Source of the DNA: an uncultured Elusimicrobiales bacterium
GTDB lineage: Bacteria; Elusimicrobiota; Elusimicrobia; Elusimicrobiales; Elusimicrobiaceae
Direction of reading: 5' to 3'
Length of the DNA: 64,000 bases
NCBI GenBank assembly: GCA_944325225.1
Contig: CALUZQ010000005.1
Coordinates: 1-64,000 of the forward strand
Made by a program: the position numbers and the translations under genes. The notes beneath the pieces are model-generated. The model saw only the letters and a list, made by a program, of their open reading frames with translations, did no database searches and was not told where the DNA came from. Numbering within the stretch: the stretch's first letter is position 1; each line of letters begins with the position of its first letter. Shown piece after piece: positions 1-64,000 of this stretch.

Positions 1-37
1 TTTTTTGTGTTTAGATTATGTCTTGTTTTCGGGGCCC

Positions 38-65
38 TTGATTTGTTTTTTTTTTTTGATAAATT
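38..65 (+). promoter_or_regulatory. Putative promoter/leader of pilin cassette 1 with 12-T tract
   Basis: TTGATT (38-43), a 16-base spacer holding 12 consecutive T (46-57), then TAAATT (60-65), six bases before the ATG at 72. The same arrangement precedes the other three pilin genes of the window. No Shine-Dalgarno is visible, so the mRNA would be leaderless if the promoter is read correctly. The -10 matches the consensus at only 4 of 6 positions. Sequence further upstream is cut by the window edge. Confidence 0.5.
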
Positions 66-71
66 TTGCGT

Positions 72-590
72 ATGAACCGAATCTATCAAAAATCATTTTC
101 TGGCAGAAAACGCGCCGGATTTACGCTAATAGAGCTGTTAGTAGTCGTTTTGATTATTGGTATTCTGGCGGCAGTTGCTTTACCCCAGTATCAAGTAGCG
201 GTGGCAAAAGCACAATTTACACAAATGCGGGTATTGGGCAAAGCCCTGTTTAAAGCCCAGCAGCTTTATTTTATGGCTAATGGGCAGTATGCCTTGCAGA
301 TAGAAGAATTGGATATAGATTTTCCAGGAGAATTATCTGCCGATGGACAATCCATTAATGGCACTAATTTTATTTGTTTGATGAATGTGTCTGTGCATCA
401 GGAAATTTATTGTGTGCCGCGCACTGCAGAAACAGCAGCTTCCCCCAGTTATTTCCACTATTTAAATGAATCCCGCGAGTTATGCCGCGCTTATGGTACT
501 AAAGGCGGAATACAAGACAAAACATGCAAATCCTTAGGCGGAATACTAATTTCAGAAGTGGAAAATTATCGCTCTTACCAACTTCCTTAA
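72..590 (+). CDS. Type IV pilin-like protein (cassette 1)
   Basis: 172-residue prepilin-like protein. A short basic leader (about 14 residues) ends in Gly. It is followed by the classic class III signal GFTLIELL with Glu at +5 and a hydrophobic alpha1 helix, so it should be cut by a PilD-type peptidase and embedded in the inner membrane or a pseudopilus. The start is the ATG at 72; a TTG two codons earlier is also in frame. The C-terminal domain has at least four Cys, and its last part (C-x-A-x-G ... CKSLGG) resembles cassette 3 (CKSIGG). Pilin, minor pilin and type II secretion pseudopilin cannot be told apart. It stands alone, with no pilus assembly genes nearby. Confidence 0.85.
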   Translation: MNRIYQKSFSGRKRAGFTLIELLVVVLIIGILAAVALPQYQVAVAKAQFTQMRVLGKALFKAQQLYFMANGQYALQIEELDIDFPGELSADGQSINGTNFICLMNVSVHQEIYCVPRTAETAASPSYFHYLNESRELCRAYGTKGGIQDKTCKSLGGILISEVENYRSYQLP

Positions 591-653
591 TAAAACAGAC
601 TGCATTCCCGGCAGTTGAAATCTAATCTAAAAATACGCTTGTTTTTGGGTGTT

Positions 654-690
654 ACCCTTTCTATACTGGCTGATAGAAAGGGTTTTGTTT
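654..690 (+). terminator. Terminator after pilin cassette 1
   Basis: Perfect 11-base stem (654-664 with 673-683, arm ACCCTTTCTAT) with an 8-base loop, followed by TTTGTTTG. It closes the monocistronic pilin unit before the hrcA promoter. Confidence 0.8.
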
Positions 691-755
691 GTTCTTTGAT
701 AAGCGGCTGTTACGACGGGGAGCTCAATTCCAAAATTAGCAGTCTAAAAAAGGGG

Positions 756-784
756 TTGACAAAAATAAAATAATTGCATATAAT
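756..784 (+). promoter_or_regulatory. Sigma70-type promoter of hrcA-grpE-dnaK
   Basis: Consensus TTGACA (756-761) and TATAAT (779-784) separated by exactly 17 bases. The CIRCE-like operator starts one base after the -10, where a bound repressor would block initiation. Confidence 0.9.
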
Positions 785-785
785 T

Positions 786-812
786 TTAGCAGAGGGATTA
801 AAAGAGTGCTAA
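786..812 (+). promoter_or_regulatory. CIRCE-like HrcA operator
   Basis: TTAGCAGAG, nine bases, GAGTGCTAA. The spacing and the right arm match the CIRCE consensus (TTAGCACTC-N9-GAGTGCTAA). The left arm differs in its last three bases, so the inverted repeat is reduced to 6 bp. The position directly after the -10 and before hrcA fits negative autoregulation of the heat-shock operon. Confidence 0.85.
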
Positions 813-853
813 AATAAATGCCACGCACCGACTATCTCCTTAAGGGAAAAGGT

Positions 854-1954
854 ATGAGAATTTTAAAACCGGAAATTGCCAAAGCCCGCAAAGAAAAAAT
901 TTTGCGGTGGGTTATTCAACAGTTTGTAGAAACCCGCCGGCCGGTTGGTTCGCAGATGATTGCGGACGGCGCTTTGCAAGACATTTCCAGCGCTACGATT
1001 CGCAATATTATGAAAGAACTGGAAGAAGAAGGGTACTTGTACCAGCCGCATACTTCGGGCGGGCGCATTCCTACCGATAAGGCCTACCGCTATTATGTGG
1101 ATTACCTGGCCAATGTGCAGAAAATGGCCGCACGGGAACGCCAACGCATTGAAGAACAATACGACGCCCGTGTAAACGAAGTGGATAATATGTTGGTGCA
1201 GACTTCGCGGCTGTTGGCGATGCTGTCGGGTGCGGCGGGGTTTGTCTATACCGCCCATGTGGCAGATCAGCGGGTTCAGCGGTTGGATTTTATTCCGGTA
1301 GCGCCGGGTATGATTTTGGCGGTATTGGTTACGCAGGCCGGTGCGGTGCGGCATTGGCCGGTGCGCACGGGGTATGTGATTGCTCCGGCGCGGCTGCGGG
1401 TGCTCAGTCGGTTTATTAATGAGGAAATCGCCGGGCTGACGCTGGCCCAAGCGCGGCAGGTATTGTGGCAGCACATTCATTCCGGGCACCGCGAGATTGC
1501 GGATATGGCGGACTTGGCCACTCAGGTATTAAAAGATATTGAACGCCCACAGACAGGGGCCGACGAATTGTATGTGGAAGGAATTGGCCGGCTGCTGGAA
1601 AATACCACCCAGGCCGATTACGAAGATTTAAAACAGATGATGCGCGTGGTGGAAGAGCGGGAGAAGTTTTCTTCTCTGCTCAACGAAAAGATGACGGATA
1701 TGGAGAAATCCAACCAAAAGCTCAATGTCAGCATCGGCAGTGAAAACGAACTGAAAGAACTGCAGAATCTGAGCATTGTTTCCACGGCGTGCCGCGTGGG
1801 GGATAAAACCGTAGGAATGTTGGGCATTATCGGCCCGAAACACATGGAATATACCCGGGTGATGTCGCTGGTCAACTTTATCGGGGATTTGCTGGAAGCT
1901 TCCATGAAGAACTGGGCCTCTTTGCCCGCGGGGGACGAAAACGAATATGAGTAA
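854..1954 (+). CDS. hrcA: Heat-inducible transcription repressor HrcA
   Basis: HrcA represses class I heat-shock operons by binding CIRCE and is kept folded by the chaperonin. The N-terminal 80 residues form a winged helix (PVGSQMI, SSATIRNIMKELEEEGYL, TSGGRIPTDKAYR) typical of the family, followed by the GAF-like HrcA domain. Total 366 residues, usual length. I prefer the ATG at 854 because AAGGG lies seven bases upstream; an in-frame ATG at 818 lies only five bases after the operator and would add 12 residues. It is first gene of the operon and overlaps grpE by 8 bases. Confidence 0.93.
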   Translation: MRILKPEIAKARKEKILRWVIQQFVETRRPVGSQMIADGALQDISSATIRNIMKELEEEGYLYQPHTSGGRIPTDKAYRYYVDYLANVQKMAARERQRIEEQYDARVNEVDNMLVQTSRLLAMLSGAAGFVYTAHVADQRVQRLDFIPVAPGMILAVLVTQAGAVRHWPVRTGYVIAPARLRVLSRFINEEIAGLTLAQARQVLWQHIHSGHREIADMADLATQVLKDIERPQTGADELYVEGIGRLLENTTQADYEDLKQMMRVVEEREKFSSLLNEKMTDMEKSNQKLNVSIGSENELKELQNLSIVSTACRVGDKTVGMLGIIGPKHMEYTRVMSLVNFIGDLLEASMKNWASLPAGDENEYE

Positions 1955-2531
1955 GAAACATCAGCAAAAACACGGCGGGGAGAAAACTGCCGCCGAAGCA
2001 TTGGACGAACAACACTTGCCGGAAGTAAACGAACCGGAACAGAACGCTGCTCCGGCCGATGAACCCGCCCCAGAAAAAAAGCCCGATTATTACGAACAGC
2101 TGGTCCGTTTAAGCGCGGATTTTGAGAATTACCGCAAACGCACCGAGCGCGAGAAAGCTTCTTTCCTGGCGTATGGCAAAAAGCAGTTTGCGGAAAAACT
2201 GCTTCCCGCCTATGAAGTGCTTTTGCGCCAGCGCGCGGAACTGGCCAAGAACGAAGATAAAGGAGAGTGCACCGCTTCGTTAAAAGCCGTGAAAGACGGA
2301 CTAAATATGGTTTTTACGGAGTTGGAGAAAGCTTTTAAAGCCGAGGGCATAGAACGGATGGAGGTATTGGACAAACCCTATGACCCGGCTACACAAGAAG
2401 TAGTGGCGATGATTCCGTCCAGCGAAGAACAGGACGGTCTGGTCCTGCAAGAAGTACAAATGGGATTTATGATGGACGGCAAGGTCCTGCGCCCGGCGCG
2501 GGTGATTGTCGGCCAGCACGCGGAAGGGTAA
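1947..2531 (+). CDS. grpE: Nucleotide exchange factor GrpE
   Basis: 194 residues. GrpE releases ADP from DnaK in the cytoplasm. About 45 acidic, probably disordered N-terminal residues are followed by the coiled-coil segment with LSADFENYRKRTEREK and then the C-terminal beta domain with EGIERMEVLDKPYDPATQEVV, both diagnostic of the family. The start overlaps the end of hrcA by 8 bases, implying translational coupling, and dnaK follows after 55 bases. Confidence 0.95.
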   Translation: MSKKHQQKHGGEKTAAEALDEQHLPEVNEPEQNAAPADEPAPEKKPDYYEQLVRLSADFENYRKRTEREKASFLAYGKKQFAEKLLPAYEVLLRQRAELAKNEDKGECTASLKAVKDGLNMVFTELEKAFKAEGIERMEVLDKPYDPATQEVVAMIPSSEEQDGLVLQEVQMGFMMDGKVLRPARVIVGQHAEG

Positions 2532-2586
2532 CTCCTGTTCCGCCCAATGGGGTAAAATTTTTTGATTTCACAAGGAGAAATACAGT

Positions 2587-4467
2587 ATGGCTAAAATTAT
2601 TGGTATTGATTTAGGAACTTCCAACACCGCCGCGGCGGTTATGGAAGGAGGCAGAGGAACGATTATTCCGTCTGCCGAAGGGAGCTCTATCGGCGGGAAA
2701 GCGTTTCCGTCCTATGTGGCTTTTACCAAAGACGGGCAGCGCCTGGTGGGCGAACCCGCCCGCCGGCAGGCGATTGCCAACCCGGAAGGCACGGTAACGG
2801 CTTTCAAACGCAAAATGGGGGAAAACTATAAATACAATTTGCGCGGGCAGGAATTTACGCCGCAGCAGCTGTCGGCTTTTATCTTGCAGAAAGTGAAAAA
2901 AGACGCCGAGGCCTTTTTAGGCGAACCGGTGGAAAAAGCCGTTATCACGGTACCCGCTTATTTTAACGACAACCAACGCCAGGCCACCAAAGACGCCGGC
3001 CGCATCGCCGGGTTGGAAGTTGTGCGCTTGGTCAACGAACCGACGGCCGCCGCGTTGGCTTTCGGTATTGATAAAGCCGGCAAAGAACAAAAAGTAATGG
3101 TGTTTGACTTGGGCGGCGGTACGCTGGATGTAACCATTATGGAAATGGGCAAAGAAGGCACCTTTGATGTGCTTTCCACCTCCGGCGATACGCAGTTGGG
3201 CGGTACGGATATGGATAATGCCATCATTCAGTGGATGGTGGACGAATTCCGCAAACAGACCGGGATTGATCTGTCCCAGGACAAACAAGCCCAGCAGCGC
3301 TTAAAAGACGCGGCCGAAAAAGCCAAAATTGAATTGTCCACCACCATGGAAACGGACATCAATCTTCCGTTCATTTCCGCCGGTGCGGACGGCCCGAAAC
3401 ACTTGGAACTCAAATTGTCCCGCGCCAAACTGGAAAGCTTGGTGGACGATATCGTCAAACGCTGCGGCAAATCGGTCAACCAGGCCTTGTCGGACGCAAA
3501 TTTGAGCGCTTCTCAAATTGACCGCATCATCTTAGTCGGCGGTCCGACCCGTATGCCGATTGTGCAGAAATATGTGGAAGATTTGGTCGGCAAAAAGATT
3601 GAACGCGGCATTGACCCGATGGAATGCGTGGCCATTGGTGCGGCGGTACAGGCCGGTATTTTAACGGGCGATGTAAAAGATGTACTGCTGCTGGATGTAA
3701 CCCCGCTGTCGTTGGGGCTGGAAACTTTGGGCGGCGTGTGCACGCGGCTGATTGAACGCAACACCACAATCCCGGTGCGCAAAACGCAGGTGTTCTCTAC
3801 GGCGTCTGACAATCAGCCGGCCGTAACCATCAATGTATTGCAAGGGGAACGCCCGATGGCTAAGGACAATGTGCCGCTGGGTAAATTTGACCTGGACGGT
3901 ATCCCGCCGGCTCCGCGCGGTGTGCCGCAGATTGAAGTTACCTTTGATATTGACGCGAACGGTATTTTAAATGTGTCCGCCAAAGATCTGGGTACGAATA
4001 AAGAGCAGCATATTACGATTAGCTCGCCCAACAAACTGAGCGATTCGGAAGTGGAAAAGTTTGTCAAAGACGCCGAGAAATTCGCGGAAGAAGACAAAAA
4101 GCACAAAGAGCTCATTGAAGCCAAAAACCAGGGCGACAGCGTGCTCTACCAGACGGAAAAATCGCTGAAAGAATACGGCGATAAAGTATCGCAGGACGAC
4201 CGCCTGGCCATTGACCGCGCCTTGGGCGACTTGAAAGACGCCCTCAAAGGCGACGACGCGGCCAAGATTAAATCCGCCACGGACGCGGCCTTGCAGGCCG
4301 GCCAGAAACTGGGCGAAGCGATGTATAAAGACGCCCAGGCCAAACAGCAGGCCCAAGCCGGTGCCCAGGCCGGCGCTCAGCCCGGTCCGGACGCTTCGGC
4401 CCAAGCCGGTGCGGCTGGCAACAGCGGCAAAGACGATGTGGTAGAAGCCGAAGTCGTGGATAAATAA
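2587..4467 (+). CDS. dnaK: Molecular chaperone DnaK (Hsp70)
   Basis: 626-residue Hsp70 with the nucleotide-binding domain ([13 protein letters not shown] near residue 6, [23 protein letters not shown]), the substrate-binding domain and a helical lid. It ends in an Ala/Gln/Gly-rich tail and EVVDK, as in many bacterial DnaKs. The phosphate-loop reads LGTSNT rather than the common LGTTNS, a known variation. AAGGAGA lies 5-6 bases before the ATG. It works with GrpE encoded just upstream; dnaJ does not follow, so the co-chaperone must be encoded elsewhere. Confidence 0.98.
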
Positions 4468-4485
4468 GTTTGGGTGATAAATCCG

Positions 4486-4516
4486 AAAAGGGGCTGGTAT
4501 ATCCGGCCCCTTTTTT
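4486..4516 (+). terminator. Terminator of the hrcA-grpE-dnaK operon
   Basis: GC-rich stem (AAGGGGC with GCCCCTT), 11-base loop and a run of six T, 20 bases after the dnaK stop. The following 150 bases up to the minus-strand gene at 4670 are AT-rich and hold nothing I can name. Confidence 0.85.
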
Positions 4517-4669
4517 ATGGTAAATATTCAGTATGGAGAATTTATAAACAAAGGGTTTACATTATAGAATTATTGGTATTTTAGTGTCTGTTTCTATTCC
4601 TTGTTCCTCGCTTGTTAGCGGGGGTTTTATTTTTAGGGGAGCAAATAAATCCGCCTAGCGGCAAGTATG

Positions 4670-5239
4670 TTAATAAATATCCGGGCTGTCTTTGAAAGGG
4701 CCGTAGCGCTTTGCGTCCCGGGTCTGTTTTATAAAATGCTCCAAAGTTTTTTTGTATAGTGCGGGGCGGTTCATCCGGCGGATTATATAATCCAGACGTA
4801 TGCGCTGATAATGCGGGGGAAATGCGCAAAAGTGCTTCCAAACCAGCATATCTTTTTTAAGCTCTTGTAACAGAAGGGGAGGAATAACAAATGTATTTGG
4901 GGTTAGATCTGGCAGTGTTTTTAACCCGGCAGGGGTCATCATTCCTTTATTTAGTGCCAAACGAGCAAGATGTTTATTTAATCCACTCCAAGAACTGGCA
5001 GCGGAACGAGGAGTCCAGCGTTGACAGGAAAATGTTTCGTCAAACTTGCGTCGCTGTCCGTCGATCCATCCGAAACAACTTGCTTCTTGCACAGCGTCAG
5101 CGTATGCTATGCTGGGCAAATGGGTGTCTTTATGTGGATAGAGAAGCCAGACCTCTTTTTTATTTTGATGATTTTGGCTAAGCCATAAACGACAGTCTTC
5201 TTTTGTATGGGGGTAAAATGTTTCCGTAATTGGAGGCAT
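4670..5239 (-). CDS. YdeI/OmpD-associated family protein
   Basis: 189 residues, cytoplasmic, no signal peptide. The central CFGWIDGQRRKFDE, the segment QRWTPR...SSWSGLNK and MTPAGL are the conserved core of the YdeI family, whose biochemical role is unclear (described as bacteriocin-protection or OmpD-associated). The C-terminal stretch with IRLDYIIRR and KKTLEHFIKQ is the usual helical tail. It is a single-gene unit convergent with dnaK, with its own consensus promoter 6 bases before the ATG. No toxin or bacteriocin gene lies beside it, so the family name says little about function here. Confidence 0.8.
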   Translation of the reverse strand: MPPITETFYPHTKEDCRLWLSQNHQNKKEVWLLYPHKDTHLPSIAYADAVQEASCFGWIDGQRRKFDETFSCQRWTPRSAASSWSGLNKHLARLALNKGMMTPAGLKTLPDLTPNTFVIPPLLLQELKKDMLVWKHFCAFPPHYQRIRLDYIIRRMNRPALYKKTLEHFIKQTRDAKRYGPFKDSPDIY

Positions 5240-5245
5240 AGCAAC

Positions 5246-5274
5246 ATTATAATAAAACCGTTATGCCAGTGCAA
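5246..5274 (-). promoter_or_regulatory. Promoter of the YdeI-family gene, leaderless type
   Basis: On the minus strand TTGCAC (5274-5269), 17 bases, TATAAT (5251-5246), then only six bases (GTTGCT) to the ATG at 5239. No room remains for a Shine-Dalgarno, so the transcript should begin at or next to the start codon. Confidence 0.75.
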
Positions 5275-5441
5275 CAAACAGACAGATGTTTAATTTTCAT
5301 AAAACCGGACTGCAATCCCGGGGATAAATAAGCCGAAGGACACATTAAAAAGAAAACGAGGCGTTGTCTTCTTTGTTTGACCTGCAAAACGCCCAATGTA
5401 TGCCCCATATGGTTACGAAGGCATTTCCGGCCAGGGTGATT

Positions 5442-5470
5442 TTTACTTTTAACTGCTTAAAAAGTAAAAT
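5442..5470 (+). promoter_or_regulatory. Promoter of rsmE-mtaB, leaderless type
   Basis: TTTACT (5442-5447), 17 bases, TAAAAT (5465-5470), then six bases (AACTAT) to the rsmE ATG at 5477. No Shine-Dalgarno is present. The rest of the interval 5275-5441 shows no gene. Confidence 0.6.
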
Positions 5471-5476
5471 AACTAT

Positions 5477-6172
5477 ATGCCCCAGTATTTTGCAGACATC
5501 AAAGAAACGGAATTCTTTTTAATGGACACGGAAGCCCACCACGCCAGCGCGGTTGCGCGGCATAAGGAAGGGGACGAAATCCGCGTGTTTGACGGAACCG
5601 GCCGCCAGTATATGGCGCGCATAGACTGTATTCAGAAGAAATTTATCCGCGGAACCTTGTTAAAGCCGTGCGCGGTGCGCCGCCCGGAACTGGAATTGGA
5701 ACTGTGTTTTGCGCCCAATTCCCGCACCGGGCTGGAGGAAGTGCTGGACAAAGGCACCCAGCTGGGGGTAGCGGCGTTTCGGCCGATTGTAAGCGAACGA
5801 AGCGAATATGATGTGCTCAAAAAATGGGACGGCAAAAACGACCGCTGGAAGCAAATTATGATTGCGGCCTGCAAACAATGCGATACGCCCTTTGTGCCGG
5901 CTATTTTGCCGCCAATTAAATTTGCAGAAGCGCTGGGCCAGGAAATACCATCTTTGATTGCCTATGAAGCCGAGGAAACCCATACCTTGGCGTGGGGGCT
6001 GGAAAAATTAGGCCGCCCCAAACGGCTGCGCGTCTATGTAGGTCCGGCCGGCGGCTGGACGGACGAAGAAATCGTCATTGCCGCTCAATACAATGTACTG
6101 CCGGTTACGCTGGGCGTCAATATCTTGCGGGCGGAAACGGCATGTATAGCCGTAGCCGCGAAACTGTTATAA
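5477..6172 (+). CDS. rsmE: 16S rRNA (uracil1498-N3)-methyltransferase RsmE
   Basis: 231 residues, usual length. RsmE methylates U1498 of 16S rRNA in the decoding region. It has an N-terminal PUA-like domain (HHASAVARHKEGDEIRVFDGTG) and a C-terminal SPOUT trefoil-knot domain with VYVGPAGGWTDEE and LGVNILRAETA, the S-adenosylmethionine-binding knot motifs. Its TAA shares one base with the ATG of mtaB, so the two genes are translationally coupled. The putative -10 six bases before the ATG suggests a leaderless transcript. Confidence 0.93.
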   Translation: MPQYFADIKETEFFLMDTEAHHASAVARHKEGDEIRVFDGTGRQYMARIDCIQKKFIRGTLLKPCAVRRPELELELCFAPNSRTGLEEVLDKGTQLGVAAFRPIVSERSEYDVLKKWDGKNDRWKQIMIAACKQCDTPFVPAILPPIKFAEALGQEIPSLIAYEAEETHTLAWGLEKLGRPKRLRVYVGPAGGWTDEEIVIAAQYNVLPVTLGVNILRAETACIAVAAKLL

Positions 6173-7401
6173 TGGCTACCTTTTTTATCAAAACCTTTGG
6201 CTGTCGGGTCAATCAAGTGGAAAGCCAGGCCTTGTGGGAGCAGTTCCTGCGAAGCGGCTTTACGCCGGCTGACTCGTTGGACCACGCCGACATTTGCCTG
6301 ATCAATACCTGTACGGTTACCCACCAGGCCGATAAAGATGTAGAAAAGCAAATCCGTCAAATTTTGCGCCGCAATCCAAAAGCACGGCTGGTGCTGACGG
6401 GCTGTTATGCGGCCGCACACGAAGTACTTGCGCGCGAAAAATTCCCGCAGGCGGAAATTATTGGGAAATACGATTTAGGAAGAAAGCTCTTTGATGTGCC
6501 GGATGTATGCTGGACCGTTTCCGGACACGAAGGACACAGCCGCGCATTTATCAAAATTCAGGACGGGTGCGATTGTTTCTGTTCTTATTGCATCGTACCG
6601 TATGCGCGGCCGGTCAAGCGTTCCAAGCCGCTGGCGGACGCTTTAAGCGAGATTCAAACCTTGGTGCAGAAAGGGTTTGCCGAAATCGTGCTGACAGGAA
6701 TCAATATCGGCAATTATTGCTGTGCGCAAACGGGGGCCGATTTGGCCGGGTTATGCGAGCGGATTGCGGCTTTGCCGGGGCATTTTCGGGTGCGGTTTTC
6801 TTCTATTGAACTGCAAACGGTTACAGCAGGCATTATCCGCCAAATGGCTTTGCGTCCGGACCGTTTTTGTAATTATTTTCATCTTCCGCTGCAGGCCGGG
6901 TGCGATAAAATCTTAAAAGATATGAACCGCCATTACGATACCGCCGCTTATCGCGCCCGCGTGGCGGATTTGCGCCAACAGGTGCCGCAAATCGGTATTT
7001 TTGCCGATGTGATTGCCGGGTATCCTACGGAAACGGAAGCGGATTTTGAAAAAACGGTGGCTTTTATCCGGGAAGTGAAACTGGCGGGGCTTCATGTATT
7101 TAGTTATTCTCCCCGCCCGGGCACGCCGGCGGCCTCTTTAAAACAGCTGCCGCCCGACGAAATCAAACGCCGTTCGGAGGCGCTTCGCGCGTTGGATAAA
7201 GAACTGCGCTCTGCCTTTGCCACTTCTTTAGTGGGCACGGAACAGGAAGTATTTGTGGAAGAACATAAACAAGGGCGGCTGCATGGGATTGCGTCTAATT
7301 TTCAGGGCGTCTGCCTGGAAACAGATCTGCCCCTGCACGGGCTGGTGCGGGCCCGTATTACCGGGGCGGCAGGGAATACCTGTTTGGCCCGGCCTCTGTA
7401 A
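6172..7401 (+). CDS. mtaB: tRNA (t6A37) methylthiotransferase MtaB
   Basis: 409-residue MiaB-like radical-SAM enzyme that converts t6A37 to ms2t6A in tRNA. The N-terminal UPF0004 domain supplies three Cys for one iron-sulfur cluster (KTFGCRVNQVES, INTCTVTHQADKD, LTGCYA). The radical-SAM domain follows with DGCDCFCSYCIVP (CxxxCxxC), and a short TRAM-like tail ends the protein. The MtaB subgroup is preferred over MiaB or RimO from the FGCRVNQ start and overall length. The ATG at 6172 overlaps the rsmE stop by one base; a longer in-frame extension runs inside rsmE and is not real. Confidence 0.88.
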   Translation: MATFFIKTFGCRVNQVESQALWEQFLRSGFTPADSLDHADICLINTCTVTHQADKDVEKQIRQILRRNPKARLVLTGCYAAAHEVLAREKFPQAEIIGKYDLGRKLFDVPDVCWTVSGHEGHSRAFIKIQDGCDCFCSYCIVPYARPVKRSKPLADALSEIQTLVQKGFAEIVLTGINIGNYCCAQTGADLAGLCERIAALPGHFRVRFSSIELQTVTAGIIRQMALRPDRFCNYFHLPLQAGCDKILKDMNRHYDTAAYRARVADLRQQVPQIGIFADVIAGYPTETEADFEKTVAFIREVKLAGLHVFSYSPRPGTPAASLKQLPPDEIKRRSEALRALDKELRSAFATSLVGTEQEVFVEEHKQGRLHGIASNFQGVCLETDLPLHGLVRARITGAAGNTCLARPL

Positions 7402-7488
7402 CCAGCCGCACCGGGCTTGCCCTTTTGGTGCAAAATGCTACAATGTATCTAATGCCCCGCCTAAGGCAGGAAGTACCGATATTTCCGC

Positions 7489-7518
7489 TTGGCAGGTGGA
7501 GCGGATTATTGGTATAAT
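7489..7518 (+). promoter_or_regulatory. Promoter of the glmU-prs-rplY-pth operon
   Basis: TTGGCA (7489-7494), 18 bases, perfect TATAAT (7513-7518). The glmU ATG lies 70 bases downstream, leaving a real 5' leader of about 60 bases, unlike many other units in this window. Confidence 0.7.
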
Positions 7519-7588
7519 ATACATATAATTTGTTCCTGATAATTCATTAACAAGTTAGATTCTTTTTTAGGCAAGAGTAGATAAAACA

Positions 7589-8992
7589 ATGGTAGCCAAA
7601 AAAAATCTGTGTGTTTTAATCCTGGCGGCCGGCAAAGGCACCCGGATGAAATCCCCTCTCCCCAAACCTTTACATATCGTTTGCGGGCTTCCTATTATCG
7701 CACATATTTTGAAAGCCGCCCAGGCCCTGGGTCCTGCCGCTATTGGCATTGTAGTTGGGCACGAGGCCGAAACAGTGGTCAAAACCATTCAGCCCTTGCT
7801 GCCGCAGTGGGGCATTACAGCCCCGGTCGTGTTTGTGCACCAGACGGATTTGTCCGGCTCGGCTTCGGCTGTTAAAGCGGCGGCGCCACTCTTGCAAAAA
7901 TTTGAAACCATAATGGTATTAAACGGCGATACGCCGCTGTTAAAACCGCAGACCTTGGCCCGCATGGCGGAAGTGTTTGAACAAAACGAAACCGGCGCTT
8001 TGGTGTTAGGCGTAACGGTGCCGGATCCCAGCGGTTACGGGCGCATTATCCGCGCGGCGGACGGTTCATTTGAAAACATTGTGGAAGATGCGGATGCAGA
8101 CGAAGAAACCAAAAAAATTGCCGAAATCAACAGCGGCATGTATGTTTTTAATTCCCATTCGCTGCAGTCTGCTCTAACCCAGCTCACGCCGCAGGGCCCC
8201 AAGCACGAGTATTATTTAACCGATACGCTGGCGCTGATTAAACAGATGACGCAGCCCGTGTTGGTGTTTGCCGGGCAGGATTATCAGCAGGCACTGGGTA
8301 TCAACAGCAAAGCCCAGTTGGCCGAGGCCGAACAAATTATGCGCGACCGCGTAGCCGCTGAACTCATGGACGCAGGCGTTACGCTGGTGCGGCCGAAAGA
8401 AGTGTATATTGACCCGGGTGTAAAAATTGGAACCGATACCCGCATTTGCCCCGGCTGTTATATTTGCGGCAATACGGTGATTGGCAAGAACTGCGAGATT
8501 GAAGGGAATGTATATATTAAAGATTCCGTGATTGGGGACCATGTAACCCTTAAAATGGGGACTTACATTGAGGAGTCGGAAGTGGCGGCGGAATGTCAGT
8601 TGGGCCCTTATGCGCATCTGCGGCCGAAATCGGTACTTAAAAAGGGCGCCAAAGTGGGGAATTTTTCAGAGATTAAAAAATCCGTCATTGGGGAAGGTTC
8701 CAAAGTGAATCATTTAAGTTATATCGGCGATACGCAAATGGGTGCGGGCGTCAATGTAGGAGCGGGGACTATTACCTGCAATTACGACGGAAAGAACAAA
8801 CACCAAACGGTCATTGGGGACCATGTATTTGTGGGGTCAAATGTGAATTTTGTAGCGCCGGTAACGGTGCACGAATATGCAAAAATCGGCGCGGGGTCAA
8901 CCATTACGAAAGAGGTTCCGGCGGAATCTCTGGCTGTAGCCCGTTCGCGTCAGGTCGTTCTGGAAAAGAAAGGTGTAAAGAAAAATGACTAA
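7589..8992 (+). CDS. glmU: Bifunctional GlmU: GlcN-1-P acetyltransferase / UDP-GlcNAc pyrophosphorylase
   Basis: 467 residues. It makes UDP-N-acetylglucosamine for peptidoglycan and LPS. The N-terminal pyrophosphorylase domain has LILAAGKGTRMKSPLPK, and NGDTPLL binds the nucleotide and metal. The C-terminal left-handed beta-helix of hexapeptide repeats (from about residue 255, e.g. IGKNCEIEGNVYIKDSVIGDHV) carries the acetyl-CoA site with NYDGKNKHQT. It is first gene of an operon with prs, rplY and pth and overlaps prs by 8 bases. Confidence 0.96.
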   Translation: MVAKKNLCVLILAAGKGTRMKSPLPKPLHIVCGLPIIAHILKAAQALGPAAIGIVVGHEAETVVKTIQPLLPQWGITAPVVFVHQTDLSGSASAVKAAAPLLQKFETIMVLNGDTPLLKPQTLARMAEVFEQNETGALVLGVTVPDPSGYGRIIRAADGSFENIVEDADADEETKKIAEINSGMYVFNSHSLQSALTQLTPQGPKHEYYLTDTLALIKQMTQPVLVFAGQDYQQALGINSKAQLAEAEQIMRDRVAAELMDAGVTLVRPKEVYIDPGVKIGTDTRICPGCYICGNTVIGKNCEIEGNVYIKDSVIGDHVTLKMGTYIEESEVAAECQLGPYAHLRPKSVLKKGAKVGNFSEIKKSVIGEGSKVNHLSYIGDTQMGAGVNVGAGTITCNYDGKNKHQTVIGDHVFVGSNVNFVAPVTVHEYAKIGAGSTITKEVPAESLAVARSRQVVLEKKGVKKND

Positions 8993-9929
8993 AAGCGTAA
9001 ACGGCGATTTGAGAATTTTCTCCGGCAATGCCAACATTGCTCTGGCGCAGAAAATTTGCAGCCACCTAAATATGGAATTGGGCAAACTGCGCGTAGAACG
9101 GTTTGCCGACGGAGAAATTGATGTACAAATTTTGGAAAGCGTCCGCGCGCACGATTGCTACTTAATTCAGCCCACTTGCCCGCCCGTCAACGAAAATTTG
9201 ATGGAACTGTTGATTATGATTGACGCGTTCAAACGCGCCAGCGCCGGCAAGATTACGGCGGTCATTCCGTATTTTGGTTACGCCCGTGCGGACCGGAAGG
9301 CCTCTCCTCGGGTGCCGATTACGGCCAAATTGGCCTGCAACTTGATTACCGAAGCCGGGGCCGACCGCATTATGACGGTGGATTTGCACGCCGGTCAGAT
9401 TCAGGGATTTTTTGATATTCCGGTGGATCATTTGCGGGCGCGCAAAGTATTTTTAGATTATTTTAAAGATTTTGATCGGAAAGATTTAGTGGTTATTTCG
9501 CCGGATGTGGGCGGCGTGGAGCGCGCCCGCAAATTTGCCGCGCGCATGGACGCAGGGCTGGTTATTATTGATAAACGCCGCCCCAAAGCCAATGAAGCAG
9601 TGGTCTATAATGTAATCGGCGATGTAAAAGACAAAGTAGCCATTATTTTTGATGATATCGTGGACACGGCAGGCACTTTAACCACCGTGGCCCAAAAAAT
9701 CAAAGAGCGTGGAGCGCGCGACATTTATGCCGTATGCACGCACGGGCTGCTTTCCCGCAACGCGATAGATAAAATCAATCAGGCGGATATTAAAAAGCTG
9801 GTCATTTCGGACTCGCTGCCCATCCGCGATTTAGGGCCGAAGGTGGAAGTGCTGTCGGTGTCGTATTTGCTGGCGGACGCCATTAAACGCAACCACGACG
9901 GCCGCTCTATCAGCGATATGTTCAATTAA
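8985..9929 (+). CDS. prs: Ribose-phosphate pyrophosphokinase (PRPP synthase)
   Basis: 314 residues, usual length. It makes PRPP from ribose-5-phosphate and ATP for nucleotide, His and Trp synthesis. Visible motifs are the N-terminal FSGNANIALAQKI, the flexible-loop GYARADRKASPR, the metal-binding VDLHAGQIQGFFDIPVDHL, and the PRPP loop DDIVDTAGTL. It starts inside the end of glmU (8-base overlap). The glmU-prs-rplY-pth order is common in bacteria. Confidence 0.97.
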   Translation: MTKSVNGDLRIFSGNANIALAQKICSHLNMELGKLRVERFADGEIDVQILESVRAHDCYLIQPTCPPVNENLMELLIMIDAFKRASAGKITAVIPYFGYARADRKASPRVPITAKLACNLITEAGADRIMTVDLHAGQIQGFFDIPVDHLRARKVFLDYFKDFDRKDLVVISPDVGGVERARKFAARMDAGLVIIDKRRPKANEAVVYNVIGDVKDKVAIIFDDIVDTAGTLTTVAQKIKERGARDIYAVCTHGLLSRNAIDKINQADIKKLVISDSLPIRDLGPKVEVLSVSYLLADAIKRNHDGRSISDMFN

Positions 9930-9967
9930 ATTTAAAATTTTCGGATGAAAATTTTTGGAGGAATAAA

Positions 9968-10636
9968 ATGGAAAAAGTAACTATCTCTGCCGCCGCCCGC
10001 GAAGGGATTGGCGTCAAAGGGGCTCTGTCTAAAATCAGAGCCGAAAAGAAAATCCCGGCCATTATTTACGGCGGGCACAAAGAACCTGTAAGCGTTACCG
10101 TAAGCGTAAAAGATTTGGATAAAATCGTAAAAGCCGGTAAAAACACGCTAGTGGAAGTGGACTTGGCCGGCGCCAAAGAATTGGTGCTGGTAAAAGAAAT
10201 CCAATATCATGCCGTAACCGACAATCCAATCCATGCCGACTTTCAGCGCGTGAGCATGAAAGATAAAATGGATGTAGTCGTGCCGCTTAAATTGGAAGGC
10301 ACTCCTGCCGATGTGGCCAACTATGGTGCTATCATTGAGCACATTCTGCGCGAAATTGAAGTGCGTGCGTTAGTCAGCGCCATTCCGCACGAAATTGTGT
10401 TGGATATTACGCCGATGACCATCAACAAAGGTATCTTAGCCGGCGATATTAAATTGCCCGAAGGCGTAGAATTGGTAACCGATGCGGAAGCTCCCGTGGT
10501 GCATTTGGCTATTCCGAAAGAGGACGCTCCTGCCACACCGGTTGTTGCGGATGCAGCTGCCCAGCCGGAAAGCTCTTCCACCAAGGGCAAAAAAGACGAA
10601 GACGGCAACCTGGCCAAGGACGCCGCGAAGAAATAA
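9968..10636 (+). CDS. rplY: 50S ribosomal protein L25 / general stress protein Ctc
   Basis: 222 residues, so it is the long TL5/Ctc form: an N-terminal 5S rRNA-binding L25 beta-barrel (residues 1-90, with IPAIIYGGHKEPVSV) plus the C-terminal TL5 domain (VPLKLEGTPADVANYGAIIEH). It ends in a charged Lys/Glu/Asp-rich tail. GGAGG lies seven bases before the ATG. It sits between prs and pth, the typical location. Confidence 0.93.
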   Translation: MEKVTISAAAREGIGVKGALSKIRAEKKIPAIIYGGHKEPVSVTVSVKDLDKIVKAGKNTLVEVDLAGAKELVLVKEIQYHAVTDNPIHADFQRVSMKDKMDVVVPLKLEGTPADVANYGAIIEHILREIEVRALVSAIPHEIVLDITPMTINKGILAGDIKLPEGVELVTDAEAPVVHLAIPKEDAPATPVVADAAAQPESSSTKGKKDEDGNLAKDAAKK

Positions 10637-10639
10637 CCT

Positions 10640-11200
10640 ATGTCATATCTTCTGGCGGGGCTTGGAAATCCAGGAACCCAATACGAACGGACGCGCCACA
10701 ATGCCGGGTTTATGGTGTTGGACGCCGCCGGCCGGAAATGGGGAGCCGAATGGAAATCCTGGCAGCGGCTGGGAGTGTATGCAAAGGTTACCGTGGCGGG
10801 GCACGAGGTGTTTCTCGTCAAACCCACAACTTATATGAACGAATCGGGCCGAGCTGTATCCAGCTTGGCCCGGTTCTATAAAATAGCGCCACAGCACTGT
10901 TTCGTTTGCTTTGATGATGTTTCGCTGGCCGTTGGCAAATTGCGAATCCGCAAAAATGGATCTGCCGGTGGTCAGAAAGGGATGAAAAGCGTGATAGAAC
11001 AGTTGGGCACGCAGGATATTCCCCGGCTGCGGCTGGGCATTGGCCCTAAGCCCGACAAATTTGATTTAGCCAATTTTGTGCTTTCTAATTTTCCCCAAGC
11101 CGATCAGCCCGTGCTGGAATCTGCGCTGAGCCGTGCAGTGGAAGCCCTGGAAATGATTTTTTCCCAGGGGATAGATAAAGCGATGAATGTGTTTAACTAA
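10640..11200 (+). CDS. pth: Peptidyl-tRNA hydrolase
   Basis: 186 residues. It releases tRNA from stalled peptidyl-tRNA. The N-terminal AGLGNPGTQYERTRHNAGF holds the conserved Asn10 and catalytic His20; PTTYMNESG, CFDDVSLAVGKLRIRKNGSAGG and KSVIEQLGTQDIPRLRLGIG complete the family signature. The start lies three bases after the rplY stop, and a terminator follows the gene, making it the last gene of the operon. Confidence 0.96.
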   Translation: MSYLLAGLGNPGTQYERTRHNAGFMVLDAAGRKWGAEWKSWQRLGVYAKVTVAGHEVFLVKPTTYMNESGRAVSSLARFYKIAPQHCFVCFDDVSLAVGKLRIRKNGSAGGQKGMKSVIEQLGTQDIPRLRLGIGPKPDKFDLANFVLSNFPQADQPVLESALSRAVEALEMIFSQGIDKAMNVFN

Positions 11201-11225
11201 TTGACATTTTTATCAGAAGCAGAAC

Positions 11226-11257
11226 AAAGAGCGGAGCGTTTTCCTCTGCTCTTTTTT
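11226..11257 (+). terminator. Terminator of the glmU-prs-rplY-pth operon
   Basis: Stem AAAGAGC with GCTCTTT, partly paired interior, and a run of six T, beginning 26 bases after the pth stop. Confidence 0.75.
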
Positions 11258-11283
11258 ATTGTGAAATTCTGGCAGGGGTTAGC

Positions 11284-11310
11284 GGTACTTTTCCCGACGG
11301 GAAAAGTACC
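11284..11310. repeat. Perfect 12-bp inverted repeat
   Basis: GGTACTTTTCCC (11284-11295), GAC, then its exact reverse complement (11299-11310). No T-run follows on either strand, so it is not an ordinary terminator. It lies at the upstream edge of the repeat region before pilin cassette 2. I did not see another copy in the window. Confidence 0.7.
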
Positions 11311-11350
11311 AAAAAGAGTGCGTCCTAGTTTTGGGCCGGCGTGCCCACAT

Positions 11351-11400
11351 TTGTAGGAATATTCCCAACAAGTTGTTCCTCTAATGCGTAAGCGTCGTAA
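11351..11400 (+). repeat. Repeat module A, copy 1 (upstream of pilin cassette 2)
   Basis: 50-base module, matched by 46283-46332 with about six differences. It contains ATTCCCAACAAGTTGTT and CTAATGCGTAAGC. Here it precedes module B; near cassette 4 the order is reversed. No convincing gene is present on either strand. Confidence 0.8.
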
Positions 11401-11442
11401 GAAACGAAACCTTGTTGAAGGCAGAATTCCCAGGCCTGGAAG

Positions 11443-11528
11443 GCCGTTGCGCAAGGGCGCGACATTTCCGAAACAGTGTGGCTCCGCTAATCGTGTTAAC
11501 GGGTAAAGGAAAGGGGAGGGGCGGCTCG
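11443..11528 (+). repeat. Repeat module B, copy 1 (upstream of pilin cassette 2)
   Basis: 86-base module, matched without gaps by 46194-46279 with four differences. It begins GCCGTTGCGCAAGGGCGCGA and ends GGGGCGGCTCG. Its second half is recognisably related to the 75-base tandem repeat before cassette 3. Its last bases form a hairpin (GGGGCG-GCT-CGCCCC, 11518-11532) abutting the pilin promoter. Confidence 0.85.
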
Positions 11529-11532
11529 CCCC

Positions 11533-11556
11533 TTGACTCGTTTTTTTTGATAAATT
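11533..11556 (+). promoter_or_regulatory. Putative promoter/leader of pilin cassette 2 with shortened 8-T tract
   Basis: TTGACT (11533-11538), CG, eight T (11541-11548), GA, TAAATT (11551-11556), six bases before the ATG. The spacer is 12 bases, against 16 in the other three pilin cassettes, too short for a working sigma70 promoter. If the promoter reading is right, this copy should be off. Confidence 0.5.
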
Positions 11557-11562
11557 TTGCGT

Positions 11563-12078
11563 ATGAACAAAATCTATCAAAAAATATTCCCCGGCGAAAA
11601 AAACGCCGGATTTATGCTCATAGAGCTATTAGTGGTCGTTTTAATTATAGGCATATTGGCAGCAGTAGCGTTCCCGCAATATGAGAAAGCGGTGATGAAG
11701 AGCCGCATGAATAGCATTTTCCCATTGCTTAAAAGTATCAAAGACGCCCAGGAAGTGTATTATCTGGCCAATGGAGCATATACAAATGATTTAACAAAAT
11801 TAGATGTTCGTATTCCCCAAGAAGATTTAGAATCTAATCCTTCTAGCGGAATTACAACTTTCCGTAATGGGACATGGATTGATAGCTTTTTTGCTCAAAA
11901 TGAGAAATCTGGATGGAATTTACATGGGGGAATTGGAGATTATTTTGGGGGAGGAGATAATATCTGCTATTTTACAATCTATTTAGATCATTCAAGTTTG
12001 CCAGGTTTGATAAGGTGCTATGGAAATCATTCTCAATGTCCCTCCATTTGCAAGACATTTGATTTTGTAACGCAATAA
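11563..12078 (+). CDS. Type IV pilin-like protein (cassette 2)
   Basis: 171 residues. The leader (about 14 residues) and alpha1 helix closely match the other cassettes, but the mature N terminus reads GFMLIELL: Thr at +2 is replaced by Met, with Glu at +5 kept. The C-terminal domain diverges from the others (NICYFTIYLDH, RCYGNHSQCPSICKTF) and holds four Cys. The coding sequence is visibly more AT-rich than the flanking housekeeping genes. It lies alone between pth and tlyA, flanked by repeat modules and a bidirectional terminator. With its short T tract it may be a silent copy. Confidence 0.83.
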   Translation: MNKIYQKIFPGEKNAGFMLIELLVVVLIIGILAAVAFPQYEKAVMKSRMNSIFPLLKSIKDAQEVYYLANGAYTNDLTKLDVRIPQEDLESNPSSGITTFRNGTWIDSFFAQNEKSGWNLHGGIGDYFGGGDNICYFTIYLDHSSLPGLIRCYGNHSQCPSICKTFDFVTQ

Positions 12079-12079
12079 A

Positions 12080-12108
12080 AAATAAACCCGCTTTACGCGG
12101 GTTTATTT
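12080..12108. terminator. Bidirectional terminator between pilin cassette 2 and tlyA
   Basis: Perfect 12-bp stem (AAATAAACCCGC, 12080-12091, with 12097-12108) around a 5-base loop, with A/T tracts on both sides. It begins two bases after the pilin stop. The tlyA stop codon (12093-12095) lies inside the loop region, so the last tlyA codons are part of the hairpin. Confidence 0.85.
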
Positions 12109-12854
12109 AATTTTACATACCACAGATATTCGGTATTTCCGTGTGTCCCTTTGATAGGGCTTTCTGTTACTTCGCCCGACACGCTGCCGTATTTTTCTTT
12201 TAGATTTTCTTCAAAAAAATCCTGCACGCGCCGGATTGCCAGCAGTCGGTTTTCTTCGGTTTTGACGATGCCGTGCGGCACTTGTTTAGGCGTAAGTTCA
12301 AACTGCGGTTTAATTAAAAATACGATTTCCGCTTCCGGCGCCATTACCTGAAACAACGGCTCCATAATCATCGTTAAGGAAATAAACGACACATCTACCG
12401 CGGCAAACTGCGGGGGTTCGTCAAACAAATCGGCCGTCAAATACCGGGCGTTGGTTTCGGGGCGGAAGTGGAAATTTTTATAGCGGCGCATTTCATCGGC
12501 CAACTGCCCTTTGCCGACATCAACGCCATACACTTCTTTGGCGCCGGCTTGAATCATACAGTCCGAAAATCCGCCCGTAGCCACCCCGATATCCACGCAT
12601 ATTTTATTTTGCAGATTGATGTGCCACTGTTTTAATGCTCCGGCCAGTTTCAGCCCGCCGCGCGACACATACGGGCAGGATTTTTCCTTAAGCGCAAGCA
12701 CATCTTCCGGCAAAACGGTACGGTCGGCCCGGGTGTCTTGTTCGCCGTTTACCAGTACTTCTCCGGCCATAATGCTGGCCTGTGCGCGGGTGCGGCTTTG
12801 AAAAAAGCCCCGCTCTACCAAGGCCATATCCAAACGAAGTTTTTTAGTTGCCAT
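12093..12854 (-). CDS. tlyA: TlyA-family rRNA 2'-O-methyltransferase
   Basis: 253 residues. An N-terminal S4 RNA-binding domain (RLDMALVERGFFQSRTRAQASIM, residues 4-60) is followed by an FtsJ-type Rossmann methyltransferase domain (SRGGLKLAGAL, VDIGVATGGFSDCMIQ, VDVSFISL, LIKPQFE). Homologues methylate 16S and/or 23S rRNA cytidines; some were first called hemolysin A. I chose the ATG at 12854, which has GAGGGA upstream and matches the family start MA-K-RLD. The start overlaps the end of xseB by 11 bases. Confidence 0.9.
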   Translation of the reverse strand: MATKKLRLDMALVERGFFQSRTRAQASIMAGEVLVNGEQDTRADRTVLPEDVLALKEKSCPYVSRGGLKLAGALKQWHINLQNKICVDIGVATGGFSDCMIQAGAKEVYGVDVGKGQLADEMRRYKNFHFRPETNARYLTADLFDEPPQFAAVDVSFISLTMIMEPLFQVMAPEAEIVFLIKPQFELTPKQVPHGIVKTEENRLLAIRRVQDFFEENLKEKYGSVSGEVTESPIKGTHGNTEYLWYVKLNKPA

Positions 12855-13092
12855 CGCTTCCCTCGGCCAATTCGGTGTCAAACGGTTCGGTTAACAGTTC
12901 GGACCCTTTCTTTTTTAATTCTTCCACTTTAAATTTAACGGTTTCCAGCTTTTGGGAAAGTTCTTTGGAGAGGAGAACCCCTTCTTCAAATAATTTAACC
13001 GAGGCGTCCAAATCCGTTTGTTCTTCCTCCAGTTTGGAAACGATTTCTTCCAAGCGGGAAAGTTGTTTTTCAAAAGTTATTTTTGTTGCCAT
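12844..13092 (-). CDS. xseB: Exodeoxyribonuclease VII small subunit
   Basis: 82 residues. It has the typical compact two-helix form FEKQLSRLEEIVSKLEEEQTDLDASVKLFEEG and a charged tail. It assembles with XseA into the nuclease that degrades single-stranded DNA. It lies six bases after xseA and overlaps the start of tlyA by 11 bases; xseA-xseB-tlyA is a frequent bacterial order. Confidence 0.95.
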   Translation of the reverse strand: MATKITFEKQLSRLEEIVSKLEEEQTDLDASVKLFEEGVLLSKELSQKLETVKFKVEELKKKGSELLTEPFDTELAEGSDGN

Positions 13093-13098
13093 AATGCC

Positions 13099-14304
13099 TC
13101 ACTTTACTTCAGAACGGATCATACCGTCCTGTACTTGAATAAAAACGGTTTCGCCGGGTTCCGTTTGATTGACCCGGCAGATGACCGAGCCGTCCGCCCG
13201 GCGCGTAATGCTGTAGCCGCGTTTTAATACGGCCTGCGGCCCCAGCGCCTGCAATTTATTTTGGGCCAGTTCAAAACGGTGTGTAAAAGCGGCCAGTTTG
13301 GCTTTCCAGGCGTTTTCCAGCCGTTGGGAGAGTTCGTCCAGTTCCAATTCTTTGGGCTGCAGCAAGGTTTCCGGGTTTTTAAATACGCGGCTGTTTAGGG
13401 CCAAATCAAAGCGGCGTTTGGCGCGTTCGTAAAATAAACTGACCGATTGCAGCAATCGTTTTTGCAGTTGAACAATATGCTGCTGGGTGTTTTGGGAATT
13501 TTGCACCACCAGTTCCGCCGCGGCAGACGGAGTGGGCGCGCGCAGATCGGCCACGAAATCGGCAATAGTAAAATCCACCTCGTGTCCCACGCAGGAGATG
13601 ACGGGTATCTTGCTGTTAAAAATGGCGCGCGCAACGATTTCTTCGTTAAACGCCCATAAATCTTCCATACTTCCGCCGCCGCGGCCAACCAGCAACACAT
13701 CTAAGCCCGGTTGAAAGCGGTTTAAATCTGCTATGGCCTGGGCGATTTGTGCGGCGGCTTCGTCCCCTTGAACCAAAACGGGCGCAATCACAATTTCCAA
13801 ATGGGGGCTGCGGCGTTTTAATACGGATAAAATATCCCGCACCGCCGCCCCGGTGGGGGAGGTAACGACCCCAATGCGCTGGGGGTAAGCCGGGATTTCT
13901 TTTTTATGTTCCGGGGCGAATAAGCCCTCGGCCTCCAGCTTCTTTTTGAGTTTTTCAAATTCCAAAAACAAATTGCCTTTGGCCAGCGCTTCGGCGGTTT
14001 TCACGACGATTTGGTATTTGCCTTGTTTGGCATAGCAGGATAAACTGCCCCCCACGCGTACCTGTACGCCTTCCTGGAGTTCCAGGCCGTATTTGCGGGC
14101 GTCCCATTTAAACATCACGGCGGCCAGGAGGGCTTCGCGGTCTTTGAGGTCAAAATAAATATGCCCGCTGGCGGCTTCGCGCAGGTTGCTTACTTCGCCT
14201 TCCACAAATACATCGCGAAACACCCCTTCCATCATTTGTTTGATGGCCAGCGTAATGGCGGTAACGGTGAACACCTGTCCGCGGAAAGGGGCTTCGGGCT
14301 CCAT
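13099..14304 (-). CDS. xseA: Exodeoxyribonuclease VII large subunit
   Basis: 401 residues. An N-terminal OB-fold (FTVTAITLAIKQMMEGVF, VEGEVSNLREAASGHIYFDLKD) is followed by the catalytic domain with RIGVVTSPTGAAVRDI, VGRGGGSMEDLWAFNEE and ISCVGHEVDFTIADFVAD, the family hallmarks. A coiled-coil region and GYSI near the end follow. It works with XseB in mismatch repair and ssDNA turnover. It directly follows rarA with no gap. Confidence 0.96.
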   Translation of the reverse strand: MEPEAPFRGQVFTVTAITLAIKQMMEGVFRDVFVEGEVSNLREAASGHIYFDLKDREALLAAVMFKWDARKYGLELQEGVQVRVGGSLSCYAKQGKYQIVVKTAEALAKGNLFLEFEKLKKKLEAEGLFAPEHKKEIPAYPQRIGVVTSPTGAAVRDILSVLKRRSPHLEIVIAPVLVQGDEAAAQIAQAIADLNRFQPGLDVLLVGRGGGSMEDLWAFNEEIVARAIFNSKIPVISCVGHEVDFTIADFVADLRAPTPSAAAELVVQNSQNTQQHIVQLQKRLLQSVSLFYERAKRRFDLALNSRVFKNPETLLQPKELELDELSQRLENAWKAKLAAFTHRFELAQNKLQALGPQAVLKRGYSITRRADGSVICRVNQTEPGETVFIQVQDGMIRSEVK

Positions 14305-15555
14305 TTATTCTCCTTTGATTTTTTTAAGCCGTTCTATCAAAGCGGCTTCTTTGCCCAGTATGCCGGGTTTGAAAAATTGCATAGGGGACGGCATATAGAG
14401 CTGTTTGACATAGTGGTTGGGAAAATCGTGTGCGTACTGATAGCCGCGGTTTTTGCCGCCGGAGCGCAGGTGGTCGGGTACGGGGCGGTACTTGCCTTCG
14501 CGCACTTCTGCAAGGGCGGCGTCCACCGCCAGATAGGCCGAGTTACTCTTAGGGCAGCAGGCCACATAAATTGCGGCGTGCGCCAGCGGAATGCGTACCT
14601 CGGGCATGCCCAGCTCTTCGGCGGCAGAAAAAGCGGCTTGGGCAATCATGATGGCGTAAGGTTCGGCCAGCCCCACATCTTCGCAGGCGCAAATTAAAAT
14701 GCGCCGCGCGATAAAGCGCGGATCCTCGCCGCTTTCCAGCATGCGTGCCAGCCAATAGACGGCGGCGTCCGGGTCGGAACCGCGCATGGATTTGATAAAA
14801 GCCGAAATAATGTCGTAATGTTCGTCGCCTTTTTTGTCGTAATTTAAATGACGCCGTTGGATACATTCTTTGGCAATTTCCAAATCAATGTGTTTGAGTC
14901 CGTCGTCGGCGGGCGGCGTGGTAACGAAAGCCAGTTCGGCGGCGTTAAGCATTTTGCGCGAATCGCCGTTGGCCTGGGTGATAAAATAGTCGGCGGCTTC
15001 GGCGGAAATTTGGGCTTTTTCTTTTTCGGCGGCGCGGGTTAGAATTTTTAATAAATCCTTCTCGCCCAACGCCTTAAATTCAAATACGGAAAAACGGGAT
15101 AACAGCGCGGTGTTAATGTAAAAATAGGGGTTTTCGGTTGTGATGCCGATTAAAATAATATCGCCGCGTTCTACCGAAGGCAACAGCACATCTTGCTGGG
15201 TTTTGTTGAAGTGATGAATTTCGTCTAGAATAACCAGGGTGCGTTTTTGGTCAAAGGTGGGCGTGCGTGCGCGGTCGCGTGCTTCGGACAGTACTTTTTT
15301 AATGTCCGCCACGCCGGCCGCGGCGGCGTTTAATTCCACGGTATAGGCCTGCGTGCGCGAGGCAATATAACGGGCGGTAGCGGTTTTGCCGCAGCCGGGC
15401 GGCCCAAAAAACACGGCGGATTTAATCATATCCGCTTCCAGCAGCCGGCGCAGCATTTTGCCCGGCCCCAGCAAGTGCGGCTGTCCGGCAAAATCTTCCA
15501 ACTTTTTAGGCGCCTGGCGTGCGGCCAGGGGCATCGTTTCTTGTTCGTCCGTCAT
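14305..15555 (-). CDS. rarA: Replication-associated recombination protein A (RarA/MgsA AAA+ ATPase)
   Basis: 416 residues. AAA+ ATPase related to clamp loaders and acting at stalled forks. It has the N-terminal PLAARQAPKKLEDFAGQPHLLG, Walker A GPPGCGKTA, Walker B LVILDEIHHFNKTQQD and sensor I ITTENPYF. The C-terminal tetramerisation domain contains GSDPDAAVYWLARMLESGEDPRFIARR. It sits between zapA and xseA with one-base spacing, so it belongs to a cell division/DNA repair operon. Confidence 0.95.
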   Translation of the reverse strand: MTDEQETMPLAARQAPKKLEDFAGQPHLLGPGKMLRRLLEADMIKSAVFFGPPGCGKTATARYIASRTQAYTVELNAAAAGVADIKKVLSEARDRARTPTFDQKRTLVILDEIHHFNKTQQDVLLPSVERGDIILIGITTENPYFYINTALLSRFSVFEFKALGEKDLLKILTRAAEKEKAQISAEAADYFITQANGDSRKMLNAAELAFVTTPPADDGLKHIDLEIAKECIQRRHLNYDKKGDEHYDIISAFIKSMRGSDPDAAVYWLARMLESGEDPRFIARRILICACEDVGLAEPYAIMIAQAAFSAAEELGMPEVRIPLAHAAIYVACCPKSNSAYLAVDAALAEVREGKYRPVPDHLRSGGKNRGYQYAHDFPNHYVKQLYMPSPMQFFKPGILGKEAALIERLKKIKGE

Positions 15556-15556
15556 T

Positions 15557-15853
15557 TTATTTATGTGTGGTATCCAGTGCGGATTTTAATTTTAAGATTA
15601 AATCGTCCACGCGGGATTCTTCTTCCTTGCGTTTGCCGCCTTCATTTTGGCCCTGCAGGTAGGATAACGCCGCAAAATGCAGGGCGGCCAGGAGGGCTTG
15701 TTTGAGGGTATCCACCTCGCCCTCTTCCTGCAGCTGGAGCATATATTTTTCTACGGAAGCGGCCAAATCCGCCAATTCCACCATGCCCAGCCCGGCGGCT
15801 TCTATATCCAGCGGGATTCGCTTAATTTCCACTTGTACAATGTCTTTTGGCAT
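15557..15853 (-). CDS. zapA: ZapA-like cell division protein
   Basis: 98 residues. The N-terminal beta element VQVEIKRIPLDIEA is followed by a long helix ending in DDLILKLKSAL, the ZapA pattern: a small FtsZ-ring bundling protein with a coiled-coil tail. The call rests on pattern and length only, since ZapA sequences are weakly conserved. The context supports it: ZapA often lies beside pheST in other phyla, and here it is divergent from pheS. The ATG at 15853 has no Shine-Dalgarno, but TACAAT lies seven bases upstream. Confidence 0.7.
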   Translation of the reverse strand: MPKDIVQVEIKRIPLDIEAAGLGMVELADLAASVEKYMLQLQEEGEVDTLKQALLAALHFAALSYLQGQNEGGKRKEEESRVDDLILKLKSALDTTHK

Positions 15854-15962
15854 ATTAGGTATTGTAACTTTTTTCCCGCCCGTTTGTATGGTTTGCACAA
15901 AAAGCCCTAAAAAATGGGAAAAATCCCCTATACGCGCATTTAAAATACTATAATTATAATAT
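15854..15962. promoter_or_regulatory. Divergent promoter region zapA / pheS
   Basis: Minus strand: TACAAT (15866-15861) seven bases before the zapA ATG. Plus strand: two overlapping TATAAT copies (15949-15954, 15955-15960), the first eight bases before the pheS ATG. Neither gene has a Shine-Dalgarno, so both look leaderless or nearly so. Good -35 hexamers are not obvious. Confidence 0.5.
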
Positions 15963-17003
15963 ATGACGATCAACGAATTTAAAGCCGCCTGTTCCGCTAT
16001 AGAACAGGAGTACAAAGCCAAAATCAGCCAAGCCGCCGATTTGGCCGCTGTGGAAGAATTGCGCATAGCCGCTTTGGGGCGCAAAGGCGCACTGACGGAA
16101 CTGTTAAAAGGACTGAAAGATTTTTCCATTGAAGAAAAAAAAGAAGCCGGCCCGCTGGGAAATGCCTTAAAAGCCGCCCTGACCGACGCATTTGACGAAA
16201 AAACCGAATTTTTTACCGCCAAGGAAATTAACGACGAATTAAACAAAGTCAATCTGGACTTAACCCTCCCCGGCTATCCCGTAGCCAAAGGGCATCGCCA
16301 TCCGCTTTCCGTGGCGCAGGACCGCATGACAGCCATTCTTTCCCGGCTGGGGTTTGAATGGGCCGAAGGCCCGTGGGTGGAGGACGAAAAACACAATTTT
16401 GATTTGCTTAATATCCCGCTGCACCACCCGGCGCGCGATGCGCAGGACACTTTTTTTGTAGATAGCAAAATGCCGTTGGTGCTTCGTACGCATACCTCCA
16501 ATGTGCAAAGCCGGTATATGGAAAAACACAAACCGCCGCTGCGCATTATGGCGCCCGGGCGCGTATTTAGAAACGACAGCTTGGACGCCACCCACAGCCC
16601 GGTATTCCACCAAATTGAAGGACTGTATGTGGATAAACAAGTCAGCTTGGCGGATTTAAAGAGCGATTTGACGGCTTTTATGAAAGGGTTGTTTGGCAAC
16701 AAGGCCGAAATTCGTTTCCGTCCGTCTTTCTTTCCGTTTACGGAACCGAGCGTGGAAGTAGATGTCAAATGCGTTTTCTGCCAAGGCAAGGGCTGTAATG
16801 TATGCAAAGGCAACGGCTGGATTGAAATGTTGGGGGCCGGGGTGGTCCACCCCAATGTGCTTAGAAACTGCGGCATTGACCCCGAACAGTACAGCGGTTA
16901 CGCGTTTGGTATGGGTGTAGAACGGTTGGCTATGATGATGCTCAACATCAAAGACATTCGCGCATTTTATGAAAACGACTTGCGCCTGCTGAAACAATTT
17001 TAA
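15963..17003 (+). CDS. pheS: Phenylalanyl-tRNA synthetase alpha subunit
   Basis: 346 residues. A coiled-coil N-terminal tRNA-binding arm is followed by the class II catalytic domain: motif 2 RVFRNDSLDATHSPVFHQIEGLYV, and motif 3 GYAFGMGVERLAMM. A Cys-rich insert (CVFCQGKGCNVCKGNGWIE) is usual in bacterial PheS. It forms an alpha2beta2 enzyme with PheT, encoded 12 bases downstream. Confidence 0.98.
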   Translation: MTINEFKAACSAIEQEYKAKISQAADLAAVEELRIAALGRKGALTELLKGLKDFSIEEKKEAGPLGNALKAALTDAFDEKTEFFTAKEINDELNKVNLDLTLPGYPVAKGHRHPLSVAQDRMTAILSRLGFEWAEGPWVEDEKHNFDLLNIPLHHPARDAQDTFFVDSKMPLVLRTHTSNVQSRYMEKHKPPLRIMAPGRVFRNDSLDATHSPVFHQIEGLYVDKQVSLADLKSDLTAFMKGLFGNKAEIRFRPSFFPFTEPSVEVDVKCVFCQGKGCNVCKGNGWIEMLGAGVVHPNVLRNCGIDPEQYSGYAFGMGVERLAMMMLNIKDIRAFYENDLRLLKQF

Positions 17004-17015
17004 GGATTAGACACA

Positions 17016-19400
17016 ATGAAGATACTGTATTCGTGGCTGAAAGATTTTATTGACCTGGATTTGGCTCCCGAAGAATTAGCCAAAAAACTGACGGATCTGG
17101 GAATAGAAGTGGCTTCTATTGAAACAACCGGGGCGGATTTTGAAGGTGTCAATGTGGCCCAGATTGTAAAAATTGAGGATCACCCCGATTCCAACCATTT
17201 GCACTTGGTTACGCTGGATTTGGGCGGGGGAAAAACTCAGCGGGTGGTATGCGGCGCACCGAATGTGGCGCTGGGCCAGAAAGTACCGCTGGCGCGCGTA
17301 GGGGCACGGTTGGGCAAGAATGTGCTCAAAGCGGCGGTAATCCGCGGGGTGGAATCGGAAGGAATGATTTGCTCGTCCGACGAATTGGGGCTCACGCAGA
17401 CCCGGGCCCGCGGGATTATGGTATTAGACGAAAATCTGCCGCTGGGCACGGATGTTTCTTCGCTTTATGGCAAGCCGGATTCTTTATTTGATTTGGAAAT
17501 TACTTCCAACCGCCCGGATTTGCTTTCACACCTGGGCGTAGCGCGCGAATTGGCGGCGCTTTTAAATAAACCCGTTAAACGGCCGGAAGTAAAAGCCGTA
17601 AAAGGGGAAGGCAAACCGCTGGAAGTGGAAATTCGGAATGCGGAGGGCTGCCCGCGCTATACGGGGCGCATTATTCGCGGGGTAAAAAATGCCGAGTCGC
17701 CCGAATGGATGAAACAGCGGCTGGCGGCGATGGGGCTGAACCCTAAGAATGCGTTGGTGGATATTACCAATTATGTGATGTTTGAATTGGGGCATCCGCT
17801 TCACGCGTTTGATTTGCGCGAAGTGGAGGGGGGAAAGATTATCGTCCGCAACGCGCAGGAAGGCGAAAAGTTTACGCTGTTGGGCGGGCGGGAACTGACG
17901 CTCCATGAAAACTGCCTGATAATTGCCGACGCCCAAAAAGCCACGGCGTTAGCCGGGATTATGGGCGGGCTTAACAGCGGCATTAAAGACGATACGCAGG
18001 ATATTTTTATTGAAGCGGCGTATTTCAATCCGCCGACGGTAAATAAAACGGTCAAAAAGTTTGCCGTGTCGTCCGATTCTTCCCAACGGTTTGAACGCGG
18101 TACGGATATTGAAGCCGTTACGCTGGCCCTGCAGCGCGCGACGGATTTGTTCCTGCAGCTTTGCGGCGGGACCGCTTCGGAGATCGCCGATGTATATCCC
18201 ACCCGCTACGAAAGCCCGACGGTTACTTTCACTCCAGCGGAAATTAATACCATTTTAGGGGCCCAAATTCCGCACGAACGGCTCCAGGAAATTTTCAGCC
18301 GGCTGGCGGCCGAGTTTCACGCAGACGGCGATGTCTGGACTTTCAAAGCCCCTACCCACCGCCGCGATTTAAATCATAAATGGGACCTGGCCGAAGAAGC
18401 CGCCCGCTTTGCCGGCTATGATATGATTCCCGTTTCCGAAACCAAAGCCAGCTTGGCGTTTGCCGATAATCCCAAAGGCATTGATTTGGGCAAACAGTAC
18501 GCCAGCGCACTCATTGGGGTTGGGTTCTGTGAATGCAAAAACATTGATTTCTTGGGAGAAAAAGAACTGAAACTGTTTGGTTTTGATCCCAAGTACTGTA
18601 TCAAAATCAAGAATGCCTTGGCCCAGGGGTGGGATTATCTGCGCCCGACGCTGTTGCCTTCCCTGTTAAAAAATGTGGAGAGCAACCTGCGTTTTGGCAA
18701 CCGCAACTTGGCGCTGTTTGAAACGACCAAAACTTTCCAATCCATCAAAGGATTCCCGGTCGAGGGTTATACGGTTTCCGGCGTGCTGACGGGTACGCTG
18801 GAGCAGGAAAAGTTCTTTGGCGGCGCGGAAAAACCGGTAGATTTTTACTGGCTGAAAGGATTGCTGCAGGCCTTGTTGGGCGGGGTGGAAGGAATTTCGT
18901 TTGCGCCGTCCAAAGCGGTGCCGGTGTATATGCACCCTAAAATTTGTATGGATATCCTGCTAAACGGAAAAAGCATTGGATTGTTTGGCAAATTACATCC
19001 GCTGACGCTTAAAGCGTTTGCGGTCAAAACGCCGGAAGTATGGGCGTTTGAATTTGCCACCAAACAGATTGAAAAGGGCTTTTCGGCGCAGGACTTTAAA
19101 CCGGCAAAAGATATGGCGGTTTTCCCGCCGTCTTTGCGGGACTTGTCGGTAGTGGTGGACGAATCGGTGCCTTATGCCCAGATTGCCAGCGCGCTGGACA
19201 AAACGCCGCTGGATGTAAACTTGAGTTATCAGCTGATTGATCTGTATCAAGGGGAACATCTGCCGGCCGGGAAAAAGAGTGTTACTTTCTCGCTGGCGTT
19301 TTCCAATCCGCAGCGCACGCTCAAAGACAAAGAAACCGACGACGCCTTTGACCGGATTGTCCGCCAGCTGCGTGAGCATGTCGGCGCCGAGTTGAGATAG
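17016..19400 (+). CDS. pheT: Phenylalanyl-tRNA synthetase beta subunit
   Basis: 794 residues, full length. Domains in order: N-terminal OB-fold tRNA-binding domain (VAQIVKIEDHPDSNHLHLVTLDLG), B3/B4 editing domain (FDLEITSNRPDLLSHLGVARELA), B5 (LGAQIPHERL), the catalytic-like core (YASALIGVGFCE) and the C-terminal ferredoxin-like anticodon-binding domain (FPPSLRDLSVVVDESVPY, FSLAFSNPQRTLKDKE). A GGATTAG leader precedes the start. It is followed after two bases by a small coiled-coil gene. Confidence 0.98.
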   Translation: MKILYSWLKDFIDLDLAPEELAKKLTDLGIEVASIETTGADFEGVNVAQIVKIEDHPDSNHLHLVTLDLGGGKTQRVVCGAPNVALGQKVPLARVGARLGKNVLKAAVIRGVESEGMICSSDELGLTQTRARGIMVLDENLPLGTDVSSLYGKPDSLFDLEITSNRPDLLSHLGVARELAALLNKPVKRPEVKAVKGEGKPLEVEIRNAEGCPRYTGRIIRGVKNAESPEWMKQRLAAMGLNPKNALVDITNYVMFELGHPLHAFDLREVEGGKIIVRNAQEGEKFTLLGGRELTLHENCLIIADAQKATALAGIMGGLNSGIKDDTQDIFIEAAYFNPPTVNKTVKKFAVSSDSSQRFERGTDIEAVTLALQRATDLFLQLCGGTASEIADVYPTRYESPTVTFTPAEINTILGAQIPHERLQEIFSRLAAEFHADGDVWTFKAPTHRRDLNHKWDLAEEAARFAGYDMIPVSETKASLAFADNPKGIDLGKQYASALIGVGFCECKNIDFLGEKELKLFGFDPKYCIKIKNALAQGWDYLRPTLLPSLLKNVESNLRFGNRNLALFETTKTFQSIKGFPVEGYTVSGVLTGTLEQEKFFGGAEKPVDFYWLKGLLQALLGGVEGISFAPSKAVPVYMHPKICMDILLNGKSIGLFGKLHPLTLKAFAVKTPEVWAFEFATKQIEKGFSAQDFKPAKDMAVFPPSLRDLSVVVDESVPYAQIASALDKTPLDVNLSYQLIDLYQGEHLPAGKKSVTFSLAFSNPQRTLKDKETDDAFDRIVRQLREHVGAELR

Positions 19401-19402
19401 AT

Positions 19403-19663
19403 ATGCAGGAAAAACTCAAACAGTTGGAGCTTTTAATTTCGCAAACCCTCGCCCGGCAGAAAGAATTGCAGGGGGAGAACGCTTCGTTAAAAGCCAAACT
19501 GCGCACGCTGGAGGACGGCGTGGAAAAGCTGAAAACCACGGAAACCGAATTGCGGGCTTTGAAAGAATGGAAGCGCAATACGCAGGCGGTGCTCAAGCGG
19601 ATTTCGGCAAAGTTGGATAAAGAAATTGCCAAGGCAAAAGAAGAAGAAAAGAAAATTGTCTGA
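19403..19663 (+). CDS. Small coiled-coil protein, ZapB-like
   Basis: 86 residues, almost entirely heptad-patterned helix (KQLELLISQTLARQKEL, ENASLKAKLRTLEDGVEKL), highly charged, no signal or membrane segment. It starts two bases after pheT and is the last gene of pheS-pheT. In size and pattern it resembles ZapB/DUF904-type division proteins, and zapA lies on the other side of pheST, so a role at the division ring is plausible. Coiled coils are low in information and the assignment is inference. Confidence 0.55.
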   Translation: MQEKLKQLELLISQTLARQKELQGENASLKAKLRTLEDGVEKLKTTETELRALKEWKRNTQAVLKRISAKLDKEIAKAKEEEKKIV

Positions 19664-19685
19664 GCAATCCCTATCCCGTTGAATG

Positions 19686-19715
19686 AAACCCGGAGCTATT
19701 TAGCCCCGGGTTTTT
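19686..19715 (+). terminator. Terminator of pheS-pheT operon
   Basis: Stem AAACCCGG with CCGGGTTT, 12-base loop, T-run of five, 23 bases after the last stop. Confidence 0.8.
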
Positions 19716-19767
19716 AATGGGTACAAACGATACGCGGGATAAAGCTCTGGCACAGGGTCGTTGCGAC

Positions 19768-19931
19768 AGAGTGCAACATTGCACCAACCGTGTGGCTTAA
19801 ACCAATCGTGCTGACGGGATTAGAGTGGGGAGGGGCGGCTCGCTGGTTGTTTTGTAAGAGTGCAACATTGCACCAACCGTGTAGCTTAAACCAATCGTGC
19901 TGACGGGGTTAGAGTGGGGAGGGGCGGCTCG
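19768..19931 (+). repeat. Tandem 75-base direct repeat upstream of pilin cassette 3
   Basis: Copies at 19768-19842 and 19857-19931 (period 89 bases) differ at two positions. Each contains the palindrome GTGCAACATTGCAC and ends in GGGGAGGGGCGGCTCG. The second half is a diverged relative of module B near cassettes 2 and 4. The downstream copy runs into a hairpin (GGGGCG-GCT-CGCCCC, 19921-19935) that abuts the pilin promoter. No gene is present in 19716-19969. Confidence 0.9.
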
Positions 19932-19935
19932 CCCC

Positions 19936-19963
19936 TTGACTCGTTTTTTTTTTTTGATAAATT
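19936..19963 (+). promoter_or_regulatory. Putative promoter/leader of pilin cassette 3 with 12-T tract
   Basis: TTGACT (19936-19941), CG, 12 T (19944-19955), GA, TAAATT (19958-19963), six bases before the ATG. Spacer is 16 bases, as in cassettes 1 and 4. Confidence 0.5.
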
Positions 19964-19969
19964 TTGCGT

Positions 19970-20512
19970 ATGAACAAAATCTATCAAAAATCATTCTCCG
20001 ATGGAAAAAATGCCGGATTTACGCTTATAGAGCTATTAGTAGTCGTTTTAATCATTGGTATTTTGGCGGCAGTGGCACTGCCGCAGTATGAGGTGGTAGT
20101 GGGGAAAAGCAAGGTGGCACAAATGCAGCAGCTGTGCCGATCGATGAAAGAGGCCGCGGAGGTGTATTATTTAGCCAATGGGGATTATGGCTGGACGCAC
20201 GGGCATACCCAAGGAGAACACTTGGATATTTCATTCCCGCCGGGCTGTAACAGCAATCCCAATGACGGGAGTGTTTATTGCGGGGATATTTCTTTTATTT
20301 TAAATCAAGGGTCAGAAGTCCAAAACTGTACGGCAGTGTATCAAAAGGGCCGCATTTGGCTGTCTTACAGTCACTATTTTGATCACAGTCCTTCCCGCCC
20401 CGGGCAGCGCACCTGCCAAGCGGTAGCAGGGGATTTTTATCCGCTTTCCAAGAGGGTATGTAAAAGCATTGGCGGCAACGAAGAGAGTTCCAATTTCTTC
20501 GTGCTTCCTTAA
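19970..20512 (+). CDS. Type IV pilin-like protein (cassette 3)
   Basis: 180 residues. The leader MNKIYQKSFSDGKNA is followed by GFTLIELL (Glu+5) and the hydrophobic helix shared with the other cassettes. A conserved segment AAEVYYLANGDY precedes the variable domain. That domain has about six Cys and ends in GQRTCQAVAG...KRVCKSIGG, matching cassette 1 more than 2 or 4. The first 100-odd bases of the gene are far better conserved between cassettes than the rest. It is monocistronic, between the pheT operon terminator and a convergent thioesterase gene. Confidence 0.85.
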   Translation: MNKIYQKSFSDGKNAGFTLIELLVVVLIIGILAAVALPQYEVVVGKSKVAQMQQLCRSMKEAAEVYYLANGDYGWTHGHTQGEHLDISFPPGCNSNPNDGSVYCGDISFILNQGSEVQNCTAVYQKGRIWLSYSHYFDHSPSRPGQRTCQAVAGDFYPLSKRVCKSIGGNEESSNFFVLP

Positions 20513-20519
20513 CGGAATC

Positions 20520-20554
20520 TACATCTCGCCCGATAATATGCCGGGCGGGATGTA
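20520..20554. repeat. Inverted repeat between convergent pilin and thioesterase genes
   Basis: TACATC(T)CGCCCG pairs with CGGGCG(G)GATGTA around a 9-base loop. It starts 8 bases after the pilin stop. It has no T-run on either side, so it may be a weak or factor-assisted bidirectional terminator, or an mRNA-stabilising hairpin. Confidence 0.55.
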
Positions 20555-20584
20555 TATCCAGCGGGGTTCTTTTGTAACTGAATT

Positions 20585-20971
20585 TTACGCGGCCGGCGCC
20601 ATGGCGGCTTTTACTTCGGATCCCATAGGAGTAGGCATCCCCGCGCTGTTCACACAGACCAGCGTCGTTTTCCCTTTGGTGCAGAGCCGTCCGTTCTGGT
20701 TGGTAATGATATTTTCAAACACGATTTTAATGTCCGATACTTCCAATACCCGGGTAGAAACCTCAATAACATCGGCGTATCGCACAGGGTATTTATATTC
20801 CACTTCCTGCCGGGCAACTACAAAGTAAAATCCGCGCTGCATCAGGGCCGGCACCGAGAATCCTTTTTCGGCCATATATAAGGTGCGGGCTTCTTCAAAA
20901 AATTTTAAATAGTTTCCGTAATACACCACGCCGCCGCAGTCGGTATCGTGGTAGAAGATTGTTTTTTTCAT
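20585..20971 (-). CDS. Acyl-CoA thioesterase, YbgC/4-hydroxybenzoyl-CoA thioesterase family
   Basis: 128 residues, single hot-dog domain. The N terminus FYHDTDCGGVVYYGNYLKFFEEAR has the catalytic Asp (TDCGGVVY) of the YbgC/4HBT group. VRYADVIEVST and GKTTLVCVN are the usual later strands. It should hydrolyse short acyl-CoA or acyl-ACP thioesters. It follows the YjbQ-family gene by one base and is probably co-transcribed with it. It is not placed in a tol-pal cluster, so a YbgC role in Tol-Pal is not supported here. Confidence 0.85.
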   Translation of the reverse strand: MKKTIFYHDTDCGGVVYYGNYLKFFEEARTLYMAEKGFSVPALMQRGFYFVVARQEVEYKYPVRYADVIEVSTRVLEVSDIKIVFENIITNQNGRLCTKGKTTLVCVNSAGMPTPMGSEVKAAMAPAA

Positions 20972-20972
20972 A

Positions 20973-21389
20973 TTATTCTCCGATAATTTTGATTAAAATT
21001 CGTTTGTTGCGCTGGCCGTCAAACTCGCCGTAAAAAATGGTTTCCCAGGGGCCGAAGTCCAACTGTCCGTTGGTAACAGCCACCACCACTTCGCGGCCCA
21101 ACAGGGTGCGTTTTAAGTGGGCGTCGCCGTTGTCTTCGCCGGTCAGATTGTGTTGGTATTTGTCTATACCATAAGGGGCCAGTTGTTCGGTCCAGCGCAA
21201 AAAATCGGCATGTAGGCCGCGTTCGTTGTCGTTAATAAACACGCTGGAAGTAATATGCATGGAATTGACCAAGCAAAGCCCTTCCCGGATTCCGCTTTTT
21301 TGCAGGGCTTCTTCTACTTGGGGGGTAATATTGACGATTTGGTAGCGTTTGTCGGTACAAACGGTTAGATATTGCGTATAAGATTTCAT
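20973..21389 (-). CDS. YjbQ/UPF0047 family protein
   Basis: 138 residues, single domain. [51 protein letters not shown] are the conserved metal-site and core motifs of the YjbQ family. Members show weak thiamine-phosphate synthase activity in complementation, but the true role is unsettled. The ATG at 21389 has no Shine-Dalgarno; TATAAT lies seven bases upstream. Confidence 0.88.
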
Positions 21390-21450
21390 ATAATAAATTA
21401 TACTTGATATAGCTGCCTTAAAAAACCGGCGGATTTGTTACAATAAGCAT
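21390..21450. promoter_or_regulatory. Divergent leaderless-type promoters YjbQ gene / membrane protein gene
   Basis: Minus: TATAAT (21402-21397) seven bases from the YjbQ-family ATG. Plus: TACAAT (21439-21444) six bases (AAGCAT) before the ATG at 21451. No Shine-Dalgarno exists for either gene; clear -35 boxes are lacking. Confidence 0.55.
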
Positions 21451-22371
21451 ATGAAAAAAGAAGAATTGATGAAACTCTTGCGTAATCCGGCTAAATACCG
21501 CAAGGAAAAACAACAGGCCAAGCAGGCCGCCTCGCCGCAGGCGGTGGCGGACCGCGCGGCGCGCAAAAAACAGGATAGGGTCTTGCTGGGCATTGGGATT
21601 GGCGTGGTGTTGCTGGTTTTGGCAACGGTTATGGTTATTCTGTCCGCCAAGAACCGCGCGGAAAATTTAACCGCTGCGCTGGATCCGGAGCAGGTAAAAG
21701 GGCTTTTTGTGGAAGAAACGGAGTTTGATCCCAGCGCCGGAGCCGTAACTTATGTACAGGTGCGGGAAGGGCAGGACCGCAATGTGGCGGTAAGCAATTT
21801 AGGTTCTACGCTGCCCATTATCAGCCGGTTTAACTATCGGTCCTTTACGCCGACCAATTATGAAATTATTGGTGCGGCTCCGTGGGCGTTGACGACTAAC
21901 TTTGCGTCTAATATGTCCGACCCGGATTTGATGCGCTATTTGCTTTCCAACGATACAATGATCAAAGCATTTTTGGCGCGGGAAGATGTCGCCCCGCTGT
22001 TGGAAGATCCCCAACTCTTGCTGGCGTTTACCAAAGACAATACGGCGATGCAGGAATTTTTTGACAGCGATACCGTAAAAGGCGTTTTGGCGAATGAGAA
22101 AATGCTTCGTTCCGTGGCTGGCAGCCGGTTTATGAGCTATTTGTTAATCAGCAAATCCGCCAAGTATTTTCGGGACCGGCCACAGGAAGCCGCCGCTATC
22201 ATTTCGTCTAATTCTTATTTGGACGAATTGCGCCAGAATCCGAATGTGCAAATTGCCGTAAAGGAAAACCCTTATCTTAAAAAGATAGCGTCGGTTCTTT
22301 TAGCGCCGGCGGGAGGAAATGCGCAGAAGCAAGCGGTGCCGGCTGGCTCTAAAACCGCTGCTAAAAAATAA
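21451..22371 (+). CDS. Membrane-anchored protein of unknown function
   Basis: 306 residues, not recognised. A basic, Lys/Arg/Gln-rich cytoplasmic N terminus (about 43 residues) is followed by one transmembrane helix (LLGIGIGVVLLVLATVMVIL, about residues 45-65), then a long mostly helical domain that should lie in the periplasm. That domain has repeated DPDLMRYLLSNDTM, FLAREDVAPLLEDPQLL, FFDSDTVKGVLANEKM units of similar pattern, possibly a small helical repeat. An Ala/Lys-rich tail ends it. It stands alone upstream of tRNA-Gly. Confidence 0.75.
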   Translation: MKKEELMKLLRNPAKYRKEKQQAKQAASPQAVADRAARKKQDRVLLGIGIGVVLLVLATVMVILSAKNRAENLTAALDPEQVKGLFVEETEFDPSAGAVTYVQVREGQDRNVAVSNLGSTLPIISRFNYRSFTPTNYEIIGAAPWALTTNFASNMSDPDLMRYLLSNDTMIKAFLAREDVAPLLEDPQLLLAFTKDNTAMQEFFDSDTVKGVLANEKMLRSVAGSRFMSYLLISKSAKYFRDRPQEAAAIISSNSYLDELRQNPNVQIAVKENPYLKKIASVLLAPAGGNAQKQAVPAGSKTAAKK

Positions 22372-22429
22372 CCTTGTGCACGGCCGTGCAAATGTGTTAT
22401 AATTTAATTGTTGCAGGTAAGCCGATTTT

Positions 22430-22503
22430 GCGGGCGTGGTTCAATGGTAGAACGCGACCTTGCCAAGGTTGAGACGAGAGTTCGATTCTCTTCGCCCGCT
22501 CCA
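22430..22503 (+). tRNA. tRNA-Gly (anticodon GCC)
   Basis: 74 bases including an encoded CCA end. Acceptor GCGGGCG pairs with CGCCCGC, the anticodon stem CGACC/GGTTG holds loop TTGCCAA (GCC), and the T-arm has GTTCGATTC. A terminator follows after four bases. Confidence 0.97.
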
Positions 22504-22507
22504 TTTA

Positions 22508-22537
22508 AAAACCCGGAACTTTGTTCCGGGTTTTTTT
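22508..22537. terminator. Terminator after tRNA-Gly, shared with the HxlR-family gene
   Basis: Perfect 12-bp stem (AAAACCCGGAAC, 22508-22519, with 22523-22534) with a 3-base loop and seven T. The reverse strand also has an A/T tract, so it can end the convergent HxlR-family gene, whose stop codon it overlaps. Confidence 0.9.
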
Positions 22538-22925
22538 ATTCAAATAGTTTTTTTGCTTTTTCGGATAAATTGTCAAAATTGTCTTTACAGGGGATCTTCC
22601 TGTCTTGGAGATATTTAATTCCCCAAAGATTTAATTCTTTGATTATCGGAATCAGCGATTCTCCTTTTTTTGACAACGAATATTCTGTTTTGGGCGGAAC
22701 AACAGGGTATAGCTTCCGGCAAATAATGCCATCTGCTTCTAAGTCTTTTAATTGTTGGATAAGCATCTTGGCCGTAGCCTGAGGGATTAGTTTCTTCAGT
22801 TCGCTGTAACGCAAGGTTCTTCCAATTAAAAATCCAATAATAATTCCTTTATATTTCCCACCGATAATATCCATTGTGGCTTCCAGAGGACATTGGTATT
22901 CTTTGTTTTTGTCATTAACAGGCAT
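22536..22925 (-). CDS. HxlR-family winged-helix transcriptional regulator
   Basis: 129 residues. CPLEATMDIIGGKYKGIIIGFL, LRYSELKKLIPQATAKMLIQQLKDLEADGII, and the wing VPPKTEYSLSKKGESL are the HxlR signature. Such proteins bind palindromes or direct repeats as dimers, often sensing aldehydes, quinones or thiol stress via an N-terminal Cys; here Cys12 is in place. It is divergent from a metallo-hydrolase gene, with direct repeats between them, so it likely controls that gene and itself. Confidence 0.9.
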   Translation of the reverse strand: MPVNDKNKEYQCPLEATMDIIGGKYKGIIIGFLIGRTLRYSELKKLIPQATAKMLIQQLKDLEADGIICRKLYPVVPPKTEYSLSKKGESLIPIIKELNLWGIKYLQDRKIPCKDNFDNLSEKAKKLFE

Positions 22926-22948
22926 ACGGGGGTTTCCTTTTTTAGTTT

Positions 22949-22983
22949 ATTATACAAAAAAGTAACTATTATACAAAAAGTAC
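22949..22983. promoter_or_regulatory. Direct repeats, probable HxlR operator overlapping its own promoter
   Basis: ATTATACAAAAAAGTAAC (22949-22966) and ATTATACAAAAAGTAC (22968-22983) are near-identical with 19-base spacing. Read on the minus strand they supply TTGTAT and TATAAT hexamers for the regulator's own promoter (16-base spacer). On the plus strand they lie just upstream of the -35 of the divergent gene. Confidence 0.6.
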
Positions 22984-22987
22984 ATTA

Positions 22988-23016
22988 TTGCTAAAAAGAT
23001 ACAAAACATATATGAT
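22988..23016 (+). promoter_or_regulatory. Promoter of the metallo-hydrolase gene
   Basis: TTGCTA (22988-22993), 17 bases, TATGAT (23011-23016). The ATG at 23035 has a strong Shine-Dalgarno AGGAGG six bases upstream. Confidence 0.6.
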
Positions 23017-23034
23017 TGACAAAAGGAGGTGTCT

Positions 23035-23814
23035 ATGAAAATTACACAAATTCGCAATGCGACCATATGGGTAGAGTATCACCAGACAAAGATTTTAGTT
23101 GATCCTTGGCTGGGGCCTAAAGAATATATGCCGGGTTTTGCGGGGGCTATTCATTCGGAAAGGCGCCAACCCTGTACAGAATTGCCTTTCCCGATGGAAC
23201 AAGTTGTAGAAGCAGACGCTGTGATTTTAACGCATGTGCATCCCGACCACTGGGATCAGTATGCCGAACAATCTTTGCGTAAAAATATCCCGTTTTTTGT
23301 TCAATCCGAGGCAGATCTTTCTTTTATTGCCAGCAAGGGGTTCAAGCAAGTGCATATTCTTTCAGCTGAAGGAACTTTGTTCCGGGAAATCTCGCTGTAT
23401 AAGACTCCAGGACAACATGGAGAAAGAGAAAAGATTGAACCCGCGTGCCGACAGCTTGGCCTGCCATATGAGGCTATGGGGGTTATTATGCAGGCAATGG
23501 GAGAAAAAACACTTTATTTGGCGGGGGATACTATCTTTTGCGCAGAAGTAAAAAAGACGCTGGAAAGGTATCGGCCGGAAGTTATTGTAGTAAATGCTTG
23601 TGCGGCCCGTGTAGAAAGTGGCGACCGGCTGATTATGGATGAACAAGATGTAGCACATACTTCTTCTAATGCGCCGCAGGCCACAATAGTGGTCAGTCAT
23701 ATGGATGAAGTTAGCCATCGTTCACTTTCTCGCCAGCAATTACAAACATTTGTACAAGAACATAAACTTCCACACATATATATTCCCGCAAACGGAGAAA
23801 GTTTAGTTTTCTAA
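23035..23814 (+). CDS. Metallo-beta-lactamase-fold hydrolase (UlaG/RomA-like)
   Basis: 259 residues, cytoplasmic. LTHVHPDHWD (His67, His69, Asp71, His72) is the metal-binding motif, followed by YLAGDTIF with the bridging Asp and VVSHMDEVSHRS as a late His motif. N-terminal IRNATIWVEYHQTKILVDPW resembles the UlaG-like lactonase group. Substrate cannot be told from sequence. I use the ATG at 23035 behind AGGAGG rather than the in-frame GTG six bases earlier. It is divergent from an HxlR regulator and ends at a strong terminator. Confidence 0.85.
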   Translation: MKITQIRNATIWVEYHQTKILVDPWLGPKEYMPGFAGAIHSERRQPCTELPFPMEQVVEADAVILTHVHPDHWDQYAEQSLRKNIPFFVQSEADLSFIASKGFKQVHILSAEGTLFREISLYKTPGQHGEREKIEPACRQLGLPYEAMGVIMQAMGEKTLYLAGDTIFCAEVKKTLERYRPEVIVVNACAARVESGDRLIMDEQDVAHTSSNAPQATIVVSHMDEVSHRSLSRQQLQTFVQEHKLPHIYIPANGESLVF

Positions 23815-23827
23815 CAAATTTTTGTCT

Positions 23828-23859
23828 AACGACCTCTCATAAAAGAGAGGTCGTTCTTT
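23828..23859 (+). terminator. Terminator of the metallo-hydrolase gene
   Basis: Perfect 11-bp stem (AACGACCTCTC, 23828-23838, with 23845-23855) and CTTT tail, 14 bases after the stop. The next 100 bases contain AAATAGGCCCAAA twice and no gene. Confidence 0.8.
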
Positions 23860-23961
23860 ATAAAAGACCCAGAAAAAAATAGGCCCAAATTCCCTTTGAA
23901 ATAGGCCCAAAGACCCTCGTAAAACAAACGCTAAAAAGAGATACTTAAATAAGAGGAAATT

Positions 23962-24642
23962 ATGAAAAACATTCTTTTTATTTTAGCGGTTTGTTTGATG
24001 TTCTCGGCGGTCCATGCCGCCCCTAACGAAGAAGCCGCCCGGCAGGAACGCCGCCAGCAGCTGGTGCATGCGTATCTGACGCGCGCCGTCTCCGCCGCTG
24101 ATTTGAATAAAGAAAACGAATTTGGTGATACTCCCGTTTTTACCGCGGCGCAAAATGGCGATGTGAATGCCATTTTAAAGTTTGGCCAGCGCGCGGCTAC
24201 GGGCTCGTTCCTGCTGCGGACCGGCAAAAACGGAAACAATGTTTTTCATGTGGCGCGCAATGCCCAAACTTTCCAGGCGTTGGCCCGCGTGCTTCGCAAA
24301 TTTTATCCGAATGATTATAAAATCAAAATTCATCAGATGATGAATCAGCGCAATCAGTTGGGGGAAACCCCCGTCCAGGCCCAAATTAATTACGGCCGCG
24401 CCGACACTTTCCGTATTGCGTTCCCCTATACCGATTTGTACGAGAAGATGATGGCCGTGAAATCTAAAATGGATAAAGGCGGCCTGGTGGCGGAAGTAGC
24501 CAAAACGGAAGCGGCCCAAGTAGTGGAAATGAGTAAAGACTCCAGCGGCCGTACCATTGCCCAAGCCGCGCGGGATAATGCCGCGGCCCCGGGGATGGAC
24601 CGCATTGTTGCTTTCTTTGCCGAAAACGCTTCTTATCTGTAA
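23962..24642 (+). CDS. Secreted ankyrin-repeat-like protein
   Basis: 226 residues. An N-terminal signal peptide (MKNILFILAVCLMFSAVHA, cut after AHA-like VHA|AP) marks export to the periplasm or beyond. LNKENEFGDTPVFTAAQNGDVNAILKFG and NQRNQLGETPVQAQINYGRADTFRIAF match the ankyrin-repeat pattern (G-x-TP-x-x-x-A...G); at least two to three degenerate repeats are present. GAGGA lies six bases before the ATG. Likely a protein-binding scaffold; the partner is unknown. Confidence 0.75.
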   Translation: MKNILFILAVCLMFSAVHAAPNEEAARQERRQQLVHAYLTRAVSAADLNKENEFGDTPVFTAAQNGDVNAILKFGQRAATGSFLLRTGKNGNNVFHVARNAQTFQALARVLRKFYPNDYKIKIHQMMNQRNQLGETPVQAQINYGRADTFRIAFPYTDLYEKMMAVKSKMDKGGLVAEVAKTEAAQVVEMSKDSSGRTIAQAARDNAAAPGMDRIVAFFAENASYL

Positions 24643-24659
24643 TTCCTTTTATCCCCCGC

Positions 24660-24691
24660 ACCTCCGGTTCCCCCCGGAGGTGTTCCTTTTT
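24660..24691 (+). terminator. Terminator of the ankyrin-protein gene
   Basis: Stem ACCTCCGG with CCGGAGGT, 6-base loop, and GTTCCTTTTT tail, 18 bases after the stop. Confidence 0.75.
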
Positions 24692-24695
24692 ATAC

Positions 24696-24725
24696 AACCC
24701 CCGCTCTCCCCTAACGGCGGGGGTT
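24696..24725 (-). terminator. Hairpin downstream of dgt
   Basis: AACCCCCGC (24696-24704) pairs with GCGGGGGTT (24717-24725), directly after the dgt stop on the minus strand. The T-run is weak (TTGTAT), so termination may be partial. Confidence 0.5.
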
Positions 24726-24728
24726 ATA

Positions 24729-25850
24729 TTAACTAAAGAATTTAATGGAATTAGGCAGAATAACATCTTCCATTACATCTAATGCGAAAGAGTCGGTCAT
24801 ACCGGCAATATAATCGGCGATAGCCGTATCTATTTGAGCCGGATCTTCCCGATAGACTTTTTTCATAGATTTGACATAATTGGCAAAATTGCGCGCGGTT
24901 TGTTTGCCTTCTTTGTCATAGCCCGCATAGTCAAACCCGTAACGCCGGAAGATGTTTCGGAAGTAATCAAATAAATCGCGGATACATTTGTCTATGGTTT
25001 CTTTGCGCTGGCGCATTTGTTCGTTGTGGTAAATGCGTTCGTAATTAAACGAACGAAGCTGTGATAAGAGCGCAAATTTATCATCGGAAAAGCCGATAAA
25101 ATCCTTATCTTTAGAATGGTTGATTAAGTCCAGGGTCAGGGTGTTGATAATCTCCCCGTTGGAAGTGCCAATTTCGTGGCGTACTTTTTGGGGGATATCG
25201 GCGGTGGTAATCAAATTGGCCTTCACGGCGTCCTCAATATCCCGGCCTAGGTAGGCAATTTTGTCCGACAGGCGCACAATACACCCCTCGTAAGTAGACG
25301 GCATTTGGGTGCGTCCGGCGATTTTTTCCAAATCATTGGGTTTGGAAGCCGGGCGGAGCCGGTTGTTGGCGAAATCTTCCCCGCAGTGGCAGATGATACC
25401 GTCTTTGACCGCAAAAGTTAAGTTCAGTCCTTCGCCGTAGTTGGCCAGGTGTTCCACTACGCGGTAGCTGTTTAATTCGTGCAAAAAGCGTTTGGGCCGC
25501 AGGCAGGCGTCAATGGCGCGTTCCCCTTCGTGGCCGAAAGGCGCGTGGCCGATATCGTGGCCTAAGCCGATGGCGTAGGCCATATCTTCGCTGAGTTCCC
25601 AGTTGCCGCTTTTGTTAAGTCCGCGGCAGATGGTGGCGGCGATGGTGGCCACATGCAGTACATGTTCAATGCGGGTACAGATGTGATCGTTGTTGGGGGC
25701 AAAGAACACTTGCGTTTTGTGTTTGAGCCGGCGAAAAGGAAGCGAATGGATAATCTTCGTTTGATCGCGGAAGTACTCGTCGCGCAGATCGGGCGTATGC
25801 GCGTGGGTGCGTGCGAGGTAAATTTCGCTCTTGAACGGATTTTTTATCAT
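24729..25850 (-). CDS. dgt: Deoxyguanosinetriphosphate triphosphohydrolase-like HD protein
   Basis: 373 residues. HD-domain phosphohydrolase of the dGTPase group that cleaves dNTPs to nucleoside and triphosphate. Visible motifs: YFRDQTKIIHSLPFRRLKHKTQVF, TRIEHVLHVATIA (His), GLGHDIGHAPFGHEGE (HD), and later RLSDKIAYLGRDIEDA. Length and motifs match the shorter dGTPase-like proteins. TATCAT with an extended TGG lies six bases before the ATG and no Shine-Dalgarno is visible. It is divergent from coaD. Confidence 0.92.
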   Translation of the reverse strand: MIKNPFKSEIYLARTHAHTPDLRDEYFRDQTKIIHSLPFRRLKHKTQVFFAPNNDHICTRIEHVLHVATIAATICRGLNKSGNWELSEDMAYAIGLGHDIGHAPFGHEGERAIDACLRPKRFLHELNSYRVVEHLANYGEGLNLTFAVKDGIICHCGEDFANNRLRPASKPNDLEKIAGRTQMPSTYEGCIVRLSDKIAYLGRDIEDAVKANLITTADIPQKVRHEIGTSNGEIINTLTLDLINHSKDKDFIGFSDDKFALLSQLRSFNYERIYHNEQMRQRKETIDKCIRDLFDYFRNIFRRYGFDYAGYDKEGKQTARNFANYVKSMKKVYREDPAQIDTAIADYIAGMTDSFALDVMEDVILPNSIKFFS

Positions 25851-25856
25851 AAAATT

Positions 25857-25862
25857 ATGATA
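25857..25862 (-). promoter_or_regulatory. Extended -10 of dgt, leaderless type
   Basis: Minus strand TGGTATCAT, then AATTTT and the ATG at 25850. A -35 is not clear (TATACA is only 15 bases away). Confidence 0.5.
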
Positions 25863-25912
25863 CCATAATATAGAAGCTGTATAGAAGCGGCTCTGTATGG
25901 GAGGAAATCACT

Positions 25913-26401
25913 ATGACCGTTCCTGTGGTTTATGCCGGCAGTTTTGATCCCGTTACCAACGGCCATTTGGATATTATCCGCCGGGCGCGCTCGGTATTTG
26001 GCGAAGTGGTTGTGCTGTTGATGCCCAATGCCAACAAGCGCTGTTTGTTCAGCCGGGAAGAGCGGTTGTATTTGCTGAAAGAGACCTTACAGCGCGAAGC
26101 CGGGATCCGAGTGGATTGCGCCGAAGGATTGTTGACGGATTATCTGAAAAAGAATCATCTAAAAATACTGGTGCGCGGGCTGCGCGGCCCGTCGGACTTG
26201 GCCCATGAATTAACCAACGCCCATTATAACCGCTTATTTTATCCGTCGGCGGAAACGGTTTTTTTGCCCTGCCGGGCAGAATATGCTTTTTTAAGCGCTT
26301 CGGCGGTGCGGGAAGCATTTGCTTATGGTGCGGATATCCGCGGTTTGGTGCCGGAATGTGTAGCCCATGCGTTGGAAAAAAAGCGAAGCGCCCCGCGTTG
26401 A
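25913..26401 (+). CDS. coaD: Phosphopantetheine adenylyltransferase
   Basis: 162 residues, usual length. Penultimate step of coenzyme A synthesis. YAGSFDPVTNGHLDIIRRA has the (T/H)xGH nucleotidyltransferase motif, and LVRGLRGPSDLAHELTNAHYNR and FLSASAVREAFAYGADIRGLVPECV complete the CoaD pattern. GGAGG lies eight bases before the ATG. It is a single-gene unit ended by a terminator. Confidence 0.96.
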   Translation: MTVPVVYAGSFDPVTNGHLDIIRRARSVFGEVVVLLMPNANKRCLFSREERLYLLKETLQREAGIRVDCAEGLLTDYLKKNHLKILVRGLRGPSDLAHELTNAHYNRLFYPSAETVFLPCRAEYAFLSASAVREAFAYGADIRGLVPECVAHALEKKRSAPR

Positions 26402-26406
26402 TTTTT

Positions 26407-26431
26407 AGCCCCGGCTGACCGGGGCTTTTTT
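26407..26431 (+). terminator. Terminator of coaD
   Basis: AGCCCCGG-CTGA-CCGGGGCT stem with six T, starting five bases after the stop. A second AT-rich hairpin (AAAAGACCTA with TAGGTCTTTT, 26454-26482) follows. Confidence 0.85.
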
Positions 26432-26488
26432 ATGCTCCGACGGAGAATAACCCAAAAGACCTAATTTAAAAATAGGTCTTTTATTCGG

Positions 26489-26518
26489 TTGAGCGGGCGC
26501 TCGCAAGTTTTCTATAAT
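26489..26518 (+). promoter_or_regulatory. Promoter of the short transcription unit before the 1275-residue protein
   Basis: TTGAGC (26489-26494), 18 bases, perfect TATAAT (26513-26518). The start point would be near 26525, almost 300 bases before the next clear gene. Confidence 0.65.
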
Positions 26519-26524
26519 ATCAAT

Positions 26525-26778
26525 GGAGAAGGATAAAAGGAGTTTGTGAATGTACTGTGCGAGCAGCAACCAATTTGCGTGCCAGTGCTTGCCCCAGCGG
26601 TTAAAACCGCAGACGGCCGGGCGCGAAGCCGTTTTCCCTTTTTCCTCTTCTTTTCTTTCCCAACTATTCAGAAATTTTCAAACCGTTTTTTACAGTATAT
26701 ATTTGCAGTGTCAGCCAGTCCTATTTTTATATAGGGCCAAAAACCGAAATCATCTAGGTCTTTTGGCCCTATTTTTTT
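26525..26778 (+). other. Candidate small RNA, leader or small-protein unit
   Basis: Between a good promoter and a strong terminator lie about 250 bases without a recognisable gene. Two short overlapping frames exist: ATG at 26550 (to 26801, behind AAGGAG at a spacing of about 8), and a GTG frame from 26546 that stops at 26734, inside the left terminator arm. Neither resembles a known protein. Local hairpins (GCGGTTAAAACCGC; ACGGC...GCCGT followed by TTTT near 26634) and a purine-rich 5' segment able to pair with the later CCTTTTTCCTCTTCT tract suggest a structured RNA. I could not match it to tmRNA, SRP RNA, 6S or RNase P RNA. Confidence 0.4.
26731..26778 (+). terminator. Terminator (or attenuator) before the 1275-residue protein gene
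   Basis: 12-bp perfect stem (ATAGGGCCAAAA, 26731-26742, with 26761-26772), 18-base loop and seven T. It ends 42 bases before the next ATG, so it could be an attenuator for that gene. Confidence 0.8.
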
Positions 26779-26819
26779 GTGTATCTTTAGAACATAATTA
26801 AAGTAGAGAGGAGACTACT

Positions 26820-29800
26820 ATGAACAAGTTACTAGCGGTTGTTTTGAGCATCACACTCTTCGTCAGCAGCGTAACCCCTTCTTTTGCACAGGCGGTTTCG
26901 GCGGGCCGGCAGGTTGCAAAGGGCATGGTTCAAAGCGGGGCAAAAACCGCCGGAACCACCGCCGGTAAACAAGCCCTTGCCACCATGGCCAAAGAAGCAG
27001 CTGCCGCTGGCGCAGTAAATGCTTTCTCCTCTTCGTTGCGCTTGCCGGCAGCTCCGTCTCTTCCCGCGGCAAAACCATCTTCTCTCTCTACTCCGCAGCT
27101 TCGGCTGGCGGTGGACCGTTCCATTCAGCAGCAATTAGCTTTAACGGGGAATGATATCCGGGCCTTTGTAAAAGCCGGCCAGATGGAAGGCATGGCTTCG
27201 CGCATTTTGAGTCATGAAAATCCGGCCTTTCGCGAAGGGCTGCTTCGCAATGAATTTGTAACGGTGGCGTTAAAAGGCGGCGCTACTGCCGATCAAATTT
27301 CCCAGGCGGTTCAGTTTTATCGGCGGGATCTTAACAAATACGCCGCTTCGTTTGCGCAGATCCCGCAAACCGATTTGTCTTCTGTTTTGCAAGTTGTTAA
27401 AAACAATCAGCATTCGGCTTATACAGCTGTTTTAAACAGCCACCGGGCTTTATCTTCGGCGGCGGCATTGGGTTTGTTGGGCTCTAAAGCCGACGCGGCA
27501 GTACTGTTGGATTTTTACAAACGAGCTTCCCAAAGCGTTTTTAAAGATACCGCTGCGGTAATCGCGGCACGCGGGTTGCTGCGGCAGGGGGCTTATAAAG
27601 AATTGGAAAGCTTGGCTTCGCTGAGCGGGGCCCAAGGGCCTTTCTGGCAGGATTTAGCGGCTTTGGTGCAAGAAAAAGGGCTTTCGGTAACAATTGAGCC
27701 GAAAGCCGCTTCGGCTGTTGCCGCTCAGCCGGCAGAATTAGCCCTCTTTTTGCGGGCCGGCTGCGAACCGAACGCGTTAAATGCCGATCTCTCCCGCCAA
27801 GCGACGGAAAAATGGCTGGCATTCTCCACCGAAAAACGCCTCAGTGCGGCGGCTGCACAGCCCCAGCTGGCTGCGGCTCCGGCACCGCTGAAGGTGGAAT
27901 TGCCGAAACTGATTGTTCCTGAAGCAGACTTAAATTTAGATCCGATTCATTTAAACGGCGGTTCGGTTGCGGCTCCGGCCGCGCAAGTTGTAGCGCCGGC
28001 TCAAACGCAGTTGCAGCAGAAAACGGTACAATTTTTCGCCAAAAGCACGCCCGCTTCTGCGGGTTCCGGCACGCTTTACAGCGGTCTGCCGGTATTGGGC
28101 ATGGGCAATATGTTCAAAAAAGCCGCTGCGTGGCTGCGCGGCAAATGGGGTAAAAAAGAAGTAAAAGCCCAGCCGGAAAATGCCGTCAAAGAAGAAGAAC
28201 CCGGTTTGCACGACAGTTCCGAAATCCAGGAAGTATTCAGCAATTTGCGTTCGCCGGAATCACCGGCCGCGGCCGATGAACTGATTGGAGCCAATGAAAC
28301 GGGACTGGTGCCGGTTTCGGAAAAGGGTTTTAAACTGACGCTGGTGGACGGATCTGGCGTAGAGCGGATTTTACCGGTAAATCTGGAAATCAGCAACCGC
28401 TTCCATGTGAAAGGATACAACCGTATCGCTTTTACGGCGCATTCCAACTTTAAACACGGGTATGTAGCGGAACTGCGCAACCAGGAGCAGGAGCCGCTTC
28501 GCATGGCGCATTTCTATATGCGGTTGCAGTCTAACCAGGTGGGGGCGCTGGCGGATTTGATTGGCAGCACCGGGATTGAAAAATTCAGCTTAAAATTAGA
28601 AAATAACCCGAATGTAGCGTATAAATCTATCAAGTTGCCGGCCTATGATTTTGTAACCGGAAAAGAACTGCCGTTGGAAATAGAGTTACCCGTCAAAATT
28701 TACCCGGAAGGGGCCAAAGTGGTAGTGATGGAAAACGGCGCCCTGGGCATTTTGAAACCGGGGGCGATTAAGCCGTATGAATTGAACGGATTTTATGTGC
28801 GGCTTCCGAAAAACCAGATTTCCAATTTTGTAGAGGTGCTTCGCTACAGCCCTACTTCCTTTAATGTATCGGTGCATCCCACGCAGAACCGGGCGGATTT
28901 GATTATCCGCGATGCTTCCTTAACCAATGTGAGTTTGGGCAAAACCATGGGGCCGGTGGTAAAAGATGCGTTGGGTATGGAAGCCAGTACGGCCAACAGC
29001 ATGATGTTTACCATCAACTATATTCTGCCTGGATTGGCCTCGCTGCTGACGCCTATCTTAAAAAAATACGGGGAGAAAAATTTAATGGTGCTGTCGTTGG
29101 CGATGTCCTCGGCGGCAGGGTTGCTGGCCAGTGCGGGCGGATTCTACGGCTTTGTGGAAGGATTATCGCTGGGGCCGGTTTCCAAAGGCATGTTTATTGC
29201 GGCGCTGTTTTTAATGAGCGGATCCAGCATTTTAAAACAGCTGGTATCCAATATGTTAATTCGCGCCAACCGCGGGGAAGTTATCTTGGACGATGCTAAA
29301 GAAGCGGTTAAGAAATCTGTAACCGAATTTACGGCCAAAGAAAAAGAGGGCTTTGCACAGATGGGCGTGCGGCTGAAAGAATTTTTTACCAAGAAGTCAG
29401 ATGTTAGCTTAAAAGATGTAGTGCTTTACAACTTGAGCTTTGTTTATAAAAATGTGGGCACCCTGGCTTTCTTGGCGTCGCCGTATTTAATTAATGAGGC
29501 CTTGTCGCTGGCGGCGGGGGTGGATTTGGGGATTGATTATTCCATCAGTTTCCCGATTTATGCGGCGTATAGCAGTGTGGTGGCGTGGAAGGTGTGGCGG
29601 GCCAAACTGCGGGACGCTTATTCAGCCAAAAACTTGGAACAAAGCCAAAAGAATTTACTGAAAATTTTAGATTCGGGCAGCAAAGCCCTGGCGAATATAC
29701 CGGGCAAGATTTCTTCTACCCAAATTGACGATGCGGCCCGCGCTTTTAAAGATGGTTTAGATGCCCTGGTTTTTGCTGATGTGAAGGTAAACCCGGGCAA

Positions 29801-30647
29801 AAAGAAAAAGGAATTGTATCAGCAGGAAAAGGCCAATTTGCTGCAGAATTTAGAGAATAAATTGGTTCGGGAATACGGAATGGACGCTGCCCGCGCGAAA
29901 GACATTATTGCCCAAATTTCCAATTCTATTACCGTGCAGGAAAATACGGTAGGGAATATGGTCAAAATGTTGAAGGCACCGGGCGTAACGGCGTTGTCTG
30001 CGGCGATGACACTGGCCACAATTCACGAATTTGTAATCTCCAGCTCGTTTTCTACCGCTATGAAGCAGCTAATCAACCAAGGAGAACTTGCGAACTTCTT
30101 AATTGCGTGCTCACTGTATGTTCCGCTGATTGTGGGCCGTTTGGGCGGCAATGTCATCAGCCGCCGCATGAGTGCCGACAGTATGTATATTTTCTGCTCC
30201 GCCCTGTCTGCTATCGGGACCGCTATTATGGCCTTGGCGGGGGACAGTGTAGGACAGATGGTTACGGGTGCGGCAGTTGCCAGCTTTGGGGTGGGGAACT
30301 TCTTTACCCAGATGTATGATTACATTATGAACCTCTACCCCAAACAAAACCGTGAACTCTCTTCTATTCTGGCCTTAACCATGGCCTTGGGCGGATTGGG
30401 AGCAATTCCGGCGGGATATGTGGCTTCTATGGTTGGGTGGGATCCGGCATCCCTGCTGTATGCGGGGGCTGCGTTAATGGCGAGTTTGGTCCTTACCCCG
30501 GGTATGATGAAGCATTCCACGCTGGTCAAAGCGATGAAGTACGAAACCAAACGACTGTGGAAAGGAGTGAAGAACCTGTTTAAACGCAATAAAAAGAATC
30601 CGGGCGCCCCAACGGGCAACTTAGATGATGCGGCTCCCGTCCAATAA
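26820..30647 (+). CDS. Large secreted/membrane fusion protein with C-terminal MFS-like domain
   Basis: 1275 residues, not recognised as a whole. Order: signal peptide (1-23, ending SFA|QA); Ala-rich segment; helical repeats of HEAT-like look (about 95-300); a Pro/Ala-rich linker (about 330-430); two similar beta-rich domains (about 510-600 and 610-710), each ending in an FYMRLQSNQVGALADLI or FYVRLPKNQISNFVEVL segment. Then comes a polytopic domain with MFS-like helices (SMMFTINYILPGLASLL, FPIYAAYSSVVAW, FLIACSLYVPLIVGRLGGNVISRR, GAAVASFGVGNFF) split by a charged loop of over 100 residues (about 940-1050), and a basic tail. GAGGAG precedes the ATG. It is preceded by a possible attenuator and ends at a terminator. 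Confidence 0.7.
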   Translation: MNKLLAVVLSITLFVSSVTPSFAQAVSAGRQVAKGMVQSGAKTAGTTAGKQALATMAKEAAAAGAVNAFSSSLRLPAAPSLPAAKPSSLSTPQLRLAVDRSIQQQLALTGNDIRAFVKAGQMEGMASRILSHENPAFREGLLRNEFVTVALKGGATADQISQAVQFYRRDLNKYAASFAQIPQTDLSSVLQVVKNNQHSAYTAVLNSHRALSSAAALGLLGSKADAAVLLDFYKRASQSVFKDTAAVIAARGLLRQGAYKELESLASLSGAQGPFWQDLAALVQEKGLSVTIEPKAASAVAAQPAELALFLRAGCEPNALNADLSRQATEKWLAFSTEKRLSAAAAQPQLAAAPAPLKVELPKLIVPEADLNLDPIHLNGGSVAAPAAQVVAPAQTQLQQKTVQFFAKSTPASAGSGTLYSGLPVLGMGNMFKKAAAWLRGKWGKKEVKAQPENAVKEEEPGLHDSSEIQEVFSNLRSPESPAAADELIGANETGLVPVSEKGFKLTLVDGSGVERILPVNLEISNRFHVKGYNRIAFTAHSNFKHGYVAELRNQEQEPLRMAHFYMRLQSNQVGALADLIGSTGIEKFSLKLENNPNVAYKSIKLPAYDFVTGKELPLEIELPVKIYPEGAKVVVMENGALGILKPGAIKPYELNGFYVRLPKNQISNFVEVLRYSPTSFNVSVHPTQNRADLIIRDASLTNVSLGKTMGPVVKDALGMEASTANSMMFTINYILPGLASLLTPILKKYGEKNLMVLSLAMSSAAGLLASAGGFYGFVEGLSLGPVSKGMFIAALFLMSGSSILKQLVSNMLIRANRGEVILDDAKEAVKKSVTEFTAKEKEGFAQMGVRLKEFFTKKSDVSLKDVVLYNLSFVYKNVGTLAFLASPYLINEALSLAAGVDLGIDYSISFPIYAAYSSVVAWKVWRAKLRDAYSAKNLEQSQKNLLKILDSGSKALANIPGKISSTQIDDAARAFKDGLDALVFADVKVNPGKKKKELYQQEKANLLQNLENKLVREYGMDAARAKDIIAQISNSITVQENTVGNMVKMLKAPGVTALSAAMTLATIHEFVISSSFSTAMKQLINQGELANFLIACSLYVPLIVGRLGGNVISRRMSADSMYIFCSALSAIGTAIMALAGDSVGQMVTGAAVASFGVGNFFTQMYDYIMNLYPKQNRELSSILALTMALGGLGAIPAGYVASMVGWDPASLLYAGAALMASLVLTPGMMKHSTLVKAMKYETKRLWKGVKNLFKRNKKNPGAPTGNLDDAAPVQ

Positions 30648-30662
30648 TGAATCTGACACTTC

Positions 30663-30688
30663 AAAACCCCGGCTTAGCCGGGGTTTTT
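30663..30688 (+). terminator. Terminator of the 1275-residue protein gene
   Basis: AAAACCCCGGC-TTA-GCCGGGGTTTTT, 15 bases after the stop. Confidence 0.88.
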
Positions 30689-30762
30689 ATTGGGATAGCG
30701 AACCATATTTTTTGCCGGCTTGCCGCCGTTGGATTTGCAGCAGGGTGTAAAAGCGGACATAC

Positions 30763-30788
30763 AAAAGCCCCGCCGGATACGCGGGGCT
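30763..30788 (-). terminator. Terminator of the nifU-like/PHP/SulP operon
   Basis: On the minus strand AGCCCCGC...GCGGGGCTTTTG, 18 bases after the SulP stop. Confidence 0.8.
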
Positions 30789-30806
30789 AAAATTAAGTGC
30801 TGCGGG

Positions 30807-32486
30807 TTATTCCAAAAAGTGCTTTCTCCCGCTGACGATGGATTCCGCCCGCATGAGCGATAGGTCAATGTTTTTGCAGATATGATCTTCACCGATTTTG
30901 TGGACAAAACCATATTTTCCCAAGGTTTTAAGCACCTGTTTCTGCACATGGGACAGAATTAACTGTACCCCGTCTTTTTTACAGCGGTCGTAAATGCGTT
31001 CCAGGGCGTGGAATCCGGTTGCGTCAATCGCGGGGACGCTTCGCATACGCAGGATTAATACTTTGCAGTCTTTGTGGTTTTCCAAACTGTCTAAAAATTT
31101 ATTGGCCGCGCCAAAAAAGAACGGCCCATTGATTTCATATACCGTTACATGGCGGGCGATTACTTTGGTATCTATATCGTCTTTGCGGCGGACCTCGTCA
31201 AAGATATCATCATCGGTGTTTTTGATTTGATAGACATCGGACATGCGTTTCATAAACAGCACGGCCGCCAGCACCAGGCCGAACTCAATGGCAACAACCA
31301 AATCTTCTACTACCGTTAGGGTAAAAGTGGTCAATAATACCGCGATATCACTGGCCGGCGCTTTAAATAAAGCGGCAAAAGAACGCCACCCGCTCATGCG
31401 GTAAGCCACCAGGAACAGAATGGCGGCCAGCGAAGTCATCGGAATAAGCCCGATGTATTTCATCAGGCACACCATCATAATAAACAAAAACAGGGCATGC
31501 GCCATACCGGCTATAGGGGTGCGTCCGCCGTTTTCAATGTTGGCGGCGGTGCGCGCGATGGCGCCGGTGGCGGGCAGCCCGCCAAAAAGGGCCGAAGCCA
31601 CATTGGCCGCACCCGTGGCGACCAGCTCCATATTGGAGCGGTGTTTTTTGCCAATCATACCGTCCGCCACCACGGCGGAGAGCAAGCTTTCAATGCCGGC
31701 CAAAAAGGCGATGGTAAACGCCGGCGGCAGCAATTTGCGGACGACGGAAAAAGAAATTTCCCCCGGCATATGCGGCAGCACCAAGGTTCCGTCCACTTGG
31801 CCGAAAGTAGAGGTAATGGTGGCTACTTCTAATTTAGCGAACTTGACCAATAGGGTGGTAATGATTAAAGCTGCCAGCGAACCGGGGAAAGCGTGCCATT
31901 TTTTAGGCCAAAAAATGATAATGGCCAAGGTCAGCAATCCTACCGCCAGCGTTTGGGGATTGATGAATTGCAGATTGTGCAGGTAAATATCCCACTTGGC
32001 AAAGAAATCGCTGGGGATTTGGGCAAGCCCGAGCCCGAAAAAGTCGTTGATTTGGGTGGAAAAAAGCACTACGGCAATCCCGCTGGTAAAGCCGGTGGTA
32101 ACGGGATAGGGAATAAATTTGATAAAAGCCCCGAATTTCAGCAGTCCCATCAGCATTAAAAAGATACCGGCCATGAGGGTAGCGGTTAGGAGCCCGGCCA
32201 TGCCAAATTCCTGGATAATGCCATACACAATGACCACAAAAGCCCCGGTCGGGCCGCCTATTTGCACGCGGCTTCCGCCTAACAGGGAAATAATAAAACC
32301 CGCTACAATGGCGGTAATGAGGCCTTTTTCGGGGGTTACGCCGGAAGCAATAGCCAAAGCGATGGAAAGCGGCAGCGCGACGCAGGCCACCACGAGTCCG
32401 GCGCTCAAATCTTTCATAATTCGCCGGGAAGAAAATTCTTCGGGGCGGTTTTGCAGCAAAGTCAGCAGTTTAGGTCTTAAAAGCAT
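30807..32486 (-). CDS. SulP/SLC26-family anion transporter with STAS domain
   Basis: 559 residues. An N-terminal polytopic domain of about 10-14 helices with LSAGLVVACVALPLSIALAIASG and GSRVQIGGPTGAFVVIV is typical of SulP; the C-terminal STAS domain (from about residue 440) has VLILRMRSVPAIDATGFHALERIYDRCKK. Family members carry sulfate, bicarbonate or other anions at the inner membrane; the substrate cannot be read from sequence. Likely last gene of a minus-strand operon after nifU-like and PHP genes, with a three-base gap to the latter. Confidence 0.92.
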   Translation of the reverse strand: MLLRPKLLTLLQNRPEEFSSRRIMKDLSAGLVVACVALPLSIALAIASGVTPEKGLITAIVAGFIISLLGGSRVQIGGPTGAFVVIVYGIIQEFGMAGLLTATLMAGIFLMLMGLLKFGAFIKFIPYPVTTGFTSGIAVVLFSTQINDFFGLGLAQIPSDFFAKWDIYLHNLQFINPQTLAVGLLTLAIIIFWPKKWHAFPGSLAALIITTLLVKFAKLEVATITSTFGQVDGTLVLPHMPGEISFSVVRKLLPPAFTIAFLAGIESLLSAVVADGMIGKKHRSNMELVATGAANVASALFGGLPATGAIARTAANIENGGRTPIAGMAHALFLFIMMVCLMKYIGLIPMTSLAAILFLVAYRMSGWRSFAALFKAPASDIAVLLTTFTLTVVEDLVVAIEFGLVLAAVLFMKRMSDVYQIKNTDDDIFDEVRRKDDIDTKVIARHVTVYEINGPFFFGAANKFLDSLENHKDCKVLILRMRSVPAIDATGFHALERIYDRCKKDGVQLILSHVQKQVLKTLGKYGFVHKIGEDHICKNIDLSLMRAESIVSGRKHFLE

Positions 32487-32489
32487 AAT

Positions 32490-33305
32490 TTAACGGTTAA
32501 ATAGTTTGCGAAGCAGTTTGTCGTAATGGGGCTGCGGGATTTGCATACCCGGCGTGCTGTTGCGCCCGCCGTTTGGTCCGTGATAGTCGGATCCACCGGT
32601 AGCCAACAGCCCGTATTTGCGGGCGATAGCCAGCAGATCCTGGCGCATGGTATAAGTGTGGGCGGGATAAAAAACTTCTATACCGTCCAATCCGGCTTCG
32701 GTCCAGGCGGGGAAATTCCAATGTTCGGCCACAATGCCGGGGTGAGCGATAACGGCAATTCCGCCGGCTCTTTTGATTTGTTGGATTGCCTCTACAGCGC
32801 TTACGCCGGCGGAGGGCACATAGCCCGGCTGTCCGGGGACGAGGTATTTGCGGAATCCCTCCTGCCGGTCGCGCACGATTTTTTTGGCTTTTAAAGCATC
32901 GGCCACATGGGCGCGGGAAACCGTATTGGGCGCGCGGGAAAAAACATCTTCTTCCGTAATATCCACGCCGGCGGCCTGCAGTTGACGGATTATCTTACAG
33001 ATGCGTTCTCTGCGGTTTTGGCGGTTTTGGGCCAGGAAAGCTTGAAATTGCGCATTGTCCAAATCCAGGTTGTATCCGGTAAAATGGAGGTGGTCATGAT
33101 CCCGGGTGCTGATTTCCACACCAGGGGTAAAAAGGAGCCGGTGTTCTTTGCACACCGCTTCGGCGCGGCGCACGCCGTCGGTGGTATCGTGGTCGGTCAG
33201 GGCGTAAACGGAAATCCCTGTTTTTAACGCGCTTAGGACCACTTCTTCCGGCGTGCTGGTGCCGTCCGAAAAATCGGAATGGGTGTGCAGGTCCACCTTG
33301 GGCAT
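32490..33305 (-). CDS. PHP-domain phosphoesterase (YciV/TrpH-like)
   Basis: 271 residues. VDLHTHSDFSDGTSTPEEVV, ALTDHDTTDGV, GVEISTRDHD, VIAHPG and GGSDYHGPN are the metal-binding His/Asp motifs of the PHP family. Layout and length match YciV/TrpH proteins, which act as 3',5'-nucleoside bisphosphate phosphatases or 5'-3' RNA exonucleases. It starts one base after the nifU-like stop. Confidence 0.9.
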   Translation of the reverse strand: MPKVDLHTHSDFSDGTSTPEEVVLSALKTGISVYALTDHDTTDGVRRAEAVCKEHRLLFTPGVEISTRDHDHLHFTGYNLDLDNAQFQAFLAQNRQNRRERICKIIRQLQAAGVDITEEDVFSRAPNTVSRAHVADALKAKKIVRDRQEGFRKYLVPGQPGYVPSAGVSAVEAIQQIKRAGGIAVIAHPGIVAEHWNFPAWTEAGLDGIEVFYPAHTYTMRQDLLAIARKYGLLATGGSDYHGPNGGRNSTPGMQIPQPHYDKLLRKLFNR

Positions 33306-33306
33306 A

Positions 33307-33531
33307 TTAGACGCGTTCTACGGCGGTTACGCTGGGGACCAATTCTTTAATCTTTTTTTCCACAACGGCCTGCAGCGTCATCTGCGCGTGCGGGCAGCCG
33401 CCGCAGCGGCCGCGCAGCCCAACGGTAACAATACCGGTTTTTTCATCTACGCCAATCAGTTCAATATCTCCCCCGTCGGCCTGCAGAATGGGGCGGATTT
33501 GGTTGATTACATCTTGCACTTGTTCTTTCAT
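33307..33531 (-). CDS. NifU C-terminal-domain iron-sulfur scaffold protein
   Basis: 74 residues. A stand-alone NifU C-terminal (NfuA-like) domain: VINQIRPILQADGGDIELIGV and LRGRCGGCPHAQMTLQAVVEKKIKELVP with the cluster-binding CxxC (CGGC). It would hold or transfer an Fe-S cluster. The ATG at 33531 follows GGAG by nine bases; an in-frame TTG overlaps that site and is not used. First gene of the operon with PHP and SulP. Confidence 0.92.
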   Translation of the reverse strand: MKEQVQDVINQIRPILQADGGDIELIGVDEKTGIVTVGLRGRCGGCPHAQMTLQAVVEKKIKELVPSVTAVERV

Positions 33532-33614
33532 AATATACAGCTCCAAAAGGATAGATTTATCTTTATTATATCTTTTTTGAAGCCCGGGCGCGCGGGAAGC
33601 GGCGCATAAAAAAC

Positions 33615-33644
33615 TTGCAAAGTTCGGGGCAGTATTGCTATACT
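33615..33644 (+). promoter_or_regulatory. Promoter of the SH3b protein gene
   Basis: TTGCAA (33615-33620), 18 bases, TATACT (33639-33644), about 45 bases before the ATG at 33689. Confidence 0.6.
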
Positions 33645-33688
33645 TTTGGGGTAGAGTTTATGTATCATCGTACAGGAGAAGAAGGGAT

Positions 33689-34156
33689 ATGAAAAAAATA
33701 ATTGCTTTATGCACGCTTATGTTGCTTGTCAGCGCGCCCGTTTTTGCCCAGAAATATGCCAGCGTGAATGCCAAAAGAGCCAATATCCGCTCGTGCGCCG
33801 GAACCAAATGTGCTATTAAATGGTACGCTTGGAAATATACCCCGGTAATTATGGTCAAAACGAATGAAGATAAGAGCTGGGTGCTTGTGAAAGATTTTGA
33901 AGGATACAGCGGTTGGATTTCAGCCAGCTTGCTCAGCCCCAACGGCGGTATGTCGGCTAAGGTGGATTTGAATGTCCGCAAGAGCCCGTCCTCCAATGCG
34001 GATATTGTCTGCACGGTGGAAAAAGGATATCCGTTTAAATATATCTCTAAAAAAGGAAGCTGGATCCAGGTGGAAGACGATCCGGCCGATTCCAAAGAAG
34101 GCAAATGTGAAGGTTGGGTATATAATGTCAACCTGTGGGGCTTTTTTAAACAATAA
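33689..34156 (+). CDS. Exported protein with two bacterial SH3-like domains
   Basis: 155 residues. The signal peptide (MKKIIALCTLMLLVSAPVFA|Q) is followed by two SH3b-like units: SVNAKRANIRSCAGTKCAIKWYAWKYTPVIMVKTNEDKSWVLVKDF with EGYSGWISASLL, and VDLNVRKSPSSNADIVCTVEKGYPFKYISKKGSWIQV with GWVYNVNLWG. Such domains bind cell-wall peptides or sit in envelope enzymes; no catalytic domain is present. The start at 33689 follows AGGAGAAGAAGGG; the longer frame from 33635 has no leader sense. Single-gene unit. Confidence 0.85.
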   Translation: MKKIIALCTLMLLVSAPVFAQKYASVNAKRANIRSCAGTKCAIKWYAWKYTPVIMVKTNEDKSWVLVKDFEGYSGWISASLLSPNGGMSAKVDLNVRKSPSSNADIVCTVEKGYPFKYISKKGSWIQVEDDPADSKEGKCEGWVYNVNLWGFFKQ

Positions 34157-34178
34157 GTCGTTTAAATACTGAAACATA

Positions 34179-34207
34179 GGGGACCCGTTTTCGGGTTCCC
34201 TTTTTTT
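34179..34207 (+). terminator. Terminator of the SH3b protein gene
   Basis: GGGGACCCG-TTTT-CGGGTTCCC stem with seven T, 22 bases after the stop. Confidence 0.85.
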
Positions 34208-34269
34208 GCCTGGCAGGGCTTGAAAAAAAGAAAGGAAGGAATATACTGTTAGTAGGGATTTCGCCCGGC

Positions 34270-34299
34270 TTGCCAACAAAGGGCGAAAAAGGGTAAAAT
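34270..34299 (+). promoter_or_regulatory. Promoter of the CcmI-domain-like gene, leaderless type
   Basis: TTGCCA (34270-34275), 18 bases, TAAAAT (34294-34299), then ATCATT and the ATG at 34306. No Shine-Dalgarno fits. Confidence 0.7.
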
Positions 34300-34305
34300 A
34301 TCATT

Positions 34306-34776
34306 ATGAAAAAGATTTTAACAGCAGCAGCGGTTCTTAGCGTTGTCGTGTGCGCTTTCTGTTTGGCCCGCACCGTGAGCGAAGGCCGCTTTAATATCTC
34401 GGGTACGGTAACCGTGCCGGAGCGGTTGGCGCGCATGGCGGAAGCCGATAATAATTCCTGCGCTATTATTGTAAAAAACGAAGCCGATGTGCCCGTGGCG
34501 ATTAAACGGGTAGTAAATCCGAAATTTCCGCTGGAATTTTCCATGGGGGAGGAAGATCTGCTGACCGCCAGTTTGGACGGCTCTTTAAAGCTGGAAGTGC
34601 AAATTAACAACCACGGCCAGTTGGGTGTGGTCAAAAAAGGCGATATTTTCGGTTCGGTGGAAGGCATGATTAAGCCGAATGAAAAACATATTGTAGTAGC
34701 GGCGGATAAAACCCTGGGCCGCGTGCAGTTGGCGCGCAATGTGAAAGGGAACTTTTTCCGCACAGCCGCCCGATAA
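34306..34776 (+). CDS. Exported protein resembling the C-terminal domain of CcmI/CycH
   Basis: 156 residues. Signal peptide or anchor (MKKILTAAAVLSVVVCAFCLA) followed by one periplasmic domain. Its sequence ISGTVTVPERLARMAEADNNSCAIIVKNEADVPVAIKRVVNPKFPLEFSMGEED and later LEVQINNHGQLGVVKKGDIFGSVEG follow the layout of the cytochrome c biogenesis CcmI/CycH C-terminal domain. No other ccm gene is nearby and the membrane part of CcmI is absent, so a role in heme-protein assembly is only a suggestion. Single gene with its own promoter and terminator. Confidence 0.65.
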   Translation: MKKILTAAAVLSVVVCAFCLARTVSEGRFNISGTVTVPERLARMAEADNNSCAIIVKNEADVPVAIKRVVNPKFPLEFSMGEEDLLTASLDGSLKLEVQINNHGQLGVVKKGDIFGSVEGMIKPNEKHIVVAADKTLGRVQLARNVKGNFFRTAAR

Positions 34777-34794
34777 GGTTTCAGCTTTCCTTTT

Positions 34795-34822
34795 AACCCG
34801 GAACTTGCGTTCCGGGTTTTTT
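34795..34822 (+). terminator. Terminator of the CcmI-domain-like gene
   Basis: AACCCGGAAC-TTGC-GTTCCGGGTT stem followed by T, 18 bases after the stop. Confidence 0.85.
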
Positions 34823-34944
34823 GTGGCCCAACGGCGAGACAGCAGGAGCTGCTGCCGCGGAAAAAGCAAACCAGCCGGCTTACTTATGTTTTGAGGAATG
34901 GGAATAGAAAGCGTCTGCCTTTGCAAGCTCGTTGGAGCCGGGGC

Positions 34945-34973
34945 TTGACTAGCCGCCACAGAAATAGCAAAAT
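34945..34973 (+). promoter_or_regulatory. Putative promoter of the coiled-coil protein gene
   Basis: TTGACT (34945-34950), 17 bases, CAAAAT (34968-34973). The ATG at 35001 follows AAGGAG by seven bases. The stretch 34823-34944 shows no gene. Confidence 0.45.
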
Positions 34974-35000
34974 AAAAGAAACTATAAAGAAGGAGCCGCA

Positions 35001-35729
35001 ATGAGACGCAGTTTGTTGATTTTAGCCACGCTTACCCTGTCGTCTGCGCTGTACGCTCAGACGGGGGAAGAGCCCTATACGCGCGAGAAAGTGCTGGAAA
35101 TTTTTTCGCAGTATAATCCTTCCGTATTGGAAAACGCCCAGCAAAACGAAGATTACAACGCCATTTTGGAAAGTTTTTTAGCGTCTTATAACAGCCCGCA
35201 AACGCCCCAAAACCGCTACGAACTAATAGCCGTGGCGCGCAATTTTGATAATTCTATCCGCTTAAAAAGCGCCTGTTTGGAGTACGAAGAAGCCCTTATT
35301 TTTGCCCAGATGAGCGGTATGGATCCCGCCCCGGCGGTTTTGCGTTTTCGCAAGCAGCTTTTGCCTATTTTCCAACAAATTTGGGCGGTAACGATTCAGC
35401 TGCGCGATTATGAAATCAGCGAGCTGAAACAGGCGCGCAAAGCCCTGCGCAAAAACCGGGACCTGTCTAAAGAGGCGCGTGCCCAGCAAGACCGGGCTTT
35501 AAAAGATAAAATCACGGCGTTGGAACGCGCAAATAAGGAATTGCAAAAAAACGCCGGCGAACAGATTTTATCGGCGATAGAGGCCCAGGTATTGGCGACA
35601 AATCAAGCCCTGGCTGCCCGGCTGGAAGCCGCCCTGGCCCAGCAGCAAGCCCAAGACGCGGTACAGCAAGCTCTTCAAACCTCCAATTTGCAAATCAAAA
35701 CCAAAAATAAAAAACCGGTTGCCAAATAA
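35001..35729 (+). CDS. Exported coiled-coil protein of unknown function
   Basis: 242 residues, not recognised. Signal peptide (MRRSLLILATLTLSSALYA|QT) followed by a helical domain and, from about residue 130, a continuous charged and Gln/Ala-rich helix (ISELKQARKALRKNRDLSKEARAQQDRALKDK, ANKELQKNAGEQ) likely to be a coiled coil; a basic tail ends it. It could be a periplasmic spacer or an OmpH/Skp-like chaperone, but no family motif supports that. It precedes secA by 65 bases. Confidence 0.7.
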   Translation: MRRSLLILATLTLSSALYAQTGEEPYTREKVLEIFSQYNPSVLENAQQNEDYNAILESFLASYNSPQTPQNRYELIAVARNFDNSIRLKSACLEYEEALIFAQMSGMDPAPAVLRFRKQLLPIFQQIWAVTIQLRDYEISELKQARKALRKNRDLSKEARAQQDRALKDKITALERANKELQKNAGEQILSAIEAQVLATNQALAARLEAALAQQQAQDAVQQALQTSNLQIKTKNKKPVAK

Positions 35730-35794
35730 TATGTTCCGGCCTTGCCTGCGGGTGGGGTTATTGCCGTCTATTTTTATTTTATAAAGGAACATAT

Positions 35795-38389
35795 ATGATT
35801 AAAACTGTAATTGATAAAATTTTTGGAACCAAAAGCGAACGCGATCTTAAAAAAATTCAGCACTATGTAGATGATGCCAACAAATTTACGGCTGAATTTG
35901 AAAACTTATCCGACGACCAATTAAAAGCCAAAACGCAGGAGTTTAAAAACCGGCTGGCCCAAGGCGAAACGCTGGACCAGATTTTGCCGGAGGCCTTTGC
36001 CGTGGTGCGTTTAGCGGCCCAGCGCGTGATTGGGCTGCGCCCGTATGATGTGCAGTTGTTGGGCGGTATTGTATTGCATCAGGGGAAAATTGCCGAAATG
36101 GGCACCGGGGAGGGTAAAACCCTGGTGGCGGTGCTGCCCTCTTATTTAAATGCGTTAACGGGCAAAGGGGTGCATGTGGTAACCGTCAACGATTACCTGG
36201 CCCGGCGCGACCGCCAGTGGATGGGGCCGATTCACGAATTTTTAGGGCTTACCGTGGGCTATATCAGCCACGATATGGATAACACCGAACGCCGCGAGAT
36301 GTATGCCAAAGATATTACCTATGTAACCAACAACGAACTGGGGTTTGACTACTTGCGCGACAATATGGTTATCAACCGGGCCGACCGCGTTTTGCGCCCG
36401 CTGAATTACTGTATTGTGGACGAAGTGGACTCTATTTTAATTGACGAAGCCCGCACCCCGCTGATTATCTCCGGCCCGTCGGAACAAAGTACCGACAAAT
36501 ACTATATTGTCAATCGGCTGATTCCGTCGTTAAAAGTGCGCTTGATTACGGAAAAGGACGAAGTCAAAGCCAAATACGAAGGCATCAAATTAGACGAAGG
36601 AGTGGACGCTATTATTGATGAAAAAGCCCACACCGCCACGCTGACGGAAACCGGTATCGCCAAAGCCGAAAAGTTTTTAAATGTGGCCAACCTGTATAAT
36701 GATGTGGAATCCGAATGGGTGCATCACATCAACCAAGCCCTGCGCGCGCACCATTTGTACGAACGCGATGTGGATTATGTCATTAAAGACGGGGAAGTGA
36801 TTATTGTAGATGAATTTACCGGCCGGTTGATGCCGGGCCGCCGCTGGAGCGACGGGCTGCACCAAGCGGTGGAAGCCAAAGAAGGACTGCAGATTAAAGA
36901 AGAAAACCAAACTTTGGCAACGATTACTTTCCAGAACTTCTTTAAACTGTACAAAAAGCTCTCCGGCATGACGGGTACCGCTATGACGGAAGCCAACGAA
37001 TTTTGGCAGATTTATAAGTTGGATGTGGTGGAAATCCGCCCCAACCGGCCTTCCAAGCGGCAGGACTTCCCGGATTTGGTGTACTTAACCGAACGCGAAA
37101 AATTTAACGCGATTGTGGAAGAAGTGGAAGATTTGTGGAAACAGGGTGCGCCGGTGTTGGTGGGCACGCGTTCTATTGAAAAGTCGGAGAAATTAAGCCA
37201 TATGCTGCGCGCCAAAGGGATTCCGCACAAAGTGCTCAACGCCAAATACCACGAAATGGAAGCGCAAATTATCAGCCAAGCCGGGCGCAAAGGCGCGGTA
37301 ACGATTGCTACCAACATGGCCGGGCGCGGTACGGATATTGTACTGGGCGGCAACCCGGCCGACCCGGAAGAACAAAAACAGGTGGTAGCCCTGGGCGGAC
37401 TGCATGTGATCGGGAGCGAACGGCACGAATCGCGCCGTATTGACAATCAGCTGCGCGGCCGCTGTGCCCGCCAGGGAGATCCGGGCTGTTCCCGCTTTTA
37501 TATTTCGCTGGACGATGAGTTAATGCGCTTGTTTGCGAACACCACTAAAATTGCTTCCGTGCTTAGCACGATGGGCATGAAAGAAGGCGAAGCCATTGAA
37601 TCGCGGCTGATGACGCGGCAGATTGAAGGGGCCCAGCGCATGGTGGAAGGACGGAACTTTGATATCCGCAAACAACTGTTGGATTACGATAAAGTGATGA
37701 ACCAACAGCGTACCGCCATTTATGGTTTGCGCAACGCCATTTTAGACGGCGAAAATATGACCGAGAAATCCATGCAGATGATGGAAGAAATCGTGGACGA
37801 ACTCGTGGAACAGTATTATCAGCCGGCGCATTTGCAGCGCAGCGATTTTGAGGCGTTAAATGTCAGTTTGCGCAATTTTTTCCCGGGCGATTTTCATTTT
37901 ACAGCCGAGAATGTGGGCCGCAAAACCCACGATCAGCTGGTAGATGAAATTATGGCCCAGGTAAAAGATTTGTATCATGCGCGGGTGTTGTATTTTACGG
38001 AACAAGGCATCAATTTCGCTGAAATTGAACGAATGCTGCTCTTGCAGATTATAGATAATGCCTGGAAACAAAATTTGTACGAGCTGGACCAGCTGCAAAG
38101 CAGCGTCAGCTTGCGCGGCTATGCGCAGAAGGATCCGTTGATTGAATACCAGAAAGAGTCATACAAGCTGTATTCTTCTATGCTCAACCGCGTGCGGGAT
38201 TTAATGGTCAGCTATATTTTCCGCCTGCAGCTTCCGCCGCGCCGTACGGCGGCGGAACGCGCGCAGGACGCCGCGGCCAAAAATCCGGATAAAAACGCCG
38301 CCCCCGTTGGCAAACATATCGGGCGCAACGATCCGTGTCCGTGCGGGAGCGGCAAAAAATATAAAAAATGCTGTGGAGCCCATTTATGA
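35795..38389 (+). CDS. secA: Preprotein translocase ATPase SecA
   Basis: 864 residues. Motor ATPase of the Sec pathway. It has Walker A MGTGEGKT (102-109), [14 protein letters not shown], the DEAD-like [20 protein letters not shown], helicase motifs [14 protein letters not shown] and [10 protein letters not shown], and a C-terminal zinc-binding tail with [27 protein letters not shown] lies six bases before the ATG. Its stop overlaps the next start (ATGA). Confidence 0.98.
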
Positions 38390-38817
38390 AATTCAAAATC
38401 AAAGAAATCATTTTATTGGTTTGCGCCCTGGGGGCTTTGGGGCTGATTCCTGTGTTTTTAAGCAAAGATCAGCCGATAGAGGTTTCCGTGCCGGTGTTGG
38501 ATTTGGCCAAGCTGGAAGCCAAAGAAGCCAAACAGCAGAAAGCGGCGGCGGAATCGGCCGAGCAGGCCAAAATGCACCGTATGATTAGTTGTACGGTAAA
38601 CGAGGATTGTATCATCGTAGATAAAGATCCGTGCGGCTGTTTGGTGGGGCCCCAAGGAGTTACGGCGATTAATGCGGCCTATACGCTGGACTTTAATAAA
38701 CTGCAGTCTAACCTAGTCGCCAAAGCGTGCCCGGAAGGGGAACCTTCTGTGGAACGGGAATGCAGTCCGTCTGCCCAGCCCGTCTGCTTGGAAAATGTGT
38801 GCCGGATTGCTTACTAA
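38386..38817 (+). CDS. Membrane-anchored Cys-rich protein of unknown function
   Basis: 143 residues, not recognised. One N-terminal transmembrane helix or uncleaved signal ([20 protein letters not shown]), a charged linker rich in Ala and Glu, then a domain with about eight Cys arranged as [21 protein letters not shown]...[28 protein letters not shown]. That pattern fits a small disulfide-bonded periplasmic domain. The ATG overlaps the secA stop by four bases (ATGA), so it is translationally coupled to secA, and lnt follows after six bases. Link to secretion is only positional. Confidence 0.75.
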
Positions 38818-38823
38818 ACGGTT

Positions 38824-40455
38824 ATGCGCGGATTTAGACAAACCATTGCCGAACAAGATGCGCTGCAAGAAAAAGTTTCATTTGGTGCGCGGTTGAAAAC
38901 CTGGGTATGTAACCTGGGGCGGCATTTCTTTTTGCTGATTTGCGCCGGCGTGTCGGCTTGGCTGATTTATGCCAGCTACCCCGGTGTTTCCCGGCATGAA
39001 TTGGCGTGGTTTGCCTTGGCGCCTTTTATTTGGGGAGTGGCCAAAACCAAAGGGTTTTGGTCCTCTTTTTTCTATGGCTGGCTGACGGGTTTTTTGGCTT
39101 TAGTCGGCATTTTTTATTGGATTTATTATACCTGCCTGCATGGGGGCGGGCTGTCGCAGGGGCTTTCTTTGGCGGCGTGGCTGGGGCTGTCGGGCTTATT
39201 GGCGGTTCAGTTTGCGCTGTTTGGCGGCAGTTGTTATTTTTTGCGAAAGACAGGGGTCTTTTTCCCGTTATTGGCGGCGTGCGGCTGGGTGGCGTTGGAA
39301 TGGCTGCATCAGACGATTGGCTTTTACGGATTGGGGTTTCCGTGGGTCATGTTGGGCTATACCCAGTGGAACGCCCCGGAAATGCTGCAGATTGCCTCAC
39401 TGACGGGGGTATATGGCGTTAGTTTCGCCGTGGCCTTTACCGGGAGCGCTTTGGGCTGGGCGTTTGCCATCAAAGGCGTTAAAGACGGTGTGTGGCAGAT
39501 GGTCTGTGCCGCGGCGGTCTTTTTAGCGGTGTTTATTTACGGGCATTATTCTTTGCCTGCCCAGCCGTTGGGCACGCGCCATCAGCCGCTGTTAAGTTTA
39601 AAGGCGGCGCTTATACAGCCCAATATAGACCAGTATAAAAAATGGAGCCCCGAATATGAAGCCGAAATAACGGCCACGCTTTCTCAAATGGGCCATTCCT
39701 TGACCGGGAAGGGTGTTATGCTGACAGTCTGGCCGGAGAGCACGGTGCCGGGGTCGCTGACCGAGGAAACTTATTTAACGCTGTTTGAAGATATTGCCAC
39801 CCAAACCGGCTCCTATCAGTTTATTGGTTCCAATGTGGAAGCGGACGGGAAGCAATATGTGGGTGGCTATTTGATGACACCCAATTTAGACAATTTGCAA
39901 AGTTACCGCAAAATTAAATTGGTGCCGTTTGGCGAGTATATTCCGCTGGAAACATTCGTTCGCACGGTGTTTAAGAATGTGGCGGTGTTGGGAGAACTGG
40001 GTGCTTTTGTGCCGGGGCCGCGCGGGCAGAAACCGCTGGATATGGCGGGGGTGCCGGTGGGGGAAACGATTTGTTACGAATCCATTTATCCGCAGTTGTG
40101 GTTGGCGCAGAACCGAATGGGCGCTAAATTGTTTGTGAACATTACCAACGACGCCTGGTTCTTTGATACCGCCGCTCCGCACCAGCATTTGGCGGTCAAT
40201 GTAATGCGCGCGGTAGAAACGGGCCGGCCGGTGCTGCGTGCGGCCAATACGGGATTTTCGGCAGTGATTGATCCTTACGGCCGCATTGAAAAACAAACCG
40301 GGCTGTTTACGCAGGAAATTTTACAAACCTCCATACCGCTGCCGATTGGGGACCGGCGCAATTTTTATACCCAGTGGGGGGATTGGTTCGCCTGGCTGTG
40401 TGCGGCGTTTTACCTTACGCTGTTAATTTCTACGATGGTTTTTACTTATGAATAA
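38824..40455 (+). CDS. lnt: Apolipoprotein N-acyltransferase
   Basis: 543 residues. It adds the third acyl chain to lipoproteins in the inner membrane. Several N-terminal transmembrane helices are followed by a periplasmic nitrilase-like domain: VWPESTVPG (Glu305), [11 protein letters not shown] (Lys365) and GETICYES (Cys417) form the catalytic triad, and [10 protein letters not shown] is conserved. A C-terminal helix returns to the membrane. It confirms a diderm envelope. Overlaps prfB by 8 bases. Confidence 0.96.
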
Positions 40456-41566
40456 CATAGAATTTAAAGATGTAGAGCAAAAGATAGAAGAATTGTCCGC
40501 CCGGGTGGACAAAATTGAATCCATAGATGATATTGCGGGTAAACAAAAAGAACTGGCCGATTTGCAGAAGCAGTCGGCAGAACCATCGTTCTGGGACGAT
40601 ACCAAAAAGGCCAAAGAAATCAGCCGGCAAATTGATTTTTTAAAAAACTCCATAGACACTTTCCAAACGCTTCGCAAAAAAATAGAGGACGACCGCGCCC
40701 TGTTTGATTTATGCAAAGAAATGCAGGATCAAAACGAATTGCTGGCGCTGAATGCTTCTTTGCAGGAAACGGAAAAACAAGTGGCCCAAAAAGAAGGGGA
40801 AATCCGCCTGTCGGATCCGAACGATAAATTAAACGCAATCTTGACCATTCACGCCGGGGCCGGCGGAACGGAATCGTGCGACTGGGCGCAGATGCTGGTG
40901 CGTATGTACACGCGTTGGGCGGAACAGCACGGGTTTAAATTTTCGGTGTTGGACGCACAGCCGGGCGACGAGGCCGGCATCAAAACTTTAAGCGCCATGG
41001 TGGAAGGTCCGTTTGCCTATGGCTATTTAAAAGGTGAAAACGGTGTGCACCGATTGGTGCGCGTATCGCCTTTTGACGCAAATGCCCGGCGGCATACCTC
41101 GTTTGCTTCGTGTGATGTACTGCCGGATATTGACGAAGATATTAATATAGAAATTCCGGAAAAAGATATCCAGCTGGAAACTTCCCGCGCCGGCGGCCAC
41201 GGCGGGCAGAATGTCAACAAGGTGGAGTCGGCCGTGCGCTTGCTGCATATCCCTACAGGGATTGTGGTTTCCTGCCGCATTGAGCGCAGCCAGCTGCAAA
41301 ACCGGCAGACCGCGATGAAAATGCTCAAAGCGCGGCTGTATGAAATGGAAATGGATAAAAAACGCAGCGAGGCGGAAAAACGCTACGGTCAAAAAGGGGA
41401 AATTGCCTGGGGGCATCAGATTCGCTCTTATGTATTTATGCCGTATCAGTTGGTAAAAGATTTGCGAAGCGGGTATGAAACTTCCCAGATTAACGCCGTG
41501 ATGGACGGCGATTTGGACCCTTTTATTTTCGCGTTTTTAAATTACGAAGCCGAACATAAAAAATAA
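40448..41566 (+). CDS. prfB: Peptide chain release factor 2
   Basis: 372 residues. It recognises UGA and UAA. The SPF anticodon-like tripeptide ([12 protein letters not shown]), the GGQ loop ([19 protein letters not shown]) that triggers hydrolysis, and the N-terminal coiled-coil domain are all present in one open frame. The common programmed +1 frameshift with an early in-frame UGA is absent: the gene reads straight through from its ATG, which overlaps lnt. Autoregulation by frameshifting is therefore not expected. Confidence 0.97.
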
Positions 41567-42675
41567 TGAAAACCGGTCTGTATATTCATCTCCCGTTCTG
41601 CAAACAAAAATGCAATTATTGCGATTTTGCGTCGTTTGCGGGGCGGGAGAAATTTATTTCAGCGTATTTATCGGCCCTGGAGAAAGAAGCGTCCCTTTCG
41701 CCGGTAAAATCGTTTGATACCTTGTATGTGGGCGGCGGCACGCCCAGCATATTAAGCCCGGCAGAACTGAGTGAACTGTGCCGGCTGATTGAGCAGCATT
41801 TTGGGGCGGTTTCCCGCTTTTCGGAAAGCACTTTAGAGGCCAATCCGGAAAGTTTAACACCCGCCAAAATAGCCGTTTTGCGCCGGGCCGGATTTAACCG
41901 GCTGAGCATTGGCCTGCAAAGTTTTCACGATGAGGAATTAGCCGCCCTGGGCCGCGTGCATACCGTGCAAACTTTTTTAAAGGGCTATCAGGCCGCGCGG
42001 GAAGGCGGGTTTCAAAATATCAATGTGGACTTAATCGCCGGCGTGCCCGGCCAAACGCTGGAACGCTTTTTAGACGGGCTTGAGAAATTGTTGGAACTGG
42101 CCCCGGAACATCTGTCTGTTTACGGGCTTCAGATAGAAGAAAATACGCCGTTTTTTGAACGCGGCATCGTGTGTGATCAGTTATTGATGCGCCGCATGTT
42201 GGAAGAAACTCATTTTCGCCTGCAGCAAGCGGGGTATCATCATTACGAAATTTCCAATTTTGCCCGCCCCGGTTACGAAGCCAAGCACAACACCCACTAT
42301 TGGCAGAATGGCGATTATATCGGGCTGGGGAGTTCGGCGGTTTCGTATTTAGGCGGCGTACGGCGGCAAAATACGCCGGATTTGGAAGCATATATCCGGC
42401 GCATGGAAACGGGCGAAAGCCCGGTTGTATTTTCCGAAAAATTAACCGGCCAAGCCCGCGAAGGGGAAACACTCCTGCTTGGGCTTCGGCAGTTAGACGG
42501 GGTGGCCTTGACGCCCCGGCAGGAAAAATGGTTTGGGAATGAAATCCAAAAGCATTTGAAAAACGGACTGTTGGAACGGTCCGGCAAAAAGGTAAAATTA
42601 TCTTTTGAAGGAATGTTTTTAGCCAACGAAGTTTTTTGCAGTTTTGTGGCTCCGTTTGAAGAACTATGCAAATAA
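41566..42675 (+). CDS. hemW: Radical SAM heme chaperone HemW
   Basis: 369 residues. YIHLPFCKQKCNYCDFASF has the radical-SAM CxxxCxxC (Cys12, Cys16, Cys19); FDTLYVGGGTPSIL, NPESLTPAKIAVLRRAGFNRLSIGLQSF and NVDLIAGVPGQT are HemW/HemN-like motifs. HemW lacks the extra N-terminal region of the oxygen-independent coproporphyrinogen oxidase, as here, and acts in heme insertion. Starts one base within the prfB stop (TAATG). Confidence 0.92.
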   Translation: MKTGLYIHLPFCKQKCNYCDFASFAGREKFISAYLSALEKEASLSPVKSFDTLYVGGGTPSILSPAELSELCRLIEQHFGAVSRFSESTLEANPESLTPAKIAVLRRAGFNRLSIGLQSFHDEELAALGRVHTVQTFLKGYQAAREGGFQNINVDLIAGVPGQTLERFLDGLEKLLELAPEHLSVYGLQIEENTPFFERGIVCDQLLMRRMLEETHFRLQQAGYHHYEISNFARPGYEAKHNTHYWQNGDYIGLGSSAVSYLGGVRRQNTPDLEAYIRRMETGESPVVFSEKLTGQAREGETLLLGLRQLDGVALTPRQEKWFGNEIQKHLKNGLLERSGKKVKLSFEGMFLANEVFCSFVAPFEELCK

Positions 42676-43373
42676 CGCCCATTCATACACGCGTATTTCA
42701 GGAAAAAGAAGATTTGCCCGCTTTTATTGCGGCGCATATTGCGTCCGTTTCGGAAAAAACGGTGCTGACGGTATCGTCCAAATTGGTTTGTTTATGGAAA
42801 GGGCGGAGCGTACCGTATGAAAGTTTAGCCCAGAAAGAACAGCTGATTCAACAAGAAAGTCAAGCCGCTTTGCCCACCCCGCTGGCGTGGCTGACGATTA
42901 AAAGCGGAATGATGATGACCAACGCCGGGATAGATGAATCCAACGCCGATGGGAAACTGCTGTTGCTTCCGGCGGATTGTTACGCGGGTGCGGCTGAACT
43001 GCGGGCTGAACTGCAAAAGAAATGGGGGGTAAAAGAGCTGGGCGTGATTATTACAGACAGTATGATTCTGCCCCTGCGGGCAGGAGTAATTGGCGCGGCG
43101 GTGGCCTACAGCGGGTTTAAAGGCGTGAAGGATTTTCGCGGTCGGCCGGATATTTTCGGGAAAAAACTGACGGTTACGCTGGTTAACGCGGCGGACGCTT
43201 TAGCCGCCGGATGTGCGCTGACGATGGGTGAAGCGGCGGAACAATGCCCGCTGTGTTTGGTAACGGGGGCGCCGGTGGAGTTTGTGGACCAAACCAATCC
43301 GGACGAAATTAAATATCCGCCGCAGGACGATTTATATACGCCGCTTCTGCGGGCGGCTAAATTGATTAAATAA
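42666..43373 (+). CDS. CofE-like F420-0:gamma-glutamyl ligase family protein
   Basis: 235 residues. VLTVSSKLVCLWKGR, LTIKSGMMMTNAGIDESNADGKLLLLP, LGVIITDSMILPLRAGVIGAAVAYSGFKGVKDFRG and TLVNAADALAAGCALTMGEA correspond to the F420_ligase domain (CofE/FbiB). True CofE glutamylates coenzyme F420; no F420 gene is visible here and I know of no F420 pathway in this kind of bacterium, so a different amide-bond ligase role is likely. Overlaps the end of hemW by 10 bases. Confidence 0.8.
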   Translation: MQITPIHTRVFQEKEDLPAFIAAHIASVSEKTVLTVSSKLVCLWKGRSVPYESLAQKEQLIQQESQAALPTPLAWLTIKSGMMMTNAGIDESNADGKLLLLPADCYAGAAELRAELQKKWGVKELGVIITDSMILPLRAGVIGAAVAYSGFKGVKDFRGRPDIFGKKLTVTLVNAADALAAGCALTMGEAAEQCPLCLVTGAPVEFVDQTNPDEIKYPPQDDLYTPLLRAAKLIK

Positions 43374-43386
43374 CAAGGGGGCGAAT

Positions 43387-43848
43387 ATGTTTAAAGCTGT
43401 TTTGAATGAATTTAAAAAATTTATTATGCGCGGCAGTGTGTTGGATATGGCGGTGGGTATTATTATCGGCGGCGCATTTACGAAAATAGTGAACTCTATG
43501 GTATCAGATGTGATGATGCCGCCGTTAGGGCTGTTGATGGGAAAAGTGAATTTTTCCAACTGGTTTATTGTATTAAAGCACGGCAGCGCTACTGCGGGGC
43601 CGTATGAATCCCTCACGGCGGCGCAGAACGCCGGGGCTACCACGATGAATATCGGCAATTTTTTAAATTCCGTCATCAGCTTTTTGATTGTAGCGGCGTG
43701 TATTTTTGTGTTGGTGAAAGCCATTAATAAAATCAATAAACGGAAATCCGATGACGCCCCGGCCACCAAATCGTGTCCTTTTTGCTGTACGGATATTCCG
43801 CTGGCGGCGGTGCGCTGCCCGAATTGCACTTCGGAATTAACTAAATAG
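43387..43848 (+). CDS. mscL: Large-conductance mechanosensitive channel MscL with C-terminal zinc ribbon
   Basis: 153 residues. The N-terminal FKKFIMRGSVLDMAVGIIIGGAFTKIVNSMVSDVMMPPLGLL is the MscL pore-helix signature; a second helix (NFLNSVISFLIVAACIFVLVKAI) follows. After the usual MscL length an extra tail carries CPFC and CPNC, a double CxxC zinc ribbon (residues about 130-150), not part of the classic channel. GGGGGCGAAT precedes the ATG. It ends the secA-to-mscL run of plus-strand genes. Confidence 0.9.
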   Translation: MFKAVLNEFKKFIMRGSVLDMAVGIIIGGAFTKIVNSMVSDVMMPPLGLLMGKVNFSNWFIVLKHGSATAGPYESLTAAQNAGATTMNIGNFLNSVISFLIVAACIFVLVKAINKINKRKSDDAPATKSCPFCCTDIPLAAVRCPNCTSELTK

Positions 43849-43868
43849 ACAGGTTGGAAAGAAGCGGG

Positions 43869-43902
43869 AGCGCGGGGAATACCCCCCGCGCTTCGTTTGT
43901 TT
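43869..43902 (+). terminator. Terminator of the lnt-mscL gene run
   Basis: AGCGCGGGG (43869-43877) pairs with CCCCGCGCT (43884-43892), followed by a T-rich tail. Between here and 44039 I see no gene. Confidence 0.75.
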
Positions 43903-44039
43903 GCCGGCCGCGGCGCCGGGAAAGATAAAACGGCTTTCGCCGGGGCATAAGCCCTAATTGGGGAGAAGAAATTCCGCTTTGTTGGGGTGGCGGCGCATGA
44001 AAGCCGGATTGCAAGCCGTCCGCTTGCATACGGCGCCGC

Positions 44040-44069
44040 TTGCACCCTTGGCGGGAAGTTTTTTACACT
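44040..44069 (+). promoter_or_regulatory. Promoter of the GDPD gene, leaderless type
   Basis: TTGCAC (44040-44045), 18 bases, TACACT (44064-44069), then GAACAT and the ATG at 44076. No Shine-Dalgarno. Confidence 0.7.
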
Positions 44070-44075
44070 GAACAT

Positions 44076-44771
44076 ATGATTTATTTTGCCCATCGCGGGG
44101 CTTCGGCCCTACAGGTTCAAAACACGACGGGTGCGTTTGCACTGGCGCGGCGGCAGGGTGCGTCCTGCTACGAGTTGGATATTCACTTAACGGCGGACGG
44201 CCAGTTGGTCGTGCATCACGATTATTCCCTGCTTGCAACGGCGGGAAAAGACCGCTTGATTAAAGATCTTTCTTCCGCCCAGCTGCGGGACTATCCGCTG
44301 AATAATCCTTTTAGCAAAGAACCCGTCTATGTGGCTTTGCTGGAAGAAGTGCTGCCGCTGGTGGAACCGGGGCTGCATTTATTAAATATAGAAATCAAAA
44401 ATGACGATAATCGCTATCCGGGCATAGAAAAAAAGCTCTGGCGGTTTTTGCAAACGGAATTTCCTCAAATACTACCAAAAATCCTGTTTTCCAGCTTTGA
44501 TTACGGAACCCTGGTTCGGATTCGGGAATTGGATAAAAGTGCGCGTATCGGGCTGTTAACGCGTTCTTTCCGGGTTTCGGAAGCATTGGCTCTGCAAGCG
44601 GAAAGCGTGCATATGAATTATACGCGTTTTACGCCCGAAACGGCCCGGATTTGCCGGGAAAACGGGCTCAAATTGTATTTGTACACGGTCAACGACCCGC
44701 CGTTGGCCAAGCGGCTGGAAGAACAGGGCACGGACGGTATTTTTACAGACCGGATAGATTGGTTTGTTTGA
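44076..44771 (+). CDS. Glycerophosphodiester phosphodiesterase family protein
   Basis: 231 residues. FAHRGASALQVQNTTGAFALA (His catalytic pair with the next His), ELDIHLTADGQLVVHHDYSL, NIEIKND and the TIM-barrel end KLYLYTVNDPPLAKRLEEQGTDGIFTDRID are the GDPD motifs. It hydrolyses glycerophosphodiesters to glycerol-3-phosphate and an alcohol. No signal peptide, so cytoplasmic. The start at 44076 is set by the promoter six bases upstream and the family start; an earlier in-frame ATG at 44040 lies in the -35. Confidence 0.92.
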   Translation: MIYFAHRGASALQVQNTTGAFALARRQGASCYELDIHLTADGQLVVHHDYSLLATAGKDRLIKDLSSAQLRDYPLNNPFSKEPVYVALLEEVLPLVEPGLHLLNIEIKNDDNRYPGIEKKLWRFLQTEFPQILPKILFSSFDYGTLVRIRELDKSARIGLLTRSFRVSEALALQAESVHMNYTRFTPETARICRENGLKLYLYTVNDPPLAKRLEEQGTDGIFTDRIDWFV

Positions 44772-44782
44772 AAGCAACCGAT

Positions 44783-44812
44783 AAAAAACCCCGCATTAAG
44801 CGGGGTTTTTTA
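44783..44812. terminator. Bidirectional terminator GDPD / lipoprotein gene
   Basis: AAAAAACCCCGC-ATTAA-GCGGGGTTTTTT, symmetric, ending both converging units. Confidence 0.9.
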
Positions 44813-44825
44813 CAGTGTAACGGAT

Positions 44826-45254
44826 TTAGTAATCGTAGCCCGAGTAGGCCATTTCGGACGAGCCGGCGTCCTCGGTTCCGGCATCTGCCGAGGGCTCGCC
44901 CTGCATACCATAGTATTGTTCGGGCGTATAGCGTTTGGGCTTTTGCCAGAGCCGTTTTTCTTTCTTGTAATCGGCGTCGCTGGGCTGGCCGGGCACTTTG
45001 GGCTGTTGGCGTTCGTCAAAGAAATAAATGGTTTTTTCTTCTTCGGGCCCGATGTTAAAAATATATTCCGATTCTACATTCGGCGGTGTTTCGCGCCGTT
45101 CGCGCACGGCGTCTTTGGATAAATCTTCCATATAATCTTCTTCGGTCAGATAGATTTTGCGGTTATATTTTTCTTTTCTTTTTTCATTGGTGTTGCACGC
45201 AGTTAAAAATCCCGCGCATAATACAACGGCCAAGAGGACGGAAAATGTTTTCAT
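44826..45254 (-). CDS. Lipoprotein of unknown function
   Basis: 142 residues. Signal peptide MKTFSVLLAVVLCAGFLTAC with lipobox LTAC (Cys20), so a lipid-anchored envelope protein. The mature part is highly charged and Tyr/Glu/Pro-rich (YNRKIYLTEEDYMEDL, YIFNIGPEEEKTIYFF, YTPEQYYGMQ) without recognised domains. The ATG at 45254 has AAGGAG five bases upstream. It follows folD by nine bases in the same direction. Confidence 0.8.
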   Translation of the reverse strand: MKTFSVLLAVVLCAGFLTACNTNEKRKEKYNRKIYLTEEDYMEDLSKDAVRERRETPPNVESEYIFNIGPEEEKTIYFFDERQQPKVPGQPSDADYKKEKRLWQKPKRYTPEQYYGMQGEPSADAGTEDAGSSEMAYSGYDY

Positions 45255-45263
45255 ATGCACTCC

Positions 45264-46124
45264 TTAAAGTTTCCTTTCACCAGATAGTATAATGTTTTCC
45301 AGCAAGCATGCAAGGGTTACCGGTCCCACTCCGCCGGGAACCGGCGAGTAAGAAATGGAACGGGCCTGCAATTCGGCTGGGTTGGCGTCGCCGCAGAGCT
45401 GGTTTTCGTGCCAGTTGGTGGAAATATCCACCACGGTAGTACCGGGGCGGAGCCAGTGTGTCTGAATTAAACCGGGCGTTCCGGCGGCAGAACAAACTAA
45501 ATCCGCATCTTTTACGGCACGCGGCAAATCGGTTTTCGTATGGCAAATTTTAACGGTGGCGTTTTGACAGGTCAGCAAATGGGCCAGCGGCCGGCCGACG
45601 GTACTGGAACGGCCGATTACCGCCGCTTCCGTTCCCTCTAAGCGAACTTGATGAAATTGCAACAGCCGAATGACCGCCATCGCCGTACAGGCCACAAACC
45701 CTTTGAGGGCTTGTATTTCCGGCCAGGTTTTGCATAAAAACAGGTTGCCCATGTTGATATTGGACATGCCGTCAATATCTTTTTGCGGGGCCAGCCGGTC
45801 GGCAAAATCGGTGGCGGCCAAATGGTCCGGCAGGGGGCGCGGGATTAAGATGGCGTCGGTATTGGGATCGGCGGATAATTGAGTAACCAAATGTAAAAAA
45901 TCGGCGGCGGGCGTTTGATTGTTAACTTCAAAAACTTGGGTTTTTACGCCTAATTTTTTCGCGGCTTCCACTTCTTTTTTTAGATATACATACGCGCCGT
46001 AATCTTCGGTAGAGCCGATGGCGCACAGCCCGATCGGGCGGCCCATTTTTTGACGCACGGCCTCCGCCCTGGCGGGCAGGGTTTCGCGAATTTGTGCGGC
46101 CAGTGTGCGTCCTTCCAGAATCAT
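45264..46124 (-). CDS. folD: Bifunctional methylenetetrahydrofolate dehydrogenase/cyclohydrolase FolD
   Basis: 286 residues. AYVYLKKEVEAAKKLGV holds the catalytic Lys region, ILIPRPLPDHL, DIDGMSNINMGNL, VIGRSSTVGRPLAHLL (NADP loop) and the C-terminal PVPGGVGPVTLACLLEN are diagnostic. The usual QLPLP is IPRPLP here. The frame stays open a further 105 codons upstream, but that extension runs backwards through the pilin repeats and is not protein. ATG 46124 has no Shine-Dalgarno; TAAAAT lies seven bases upstream. Confidence 0.93.
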   Translation of the reverse strand: MILEGRTLAAQIRETLPARAEAVRQKMGRPIGLCAIGSTEDYGAYVYLKKEVEAAKKLGVKTQVFEVNNQTPAADFLHLVTQLSADPNTDAILIPRPLPDHLAATDFADRLAPQKDIDGMSNINMGNLFLCKTWPEIQALKGFVACTAMAVIRLLQFHQVRLEGTEAAVIGRSSTVGRPLAHLLTCQNATVKICHTKTDLPRAVKDADLVCSAAGTPGLIQTHWLRPGTTVVDISTNWHENQLCGDANPAELQARSISYSPVPGGVGPVTLACLLENIILSGERKL

Positions 46125-46131
46125 ATGTATT

Positions 46132-46137
46132 ATTTTA
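46132..46137 (-). promoter_or_regulatory. Putative -10 of folD, leaderless type
   Basis: Minus strand TAAAAT, then AATACAT and the ATG at 46124. CCGACA 18 bases upstream may be the -35. Confidence 0.45.
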
Positions 46138-46193
46138 GCAAATAAAGGGGAGCCCTGTCGGAACGCGCTTGGGCGGTCCGACAGGGCCCTGGA

Positions 46194-46279
46194 GCCGTTG
46201 CGCAAGGGCGCGACATTTCCGAAACACTGTGGCTCCGCTAATTGTGTTAACGGGAAAAGGAAAGGGGAGAGGCGGCTCG
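46194..46279 (+). repeat. Repeat module B, copy 2 (upstream of pilin cassette 4)
   Basis: 86 bases, four differences from 11443-11528, no gaps. Here it comes before module A, the reverse of the order near cassette 2. Confidence 0.85.
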
Positions 46280-46282
46280 TTT

Positions 46283-46332
46283 TTGTAGTAACATTCCCAA
46301 CAAGTTGTTTCCCTAATGCGTAAGCACCGTAA
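46283..46332 (+). repeat. Repeat module A, copy 2 (upstream of pilin cassette 4)
   Basis: 50 bases, about six differences from 11351-11400. It follows module B after three bases; 48 more bases lead to the pilin promoter, including the hairpin CCCCC-GGCAA-GGGGG (46366-46380). Confidence 0.8.
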
Positions 46333-46380
46333 TTGGCAACCCCTTGGCCGTGGCCAAACTGCCTGCCCCCGGCAAGGGGG

Positions 46381-46408
46381 TTGACTCGTTTTTTTTTTTT
46401 GATAAATT
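46381..46408 (+). promoter_or_regulatory. Putative promoter/leader of pilin cassette 4 with 12-T tract
   Basis: TTGACT (46381-46386), CG, 12 T (46389-46400), GA, TAAATT (46403-46408), six bases before the ATG. Hairpin directly upstream. Spacer 16 bases. Confidence 0.5.
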
Positions 46409-46414
46409 TTGCGT

Positions 46415-46933
46415 ATGAGCAAAAAATATCAAAAATCATTCCTCGGTGTTAAAAACGCCGGATTTACGCTAATAGAGTTATTAGTGGTCGTTTTAATTAT
46501 TGGCATATTGGCGGCGGTAGCGCTGCCACAGTATGAAAAAGTTGTATGGAAAAGCAGAGCCGCTAATATCAAAATATTGCTGCAAGGGTTAGTAGAAGCC
46601 CAGGAAGTTTATCGCTTGGCAAATGGAAGTTATGCTACAGATGTGAAAGATTTAGATTGGGAATTTCCTCAAGAAGGACCTTTTCAGACTAGTATTTCTA
46701 ATGATAACTATTCGCTTACTTTCTCTAATATTTTTTTTAACGAAGGTCCTTATAGCGGAAGCGGTTTTACTTATGTGCATATGAGTCGTGCACTGAATGT
46801 TAAAAATTGTATTGTCTGTGTGGAGAATACTTTTAAAACGGGGGATTTTTGTCAGAAATTATTTTCAGGCACCTTAATCAGAAATGTTTATGGTAAGCGA
46901 TATTTTTTATTGCCAGAAGAAACTTGCTCGTAA
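46415..46933 (+). CDS. Type IV pilin-like protein (cassette 4)
   Basis: 172 residues. Leader MSKKYQKSFLGVKNA, then GFTLIELL with Glu+5 and the shared hydrophobic helix. After the conserved AQEVYRLANGSYATDVKDLDWEFP the sequence is unlike the other cassettes (NVKNCIVCVENTFKTGDFCQKL), again with several Cys (at least four). Composition is more AT-rich than lepA or folD next door. It stands alone between folD and lepA with its own promoter-like leader and a terminator. Confidence 0.85.
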   Translation: MSKKYQKSFLGVKNAGFTLIELLVVVLIIGILAAVALPQYEKVVWKSRAANIKILLQGLVEAQEVYRLANGSYATDVKDLDWEFPQEGPFQTSISNDNYSLTFSNIFFNEGPYSGSGFTYVHMSRALNVKNCIVCVENTFKTGDFCQKLFSGTLIRNVYGKRYFLLPEETCS

Positions 46934-46935
46934 TA

Positions 46936-46964
46936 AAAATCCCCGCTTTTACGGCGGGGGTTTT
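46936..46964. terminator. Bidirectional terminator pilin cassette 4 / lepA
   Basis: AAAATCCCCGC pairs with GCGGGGGTTTT (one G-T pair). It fills the gap between the two converging stop codons and has a T-run on both strands. Confidence 0.85.
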
Positions 46965-46965
46965 A

Positions 46966-48795
46966 CTATTCTTCGTCAATTTTCAGCATCGCTACAAATG
47001 CTTCCTGCGGAATATTCAAACTGCCGATGGACTTCATGCGTTTTTTACCTTCTTTCTGTTTTTCCAGCAGTTTGCGCTTGCGGGTAATATCCCCGCCGTA
47101 GCATTTGGCAATTACATCTTTGCGAAAAGCTGGGATTGTTTCGCGGGCGATTACTTTCCCGTTTACCGCCGCCTGGACGGCTACTTCAAACTGCTGGCGG
47201 CCAATCAATTCTTTTAGTTTGGCGCACAAGGCGCGGCCCATGGTTTGCGCTTTGTCTTTGTGTACGACGACCGACAATGCATCTACCGGCGAACCGTGCA
47301 ATAAAATTTCCATCAGCACGACATCGGAGCTTCTAAATCCAGCCACTTCGTAATCAAACGAAGCGTAGCCCTTGGAAACGGATTTAAGTTTGTTATAAAA
47401 ATCAATCACCATTTCGCCCATGGGCATTTCGTATTTGATAATAACGCGCTGATTGGATAAATGATCCATACTCATAAAAGTTCCGCGTTTCTCTTTTAAG
47501 AGCGTCATTACTCCGTCCATAAATTCCACCGGAGTAACCAGTGTAATATGAATAACGGGCTCTTTGATGTCTATAATATCGCCATGTGGCGGGAAATTGG
47601 CCGGGTTATCGATAATTTTATAACCGGGATCGTCGGGTGCGTCCGGCAATGCGGCCAGCTCCTGCGGGTGGGATTTGCGCGGCGTGAATTTAACATGATA
47701 CACCACATTGGGGCTGGTGGCAATCAACGATAAATTAAATTCGCGCTCCAACCGTTCTTTGACGATTTCAATATGCAAAATACCCATAAATCCCAACCGG
47801 AACCCAAAGCCCAGCGCTTTGGAAGTTTCGCTTTGATAATGAAAGGACGAATCGGATAAATTTAATTTTTCAAGCGCTTTGCGAAGCAGCGGGAAATCGG
47901 TCGTTTCCACCGGGAAAATACTGGCAAAAACCACCGGTTTGGCATCGGCATAGCCGGGCAGGGGTTCTTGGGCGGGGCGTTCGGCCAGGGTAACAGTGTC
48001 GCCTACTTTTACTTGGTGAATGTCCTTGATTCCGGCTACCAGATACCCTACTTCGCCCGCGGACAGAGAGTCCGCTTTATGCAGTTGTTTGGGCGTCATA
48101 AAACCGATTTCTTCCGTTTTATAAGAAGCCCCGGAGGACATAAATTGAATGACCTGCCCCGGTTTAACGGAACCGTCCACCAGCCGGATATACATAATTA
48201 CCCCGCGGAACGGATCGTAATAAGAATCAAAAATCAAGGCGCGCAGCGGGGCGGTGGGATCTCCTTGCGGGGCGGGGATATCGGTAATAATACGGTCCAG
48301 CAGGTGTTCAATGCCCATGCCGGTTTTTGCGCTGACGCGTTCGGCTTCTACGGGTTCTTTTAAAATGTCCCACAGTTGTTCTTCCGAGGCGTCCGCGTCC
48401 GACTGGGACAAATCCACCTTATTCATCACGGGGATAATTTTCAGCCCCAAACTCTGCGCCAAATGGGCGTGTGCCACCGTCTGCGCTTCCACCCCTTGCG
48501 AAGCGTCCACCAACAGCAGCACCCCTTCGCACGCCCGCAGCGAGCGGGCCACTTCGTAGGAAAAATCCACATGGCCGGGCGTATCAATTAAATTTAAAAT
48601 GTAATCTTTATAGGCAATCCGCACTGCTTTGGCTTTAATGGTAATGCCGCGCTCGCGTTCCAAGTCCATACCGTCTAACAGCTGGGCTTGCATTTTGCGT
48701 TTGGGAACGGTGCCGGTGTCCTCCAAAATACGGTCGGAAAGAGTGGTCTTGCCGTGGTCAATATGGGCTACGATGGAAAAATTACGAATCTTCAT
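46966..48795 (-). CDS. lepA: Elongation factor 4 (LepA)
   Basis: 609 residues. Ribosome-associated GTPase. AHIDHGKTTLSDRI (G1), RERGITI (G2), DTPGHVDF (G3), NKVD (G4), domains II-III, then LepA-specific GFRLGFMGILHIEIV and the C-terminal domain with DLIGRQQFE-like KLKELIGRQQFEVAVQAA and AKCYGGDITRKRKLLEKQKEGKKRM. I start at the ATG at 48795 (MKIRNFSIVAHIDHG, the family start); it overlaps the ptsI end by 14 bases. Last gene of the hpf-PTS operon. Confidence 0.96.
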   Translation of the reverse strand: MKIRNFSIVAHIDHGKTTLSDRILEDTGTVPKRKMQAQLLDGMDLERERGITIKAKAVRIAYKDYILNLIDTPGHVDFSYEVARSLRACEGVLLLVDASQGVEAQTVAHAHLAQSLGLKIIPVMNKVDLSQSDADASEEQLWDILKEPVEAERVSAKTGMGIEHLLDRIITDIPAPQGDPTAPLRALIFDSYYDPFRGVIMYIRLVDGSVKPGQVIQFMSSGASYKTEEIGFMTPKQLHKADSLSAGEVGYLVAGIKDIHQVKVGDTVTLAERPAQEPLPGYADAKPVVFASIFPVETTDFPLLRKALEKLNLSDSSFHYQSETSKALGFGFRLGFMGILHIEIVKERLEREFNLSLIATSPNVVYHVKFTPRKSHPQELAALPDAPDDPGYKIIDNPANFPPHGDIIDIKEPVIHITLVTPVEFMDGVMTLLKEKRGTFMSMDHLSNQRVIIKYEMPMGEMVIDFYNKLKSVSKGYASFDYEVAGFRSSDVVLMEILLHGSPVDALSVVVHKDKAQTMGRALCAKLKELIGRQQFEVAVQAAVNGKVIARETIPAFRKDVIAKCYGGDITRKRKLLEKQKEGKKRMKSIGSLNIPQEAFVAMLKIDEE

Positions 48796-50524
48796 TTTTG
48801 TCGTTCTGTTCAATTAAATTTCGGATTTCTTCCGAACTGCCCATTAACAAGGCGGCTTGGGCCAGGTCGGAGCAGTTTTCATAATTTACACTGCGGATAT
48901 GGTTCTTAACGCGCAGATACATACGCGGCGTAACAGACAACGCATCTATATCCAGCCCCAGCAACAGCGGCAGCAGTTTTACATCGGAGGCAATTTCCCC
49001 GCAGATGCTTACCTTCTTGCCGCGCTTATGGGCGGTTTGGATAATTTGGTTGATGGTGCGGCCCACAGCCGGGTGGCAGGGGTCGTACATATGAGCAACT
49101 TCTTGATTGACGCGGTCCACCGCTACTAAATATTGTATCAAGTCGTTCGTGCCAATGGAAAGAAAATCCAGCAAATGAATCATTCCGTCCAACGCAATCG
49201 CGGCGGCGGGGACTTCAATCATCGCGCCCAGCCCCACCCGGTTGACGGGTTTTTTGCCCTGGAGTTCAAATTCTTTAAGCACCTGGTCAAAGGCGTTTCG
49301 TACATGGCGCACTTCTTCTACCGAGGATACCATCGGAATCATAATTTTCACTTGTGCCGGCACTTCGCACGCCATGCGGATAATGGCCCGCAGTTGGGTG
49401 AACATCAAATCCGGATTTTTTAAAAACAGGCGTATGCCGCGACAGCCCATAAAGGGGTTTTCGTCCTGGTCAAATTCGTCCAACGGGAAATCCGGCAGTT
49501 TGTCGGCCCCTAAGTCCGCCAGCCGAATGGTTACCGGGCGCATATCAAAGCGTTTGGCGACGGCTAAATAAACCTGGTATTGTTCGTCCTCGGTGGGGGG
49601 GTGGGGGGTATTCATGTATAAAAATTCCGTGCGCAGGAGCCCCAATCCGTCGGTAATTAAGCGTTTGTTTTCTTTGGTATCGGTGCGGGGGTCGTAGTTG
49701 ACAAACAGCTTAACCGCGTGGCCGTCCTCGGTAATGACCGGCAGATGATTGATCGTTTTTAAAAGGGCTTCGGTTTTTTTGATTTCCCGCTGGATTTTGC
49801 GGTAATTGGCCAGGGTGTATTTATCGGGATTGATAACTAAGAGTCCGTTTTCTCCGTCAATAATCAGCGTGTCGCCGGATTGTACATCTTTAGAAGCCGT
49901 AGAAAGCCCCACCACCGCCGGGATATTTAAACTTTGCGCCAACAGCGCCGTATGGCTGGTTTTTCCGCCGACATCGGTGCAGAAGCCAATAACTTGGTTT
50001 TCCTGCAGATTGATCGTGTCGGACGGATACAGATTGTGCGCCACCAGCAGGGACGGTTTAGTAATAGAAGCTAAAAATTCCCGTTTGTCGCCGTCTAAGT
50101 TATTTACCAAACGCTTGCCTACATCAAAAATATCGTTGCGGCGTTCTTTAAAAAAAGGGTCTTCAATTTTATCAAAGCTGGCGGCCAGCTCCTGCAAGGT
50201 TACGAAAATGGCCGCCTGGGCGGAAAGATGCTCTGTGCGGATTTTTTTGGAAACGGAATCTTTCAGCGACGGATCCTGCAGGATCAGTTTGTGGGTGGAC
50301 ATTAAATTGGCATATTCCGTGCCGAGCGTGGAAAGCACTTTTTGTTCGCAGGCGTCCAGCTCTCCCAGCGTTTTTTGCATAGCGGCGCGTATTTTTTGCA
50401 GTTCGGCTTTTACTTCGCCCGGCTCAATATACTGCCTGGTAACGGCGAAACTTTCCCCCGGCAGCAATACGGCCGGCCCAATCGCCACGCCTGGGCTGGC
50501 GGCTACGCCTTTTAACACCAACAT
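48782..50524 (-). CDS. ptsI: PTS enzyme I
   Basis: 580 residues. Phosphoenolpyruvate-protein phosphotransferase that phosphorylates HPr. GVAASPGVAIGPAVLL starts the family; GGKTSHTALLAQSL has the phospho-His (His191), GLLRTEFLYM and the C-terminal PEP-binding RGIRLFLKNP and SIGTNDLIQYLVAVDR follow. AAGGAG lies six bases before the ATG at 50524. It follows ptsH and overlaps lepA. Confidence 0.97.
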   Translation of the reverse strand: MLVLKGVAASPGVAIGPAVLLPGESFAVTRQYIEPGEVKAELQKIRAAMQKTLGELDACEQKVLSTLGTEYANLMSTHKLILQDPSLKDSVSKKIRTEHLSAQAAIFVTLQELAASFDKIEDPFFKERRNDIFDVGKRLVNNLDGDKREFLASITKPSLLVAHNLYPSDTINLQENQVIGFCTDVGGKTSHTALLAQSLNIPAVVGLSTASKDVQSGDTLIIDGENGLLVINPDKYTLANYRKIQREIKKTEALLKTINHLPVITEDGHAVKLFVNYDPRTDTKENKRLITDGLGLLRTEFLYMNTPHPPTEDEQYQVYLAVAKRFDMRPVTIRLADLGADKLPDFPLDEFDQDENPFMGCRGIRLFLKNPDLMFTQLRAIIRMACEVPAQVKIMIPMVSSVEEVRHVRNAFDQVLKEFELQGKKPVNRVGLGAMIEVPAAAIALDGMIHLLDFLSIGTNDLIQYLVAVDRVNQEVAHMYDPCHPAVGRTINQIIQTAHKRGKKVSICGEIASDVKLLPLLLGLDIDALSVTPRMYLRVKNHIRSVNYENCSDLAQAALLMGSSEEIRNLIEQNDKNEDS

Positions 50525-50537
50525 ACTGCGCTCCTTG

Positions 50538-50807
50538 TCAGAATTCTTCATTAAATTTGTCTTCAAAAAGTTTTTGAATAGCGGCGGCGGCTTCTTTTTC
50601 GTCGCTTCCGTCGGCCGTCAGCCGTAGGGAAGAGCCAAACTCCGCAGCCAACATCATAACGCCCATAATGCTTTTGGCGTTTACTTGAACTTGGTCTTTG
50701 CTTAATTGAATATCACAGGAAAATTGTGCCGCCGTTTGGGCAATCATAGCTGCCGGCCGCGCGTGCAGCCCCAGGCGGTTAATAATTTTGATGTCTTGCT
50801 GTATCAC
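50538..50807 (-). CDS. ptsH: HPr phosphocarrier protein
   Basis: 89 residues. NRLGLHARPAA carries phospho-His15; NAKSIMGVMML carries the regulatory Ser45, the target of HPr kinase. Both sites are intact and hprK is in the same operon, so HPr should carry both the sugar phosphate and a regulatory phosphate. It follows the IID gene by eight bases. Confidence 0.97.
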   Translation of the reverse strand: MIQQDIKIINRLGLHARPAAMIAQTAAQFSCDIQLSKDQVQVNAKSIMGVMMLAAEFGSSLRLTADGSDEKEAAAAIQKLFEDKFNEEF

Positions 50808-50815
50808 ATAGCCCC

Positions 50816-51637
50816 CTATAAGTAGCAGACGATATTAAAAACTCCCACCGCTGCCAGATATAAGTACATATTCGGTATGCGAAGTTTACGGGTTATGAAG
50901 CTAATCATCACAAAGAACAGCACAATGACTGCCCGCGTGATAAAATGAACATCTACTTCCCTAAAATCTTTTAAATAGTGATAAATACCGAACAAAATCA
51001 TTCCCACCGCTAACACAATGCCGATTCGTTTGGCGTTGTAAATGGTTTTGTTCCAGTCAAAACGCGTGAGTCCGTAGCAGGTTTTTTCGTTCGCGTGATA
51101 ACTGATTTTAAGCCCTTGCCATTTGACGAACAGGGCAATGGCGTTGAAGGCAAAAAAGGCCGCGCCTCCGGCGCAGACGGCGTACAAAAAAGGCGTATGG
51201 GCCGGCAGTTCAATTTCAAAAAAGTTAATATCCAGCAGCAGCCAGATAAATAAAGCCATCAGCAGGGTGAGTGGTTTTAAGGCGCCCCAAAATAATCGGT
51301 CCCCGATAGAAGCCGTGGTAATGGAGAGCCCTTTTTTGATGCTGGCCCATTCGGTTACTTTTTCTTTAAATTTGGTTAAGGATTCGGCCTGTGCCACGGC
51401 TTCTTCCTGCCGGGCCAGTGCACCAAAACAAAAAGACGCCATAATGGGCTGCGTATTGAAATTTTCCAGATAGCGCTGCAATACAGAGGGCAGGGCGTCT
51501 TGGTCGTCTTGATACACTTTTTTTAAAAAAGGCATCATCACAAAGGTCAGCCCCAGGTTTTGATACTTCATGTAATTCCAGCCCGTTTGCAGGAAAAACG
51601 AGCGCAGAAACAAATTAAGCCGCATGGAAAATTTCAT
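50816..51637 (-). CDS. PTS mannose-family IID component
   Basis: 273 residues. Membrane component with SFFLQTGWNYMKYQNLGLTFVMMPFLKKVY and FNTQPIMASFCFGALARQEE, typical IID N-terminal segments, then several C-terminal helices. It forms the translocation unit with IIC. One base separates it from the IIC stop. Confidence 0.92.
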   Translation of the reverse strand: MKFSMRLNLFLRSFFLQTGWNYMKYQNLGLTFVMMPFLKKVYQDDQDALPSVLQRYLENFNTQPIMASFCFGALARQEEAVAQAESLTKFKEKVTEWASIKKGLSITTASIGDRLFWGALKPLTLLMALFIWLLLDINFFEIELPAHTPFLYAVCAGGAAFFAFNAIALFVKWQGLKISYHANEKTCYGLTRFDWNKTIYNAKRIGIVLAVGMILFGIYHYLKDFREVDVHFITRAVIVLFFVMISFITRKLRIPNMYLYLAAVGVFNIVCYL

Positions 51638-51638
51638 A

Positions 51639-52247
51639 TTACCTCGCCTTTAGGCGGAACGCGGGCACCAGCGTAGCCAGCCCAATCCACGGGACGGCCA
51701 TATAAGCAAATTTGCACGCGAAATGCGCCTTAACCGGAATATACGGCAACAGCCACAACATCAGCTTGCCGCACAACAGTACAAAAATAAAAATTAAAAT
51801 AAAATTCATTAAAAACGAAGTGGCCAACGCCAGCGCCACGGCCCGGTTGACCGCGGAGGGAGTTTTAACAATTTGCTGTTCCCAGAAAACCAGCCATTTA
51901 AAGCGGTTTTTGCGCATCAATTTTTCGGCCTGCGAGAATAAAATTGCTCCCGCTACGCCAAAGAAAAAGGAAAAATACAATTCTATTCCCAGGGCGTGCA
52001 AAGCCAGCGAGACTGCTGCGCATACAACCGCGCTTGGCGGCAGTATGCCGCCCAGGGGATTAATGTCGGCAAAAATCAGTTCCGTAAAAATGCCGACTTG
52101 TATGCCCGCCATTACATCGCCCGTTACCAACGCCATCAGCGTGGCGGCAATGATGCCGCGGGAAAAAGTCAGCTGGAGCGCATAGGTGGTATCCAGTTCC
52201 AGTAAAGCCGCTAATACGCAAAGCATAAATACTTCCGGAGTCATCAC
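51639..52247 (-). CDS. PTS mannose-family IIC component
   Basis: 202 residues, shorter than many IIC proteins (about 250-270). Polytopic; ALLELDTTYALQLTFSRGIIAATLMALVTGDVMAGIQVG is the IIC signature. The last helices look normal, so it is probably a compact form, as in some HprK-type PTS clusters. Overlaps IIB by four bases (ATGA). Confidence 0.88.
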   Translation of the reverse strand: MMTPEVFMLCVLAALLELDTTYALQLTFSRGIIAATLMALVTGDVMAGIQVGIFTELIFADINPLGGILPPSAVVCAAVSLALHALGIELYFSFFFGVAGAILFSQAEKLMRKNRFKWLVFWEQQIVKTPSAVNRAVALALATSFLMNFILIFIFVLLCGKLMLWLLPYIPVKAHFACKFAYMAVPWIGLATLVPAFRLKAR

Positions 52248-52708
52248 AAGGCCTCGCTTACAGATATGGATTGGGAGTTCGGAACCGCGCGGGTTTCAAT
52301 GTTAATTCCTAAATCCCGGATTAATTTTAGAAAGCGTTTGTCTGTATCGTCCAAAAACACATTTTCCCCTAGTTTTTGCGCGCCTTCTTTAAAATGCATA
52401 CCGCCGATATTGAGCGATTTAATTTGCAGACCGTCCTCTACCAGATCCGTAAATTCCTTTAGGGAATCCATCAGCAAAAAAATCCGCCGGTTGGACCGAG
52501 CGGCATACCGCACGCACTCGTGCGAATCTAAGATGGTTAATTCGTATTCGTAAGGCAAACTCAGCCGCAAAAGCCCGCCGTTGAGGCAAGATTTCCGGCC
52601 CTTAGAACAAGGGATTAAAATCTCGTCCACATTTAATTCCGGCAGCCAGGCCTGTACAATTTGCCCGTGAATCAAACGGTCATCTACCCGCGCGAAAATA
52701 ATCGGCAT
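52244..52708 (-). CDS. PTS mannose-family IIB component
   Basis: 154 residues. FARVDDRLIHGQIVQAW carries the phospho-His (His14) of the mannose/fructose/sorbose IIB family. Receives phosphate from IIA and passes it to the sugar. Its start overlaps the IIA stop by one base. Confidence 0.94.
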   Translation of the reverse strand: MPIIFARVDDRLIHGQIVQAWLPELNVDEILIPCSKGRKSCLNGGLLRLSLPYEYELTILDSHECVRYAARSNRRIFLLMDSLKEFTDLVEDGLQIKSLNIGGMHFKEGAQKLGENVFLDDTDKRFLKLIRDLGINIETRAVPNSQSISVSEAL

Positions 52709-53115
52709 TAAAGCCCCTTAATTAACAGTTCCGTTGCATTGATGACGGCGCGTTTCCCGTCGGCTTCAATTTTTTCTGCCAGTTCTTTGGCGGGCAGTTT
52801 TTTGCGGCTGTTGATTGCTGTTAGCAGCATGCTTAGGTTCAGCCCGGTAATTACATGGCATTTGGCCAGATCTTTGCTGGCCGTCAGCGAGATATTCGTC
52901 GCACTTCCGCCGAAGATATCGGTCAAAATGATGGCCCCGTCTTGGCAGGATTGAAGCAAGGTATGCAATTTAGCCGCTTCGTTTTCCACCGAAGCGGCGG
53001 CGGTTACGGAGAATATGGCAAAACCGTCATCTGCCGGTTTACCGATAATCTGAGCCGCCGTTTCCAGCATTTCCTGGGCCAGATGCCCATGGGTTACTAA
53101 AATGATTTTTACCAT
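52708..53115 (-). CDS. PTS mannose-family IIA component
   Basis: 135 residues. ILVTHGHLAQEM carries His9; ILTDIFGGSATNI is the second conserved motif of EIIA-Man. It is a separate IIA, not fused to IIB. It lies between rapZ and IIB, with three bases from rapZ. Confidence 0.95.
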   Translation of the reverse strand: MVKIILVTHGHLAQEMLETAAQIIGKPADDGFAIFSVTAAASVENEAAKLHTLLQSCQDGAIILTDIFGGSATNISLTASKDLAKCHVITGLNLSMLLTAINSRKKLPAKELAEKIEADGKRAVINATELLIKGL

Positions 53116-53118
53116 AAA

Positions 53119-53976
53119 TTAAAGTCCTATATCTCTGTGAAATTCGGTGGCGTTGAGCCCGGCTTTGGCCAGCCGCTGCGCCAGTTCATGCGCCATAAAC
53201 ACGCTGCGGTGTTTGCCGCCGGTGCAGCCCATGGCGATAGTCAGGTAACTTTTCCCTTCCTTTATATATTTTGGTATCAAATATTTAATAAGTTCCGCAA
53301 ATTTTTCGGCAAATTCTTTGGTCTCTTTAAAAGACATAATATAATTTTGTACTTCTTTGTCCAACCCGGTTTTTTCCCGCAGTTCAGGAATATAGTATGG
53401 ATTGGGTAAAAAACGCACATCCATCACAATATCGCAATCCTTTAAAATGCCGTTTTTAAAACCAAAGGATACGACCGAAATTTGCATATCGCCTTCGCGC
53501 GTGAGTCCCATTAAAGCCGAAAGTTTTTCTTTCAGTTCGCCCAGTTTTAAGTCCGAAGTGTCAATTACCTTATCGGCCATGGTGCGTATCGGGCTCATGA
53601 CTTCCCGCTCGTGGGCGATGGCGGCGGCCAGTTTTTTATGAATGGGGTGGCGGTGTTTCGTTTCCGAAAAACGGCGGATTAAACATTCTTCCGAGGCGTC
53701 CAAAAAAATCACTTTTACGACAAAATCGTCGGCCACCATGGAATTTAAAATTTTGGGCATATCTTTTAAGCGTCCGCCCTCGCGCACATCAATTCCCAGG
53801 GCGATATCTTTTCGTTCGCCGCTTTGTTTAATGTAGTCGGTAAAATTTTTAAACAGCGCCAGCGGCAAATTATCCACGCAGTAAAAGCCGAAGTCGCCAA
53901 AGATTTTCAGCGCCTGGGATTTGCCGGCCCCGCTTAATCCGGTAATGATAAAGATGCGGCGTTTATTCTCGGCCAT
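53119..53976 (-). CDS. rapZ: RapZ/YvcJ-family nucleotide-binding protein
   Basis: 285 residues. Walker A GLSGAGKS (13-20), [21 protein letters not shown], and the C-terminal [16 protein letters not shown] are the family motifs. E. coli RapZ is an RNase E adaptor for the GlmY/GlmZ pathway; homologues elsewhere (YvcJ) have less clear jobs. The position between hprK and PTS genes is conserved in many bacteria. Overlaps hprK by 14 bases. Confidence 0.93.
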
Positions 53977-54913
53977 GGGTCCCCTTTTTCATTTTGTCTA
54001 AGATTTTTTGACTAAATTCCTTGGCGGAAAAAATGCCTTGGCTTTTAAGCTGTTGGTTTAAAGAAGCCACTTCAATCAGCACGGCCAAGTTGCGTCCGGG
54101 CGTAACGGGCAGCCCTAAAGACGGAATTTCCACCCCTAAAATATTAGTCGTTTTCTGCTCCACTCCCAGCCGGTCAATGGGCTGTTTGTTGGGGGAAGTA
54201 AGGACGACTTCCATATCAATATTAGTTTCGTCCAGCGTAGATCCTACCCCAAACAGCAGCGGCACATCTAAAATTCCCAGTCCCCGCACTTCCATATAAT
54301 GTTTCAGCATCGTGGGGCAGGAGCCGACCAGAAAACGGCCAAATCGTTTTTGTACTTCCACCACATCATCGGCCACTAAAATATGGCCTCGTTTAATCAG
54401 TTCCAGTGCGCATTCGCTTTTGCCGATGCCCGCGTCCCCGCGGATCAGCACGCCCGTTCCGCTTACATCCACCAGTACCCCGTGCATATGGGTAACGGGG
54501 GATAATTTTTCGTCCAGGAAGCGTGTAAATTCCGCCACAAAGGCCGACGATTCCATTTCCGTTTTTAAAACCGGCACATCGGAACTGAGGCAGGCCTTGC
54601 GAATGGCCGGCAGCGGATCCATTCCCGCCGCCATAATTACGCAGGGCACTTTGCCTTCGCTGAGCATTTTTTCTATATTGGCCCGCAGCCGGGTTTTATT
54701 TTCTTTTACACAAAAAGCGTGTTCCCCGCGGCCAAACACTTGCACGGAATTGGCGCGGAAGCTATCCAAATGGCCGCACAGCGCCAGCCCCGGCCGGTTG
54801 ACGCTGCCCAGCGTAATTTCGCGGTGGATATATCTTTTGCCGCAGACCAGCTCCAGGTTAAGGCGTTTAACCTGGAGCAGTTCTGCTACGGTGATTGATT
54901 TTGTAAATTCCAA
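53963..54913 (-). CDS. hprK: HPr kinase/phosphorylase
   Basis: 316 residues. N-terminal domain ([17 protein letters not shown]), Walker [10 protein letters not shown], then [15 protein letters not shown] and [13 protein letters not shown], the HprK signatures. It phosphorylates HPr on the regulatory Ser and reverses this with phosphate. Co-occurrence with HPr bearing Ser45 in one operon indicates a regulatory PTS. Confidence 0.96.
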
Positions 54914-54930
54914 AACCGCCCCCGTGAAGT

Positions 54931-55482
54931 TTATTTCTTTTTAATCGGTTTAATTAAACCGTAGGTGCCGTCCAAGCGTTTAAAAATCAAATTGATTTGC
55001 TTGGAATCTTCGTCCAAGAACATCCAGAAGGAATAACCCAGCCGTTCCATTTCATAGGCGGCATCTTCCGGGTTCATGGGCGATACTTCCACCTGTTTAA
55101 TGACGGAAAATTTCACATCATTCTGCGGCAAAAGCACATGTTCGGCAAACGGATTGATATCCGCTTCTTTAATAGACTTTTTGCTTACTTTGCGGGCTTT
55201 GGCTTTGTTTTTGATTTTTTTGGCCTGGGCCTCGGCTTTTACGGCGGCGGCGTCAATGGCTTTATAGAGGTTGCTTTCCACGGCGCTGGCGCTGATGGTA
55301 GTTTTTGCGCCGGTGTGCAGGATAATTTCGGCGCGTTGATTAATTTTCTTTTCTACCGAGATAAGCACTTGCGCAGAAACGATATTATCAAAAAAGTTTT
55401 CCACTTTGCCTACGCGCGTGTTGATAAATTCTTTAATGGCCGGAGTTAATTTTATATTTTTGGCCGTAATTTTAATATCCAT
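54931..55482 (-). CDS. hpf: Ribosome hibernation promoting factor, long form
   Basis: 183 residues. The N-terminal S30AE domain (ITAKNIKLTPAIKEFINTRVGKVENFF) blocks the decoding site; a C-terminal domain (DAAYEMERLGYSFWMFLDEDSKQINLIFKRLDGTYGLI) is present, so this is the long HPF that dimerises ribosomes. GGAGG lies six bases before the ATG. First gene of the large minus operon, with a consensus promoter. Confidence 0.95.
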   Translation of the reverse strand: MDIKITAKNIKLTPAIKEFINTRVGKVENFFDNIVSAQVLISVEKKINQRAEIILHTGAKTTISASAVESNLYKAIDAAAVKAEAQAKKIKNKAKARKVSKKSIKEADINPFAEHVLLPQNDVKFSVIKQVEVSPMNPEDAAYEMERLGYSFWMFLDEDSKQINLIFKRLDGTYGLIKPIKKK

Positions 55483-55527
55483 AAATTCCTCCGTATAAAT
55501 AGTTACGAGAGAATCCCCCGTAGAGTT

Positions 55528-55556
55528 ATTAAACCATTAATCTTTGCCCCTGTCAA
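55528..55556 (-). promoter_or_regulatory. Promoter of the hpf-hprK-PTS operon
   Basis: Minus strand TTGACA (55556-55551), 17 bases, TTTAAT (55533-55528). The leader to the ATG at 55482 is about 40 bases and has a Shine-Dalgarno. Confidence 0.8.
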
Positions 55557-55559
55557 TCA

Positions 55560-55993
55560 AACCCGCGCGCGGGCGCGTACGGACAGTTGGGCCAGAGAAT
55601 GGCAATCCCGGTCAACCGGGAAACTGCCGGGGCTGCCGCGGATATCTTTTGCAGTGCAACCGGCAGGCGCAACTGCAGCCAATAAAGGCGGATAGTTGGG
55701 GGTTGTTCCATTCCGACGGAACGAACCGGTTTAAGCCAAGGCGGCGAAAGCCGCTTAAAGAGAAGAGATTATTTGATAACGCCTCCGGGTACATCGGATA
55801 TAGTTATTGTAAGCGCGTTTACAAAAAATTCAACCCCGCCGGACGGCTTGGAGAACGAGGAAAGAGAAAAATAAAAAGAGGCGCAAAACGCTGAGGCACT
55901 GCGTGATGTCGTACAATGCGAGATGCGCCCCTTTGCGTCGGACGGCTGGTCCGCGCAAAAACGGAGTATATGCGCGCGGGAGCCGTGTTTGAC
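55560..55993. other. Gene-free, hairpin-rich interval (candidate structured RNA)
   Basis: About 430 bases between the hpf promoter and a terminator carry no credible gene but many paired segments: TCCCGGT-CAA-CCGGGA (near 55609), GTTCC...GGAAC (near 55705), GCGGC-GAAA-GCCGC with a GNRA loop (55741-55754), GGCGCA...TGCGCC (55880-55929) and ACGGCT...AGCCGT (near 55942-55989). On the minus strand TTGAAT-N16-TACAAT and a T-run after the 55880-55929 stem are possible signals. I could not match it to tmRNA (no tag frame or CCA end), RNase P RNA or SRP RNA, and its strand is not decided. Confidence 0.45.
55807..55824. promoter_or_regulatory. 18-bp palindrome, LacI-type operator look
   Basis: TTGTAAGCGCGTTTACAA is an almost perfect palindrome with a central CG step, a form common for LacI/GalR-family operators. 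It overlaps the putative minus-strand promoter TTGAAT-N16-TACAAT. No matching regulator gene is in the window. Confidence 0.35.
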
Positions 55994-56022
55994 AAAACAC
56001 CCCGCACGGCGCGGGGTGTTTT
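55994..56022. terminator. Bidirectional terminator at the right end of the structured interval
   Basis: Perfect 12-bp stem AAAACACCCCGC (55994-56005) with 56011-56022, loop ACGGC. It ends the minus-strand 74-residue gene, and may also end an RNA from the left. Confidence 0.8.
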
Positions 56023-56034
56023 AAATCCTTTCGT

Positions 56035-56259
56035 TTATTTAGCGTTTACCATTTTAGCTCTGGAAATATCGCCCTTCTTGTCCAAGAAGTACAGATATCC
56101 TTTTTCTTTTTTGATACCGCATTTTTCAACTTTTTTCGGTTTGCCGCCTTTTTTGCCGCCTCTGGCCATTTGCACACGGGCGATATCGCCGTCTTTGTCA
56201 ATGTAGTAGAGGAAGCCGTCTTCGCGGTCCATTCCAACTTTAAGTACTTTTTCTGCCAT
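56035..56259 (-). CDS. Small two-repeat protein of unknown function
   Basis: 74 residues built of two similar halves: VLKVGMDREDGFLYYIDKDGDIARVQMARGG and VEKCGIKKEKGYLYFLDKKGDISRAKMV. Each half has the pattern G-x-x-x-x-G-[FY]-LY-[FY]-[IL]-D-K-x-GDI-[AS]-R, suggesting two beta-hairpins. Basic overall, no signal peptide. The start at 56259 has AAAGGAGG nine bases upstream. I do not know a function; the repeat DKDGDI looks like a beta-hairpin turn rather than an EF-hand. Confidence 0.8.
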   Translation of the reverse strand: MAEKVLKVGMDREDGFLYYIDKDGDIARVQMARGGKKGGKPKKVEKCGIKKEKGYLYFLDKKGDISRAKMVNAK

Positions 56260-56432
56260 GTGGATAATCCTCCTTTTAAGGAAAACAAGCTTACCGAAAA
56301 AGTCTAATAAAATTTTCCACGCTTTGCAAGGGGTTTTTTTCGTCGGGACCTCCTCGGAGGGTTTTTTCTCGTACGCGTAAGAGCTTTTGGAAACGGACGG
56401 AAGCGGGTTTTCCCCTAACTTGTATAGGGAAA

Positions 56433-56441
56433 TGGTATAAT
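56433..56441 (+). promoter_or_regulatory. Extended -10 promoter of smc
   Basis: TGGTATAAT with the TG extension. No good -35. The ATG at 56468 has AAGGGGA upstream. Confidence 0.55.
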
Positions 56442-56467
56442 CAAAATATATCTGCCAAGGGGACGCT

Positions 56468-59400
56468 ATGTACTTAAAAGCTATTGAAATTATCGGTTTT
56501 AAATCGTTTGCGGAAAAATCCCGCCTGGATTTTGAGCCCGGCATTACCTGTGTGGTAGGGCCGAACGGCTGCGGAAAATCCAATGTTATTGATTCGGTGC
56601 GCTGGGCGATTGGCGAGATGAGTTGGAAGTCGTTGCGTTCTGCTTCCATGGTAGATATTATTTTTAACGGAACGGCAAAACGGGCTCCGTTAAATATGGC
56701 GCAGGTCAGCATGGTGTTTGACAACGCCACCCGCCAGCTGCCGCTGGATTTTAACGAAATTACGGTAACGCGTAAAATTTTTCGTTCCGGCGAAAGTGAA
56801 TACTATTTAAATAAGGTACAGTGCCGGCTGCGTGATATCCGCGATTTGTTTTTGGATACGGGCATCGGCGGAGAAGGATACGCAATTATTGACCAGGGCG
56901 GTGTGGAAAGCGTGCTTTCCGCTTCCCCGGAACAGCGCCGCGAAATGTTTGAAGAAGTGGCCGGCGTATCCAAATATAAAGCCAAGCGGGAAGAATGTAT
57001 CAAACGCCTGGAGCGCGTGGATTTGGATTTGGCCCGGTTGGCCGATACGGTAGCGCTTATAGAAGAACAAATTAAAAAGTTGGACAGCGAAGCCAAAAAA
57101 GCCCGGCTGTATCAACGGTATCGCGAAGAATTAAAAGAAAGTGAAATCGCTATTTCCGTATGTTCCATTAAAGAAGCCGACGGCTTAATTGCCAAACATA
57201 CCGGCGAGTTGGCGCCGGTGCTTGGCAAATTGGAAGATTTAGAAGCCCGCATCTCCGCCCAGGAAGGCGCCGCCGCCGCGCTGGATTTAAACTTAACGCA
57301 CAAGCAAAAAGAAGCGGCTGAATTTAACGAGAAAATTTCCGCCAGCAAATACCAAGTGGGTCTGTTGGAAGGGGCTATTAAAAACTGCGACAATTTAACC
57401 GCCGAACTGACGGCGCAAATAGCGGCTTCCGGCGCAGAGGCCCAGCGCGGGCAGAGCCGTTTGCAGGAATTGGCGCCCGCTATCGCCCGACTGAAAGAAC
57501 AGTTGGCGGCCGTGTCGGCTGAGTTAACGCCGCTGCAGGAAAATTACAACGCCCAGCTGGCCGCTTCGCAGCAGCTGGAAAACGAGCTGCGGGCGTGCGA
57601 AGGGGAACTGCAGCGTATATCGGGCGATTTGATGGCGCTGGTGCGTAAACAGATGGAAGTTTCCAACCAAATTTCGTTGGAGGAATCTTCCGCCCAACGC
57701 GAAAATGAAGATTTAATCACGGCGGAAAAGACCAGCCAGGAACAGACGGCCGGCCTAAGCGATATCAGCCGCAGTTTGGAAGAAATTTCCCGCCGGCTGA
57801 CCGAAAAACAAACCCAGGCCGATCAAGCCCGCCAGGCCATTTCGGCGGGGGAAGAAGAACTGCGCAAACTGCAAACCGAACGGACGGCGCTCAATGAAAA
57901 ACTGTCTGCCGTCAAATCCGCCCGCGCCGCTTTAGCGGCTAAGCTGGAGATGATTCAAACCCAGGGGAAGAACGATCCTTACTGGGTCGGCACCAAAACC
58001 GTGGTGCAGAGCGGTATTGCCGGTGTGCAGAACACGCTGCGAAAAGCAATAAAATATCCGGCGGAACTGGGAGTGGCGGTAGAGGAAGCTTTCGGCAAAT
58101 ACTTAGATGCCGTTCTCTGTGCCGATGCGTCCGCGGTGGACCAAGCCCTGCAGGTATTGCGGCAGCACGGCAAAGCGCGTGCCCGGTTTATTATTTTGTC
58201 CCAGGTTCCCAAGACCGAAGGCGAAGCGGTGGAAAATCCGCTTCAAAAACAGCTTTCGTATGCGGCGGAATTGGAAGATTTAATTCGGTTTATTATCGGC
58301 GGTTATTCGTACCGGGAAGGGACGGTCCGGGGCGGATTTTTTGTGGGCGGCGGCGCAGCCGATGTGCGCGCGCCGGAGGCCTATTGGGGCGAAGAAGAAA
58401 CCGTCCGCGCCGAGATGGAATCCAAAGCCGAAGAAGAGGAAACCGTTTCCAAAGAAATTATTGTAAATTACGAAGCGCTCTCCAAGGCAGAAGAAACCCT
58501 TAAAAACCTGCGTGTTAAAGCGCAGGAAGCCGTGCTGGATTTAAATTCCGTACAGAACGAACGCGCCAATAAAGAGCGCGAAATGCACGCCGCGCAGGAA
58601 ATGTTAACCCGTGCCGCGGCCCGCAAGCAGGAAATTACCCTGCGGGTAGAAAGCCGCAAAAAGCAAGTAGAGCAGCTTCGCCAGCAGCTGGAAGAATTAA
58701 AAAACAACCACGCCCAACGGACGGCCCGCAGCGAAGAGGTAAAGCAAGCCCAAGCCAACCACCGGGCGGAAGCAGAAAAACTCAAGGCGCAAATTAATAC
58801 TTTAAGCGCTCAGCTCTACGAAGTGAAAATTAAAAAGAATAATGTGGAGCTGGATTTAAAATCCACCGAGTATGAATTTAACAGTTTAACGAACAGCGAA
58901 GCCAACCGCAACGAGAAAATTGCTTCTTCCAACCTGCGGTTAAAAAACTTGGCGGAGGAAAAACTTTCCACCCAAGCCAAGCTGTCTGCCGAACGCGATA
59001 CGCTGGCTAAACTGGAAGTGGACGAACATAAAATGCGGGCCGATTTGGAAGCGTTGAAAAAAGAATTTAACGATAAAACGGCCGCTTTAAATGCGTGTAA
59101 AAAAGCGTCTTCTGATTTGACAATTCGGAAAAATGATTTGGAAAATGCCCTTTCCAACGCTCGCCGCCAGCGCACCACGGTAGTCAATAACCTGTTTGAA
59201 AGCTGGAACATTACGCCGGAAGAAGCGCAAATGAATTACGGCGACAAAACGGTAGATTACGAGCGCGTGAAGATGATGCGAAAACGCATTGAAAATATGG
59301 GGGCCGTCAATATGACTGCGCCGGAAGAATACGACGCACTCACCGAACGCAACACTTTCCTGCGCACGCAAATTGCAGATTTGGAAAGCGCTAAAAAAGA

Positions 59401-59950
59401 TTTAAAATCCGCCATTAGCAAAATCAACCATACGACGCGTGAGAATTTTAAATACACTTTTGACCAGGTCCGTATGCACTTTAAAAACATTTACCAAACG
59501 CTTTTCCGCGGGGGCGAATGCGATTTGGTGCTTACGCAGCCGGATAATCTGCTGGAAACCGGGATAGAAATTTATGCGCAGCCGCCCGGGAAGAAGTTGC
59601 TGAATATAACTTCTATGTCCGGCGGCGAAAAAACGCTTACCGCAATGTCGCTGCTGTTTGCATTCTTTACGCATAATCCGTCGCCTTTCTGTATTATGGA
59701 CGAAGCCGACGCCGCCTTGGACGAAGCCAATGTGGAACGGTATGTAAATTTGATTAAAGAATTCTCCAAAACTACGCAGTTCATTGTAGTTACCCATAAC
59801 AAACGCACCATGGAAGCCGCGCGTATGCTTTATGGAATTACGATGGAAGAAAGCGGGGTGTCCAAAGTGATGTCGGTCAACTTGGCGGATCGTTCCAATC
59901 CCGAAGAAGTAAAGAAAAAAGAAGCGTTGGAAGCACTGGCGGAGGCGTAA
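56468..59950 (+). CDS. smc: Chromosome partition protein SMC
   Basis: 1160 residues. Walker A GPNGCGKSN (31-39), QGGVESVLSASPEQRREMFEEVAGVSKYK, two long coiled coils, hinge domain (about 495-660, with NDPYWVGTKTVVQSGIAGVQ), ABC signature SMSGGEKTLTAMSLLF and Walker B FCIMDEADAALDEANVERY. It condenses and segregates the chromosome with ScpA/ScpB, which are not in the window. Its last base overlaps the next start (TAATG). Confidence 0.97.
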   Translation: MYLKAIEIIGFKSFAEKSRLDFEPGITCVVGPNGCGKSNVIDSVRWAIGEMSWKSLRSASMVDIIFNGTAKRAPLNMAQVSMVFDNATRQLPLDFNEITVTRKIFRSGESEYYLNKVQCRLRDIRDLFLDTGIGGEGYAIIDQGGVESVLSASPEQRREMFEEVAGVSKYKAKREECIKRLERVDLDLARLADTVALIEEQIKKLDSEAKKARLYQRYREELKESEIAISVCSIKEADGLIAKHTGELAPVLGKLEDLEARISAQEGAAAALDLNLTHKQKEAAEFNEKISASKYQVGLLEGAIKNCDNLTAELTAQIAASGAEAQRGQSRLQELAPAIARLKEQLAAVSAELTPLQENYNAQLAASQQLENELRACEGELQRISGDLMALVRKQMEVSNQISLEESSAQRENEDLITAEKTSQEQTAGLSDISRSLEEISRRLTEKQTQADQARQAISAGEEELRKLQTERTALNEKLSAVKSARAALAAKLEMIQTQGKNDPYWVGTKTVVQSGIAGVQNTLRKAIKYPAELGVAVEEAFGKYLDAVLCADASAVDQALQVLRQHGKARARFIILSQVPKTEGEAVENPLQKQLSYAAELEDLIRFIIGGYSYREGTVRGGFFVGGGAADVRAPEAYWGEEETVRAEMESKAEEEETVSKEIIVNYEALSKAEETLKNLRVKAQEAVLDLNSVQNERANKEREMHAAQEMLTRAAARKQEITLRVESRKKQVEQLRQQLEELKNNHAQRTARSEEVKQAQANHRAEAEKLKAQINTLSAQLYEVKIKKNNVELDLKSTEYEFNSLTNSEANRNEKIASSNLRLKNLAEEKLSTQAKLSAERDTLAKLEVDEHKMRADLEALKKEFNDKTAALNACKKASSDLTIRKNDLENALSNARRQRTTVVNNLFESWNITPEEAQMNYGDKTVDYERVKMMRKRIENMGAVNMTAPEEYDALTERNTFLRTQIADLESAKKDLKSAISKINHTTRENFKYTFDQVRMHFKNIYQTLFRGGECDLVLTQPDNLLETGIEIYAQPPGKKLLNITSMSGGEKTLTAMSLLFAFFTHNPSPFCIMDEADAALDEANVERYVNLIKEFSKTTQFIVVTHNKRTMEAARMLYGITMEESGVSKVMSVNLADRSNPEEVKKKEALEALAEA

Positions 59951-60687
59951 TGCGAATTGGGGTATTTTCCGATGTACACAGTAATTTAGAAGCGTTAAAT
60001 GCCTGTTTGGGACGGTATAGACAGGAAGGGGTAAAGCATTTTATTTACTGTGGGGATATTATTGGCTACGGGCCGGATCCGGAGCCGTGCGTGCGGAAAA
60101 TAGCCAATTTAAACTTGCTGGCTTGTGTGCTGGGCAATCACGATGCGGTGTTTGTGCAGCCGGAACTGGAAGCATTTTTTAATTATGACGCGAAAGTGGC
60201 GCTGGAAGAAAATAAAAAATTATTAAGTGAAAAATCCGTTCGGTATCTGTCCGGCTTGCCGGTAGTGGAGCGCGGTACGGATTTTACCGTAGTGCACGGC
60301 ACGCCCGCCGATCCGATAAAAGAGTATTTTTCCAGCTGTTCCCAATTTCGCGCCTGCTACGATTTGTGGCAAGGCCGTGTTTGTTTTGTGGGGCATACGC
60401 ATCTGCCCTTTTATATGAAAGGATCTTTGCGGTCGTGTGCAATTTACTTGAATAAAAAAGAGGATGCGGTCGTGCGGCTGAACGAAAAATCGCGTTATGT
60501 GATTAATCCCGGTTCGGTTGGAAAACCGCGCGATAATAACCCCCATGCTTCTTTTGGTATTTGGGATACCGACGCGAAAACCTTCCGATTTATTCGCCAA
60601 CCCTATGATTTCCGCCCAACGCAGGAAAAAATGGCCGATCGTAAATTCCCTTCTTTTCTGATAGACAGTCTTTCGCTGGGATTATAG
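59950..60687 (+). CDS. Metallophosphoesterase family protein
   Basis: 245 residues. FSDVHSNLEAL, YCGDIIGYGPDPEPCV, LGNHDAVF, VVHGTP and FVGHTHLPF are the five metal-binding motifs of calcineurin-like phosphoesterases; the GYGPDPEPCV form belongs to a widely distributed bacterial subgroup of unknown substrate. Coupled to smc by a one-base overlap, so it may be part of the same unit, though no functional link is known to me. Confidence 0.9.
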   Translation: MRIGVFSDVHSNLEALNACLGRYRQEGVKHFIYCGDIIGYGPDPEPCVRKIANLNLLACVLGNHDAVFVQPELEAFFNYDAKVALEENKKLLSEKSVRYLSGLPVVERGTDFTVVHGTPADPIKEYFSSCSQFRACYDLWQGRVCFVGHTHLPFYMKGSLRSCAIYLNKKEDAVVRLNEKSRYVINPGSVGKPRDNNPHASFGIWDTDAKTFRFIRQPYDFRPTQEKMADRKFPSFLIDSLSLGL

Positions 60688-60704
60688 CTTGTGTCGGGCT
60701 GTTA

Positions 60705-62087
60705 TTAAACTTTTTGCTCCGCCGCGGCTTGCTGGTGCGGGGAAAACTTCTTTTGGATCAAACGATTTTGCACACCCGCCGCGGCGGCCCCGGCGGTAAT
60801 ACATAACACGAATTCAAACGGAGCGCGGAAACGCGCATATGCCCCAAAGAAAGTGGACCCAATCGCCCAAAAATACAGGCAATATACGGCCAGAAAGAAG
60901 ATTTCCGCCCGGTGTTTTTTCCATAACATAAAAAATCCGACAATCCCCGCTAAAACCGTTATAAATACTTGCCCCTCCGCCAAAGCGAATAATAATTTAT
61001 CTCCCCACCCGGTTAACCAATGGGTATGCAGGGCGGAGGTATGGTCCAACATTTGGCGGTCTAATTCTTCCGGGGCGGCGTGTCCGCCGTGTAAGAGCCG
61101 GGAAAGATGTACAAAATTGGCGCCGAATAAGGTTTTGGCCGCCCATAGAGGGGCATGAATCAGTTTGTAGCCAAAACTTTCTTGAATCAGCGGAAGTGCC
61201 AGGGCTTTGTAAATGCGTACTTGTTCTTTGGCGGGCAGTGCCTTAAAACCGGGCGGCAGGGCTTGTTCCAGCGCTTGATGGGCTTGGGGTACCGGGATAG
61301 AAAATTTCTGCGCCAGATAATCTTCGTTCCAAATATATAAGTTGTAGGCCCCCACGGAAGTAAACCCGCCGAAGCCGGTCTGTACATAGTTGCGCACCTG
61401 CCAACCGCCCAGCCCCAGGGCCAACGGCAATAGGAAAAACACCAACCCGTTGCGTACGGAACAGCGGATAAGCCGCCCCGCGCTGAAACACACCAGCATC
61501 AAAGCGGCGGCAAAAGCAAAATAATAGGCCGCCGGCCGCACATATACGGCTGCCGCCAGCAGCAGGGCCGATCCCAGCAGAAGCGGCGGGCGCGGGTCTT
61601 GCATCAACCGAATGGTTATATACACAAACCAGCTAAGCAAAAAGGTGCACAACACCTCGGTTAGTACGGCAAAAGAGAGCGAAAAGTACAGCCCGCTCAG
61701 CGCGCACAGTGCAGCAGCCCATCGGGCGGCCGTTTGCCCGGCCAGCTGCCGGGCGGTTAGGTAAACCGGCACTAATAGGAACAGAGAAAGCACATTTTGC
61801 ACCCCGGCTACGGCCCAGGTAAGGTTATTAAAAACAAGTTGAATCAAGGCCAAAAACAGCGGATATCCCGGTGTGCGTAATAACAAGGGGTTGGCGGAAA
61901 CGGCCTCCCACAGCGCCCCGTGCTGCAAGAGCGTTTGGGCCGGATAAATATAGGAGAGTGAATCGGGAAACACCAACACCGCCTCTCCCAGCGGGTGAAA
62001 GAAACAGATATAAATAAACGCCAGCGTTTTAACCAAAGCCAACGCTATAAAAATCCGCCGGAAAATGCGGTCTTGATACCAGGCCAT
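60705..62087 (-). CDS. GT-C type membrane glycosyltransferase-like protein (ArnT/PMT family)
   Basis: 460 residues, about 10-12 transmembrane helices. An early periplasmic loop with FPDSLSYIYPAQTLLQHG and the TPGYPLFLALIQLVF segment resemble the PMT_2/ArnT group that transfers polyprenyl-linked sugars or acts on surface glycans; the acidic residues in the first loop (PDS) fit the catalytic site. The start at 62087 (MAWYQDRIF) is chosen because TACAAT lies six bases upstream; a frame opening at 62117 would begin before the -10. Donor and acceptor unknown. Confidence 0.75.
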   Translation of the reverse strand: MAWYQDRIFRRIFIALALVKTLAFIYICFFHPLGEAVLVFPDSLSYIYPAQTLLQHGALWEAVSANPLLLRTPGYPLFLALIQLVFNNLTWAVAGVQNVLSLFLLVPVYLTARQLAGQTAARWAAALCALSGLYFSLSFAVLTEVLCTFLLSWFVYITIRLMQDPRPPLLLGSALLLAAAVYVRPAAYYFAFAAALMLVCFSAGRLIRCSVRNGLVFFLLPLALGLGGWQVRNYVQTGFGGFTSVGAYNLYIWNEDYLAQKFSIPVPQAHQALEQALPPGFKALPAKEQVRIYKALALPLIQESFGYKLIHAPLWAAKTLFGANFVHLSRLLHGGHAAPEELDRQMLDHTSALHTHWLTGWGDKLLFALAEGQVFITVLAGIVGFFMLWKKHRAEIFFLAVYCLYFWAIGSTFFGAYARFRAPFEFVLCITAGAAAAGVQNRLIQKKFSPHQQAAAEQKV

Positions 62088-62093
62088 AGCATT

Positions 62094-62099
62094 ATTGTA
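62094..62099 (-). promoter_or_regulatory. Putative -10 of the GT-C gene, leaderless type
   Basis: Minus strand TACAAT, then AATGCT and the ATG at 62087. A -35 is not clear. Confidence 0.4.
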
Positions 62100-62235
62100 T
62101 GAAATTACGAAACGCAAGAATACTCTAATGTTTGTCCGATGGTTTGTAGAAAATCCATTTTTGGGGAGTTGGGCAGTGTTCCTTGGAGCGCATAAAAACG
62201 GGTAAAAGCAGCGAGGTTTTTAGTGGCTGGGCCAT

Positions 62236-62260
62236 AAAAAACCCCGCCGGGAAGCGGGGT
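62236..62260 (-). terminator. Terminator of tRNA-Ala
   Basis: Minus strand ACCCCGC-TTCCCG-GCGGGGT followed by TTTTT, 11 bases after the tRNA. Confidence 0.85.
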
Positions 62261-62271
62261 AAGATAAAAAA

Positions 62272-62347
62272 TGGTGGACCTGACAAGGATCGAACTTGCG
62301 ACCTCCTGCATGCCATGCAGGCGCTCTCCCAGCTGAGCTACAGGCCC
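62272..62347 (-). tRNA. tRNA-Ala (anticodon GGC)
   Basis: 76 bases with encoded CCA. Acceptor GGGCCTG pairs with CAGGTCC and has the G3-U70 pair that identifies tRNA-Ala. Anticodon stem CCTGC/GCAGG with loop ATGGCAT (GGC). T-arm has GTTCGATCC. Confidence 0.97.
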
Positions 62348-62403
62348 TTATTGACTACTCAATTATTATAACAGTTTTCGCAGAAAAGTGCAACATTTGC
62401 TGA

Positions 62404-62437
62404 AAACAGAAAAGGCCCTTTCGGGCCTTTTCTGTTT
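62404..62437 (-). terminator. Terminator of the autotransporter gene
   Basis: Symmetric 15-bp stem (62404-62418 with 62423-62437, arm AAACAGAAAAGGCCC) with a 4-base loop, 16 bases after the stop. The T tract is inside the stem. Confidence 0.75.
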
Positions 62438-62452
62438 GAAAAATCAACGGGT

Positions 62453-64000
62453 TTAGAATTCAAACGACACATTGATTTCGCCGCCGAATCCTTCGCGTTT
62501 GCCGAGCTGTCCGTAAACGGTCAGCACGGTGTGCAACGGCAGGAAGGTATCGCGGTTGTGGTAGATTAAGGAGAATTCTCCACGGCCGCTCATGCCTTTC
62601 AGCGAGGCGTCGTCGTTTTTCATCCCTTCTACCGTAACGGCGGATTTGCCTTCCATTTCGTAGATACCGCTCACGCCCAGCGACGGGGTCAACCCGCCCA
62701 AATCCAGGGAGCGGAACACATAATCGGCGCCAAAGCGCAGGGCTAAGCTTTGCATTGCGTCAAACTGGATTTTCTGGTCCAGGTTGTCGGTGATGTCGTC
62801 TTTTTCTTTGCGCAGCCACTGGATATTGGCGAACAAGTCCAAATCCTGCAGCAGGTTTTCCACAAAGCCGGCGGTTAAACCGTAGTAGAGCCCTTTGGTA
62901 TCAAACGAGGAGAGCAGTTCGTTGGAATTAAAGTCCATATCCATATAACCCACTTCCCCGCTCAGTTCCAGGCGTCCGGTTTCGCTGTAGCGCAGCGAAG
63001 TCATAAGCCCGCCGCCAAACGCATTGGCGTTGCCGGATACTTTAATCGGGAAAGTATCGTAAGAACCGCCTGCATATTTGCCGTAGAAGCCGAGTACCCA
63101 GTCGTTGGTAAATTTCTTCCACGCGCCTGCGTGTACGATGCCGGAATCCAAATCAAAGCCGCTGCCGGTTTTGTAACGGGTGTGGTGGTAGCCGCCGTTT
63201 ACAAAGGTGTTTTGTTCGGTATCGCTCTGCCAGATGTCATTCATCGTTTGGTTGAGCATTTCCGGTCCATCGCTTACGAGGGCTAAGCCCACCAGCGGCA
63301 GCTGGCCATATACTTCCACATTGGCTTTGTCTTTGTGGCTGGCCAAGGTCCAGCTCAGTTCGTTGCCTTGCAGATCCGGCGTGAGCGTAAAGGAGTAGGC
63401 ACCCATTTTGTTGTTGGTCAGCGAAATGTCCGAAGTATATTTCATACAGTTCGGGTCGCCGTTGCATTCCACGGGGCCGTAACCGTCCAAGATTTCACCC
63501 GGCGTGCGGATAATTACGGTAGCGTCGGCATCTTTCATAGCCGAGGGGTTCAGCGTCAGCAATCCGTGCACATCGCTGTTGGTAAATTCCAAGCGGGTGT
63601 CAAAATCCCCGTAGATAGAGACTAACTGGTTGAAGTTCTGGAAGTTAGCCATATCGTAGGAAACGAAATTGTTCCCGTTGGCGATGTTGCTGAAAATCAG
63701 TTTATTGGTTTGGGCATATGCGCTGTTAGAACCGCCGTACACCGTGCCGTTAATCTGGGTATTGCCGGACACAACCACCGTGTTGTTTTGCGTCAGCATA
63801 TTTTCCCGTTTGAGTTCGGCTCCGTCCACATACCCGCCGTACACATCGCCGTTTACGGTTACATTGTTAAGCAGAACGGTGTTGTTGGACGCGCTGAACT
63901 GGCTGTCAATAAAGCTGGCCGTATCGGAATCGGTCGTGGTTTCTGTATCTAGCGTGCCGTCTTCATCGTTATAGGTATAGGTGGTGGTGGTAGTGGTGGT
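62453..64000 (-). CDS. Autotransporter-type outer-membrane protein (5' end outside window)
   Basis: 516 codons visible to the window edge, no start. The N-terminal visible part is a Thr-rich stretch then passenger repeats NNTVLLNNVTVNGDVYGG and NNTVVVSGNTQINGTVYGG, the pattern of right-handed beta-helix autotransporters. The last about 280 residues alternate strands and end in NVSFEF, whose final Phe is the BAM-recognised signal of an autotransporter beta-barrel. It should present its passenger on the cell surface. Its neighbour is tRNA-Ala; the upstream gene order is unknown. Confidence 0.8.
   Translation of the reverse strand, partial: TTTTTTTYTYNDEDGTLDTETTTDSDTASFIDSQFSASNNTVLLNNVTVNGDVYGGYVDGAELKRENMLTQNNTVVVSGNTQINGTVYGGSNSAYAQTNKLIFSNIANGNNFVSYDMANFQNFNQLVSIYGDFDTRLEFTNSDVHGLLTLNPSAMKDADATVIIRTPGEILDGYGPVECNGDPNCMKYTSDISLTNNKMGAYSFTLTPDLQGNELSWTLASHKDKANVEVYGQLPLVGLALVSDGPEMLNQTMNDIWQSDTEQNTFVNGGYHHTRYKTGSGFDLDSGIVHAGAWKKFTNDWVLGFYGKYAGGSYDTFPIKVSGNANAFGGGLMTSLRYSETGRLELSGEVGYMDMDFNSNELLSSFDTKGLYYGLTAGFVENLLQDLDLFANIQWLRKEKDDITDNLDQKIQFDAMQSLALRFGADYVFRSLDLGGLTPSLGVSGIYEMEGKSAVTVEGMKNDDASLKGMSGRGEFSLIYHNRDTFLPLHTVLTVYGQLGKREGFGGEINVSFEF

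What the first reader, a model, noticed from the sequence alone, without database searches (positions are those of the whole stretch)
11351..11528. Repeat modules A and B in swapped order upstream of two pilin genes
At 11351-11528 the order is A (50 bases) then B (86 bases). At 46194-46332 it is B then A, with four to six substitutions per module and no gaps. Shuffled order with preserved identity suggests rearrangement by recombination, not simple duplication of a pilin locus. The modules have no credible gene; antisense frames through them are open but low complexity.
Basis: seen in the sequence. Interest (0 to 1): 0.7.

Follow-up and report, generated by a model that had tools for sequence, protein, structure and literature searches.

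The report
Shared switch cassette for pilin genes
The two repeats are upstream parts of one standard promoter cassette carried by about fifty pilin genes in a gut bacterium (phylum Elusimicrobiota); its run of about twelve T's inside the promoter looks like a slippery on/off switch for each pilus protein.

Summary
In detail: A matches over 51 nt with 6 mismatches, B over 86 nt with 4, in opposite order. The pair is not special. A (~93 nt) and B (~82 nt) occur dozens of times in this 1.6-Mb Elusimicrobiota genome as head-to-tail arrays (A-B, B-A, A-B-A-B, B-B). "Swapped order" is a difference of register in a mostly alternating array. Of 57 arrays, 50 abut one promoter core, TTGAYTYG-T(n)-GATA(A/C)A, 6 run off contigs, and 1 precedes a long pilin without it. 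The core drives ~50 "class I" type IV pilins, a secreted-protein family and a few other pilins, and occurs in related genomes.

Class I genes look leaderless: no Shine-Dalgarno sequence (0 of 50, against 24 of 24 other pilins), and the ATG lies 14 nt after the G of GATA in 130 of 132 genes. The -10/start region forms an inverted repeat that constrains leader codons. The spacer is poly-T, usually T12 (151 of 221), range 7-14. In one cross-MAG pair the only difference in 926 nt is T9 versus T12.

Best reading: a family-wide, probably phase-variable, leaderless pilin expression cassette, working like Bordetella fim promoters. A and B are conserved upstream elements, probably regulator-binding sites. 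Switching and binding are inferred.

The parts
11350..11442 (+). module A (reported place), 93 nt
   Evidence: HMM hit E=2e-21
11446..11526 (+). module B (reported place)
   Evidence: HMM hit E=1e-15
11518..11532 (+). GC hairpin GGGGCGGCTCGCCCC abutting the -35
   Evidence: sequence; conserved by two-sided changes in B copies; enriched over shuffles
11533..11556 (+). promoter core: TTGACT -35, T8 spacer (11541-11548), GATAAATT with -10 read as TAAATT (11551-11556)
11549..11578 (+). inverted repeat GATAAATTTTG / CAAAATCTATC around the start codon
11563..12078 (+). class I type IV pilin gene, leaderless type
46197..46277 (+). module B (second place)
   Evidence: HMM hit E=8e-13
46282..46369 (+). 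module A (second place), other 3' version
   Evidence: HMM hit E=2e-21
46366..46380 (+). GC hairpin CCCCCGGCAAGGGGG abutting the -35
   Evidence: sequence
46381..46408 (+). promoter core with T12 spacer (46389-46400)
46415..46933 (+). class I type IV pilin gene
19760..19840 (+). module B, distal copy of a B-B array
19848..19929 (+). module B, promoter-proximal copy
19936..19963 (+). promoter core with T12 spacer (19944-19955)
19970..20512 (+). class I type IV pilin gene
38..65 (+). promoter core with T12 spacer (46-57); no room for modules at the contig start
72..590 (+). class I type IV pilin gene

Best explanation
A and B are upstream elements of a standard expression cassette repeated across the genome. 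Order: A/B array; a short GC hairpin (often); -35 TTGAYT; YG + poly-T (mode T12) + GA spacer; -10 TA(A/C)ANT; six nucleotides; ATG. Transcription most likely starts at or next to the A of ATG, so class I pilin mRNAs are leaderless. The 5' codons form a DNA inverted repeat with the -10 region, probably an operator. The T tract sets the -35/-10 spacing (T12 = 16 nt, near the sigma70 optimum; T8 = 12 nt, probably off), so slippage would switch each pilin independently. A and B are probably binding sites for a shared activator or nucleoid protein, and also give homology by which arrays expand, contract and convert. Shown here: the repeat anatomy, the promoter link, the absence of Shine-Dalgarno, the fixed ATG spacing, codon-level constraint, tract-length differences. 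Inferred: start site, switching, protein binding.
For: 50 of 57 arrays abut the core; 6 more run off contigs. SD 0/50 class I vs 24/24 class II. ATG offset 14 in 130/132 class I genes; inverted repeat at least 9 of 11 in 43/46 own and 86/86 relatives; Gln6 CAA 131/132 and Tyr5 TAT 128/128, against 238:200 and 558:137 in pilin bodies. Tract lengths T12 151/221, rest 7-14, 3 interrupted. L123 vs L164: 926 nt, 0 substitutions, only T9 vs T12 (1026 nt). Tandem copies in L144: T12 vs T10. The two reported loci carry T8 and T12. Core with GATAAATT in 9 of 24 other same-genus genomes, 0 of 16 of another family. Module conservation profiles agree across species (Spearman 0.57 A, 0.69 B). Precedents: B. 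pertussis fim3 poly(C) -35/-10 spacing (PMC10172299, passages), H. pylori sabA poly-T (PMC2715451, passages).
Against: No transcript or protein data. Tract length is strongly peaked at T12: equal in 11 of 16 pairs at 93% identity or more, and in the neighbouring L123/L164 promoter pair, 99.5% identical, T12 in both. This fits purifying selection with modest slippage as well as switching. Homopolymer assembly errors in MAGs cannot be excluded. Seven class I genes with more than 1.3 kb of upstream sequence have no module, so A/B are not required for the promoter. No regulator was identified. The -10 match to TATAAT is only 4 of 6. Runs of 9 or more of one base are not more numerous in the window than in shuffles (3 against about 2.6).
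Confidence: 0.6

Rival explanations
1. The T tract and hairpins form a transcription attenuator: RNA starts upstream in the modules, the GC hairpin plus U tract terminates, and the AU-rich start-codon hairpin blocks translation of read-through RNA.
For: GC hairpin directly before the -35 in 21/31 own and 59/108 relative class I promoters, against about 10% in shuffles, with two-sided changes. The start-codon hairpin folds well, z -2.5 and -4.0.
Against: The core persists without modules, without hairpins in many relatives including an Endomicrobiaceae MAG (L140), and with SD-containing leaders behind it. Eight bases separate the hairpin from the T run. A and B have almost no consensus RNA fold (-1.6 and -5.5 kcal/mol).
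Confidence: 0.2
2. The start-codon inverted repeat (11-bp arms, 8-bp centre) is a site-specific recombination site through which a tyrosine recombinase exchanges upstream arrays between pilin genes.
For: Geometry like known tyrosine-recombinase core sites (recalled). Upstream arrays and gene bodies are nearly decoupled. Arrays differ at the same site between species.
Against: Every locus has its own complete promoter, so exchange is not needed for expression. The repeat overlaps the -10 and start codon and is imperfect in most own copies, 36/46 with 10 of 11. No recombinase was sought.
Confidence: 0.08
3. A and B are passive repeats (remnants of duplicated pilin 5' regions kept similar by gene conversion) with no regulatory role; only the promoter core matters.
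For: Some class I genes lack modules. The B copies most alike in the window lie within one array or one contig. RNA structure is nearly absent.
Against: Columns conserved at 90% or more: 41/98 in A and 26/88 in B, against 2.9 and 0.5 expected if homogeneous, and the same columns are conserved in relatives. 50/57 arrays sit directly at a promoter core.
Confidence: 0.25
4. Neisseria-like antigenic variation: silent pilin copies donate sequence to one expression locus by gene conversion.
For: About 50 pilins share nearly identical N-terminal segments and upstream DNA but have divergent bodies (median identity 0.28).
Against: Class I genes have their own promoter and start codon; silent, promoterless copies are not the rule. 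No single expression locus is seen.
Confidence: 0.07

Closest known systems
Bordetella pertussis fim2/fim3 promoters (poly(C) -35/-10 spacer, BvgA sites upstream)
   Same: Pilus-subunit genes scattered in the genome; homopolymer in the promoter spacer; regulator bound next to it (PMC10172299, passages read)
   Different: T instead of C; about 50 genes rather than a few; leaderless starts; repeat-array upstream elements; no regulator known; switching not shown
Helicobacter pylori sabA promoter poly-T tract
   Same: Homopolymeric T tract in a surface-protein promoter; one length predominates in a strain (68% of 26695 clones were T15) (PMC2715451, passages read)
   Different: A single adhesin gene whose effect of tract length was then open; not a regulon
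Neisseria meningitidis nspA promoter poly-A tract
   Same: Tract length next to the -10 sets expression (PMC6389960, passages read)
   Different: 5 vs 6 A; single outer-membrane protein gene; has an RBS
Neisseria pilE/pilS pilin antigenic variation
   Same: Conserved pilin N-terminus with hypervariable body and C-terminal cysteine pair (recalled for Neisseria; here)
   Different: Here each copy has its own promoter and start
Leaderless genes of bacteria
   Same: No SD, ATG six nucleotides behind the -10 hexamer
   Different: Seen here for one paralogous pilin family (plus a few other pilins in relatives); start region is also an inverted repeat

Membership tests
Type IV pilin / type IV filament superfamily | Prepilin N-methylation motif GFxxxE and hydrophobic helix | tested here: met
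   TIGR02532: 79 hits in the genome, all over cut-off. PF07963 in the four window pilins, one (11563) just under the cut-off, 20 vs 21.2 bits
Type IV pilin / type IV filament superfamily | Pilin fold with C-terminal cysteine pair | tested here: inconclusive
   Model pLDDT 87, long N-terminal helix plus strands; C152 and C163 invariant in 76 rows; best PDB match is gonococcal pilin 5vxx but E 0.057, TM 0.39
Homopolymer-spacer phase-variable promoter | Homopolymer between -35 and -10 | tested here: met
   44 core matches in own genome; T12 in 151/221 unique promoters
Homopolymer-spacer phase-variable promoter | Tract length varies between otherwise identical alleles | tested here: inconclusive
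   One cross-MAG pair T9/T12 with no substitution, one tandem pair T12/T10; 11 of 16 close pairs equal
Homopolymer-spacer phase-variable promoter | Tract length changes expression, reversibly | not testable with these tools
   No expression data
Leaderless genes | No SD and -10 directly before the start codon | tested here: met
   0/50 SD; fixed offset in 130/132
Leaderless genes | Transcript starts at the start codon | not testable with these tools
   Needs 5'-end mapping
Structured RNA / riboswitch leader | Rfam match or covarying fold in A or B | tested here: not met
   Only two tRNAs in the window; weak consensus folds apart from the terminal hairpin
Neisseria pilE/pilS type variation | Promoterless silent copies and one expression locus | tested here: not met
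   Class I copies not cut by a contig end have the core or a one-or-two-base variant and a start codon (ATT in one)
Site-specific recombinase switch | Dedicated recombinase and exchanged junctions | not tested

The most novel reading that the evidence does not exclude
Elusimicrobiota carry a dispersed pilin-diversification system: in genomes like this one about 50-60 leaderless pilin genes with hypervariable bodies, plus secreted proteins with constant N-terminal and variable C-terminal halves, are each controlled by their own slippery poly-T promoter. They share upstream repeat elements and a start-codon operator, so a population displays combinatorial pilus repertoires under one master regulator.
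Probability: 0.4. Interest if true: 0.82.

Novelty: new variant of a known kind. Interest (0 to 1): 0.6.

Why it matters
It explains an odd repeat as the upstream part of a promoter class shared by a large pilin family, in a phylum with little experimental work. If the tract switches, it would be a very large set of spacer-switched pilin genes in one small genome, and it can be tested directly by counting T-tract lengths in existing metagenome reads. It also gives a clear case where leader-peptide codons are held by a DNA element rather than by the peptide. Searches for earlier descriptions listed nothing on it by title and abstract start; the E. minutum genome paper (recalled, not held) may mention many pilin genes.

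Tried and rejected
Rfam scan for a known RNA (none but tRNAs). Consensus RNA folds of A and B (negligible except the terminal hairpin). Reading A/B as coding: no family for the antisense frame; by eye the sense frames are broken by stops in many copies. GATAMA as -10 was dropped because its spacing from TTGAYT would be 14 nt; TAMANT at 16 nt fits both gene types. A sigma28-like factor was considered because of GATAA: four sigma70-region-2 proteins were found; of the three examined, one is RpoS/RpoD-like and two are ECF-like, with nothing to link any to this promoter. Structure of the secreted protein failed (pLDDT 32) and no Pfam or NCBIfam family fits it. Genome-wide module counts are lower bounds: each whole-genome DNA search scored only 40 of 57-73 candidates. 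Class assignment used a regular expression; one 'class II' entry (C1_17) is a truncated gene at a contig start. The 7-nt tracts at C44 and C52 are cut by contig ends. In one search a start-codon choice error spoiled the repeat count, redone. One search's tract-length table failed (no pattern match), redone. A sequence-only covariance model of B was built and not used.

Full report
OBSERVATION. The reported repeats are real and far above chance: A 6 mismatches in 51, B 4 in 86, no gaps, against best shuffled matches of 29/51 and 47/86 in 20 shuffles. The order is A-B at 11350-11526 and B-A at 46197-46369.

WHERE THE MODULES OCCUR. Searching the window's own genome (G000, 1.625 Mb, 55 contigs; window = contig C5) gave 48, 52 and 47 matches for three upstream queries (lower bounds, 40 candidates scored each). 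From stretches fetched around these and around pilin hits I built profiles. A (~93 nt) has 51 hits, 48 near full length; B (~82 nt) has 91 hits, 69 near full length. Modules lie head to tail in arrays; neighbouring pairs are AB 26, BA 24, BB 19, AA 1. Two opposite orders are therefore two registers of a mostly alternating array. In the two reported loci the B copies are closest relatives (95%) but the A copies are not, so a swap between these two loci is not what happened.

WHAT FOLLOWS THEM. Of 57 array groups, 34 end at a class I pilin, 6 at a secreted-protein gene and 2 at long pilins; 15 reach a contig end. A promoter core directly follows in 50 of 57: all 34, all 6, 1 of 2, and 9 of the 15 at contig ends. 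The core is TTGAYTYG-T(n)-GATA(A/C)A. Its stricter form ending GATAAATT has 44 exact matches in the genome and 0 for the reversed control. It is found in 9 of 24 other genomes of the genus and 0 of 16 of another family. In 78 of 102 core matches in loci L089-L178 a pilin motif lies within 700 nt. The seven-site pattern with GATACAGTGGGG marks the secreted-protein type; two of those seven have no module directly upstream.

THE PILINS. The genome has 79 GFxxxE hits over cut-off. In fetched stretches I saw 75 pilin starts: 50 class I (leader M-N/S-K-x-YQK-x-FPG-x-KNA) and 25 others. Class I bodies differ strongly (median identity 0.28 beyond residue 45, 22 genes) while the first ~45 residues are nearly constant and two C-terminal cysteines are invariant in 76 aligned proteins. 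The model of the 11563 pilin has the long N-terminal helix and strands (pLDDT 87); its best PDB match, gonococcal pilin, is weak. The secreted family also has a conserved N-terminal half and divergent C-terminal halves in three of four aligned members, the fourth being distant.

PROMOTER AND START. Class I genes have no Shine-Dalgarno sequence (0 of 50; other pilins 24 of 24). The ATG lies 14 nt after the G of GATA in 46/46 own (one of them reads ATT) and 84/86 related genes. Reading the -10 as TA(A/C)ANT gives a spacer of 16 nt with T12 and puts +1 at the A of ATG (inference). The sequence GATAAATTTTG is mirrored after the ATG by CAAAATTTATC: 11 of 11 in 63/86 relatives, at least 9 of 11 in all 86 and in 43/46 own genes. 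Leader codons are fixed at DNA level: CAA for Gln6 in 131/132, TAT for all 128 Tyr5, while pilin bodies of relatives use CAA:CAG 238:200 and TAT:TAC 558:137. Folded as RNA it gives a hairpin with AUG in the loop, z -2.5 and -4.0. If the mRNA is leaderless the 5' arm is not transcribed, so I favour an operator over an RNA switch (inference).

T TRACT. The window's only runs of 9 or more of one base are three T12 tracts, all in class I promoters; the fourth, at the reported locus, has T8. The number of such runs is not above shuffled expectation (about 2.6); their place is what stands out. In 221 unique promoters from own and related genomes: T12 151, T11 24, T10 18, T13 8, T9 8, T8 6, T14 2, T7 1, 3 interrupted. 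A pair from two MAGs (BRZ_KS bin69 and BRZ_FT bin58) is identical over 926 nt except T9 against T12; tandem copies in L144 differ T12/T10 with one substitution and one other indel. Against this, 11 of 16 pairs at 93% identity or more have equal tracts (pairs not independent), and the next promoter in the same two MAGs is T12 in both. Phase variation is therefore plausible but not shown.

MODULE FUNCTION. Conservation is concentrated: 41/98 columns of A and 26/88 of B reach 90%, against 2.9 and 0.5 if homogeneous (relatedness ignored), and the profile agrees with modules of relatives (65 A, 127 B; Spearman 0.57 and 0.69; 76 of 77 core columns have the same consensus). This argues for constrained sites, most simply protein-binding sites upstream of the promoter. 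A short GC hairpin of changing sequence sits next to the -35 in 21/31 own and 59/108 related class I promoters, about 10% in shuffles; its role is open. At fixed chromosomal sites arrays differ between species: behind pth A-B (own), B-B (G007), A-B-A-B (G012), another pilin type in G024; before folD B-A in own and G007 (30 of the 40 genomes with a match were fetched as loci per site).

COMPARISON. It works most like Bordetella fim promoters, where poly(C) length sets -35/-10 spacing and a regulator binds next to it (PMC10172299, passages), with sabA (PMC2715451, passages) and nspA (PMC6389960, passages) as further precedents. It differs in scale, in leaderless starts, in the start-codon inverted repeat and in the repeat-built upstream region. 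Two Endomicrobia papers mention pilins only briefly (PMC8809381, PMC11257099, passages).

VERDICT. Observation confirmed; interpretation partly supported; new variant of a known kind.

Noticed in passing
window 11285-11309: Perfect palindrome GTACTTTTCCCGACGGGAAAAGTAC just upstream of module A; similar palindromes lie in a ~400-590-nt repeated segment (mostly 83-97% identical) inserted in five arrays (C1, C3, C12, C16, C27).
   Followed up: partly
window 4520-4900: Degenerate pilin remnant: N-methylation motif in broken frames (NKGFTL* in one frame, IIGILVSVSIP in another).
   Followed up: partly
L013:8912-9982, L025:1284-2414, L070:2027-3007: Secreted family without Pfam or NCBIfam match: conserved N-terminal half, variable cysteine-rich C-terminal half; uses the same promoter core with a GGGGATT...AATCCCC leader hairpin and an SD.
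   Followed up: partly
own genome contig ends (for example C7, C18, C22, C25, C29-C31, C33, C35, C40, C43, C44, C52): Many contigs end inside or beside a class I pilin or its modules, so the true number of copies is probably higher and MAG binning may miss some.
   Followed up: no
L140:5020-5046: The same promoter core, T13, with an SD leader in an Endomicrobiaceae MAG, suggesting the core is older than the family.
   Followed up: no
C23_16582 (in L012) and L228: Class I genes whose ATG is changed (ATT, CTG), leaving an in-frame TTG six nucleotides upstream.
   Followed up: no
G001-G004, G011, G015 and other same-genus genomes: No match to the strict core, although pilin genes are present at some shared sites; they may use another promoter form.
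   Followed up: no

What the first reader, a model, noticed from the sequence alone, without database searches (positions are those of the whole stretch)
11533..11562. Variable poly-T tract in the pilin promoter spacer: candidate phase variation switch
The four pilin leaders have TTGAYT, a T tract, GA and TAAATT, then exactly six bases to ATG. The T tract is 12, 8, 12 and 12 long in cassettes 1-4, so the -35/-10 spacer is 16, 12, 16 and 16. Homopolymer tracts are prone to slipped-strand mispairing, and a change in spacer length switches a sigma70 promoter. Cassette 2 would be off. Its Thr+2 to Met change fits a relaxed copy.
Basis: partly seen in the sequence, partly recalled or inferred. Interest (0 to 1): 0.72.

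Follow-up and report, generated by a model that had tools for sequence, protein, structure and literature searches.

The report
Poly-T promoter shared by many pilins
In gut bacteria of the Avelusimicrobium group, dozens of scattered pilus-protein genes are started by one shared promoter whose central run of T's is usually 12 long; gene 2 of the window has only 8, which would probably weaken it, but on/off switching has not been shown.

Summary
In detail: leaders at 38, 11533, 19936 and 46381 have T12, T8, T12, T12 between TTGAYT and TAAATT, then six bases to ATG. They are four of about 57 such pilin leaders in this 1.63-Mb Elusimicrobiales MAG; 21 of 66 congeneric genomes share the leader. At least 64 of the genome's 70 T-tracts of 10 or more belong to this element or to a sister element before secreted proteins. 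T12 holds in 149 of 217 leaders, and the same block precedes ordinary SD-led pilins in relatives, so TTG-N5-T12-GA-TAAATT is best read as a promoter with its spacer held at 16. Lengths of 5-17 occur, so slippage is likely, and tracts of 8 or fewer are enriched for broken ORFs (p = 8e-5). Phase variation is plausible but unproven. Cassette 2 is a derived short allele, but it keeps an extended -10, an intact ORF and purifying selection like controls; 'off' is not established. New here: -10, ATG and codons 2-7 form a 38-nt inverted repeat whose length is kept in leadered copies; the mRNA is probably leaderless; and at shared chromosomal sites the pilin body differs between species while leader, N-terminus and flanks are conserved.

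The parts
38..74 (+). Cassette 1 leader: -35 TTGATT 38-43, T12 46-57, extended -10 TGA-TAAATT (hexamer 60-65), TTGCGT 66-71, ATG 72-74
72..590 (+). Type IV pilin gene 1 (172 aa)
   Evidence: N_methyl PF07963 E 4e-9
11533..11565 (+). Cassette 2 leader: -35 TTGACT 11533-11538, T8 11541-11548, GA 11549-11550, -10 TAAATT 11551-11556, TTGCGT 11557-11562, ATG 11563-11565; spacer 12
   Evidence: syntenic site carries T12 in L117, L101, L254
11563..12078 (+). Type IV pilin gene 2 (171 aa), intact ORF, GFMLIE cleavage motif
   Evidence: N_methyl 20 bits, just below cut-off; dN/dS 0.26 against nearest paralogue
19936..19972 (+). Cassette 3 leader: TTGACT, T12 19944-19955, TAAATT 19958-19963, ATG 19970
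19970..20512 (+). Type IV pilin gene 3 (180 aa)
46381..46417 (+). Cassette 4 leader: TTGACT, T12 46389-46400, TAAATT 46403-46408, ATG 46415
46415..46933 (+). Type IV pilin gene 4 (172 aa)
54..91 (+). 38-nt imperfect inverted repeat over -10, ATG and codons 2-7 (cassette 1)
   Evidence: pair counts; genus-wide consensus TTTTGATAAATTTTGC-nTATGA-GCAAAATTTATCAAAA
11545..11582 (+). Same inverted repeat, cassette 2
19952..19989 (+). Same inverted repeat, cassette 3
46397..46434 (+). Same inverted repeat, cassette 4
11442..11529 (+). Upstream repeat module (about 88 nt) running into hairpin GGGGCGGCTCGCCCC just before TTGACT
19756..19932 (+). Two tandem copies of the upstream module before cassette 3
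   Evidence: D2, 92% identical
46194..46279 (+). Upstream module before cassette 4 (95% identical to that of cassette 2)
   Evidence: D3

Best explanation
The feature is the spacer of a pilin-specific sigma70-type promoter: -35 TTGAYT, spacer YG-T12-GA (16 nt), extended -10 TGA-TAAATT, six-base discriminator, and probably transcription from the A of the ATG (leaderless mRNA, inferred). It is used by about 57 dispersed pilin genes and, with -10 TACAGT and an ordinary leader, by a second secreted-protein family. The tract is kept at 12 by selection on promoter geometry (supported comparatively). Being a homopolymer it also gains and loses T's, so individual copies drift to 8-14 or beyond and their transcription is tuned or largely lost (inferred from the known spacer dependence of sigma70 promoters). 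A 38-nt inverted repeat over the -10 and start codon is most likely the operator of a common regulator (inferred). Cassette 2 (T8, spacer 12) is most likely a weakened, derived allele rather than a demonstrated 'off' phase.
For: About 57 copies in the genome. Over leaders from own and related genomes: T12 in 149 of 217 and spacer 16 in 148 of 214. Sequence upstream of TTG is unconserved across species (0.2-0.3 bits at -46 to -41) while TTG and the T-tract-to-ATG block stay near invariant, so conservation is not just recent duplication. Same block before SD-led pilins in other species: TTGACA-TCG-T12-GC-TACATT (L291), TTGACA-TCG-T11-GC-TACATT (L273), TTGTTT-TG-T12-GA-TATAGT (L271). At least 64 of 70 T-tracts of 10 or more in the genome are this element or its TACAGT sister. 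Length differs at syntenic sites (T8 vs T12 three times; T11 vs T10; T13 vs T4CT9). Tracts of 8 or fewer are enriched for broken ORFs. No SD in the pilin leaders, whereas many other window genes have one. Published parallels for homopolymer promoter tracts: vlp of M. hyorhinis (PMC2268961, PMC10502178), nspA (PMC6389960).
Against: No transcript data, so TSS and leaderless state are inferred from a constant 6-nt gap. All genomes are MAGs or drafts; homopolymer lengths are assembly consensus values. The T-tract is unusually pure, which a mere spacer would not need, so purity asks for a further cause (slippage function, DNA bending, or a half-site for a regulator). About 30% of leaders deviate from T12, more than strict spacing selection would leave.
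Confidence: 0.75

Rival explanations
1. True phase variation: slipped-strand mispairing in each leader's T-tract switches that pilin on (T12) and off (other lengths) reversibly within a population, giving combinatorial pilus coats.
For: Pure homopolymer in the spacer of every member of a large surface-protein family, as in vlp (PMC2268961); lengths 5-17 seen; lengths differ at syntenic sites; a second variable surface family has the same tract.
Against: T12 predominates (33 of 53 own copies; 119 of 168 others), so most copies would be on together; MutS is present, which usually damps mononucleotide slippage; in nspA a length-polymorphic promoter tract was judged to phase-vary rarely if at all (PMC6389960); no within-population data.
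Confidence: 0.35
2. The conserved block (TTG to about codon 45) works mainly as shared homology for recombination that swaps pilin bodies between loci; the T-tract is carried along.
For: At most syntenic sites flanks are 69-94% and leader plus N-terminus about 72-87% identical in DNA, but the body is unrelated (24-40% aa); the body of L193 is closest to L029 at another locus (50%); the second family shows the same split (98% over 690 nt, then none).
Against: Swaps need a right-hand crossover and no conserved 3' element was found; conservation across species with unrelated upstream sequence is better explained by promoter function; two syntenic sites keep an orthologous body (79-90%); fast divergence under diversifying selection could imitate swaps; mis-assembly at repeats cannot be fully excluded.
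Confidence: 0.3
3. The poly-T plus GATAAATTTTGC/GCAAAATTTATC repeat acts in RNA: transcription starts upstream and the ATG sits in a hairpin loop that controls translation.
For: 38-nt inverted repeat with ATG in the centre; covariation at -3/+4 (C-G to T-A) and whole inner-arm replacement in L312.
Against: The left arm contains the -10 hexamer and no conserved promoter lies upstream of it; in L312 and L296 the ATG used lies outside the repeat, yet the 38-nt length is kept.
Confidence: 0.12
4. Cassette 2 is a decaying or silent copy.
For: T8, spacer 12; association of tracts of 8 or fewer with broken ORFs; Met+2 unique among 190 classified.
Against: Intact 171-aa ORF, start and extended -10 intact, dN/dS 0.26 like controls.
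Confidence: 0.3

Closest known systems
vlp genes of Mycoplasma hyorhinis (poly-A in the -35/-10 spacer)
   Same: Homopolymer in the promoter spacer of every member of a surface-protein family; length differs among copies (PMC2268961, PMC10502178).
   Different: Here about 57 dispersed pilin genes, poly-T on the coding strand, most copies at one length (T12), switching not shown, inverted repeat over the ATG, probably leaderless.
nspA promoter of Neisseria meningitidis (5A/6A)
   Same: Homopolymer just upstream of the -10; one base changes transcription (PMC6389960).
   Different: Single gene, short tract; there too length polymorphism was not the same as frequent phase variation.
pMGA/vlhA genes of Mycoplasma gallisepticum (GAA repeats upstream)
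   Same: Large surface family, each gene with a simple-sequence tract upstream; a particular length goes with expression (my own knowledge; a GAA study is in the reference list of PMC2268961).
   Different: Trinucleotide repeat outside the spacer and typically one active gene; here a mononucleotide tract in the spacer and most genes at the common length.
Neisseria pilE/pilS antigenic variation
   Same: Type IV pilin with conserved N-terminus and variable C-terminus; large repertoire (my own knowledge).
   Different: pilS copies lack promoter and 5' end; here copies have promoter, start and, mostly, complete ORF at dispersed sites.
T-rich, extended -10 promoters of Campylobacter and Helicobacter
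   Same: T-run before an extended -10 (my own knowledge).
   Different: There a general promoter style with little -35; here restricted to two surface families, with a -35 and a pure T12.

Membership tests
sigma70-type promoter | -35 and -10 hexamers with 15-19 nt spacing | tested here: met
   TTGAYT-16-TAAATT in 3 of 4 window copies; spacer 16 in 148 of 214 leaders; cassette 2 itself has 12
sigma70-type promoter | RNA 5' end about 7 nt downstream of the -10 | not testable with these tools
   no transcript data
Homopolymer promoter-spacer phase variation (vlp type) | homopolymer between -35 and -10 in each family member | tested here: met
Homopolymer promoter-spacer phase variation (vlp type) | length differs between copies and between related genomes at one locus | tested here: met
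Homopolymer promoter-spacer phase variation (vlp type) | reversible length change within one clonal population | not testable with these tools
   one genome per species, no reads
Homopolymer promoter-spacer phase variation (vlp type) | expression follows tract length | not testable with these tools
   only indirect: broken ORFs with tracts of 8 or fewer
Leaderless mRNA | -10 hexamer at fixed 6-7 nt from the start codon and no SD | tested here: met
   six bases in the four window copies and in the family; no SD in the pilin leaders against SD-like motifs at 30 of 58 predicted window genes; the search pattern itself fixes this gap, so only the window copies are an unbiased sample
Leaderless mRNA | transcript starts at the A of ATG | not testable with these tools
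   no RNA data
Type IV pilin | prepilin cleavage/methylation motif (N_methyl) | tested here: met
   cassette 2 slightly below cut-off
pilE/pilS silent-cassette system | donor copies lack promoter and 5' coding end | tested here: not met
   47 of 57 own copies are complete ORFs longer than 120 aa with leader; most others are cut by contig ends

The most novel reading that the evidence does not exclude
A genome-wide contingency system in a gut Elusimicrobiales lineage: 50-100 dispersed pilins plus a second constant/variable secreted family all run from one slippable T12 promoter with a palindromic operator fused to the start codon, and the conserved 5' block also serves to exchange gene bodies, so both expression state and sequence of the pilus coat are shuffled.
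Probability: 0.25. Interest if true: 0.85.

Novelty: new variant of a known kind. Interest (0 to 1): 0.6.

Why it matters
If the reading holds, a little-studied gut lineage drives a very large dispersed pilin repertoire (80 matches to a pilin N-terminus in 1.6 Mb) mostly from a single, homopolymer-spaced promoter. It makes a testable case of how a multigene surface family is co-regulated and diversified: tract length can be read from existing metagenomic reads, and the promoter can be tested in a laboratory strain. The operator-like repeat that overlaps codons 2-7 suggests that DNA-level constraint shaped the first residues (M-S/N-K-I-Y-Q-K) of a protein family.

Tried and rejected
Sigma54 reading of TTTTGC (-12): no GG at the required distance upstream. 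Sigma28 reading of GATAA: the -35 is TTG, not TAAA. Intrinsic terminator (GC hairpin then T-run): 8 nt (TTGACTCG) separate hairpin and tract, and related species have the tract without the hairpin. Rfam: only two tRNAs in the window. Silent pilS-like donors: rejected, copies have promoters and mostly complete ORFs. Chance palindrome: random window 16-mers rarely match the left arm (14 or more pairs in 9 of 200,000), though the peptide MSKIYQK alone would give about 13 of 16 pairs under window codon usage, so the repeat is partly peptide-driven; Gln6 is CAA in 198 of 199 copies against 56% CAA (572 of 1014) in pilin bodies, which supports DNA-level constraint. The shuffle test for covariation (1114 vs 1094 +/- 4.4, none of 2000) ignores relatedness. 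Two core-pattern hits (L189, L192) are chance matches without a pilin and were excluded from the ORF test, as were two contig-cut tracts (L040, L041). The whole genome was not available as a file, so stretches were used. The E. minutum genome paper is not held.

Full report
Observation. The four leaders are as described: T12 at 46-57, T8 at 11541-11548, T12 at 19944-19955 and 46389-46400, between TTGAYT and TAAATT, followed by TTGCGT and ATG. Spacers are 16, 12, 16, 16.

Scale. The window is contig C5 of a 1.63-Mb draft of 55 contigs. The core TGATAAATTTTGCGTATGA with up to three mismatches occurs 57 times there, and the reversed control never. Of 53 copies with a measurable tract, 33 are T12, 10 T11, 3 T10, 4 T8, 2 T13, 1 T14 (counted). 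A pilin N-terminus query finds 80 matches. T-tracts of 10 or more number only 70 in the genome; 61 are followed by NATANANT within 8 nt and at least three others are leader variants. The tract is thus almost private to this promoter.

Distribution. In the genus set, 21 of 66 genomes have the core with at most one mismatch. Eleven congeners without it still have 20-150 pilin N-terminus matches each.

Length is held at 12. Over 217 distinct leaders T12 accounts for 149; spacer 16 for 148 of 214. Across non-window T12 leaders the 5' flank is unconserved (0.2-0.3 bits at -46 to -41) while TTG is nearly invariant (invariance from TAAATT to the ATG is imposed by the search pattern, and the T count is fixed by selecting T12 leaders for that profile, so the informative facts are the TTG and the length distribution). 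Independent support comes from pilins that the pattern could not select: in other congeners the same block stands upstream of a normal leader with Shine-Dalgarno, e.g. L291 TTGACA-TCG-T12-GC-TACATT, L273 with T11, L271 TTGTTT-TG-T12-GA-TATAGT. This identifies the block as the promoter.

Second family. Eight own-genome sites have T11-T12 followed by GA-TACAGT. The six whose ORF was read have about 105 nt of leader, then secreted proteins of 327-377 aa; the three tested have no Pfam match. L300 and L303 are 98% identical over 690 nt and then unrelated.

Slippage or switch. Tract lengths from 5 to 17 occur, and differ at loci shared between species: cassette 2 (T8) faces T12 in L117, L101 and L254; L013 T11 faces L193 T10; L034 T13 faces L068 T4CT9. 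So length changes, and T8 is most simply the derived state. Tracts of 8 or fewer carry broken ORFs in 5 of 9 cases against 9 of 193 (p = 8e-5); the threshold was chosen after seeing the data, but thresholds 9 and 10 give p = 0.0015 and 0.0006. This supports a cost of short tracts. It does not show reversible switching, for which reads or strains are needed. MutS is encoded. Published cases show both outcomes: vlp, where spacer indels switch transcription (PMC2268961), and nspA, where one A changes expression but phase variation is rare or absent (PMC6389960).

Cassette 2. Its ORF is intact, and dN/dS against its nearest paralogue is 0.26 (0.354/1.366), like two control pairs (0.22, 0.25; dS is near saturation, so this is a coarse test). 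Met at +2 is unique among 190 classified copies. With a 12-nt spacer the -35 cannot be contacted normally, but the extended -10 may keep some activity (established behaviour of such promoters). 'Weakened' is the better word than 'off'.

Inverted repeat. From -18 to +19 the consensus reads TTTTGATAAATTTTGC-nTATGA-GCAAAATTTATCAAAA. In the 166 leaders from other genomes 131 have 15-16 of 16 pairs; in the window's genome most have 14, the losses being in the inner arm, while the pairs from -11 to -19 are kept. L312 replaces both inner arms (TTTTATC...GATAAAA), and neither L312 nor L296 uses an ATG within the repeat, yet the length stays 38. At -3/+4, C goes with G or A, T only with A (p = 0.002, not corrected for relatedness). 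A DNA operator for a common regulator is the simplest reading; no protein was identified.

Body replacement. At syntenic sites the leader and first 40-45 codons align, the rest of the pilin does not, and homology usually resumes 10-260 nt after the stop. Two sites keep orthologous bodies (L034/L068 90%, L036/L084 79%), which shows that the method can see orthologues. Mis-assembly at the repeated leader is a possible error in fragmented MAGs, though G014 has contigs of 0.7-0.9 Mb.

Verdict. A real, surface-protein-specific, homopolymer-spaced promoter family with length held at T12 and occasional indels; phase variation is a fair hypothesis (about 0.35) but unproven.

Noticed in passing
L299-L307 (G000 C4:49061, C9:14907, C9:55931, C12:1588, C13:27792, C15:38094, C21:1471, C32:1166): Second T12 promoter family (-10 TACAGT, about 105-nt leader) before secreted Cys-rich proteins with constant N-half and unrelated C-halves; no Pfam match in those tested.
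   Followed up: partly
window 11442-11529, 19756-19932, 46194-46279: About 88-nt upstream repeat modules, sometimes in tandem, running into different GC hairpins directly before the -35; shared by both promoter families.
   Followed up: partly
syntenic pairs such as L013/L193, L047/L105, L011/L183, L006/L117: Pilin body differs between species at the same chromosomal site while flanks, leader and N-terminus are conserved.
   Followed up: partly
window 5239 (- strand): TTGCAC-N17-TATAAT-GTTGCT-ATG: another gene whose -10 lies six bases before the start, a possible leaderless gene outside the pilins.
   Followed up: no
L308 (G000 C22:6500-9300): Leadered pilins with T11/T12 promoter and a different long inverted repeat just after the -10 (GGCTATTGAGAAAAA-TGAG-TTTTTCTTAGCC).
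   Followed up: no
G004: At least 150 pilin N-terminus matches in a 1.5-Mb genome (scoring stopped at 150).
   Followed up: no
window 4556-4600: Short remnant resembling the pilin N-terminal coding sequence (repeat D4) without an ORF.
   Followed up: no
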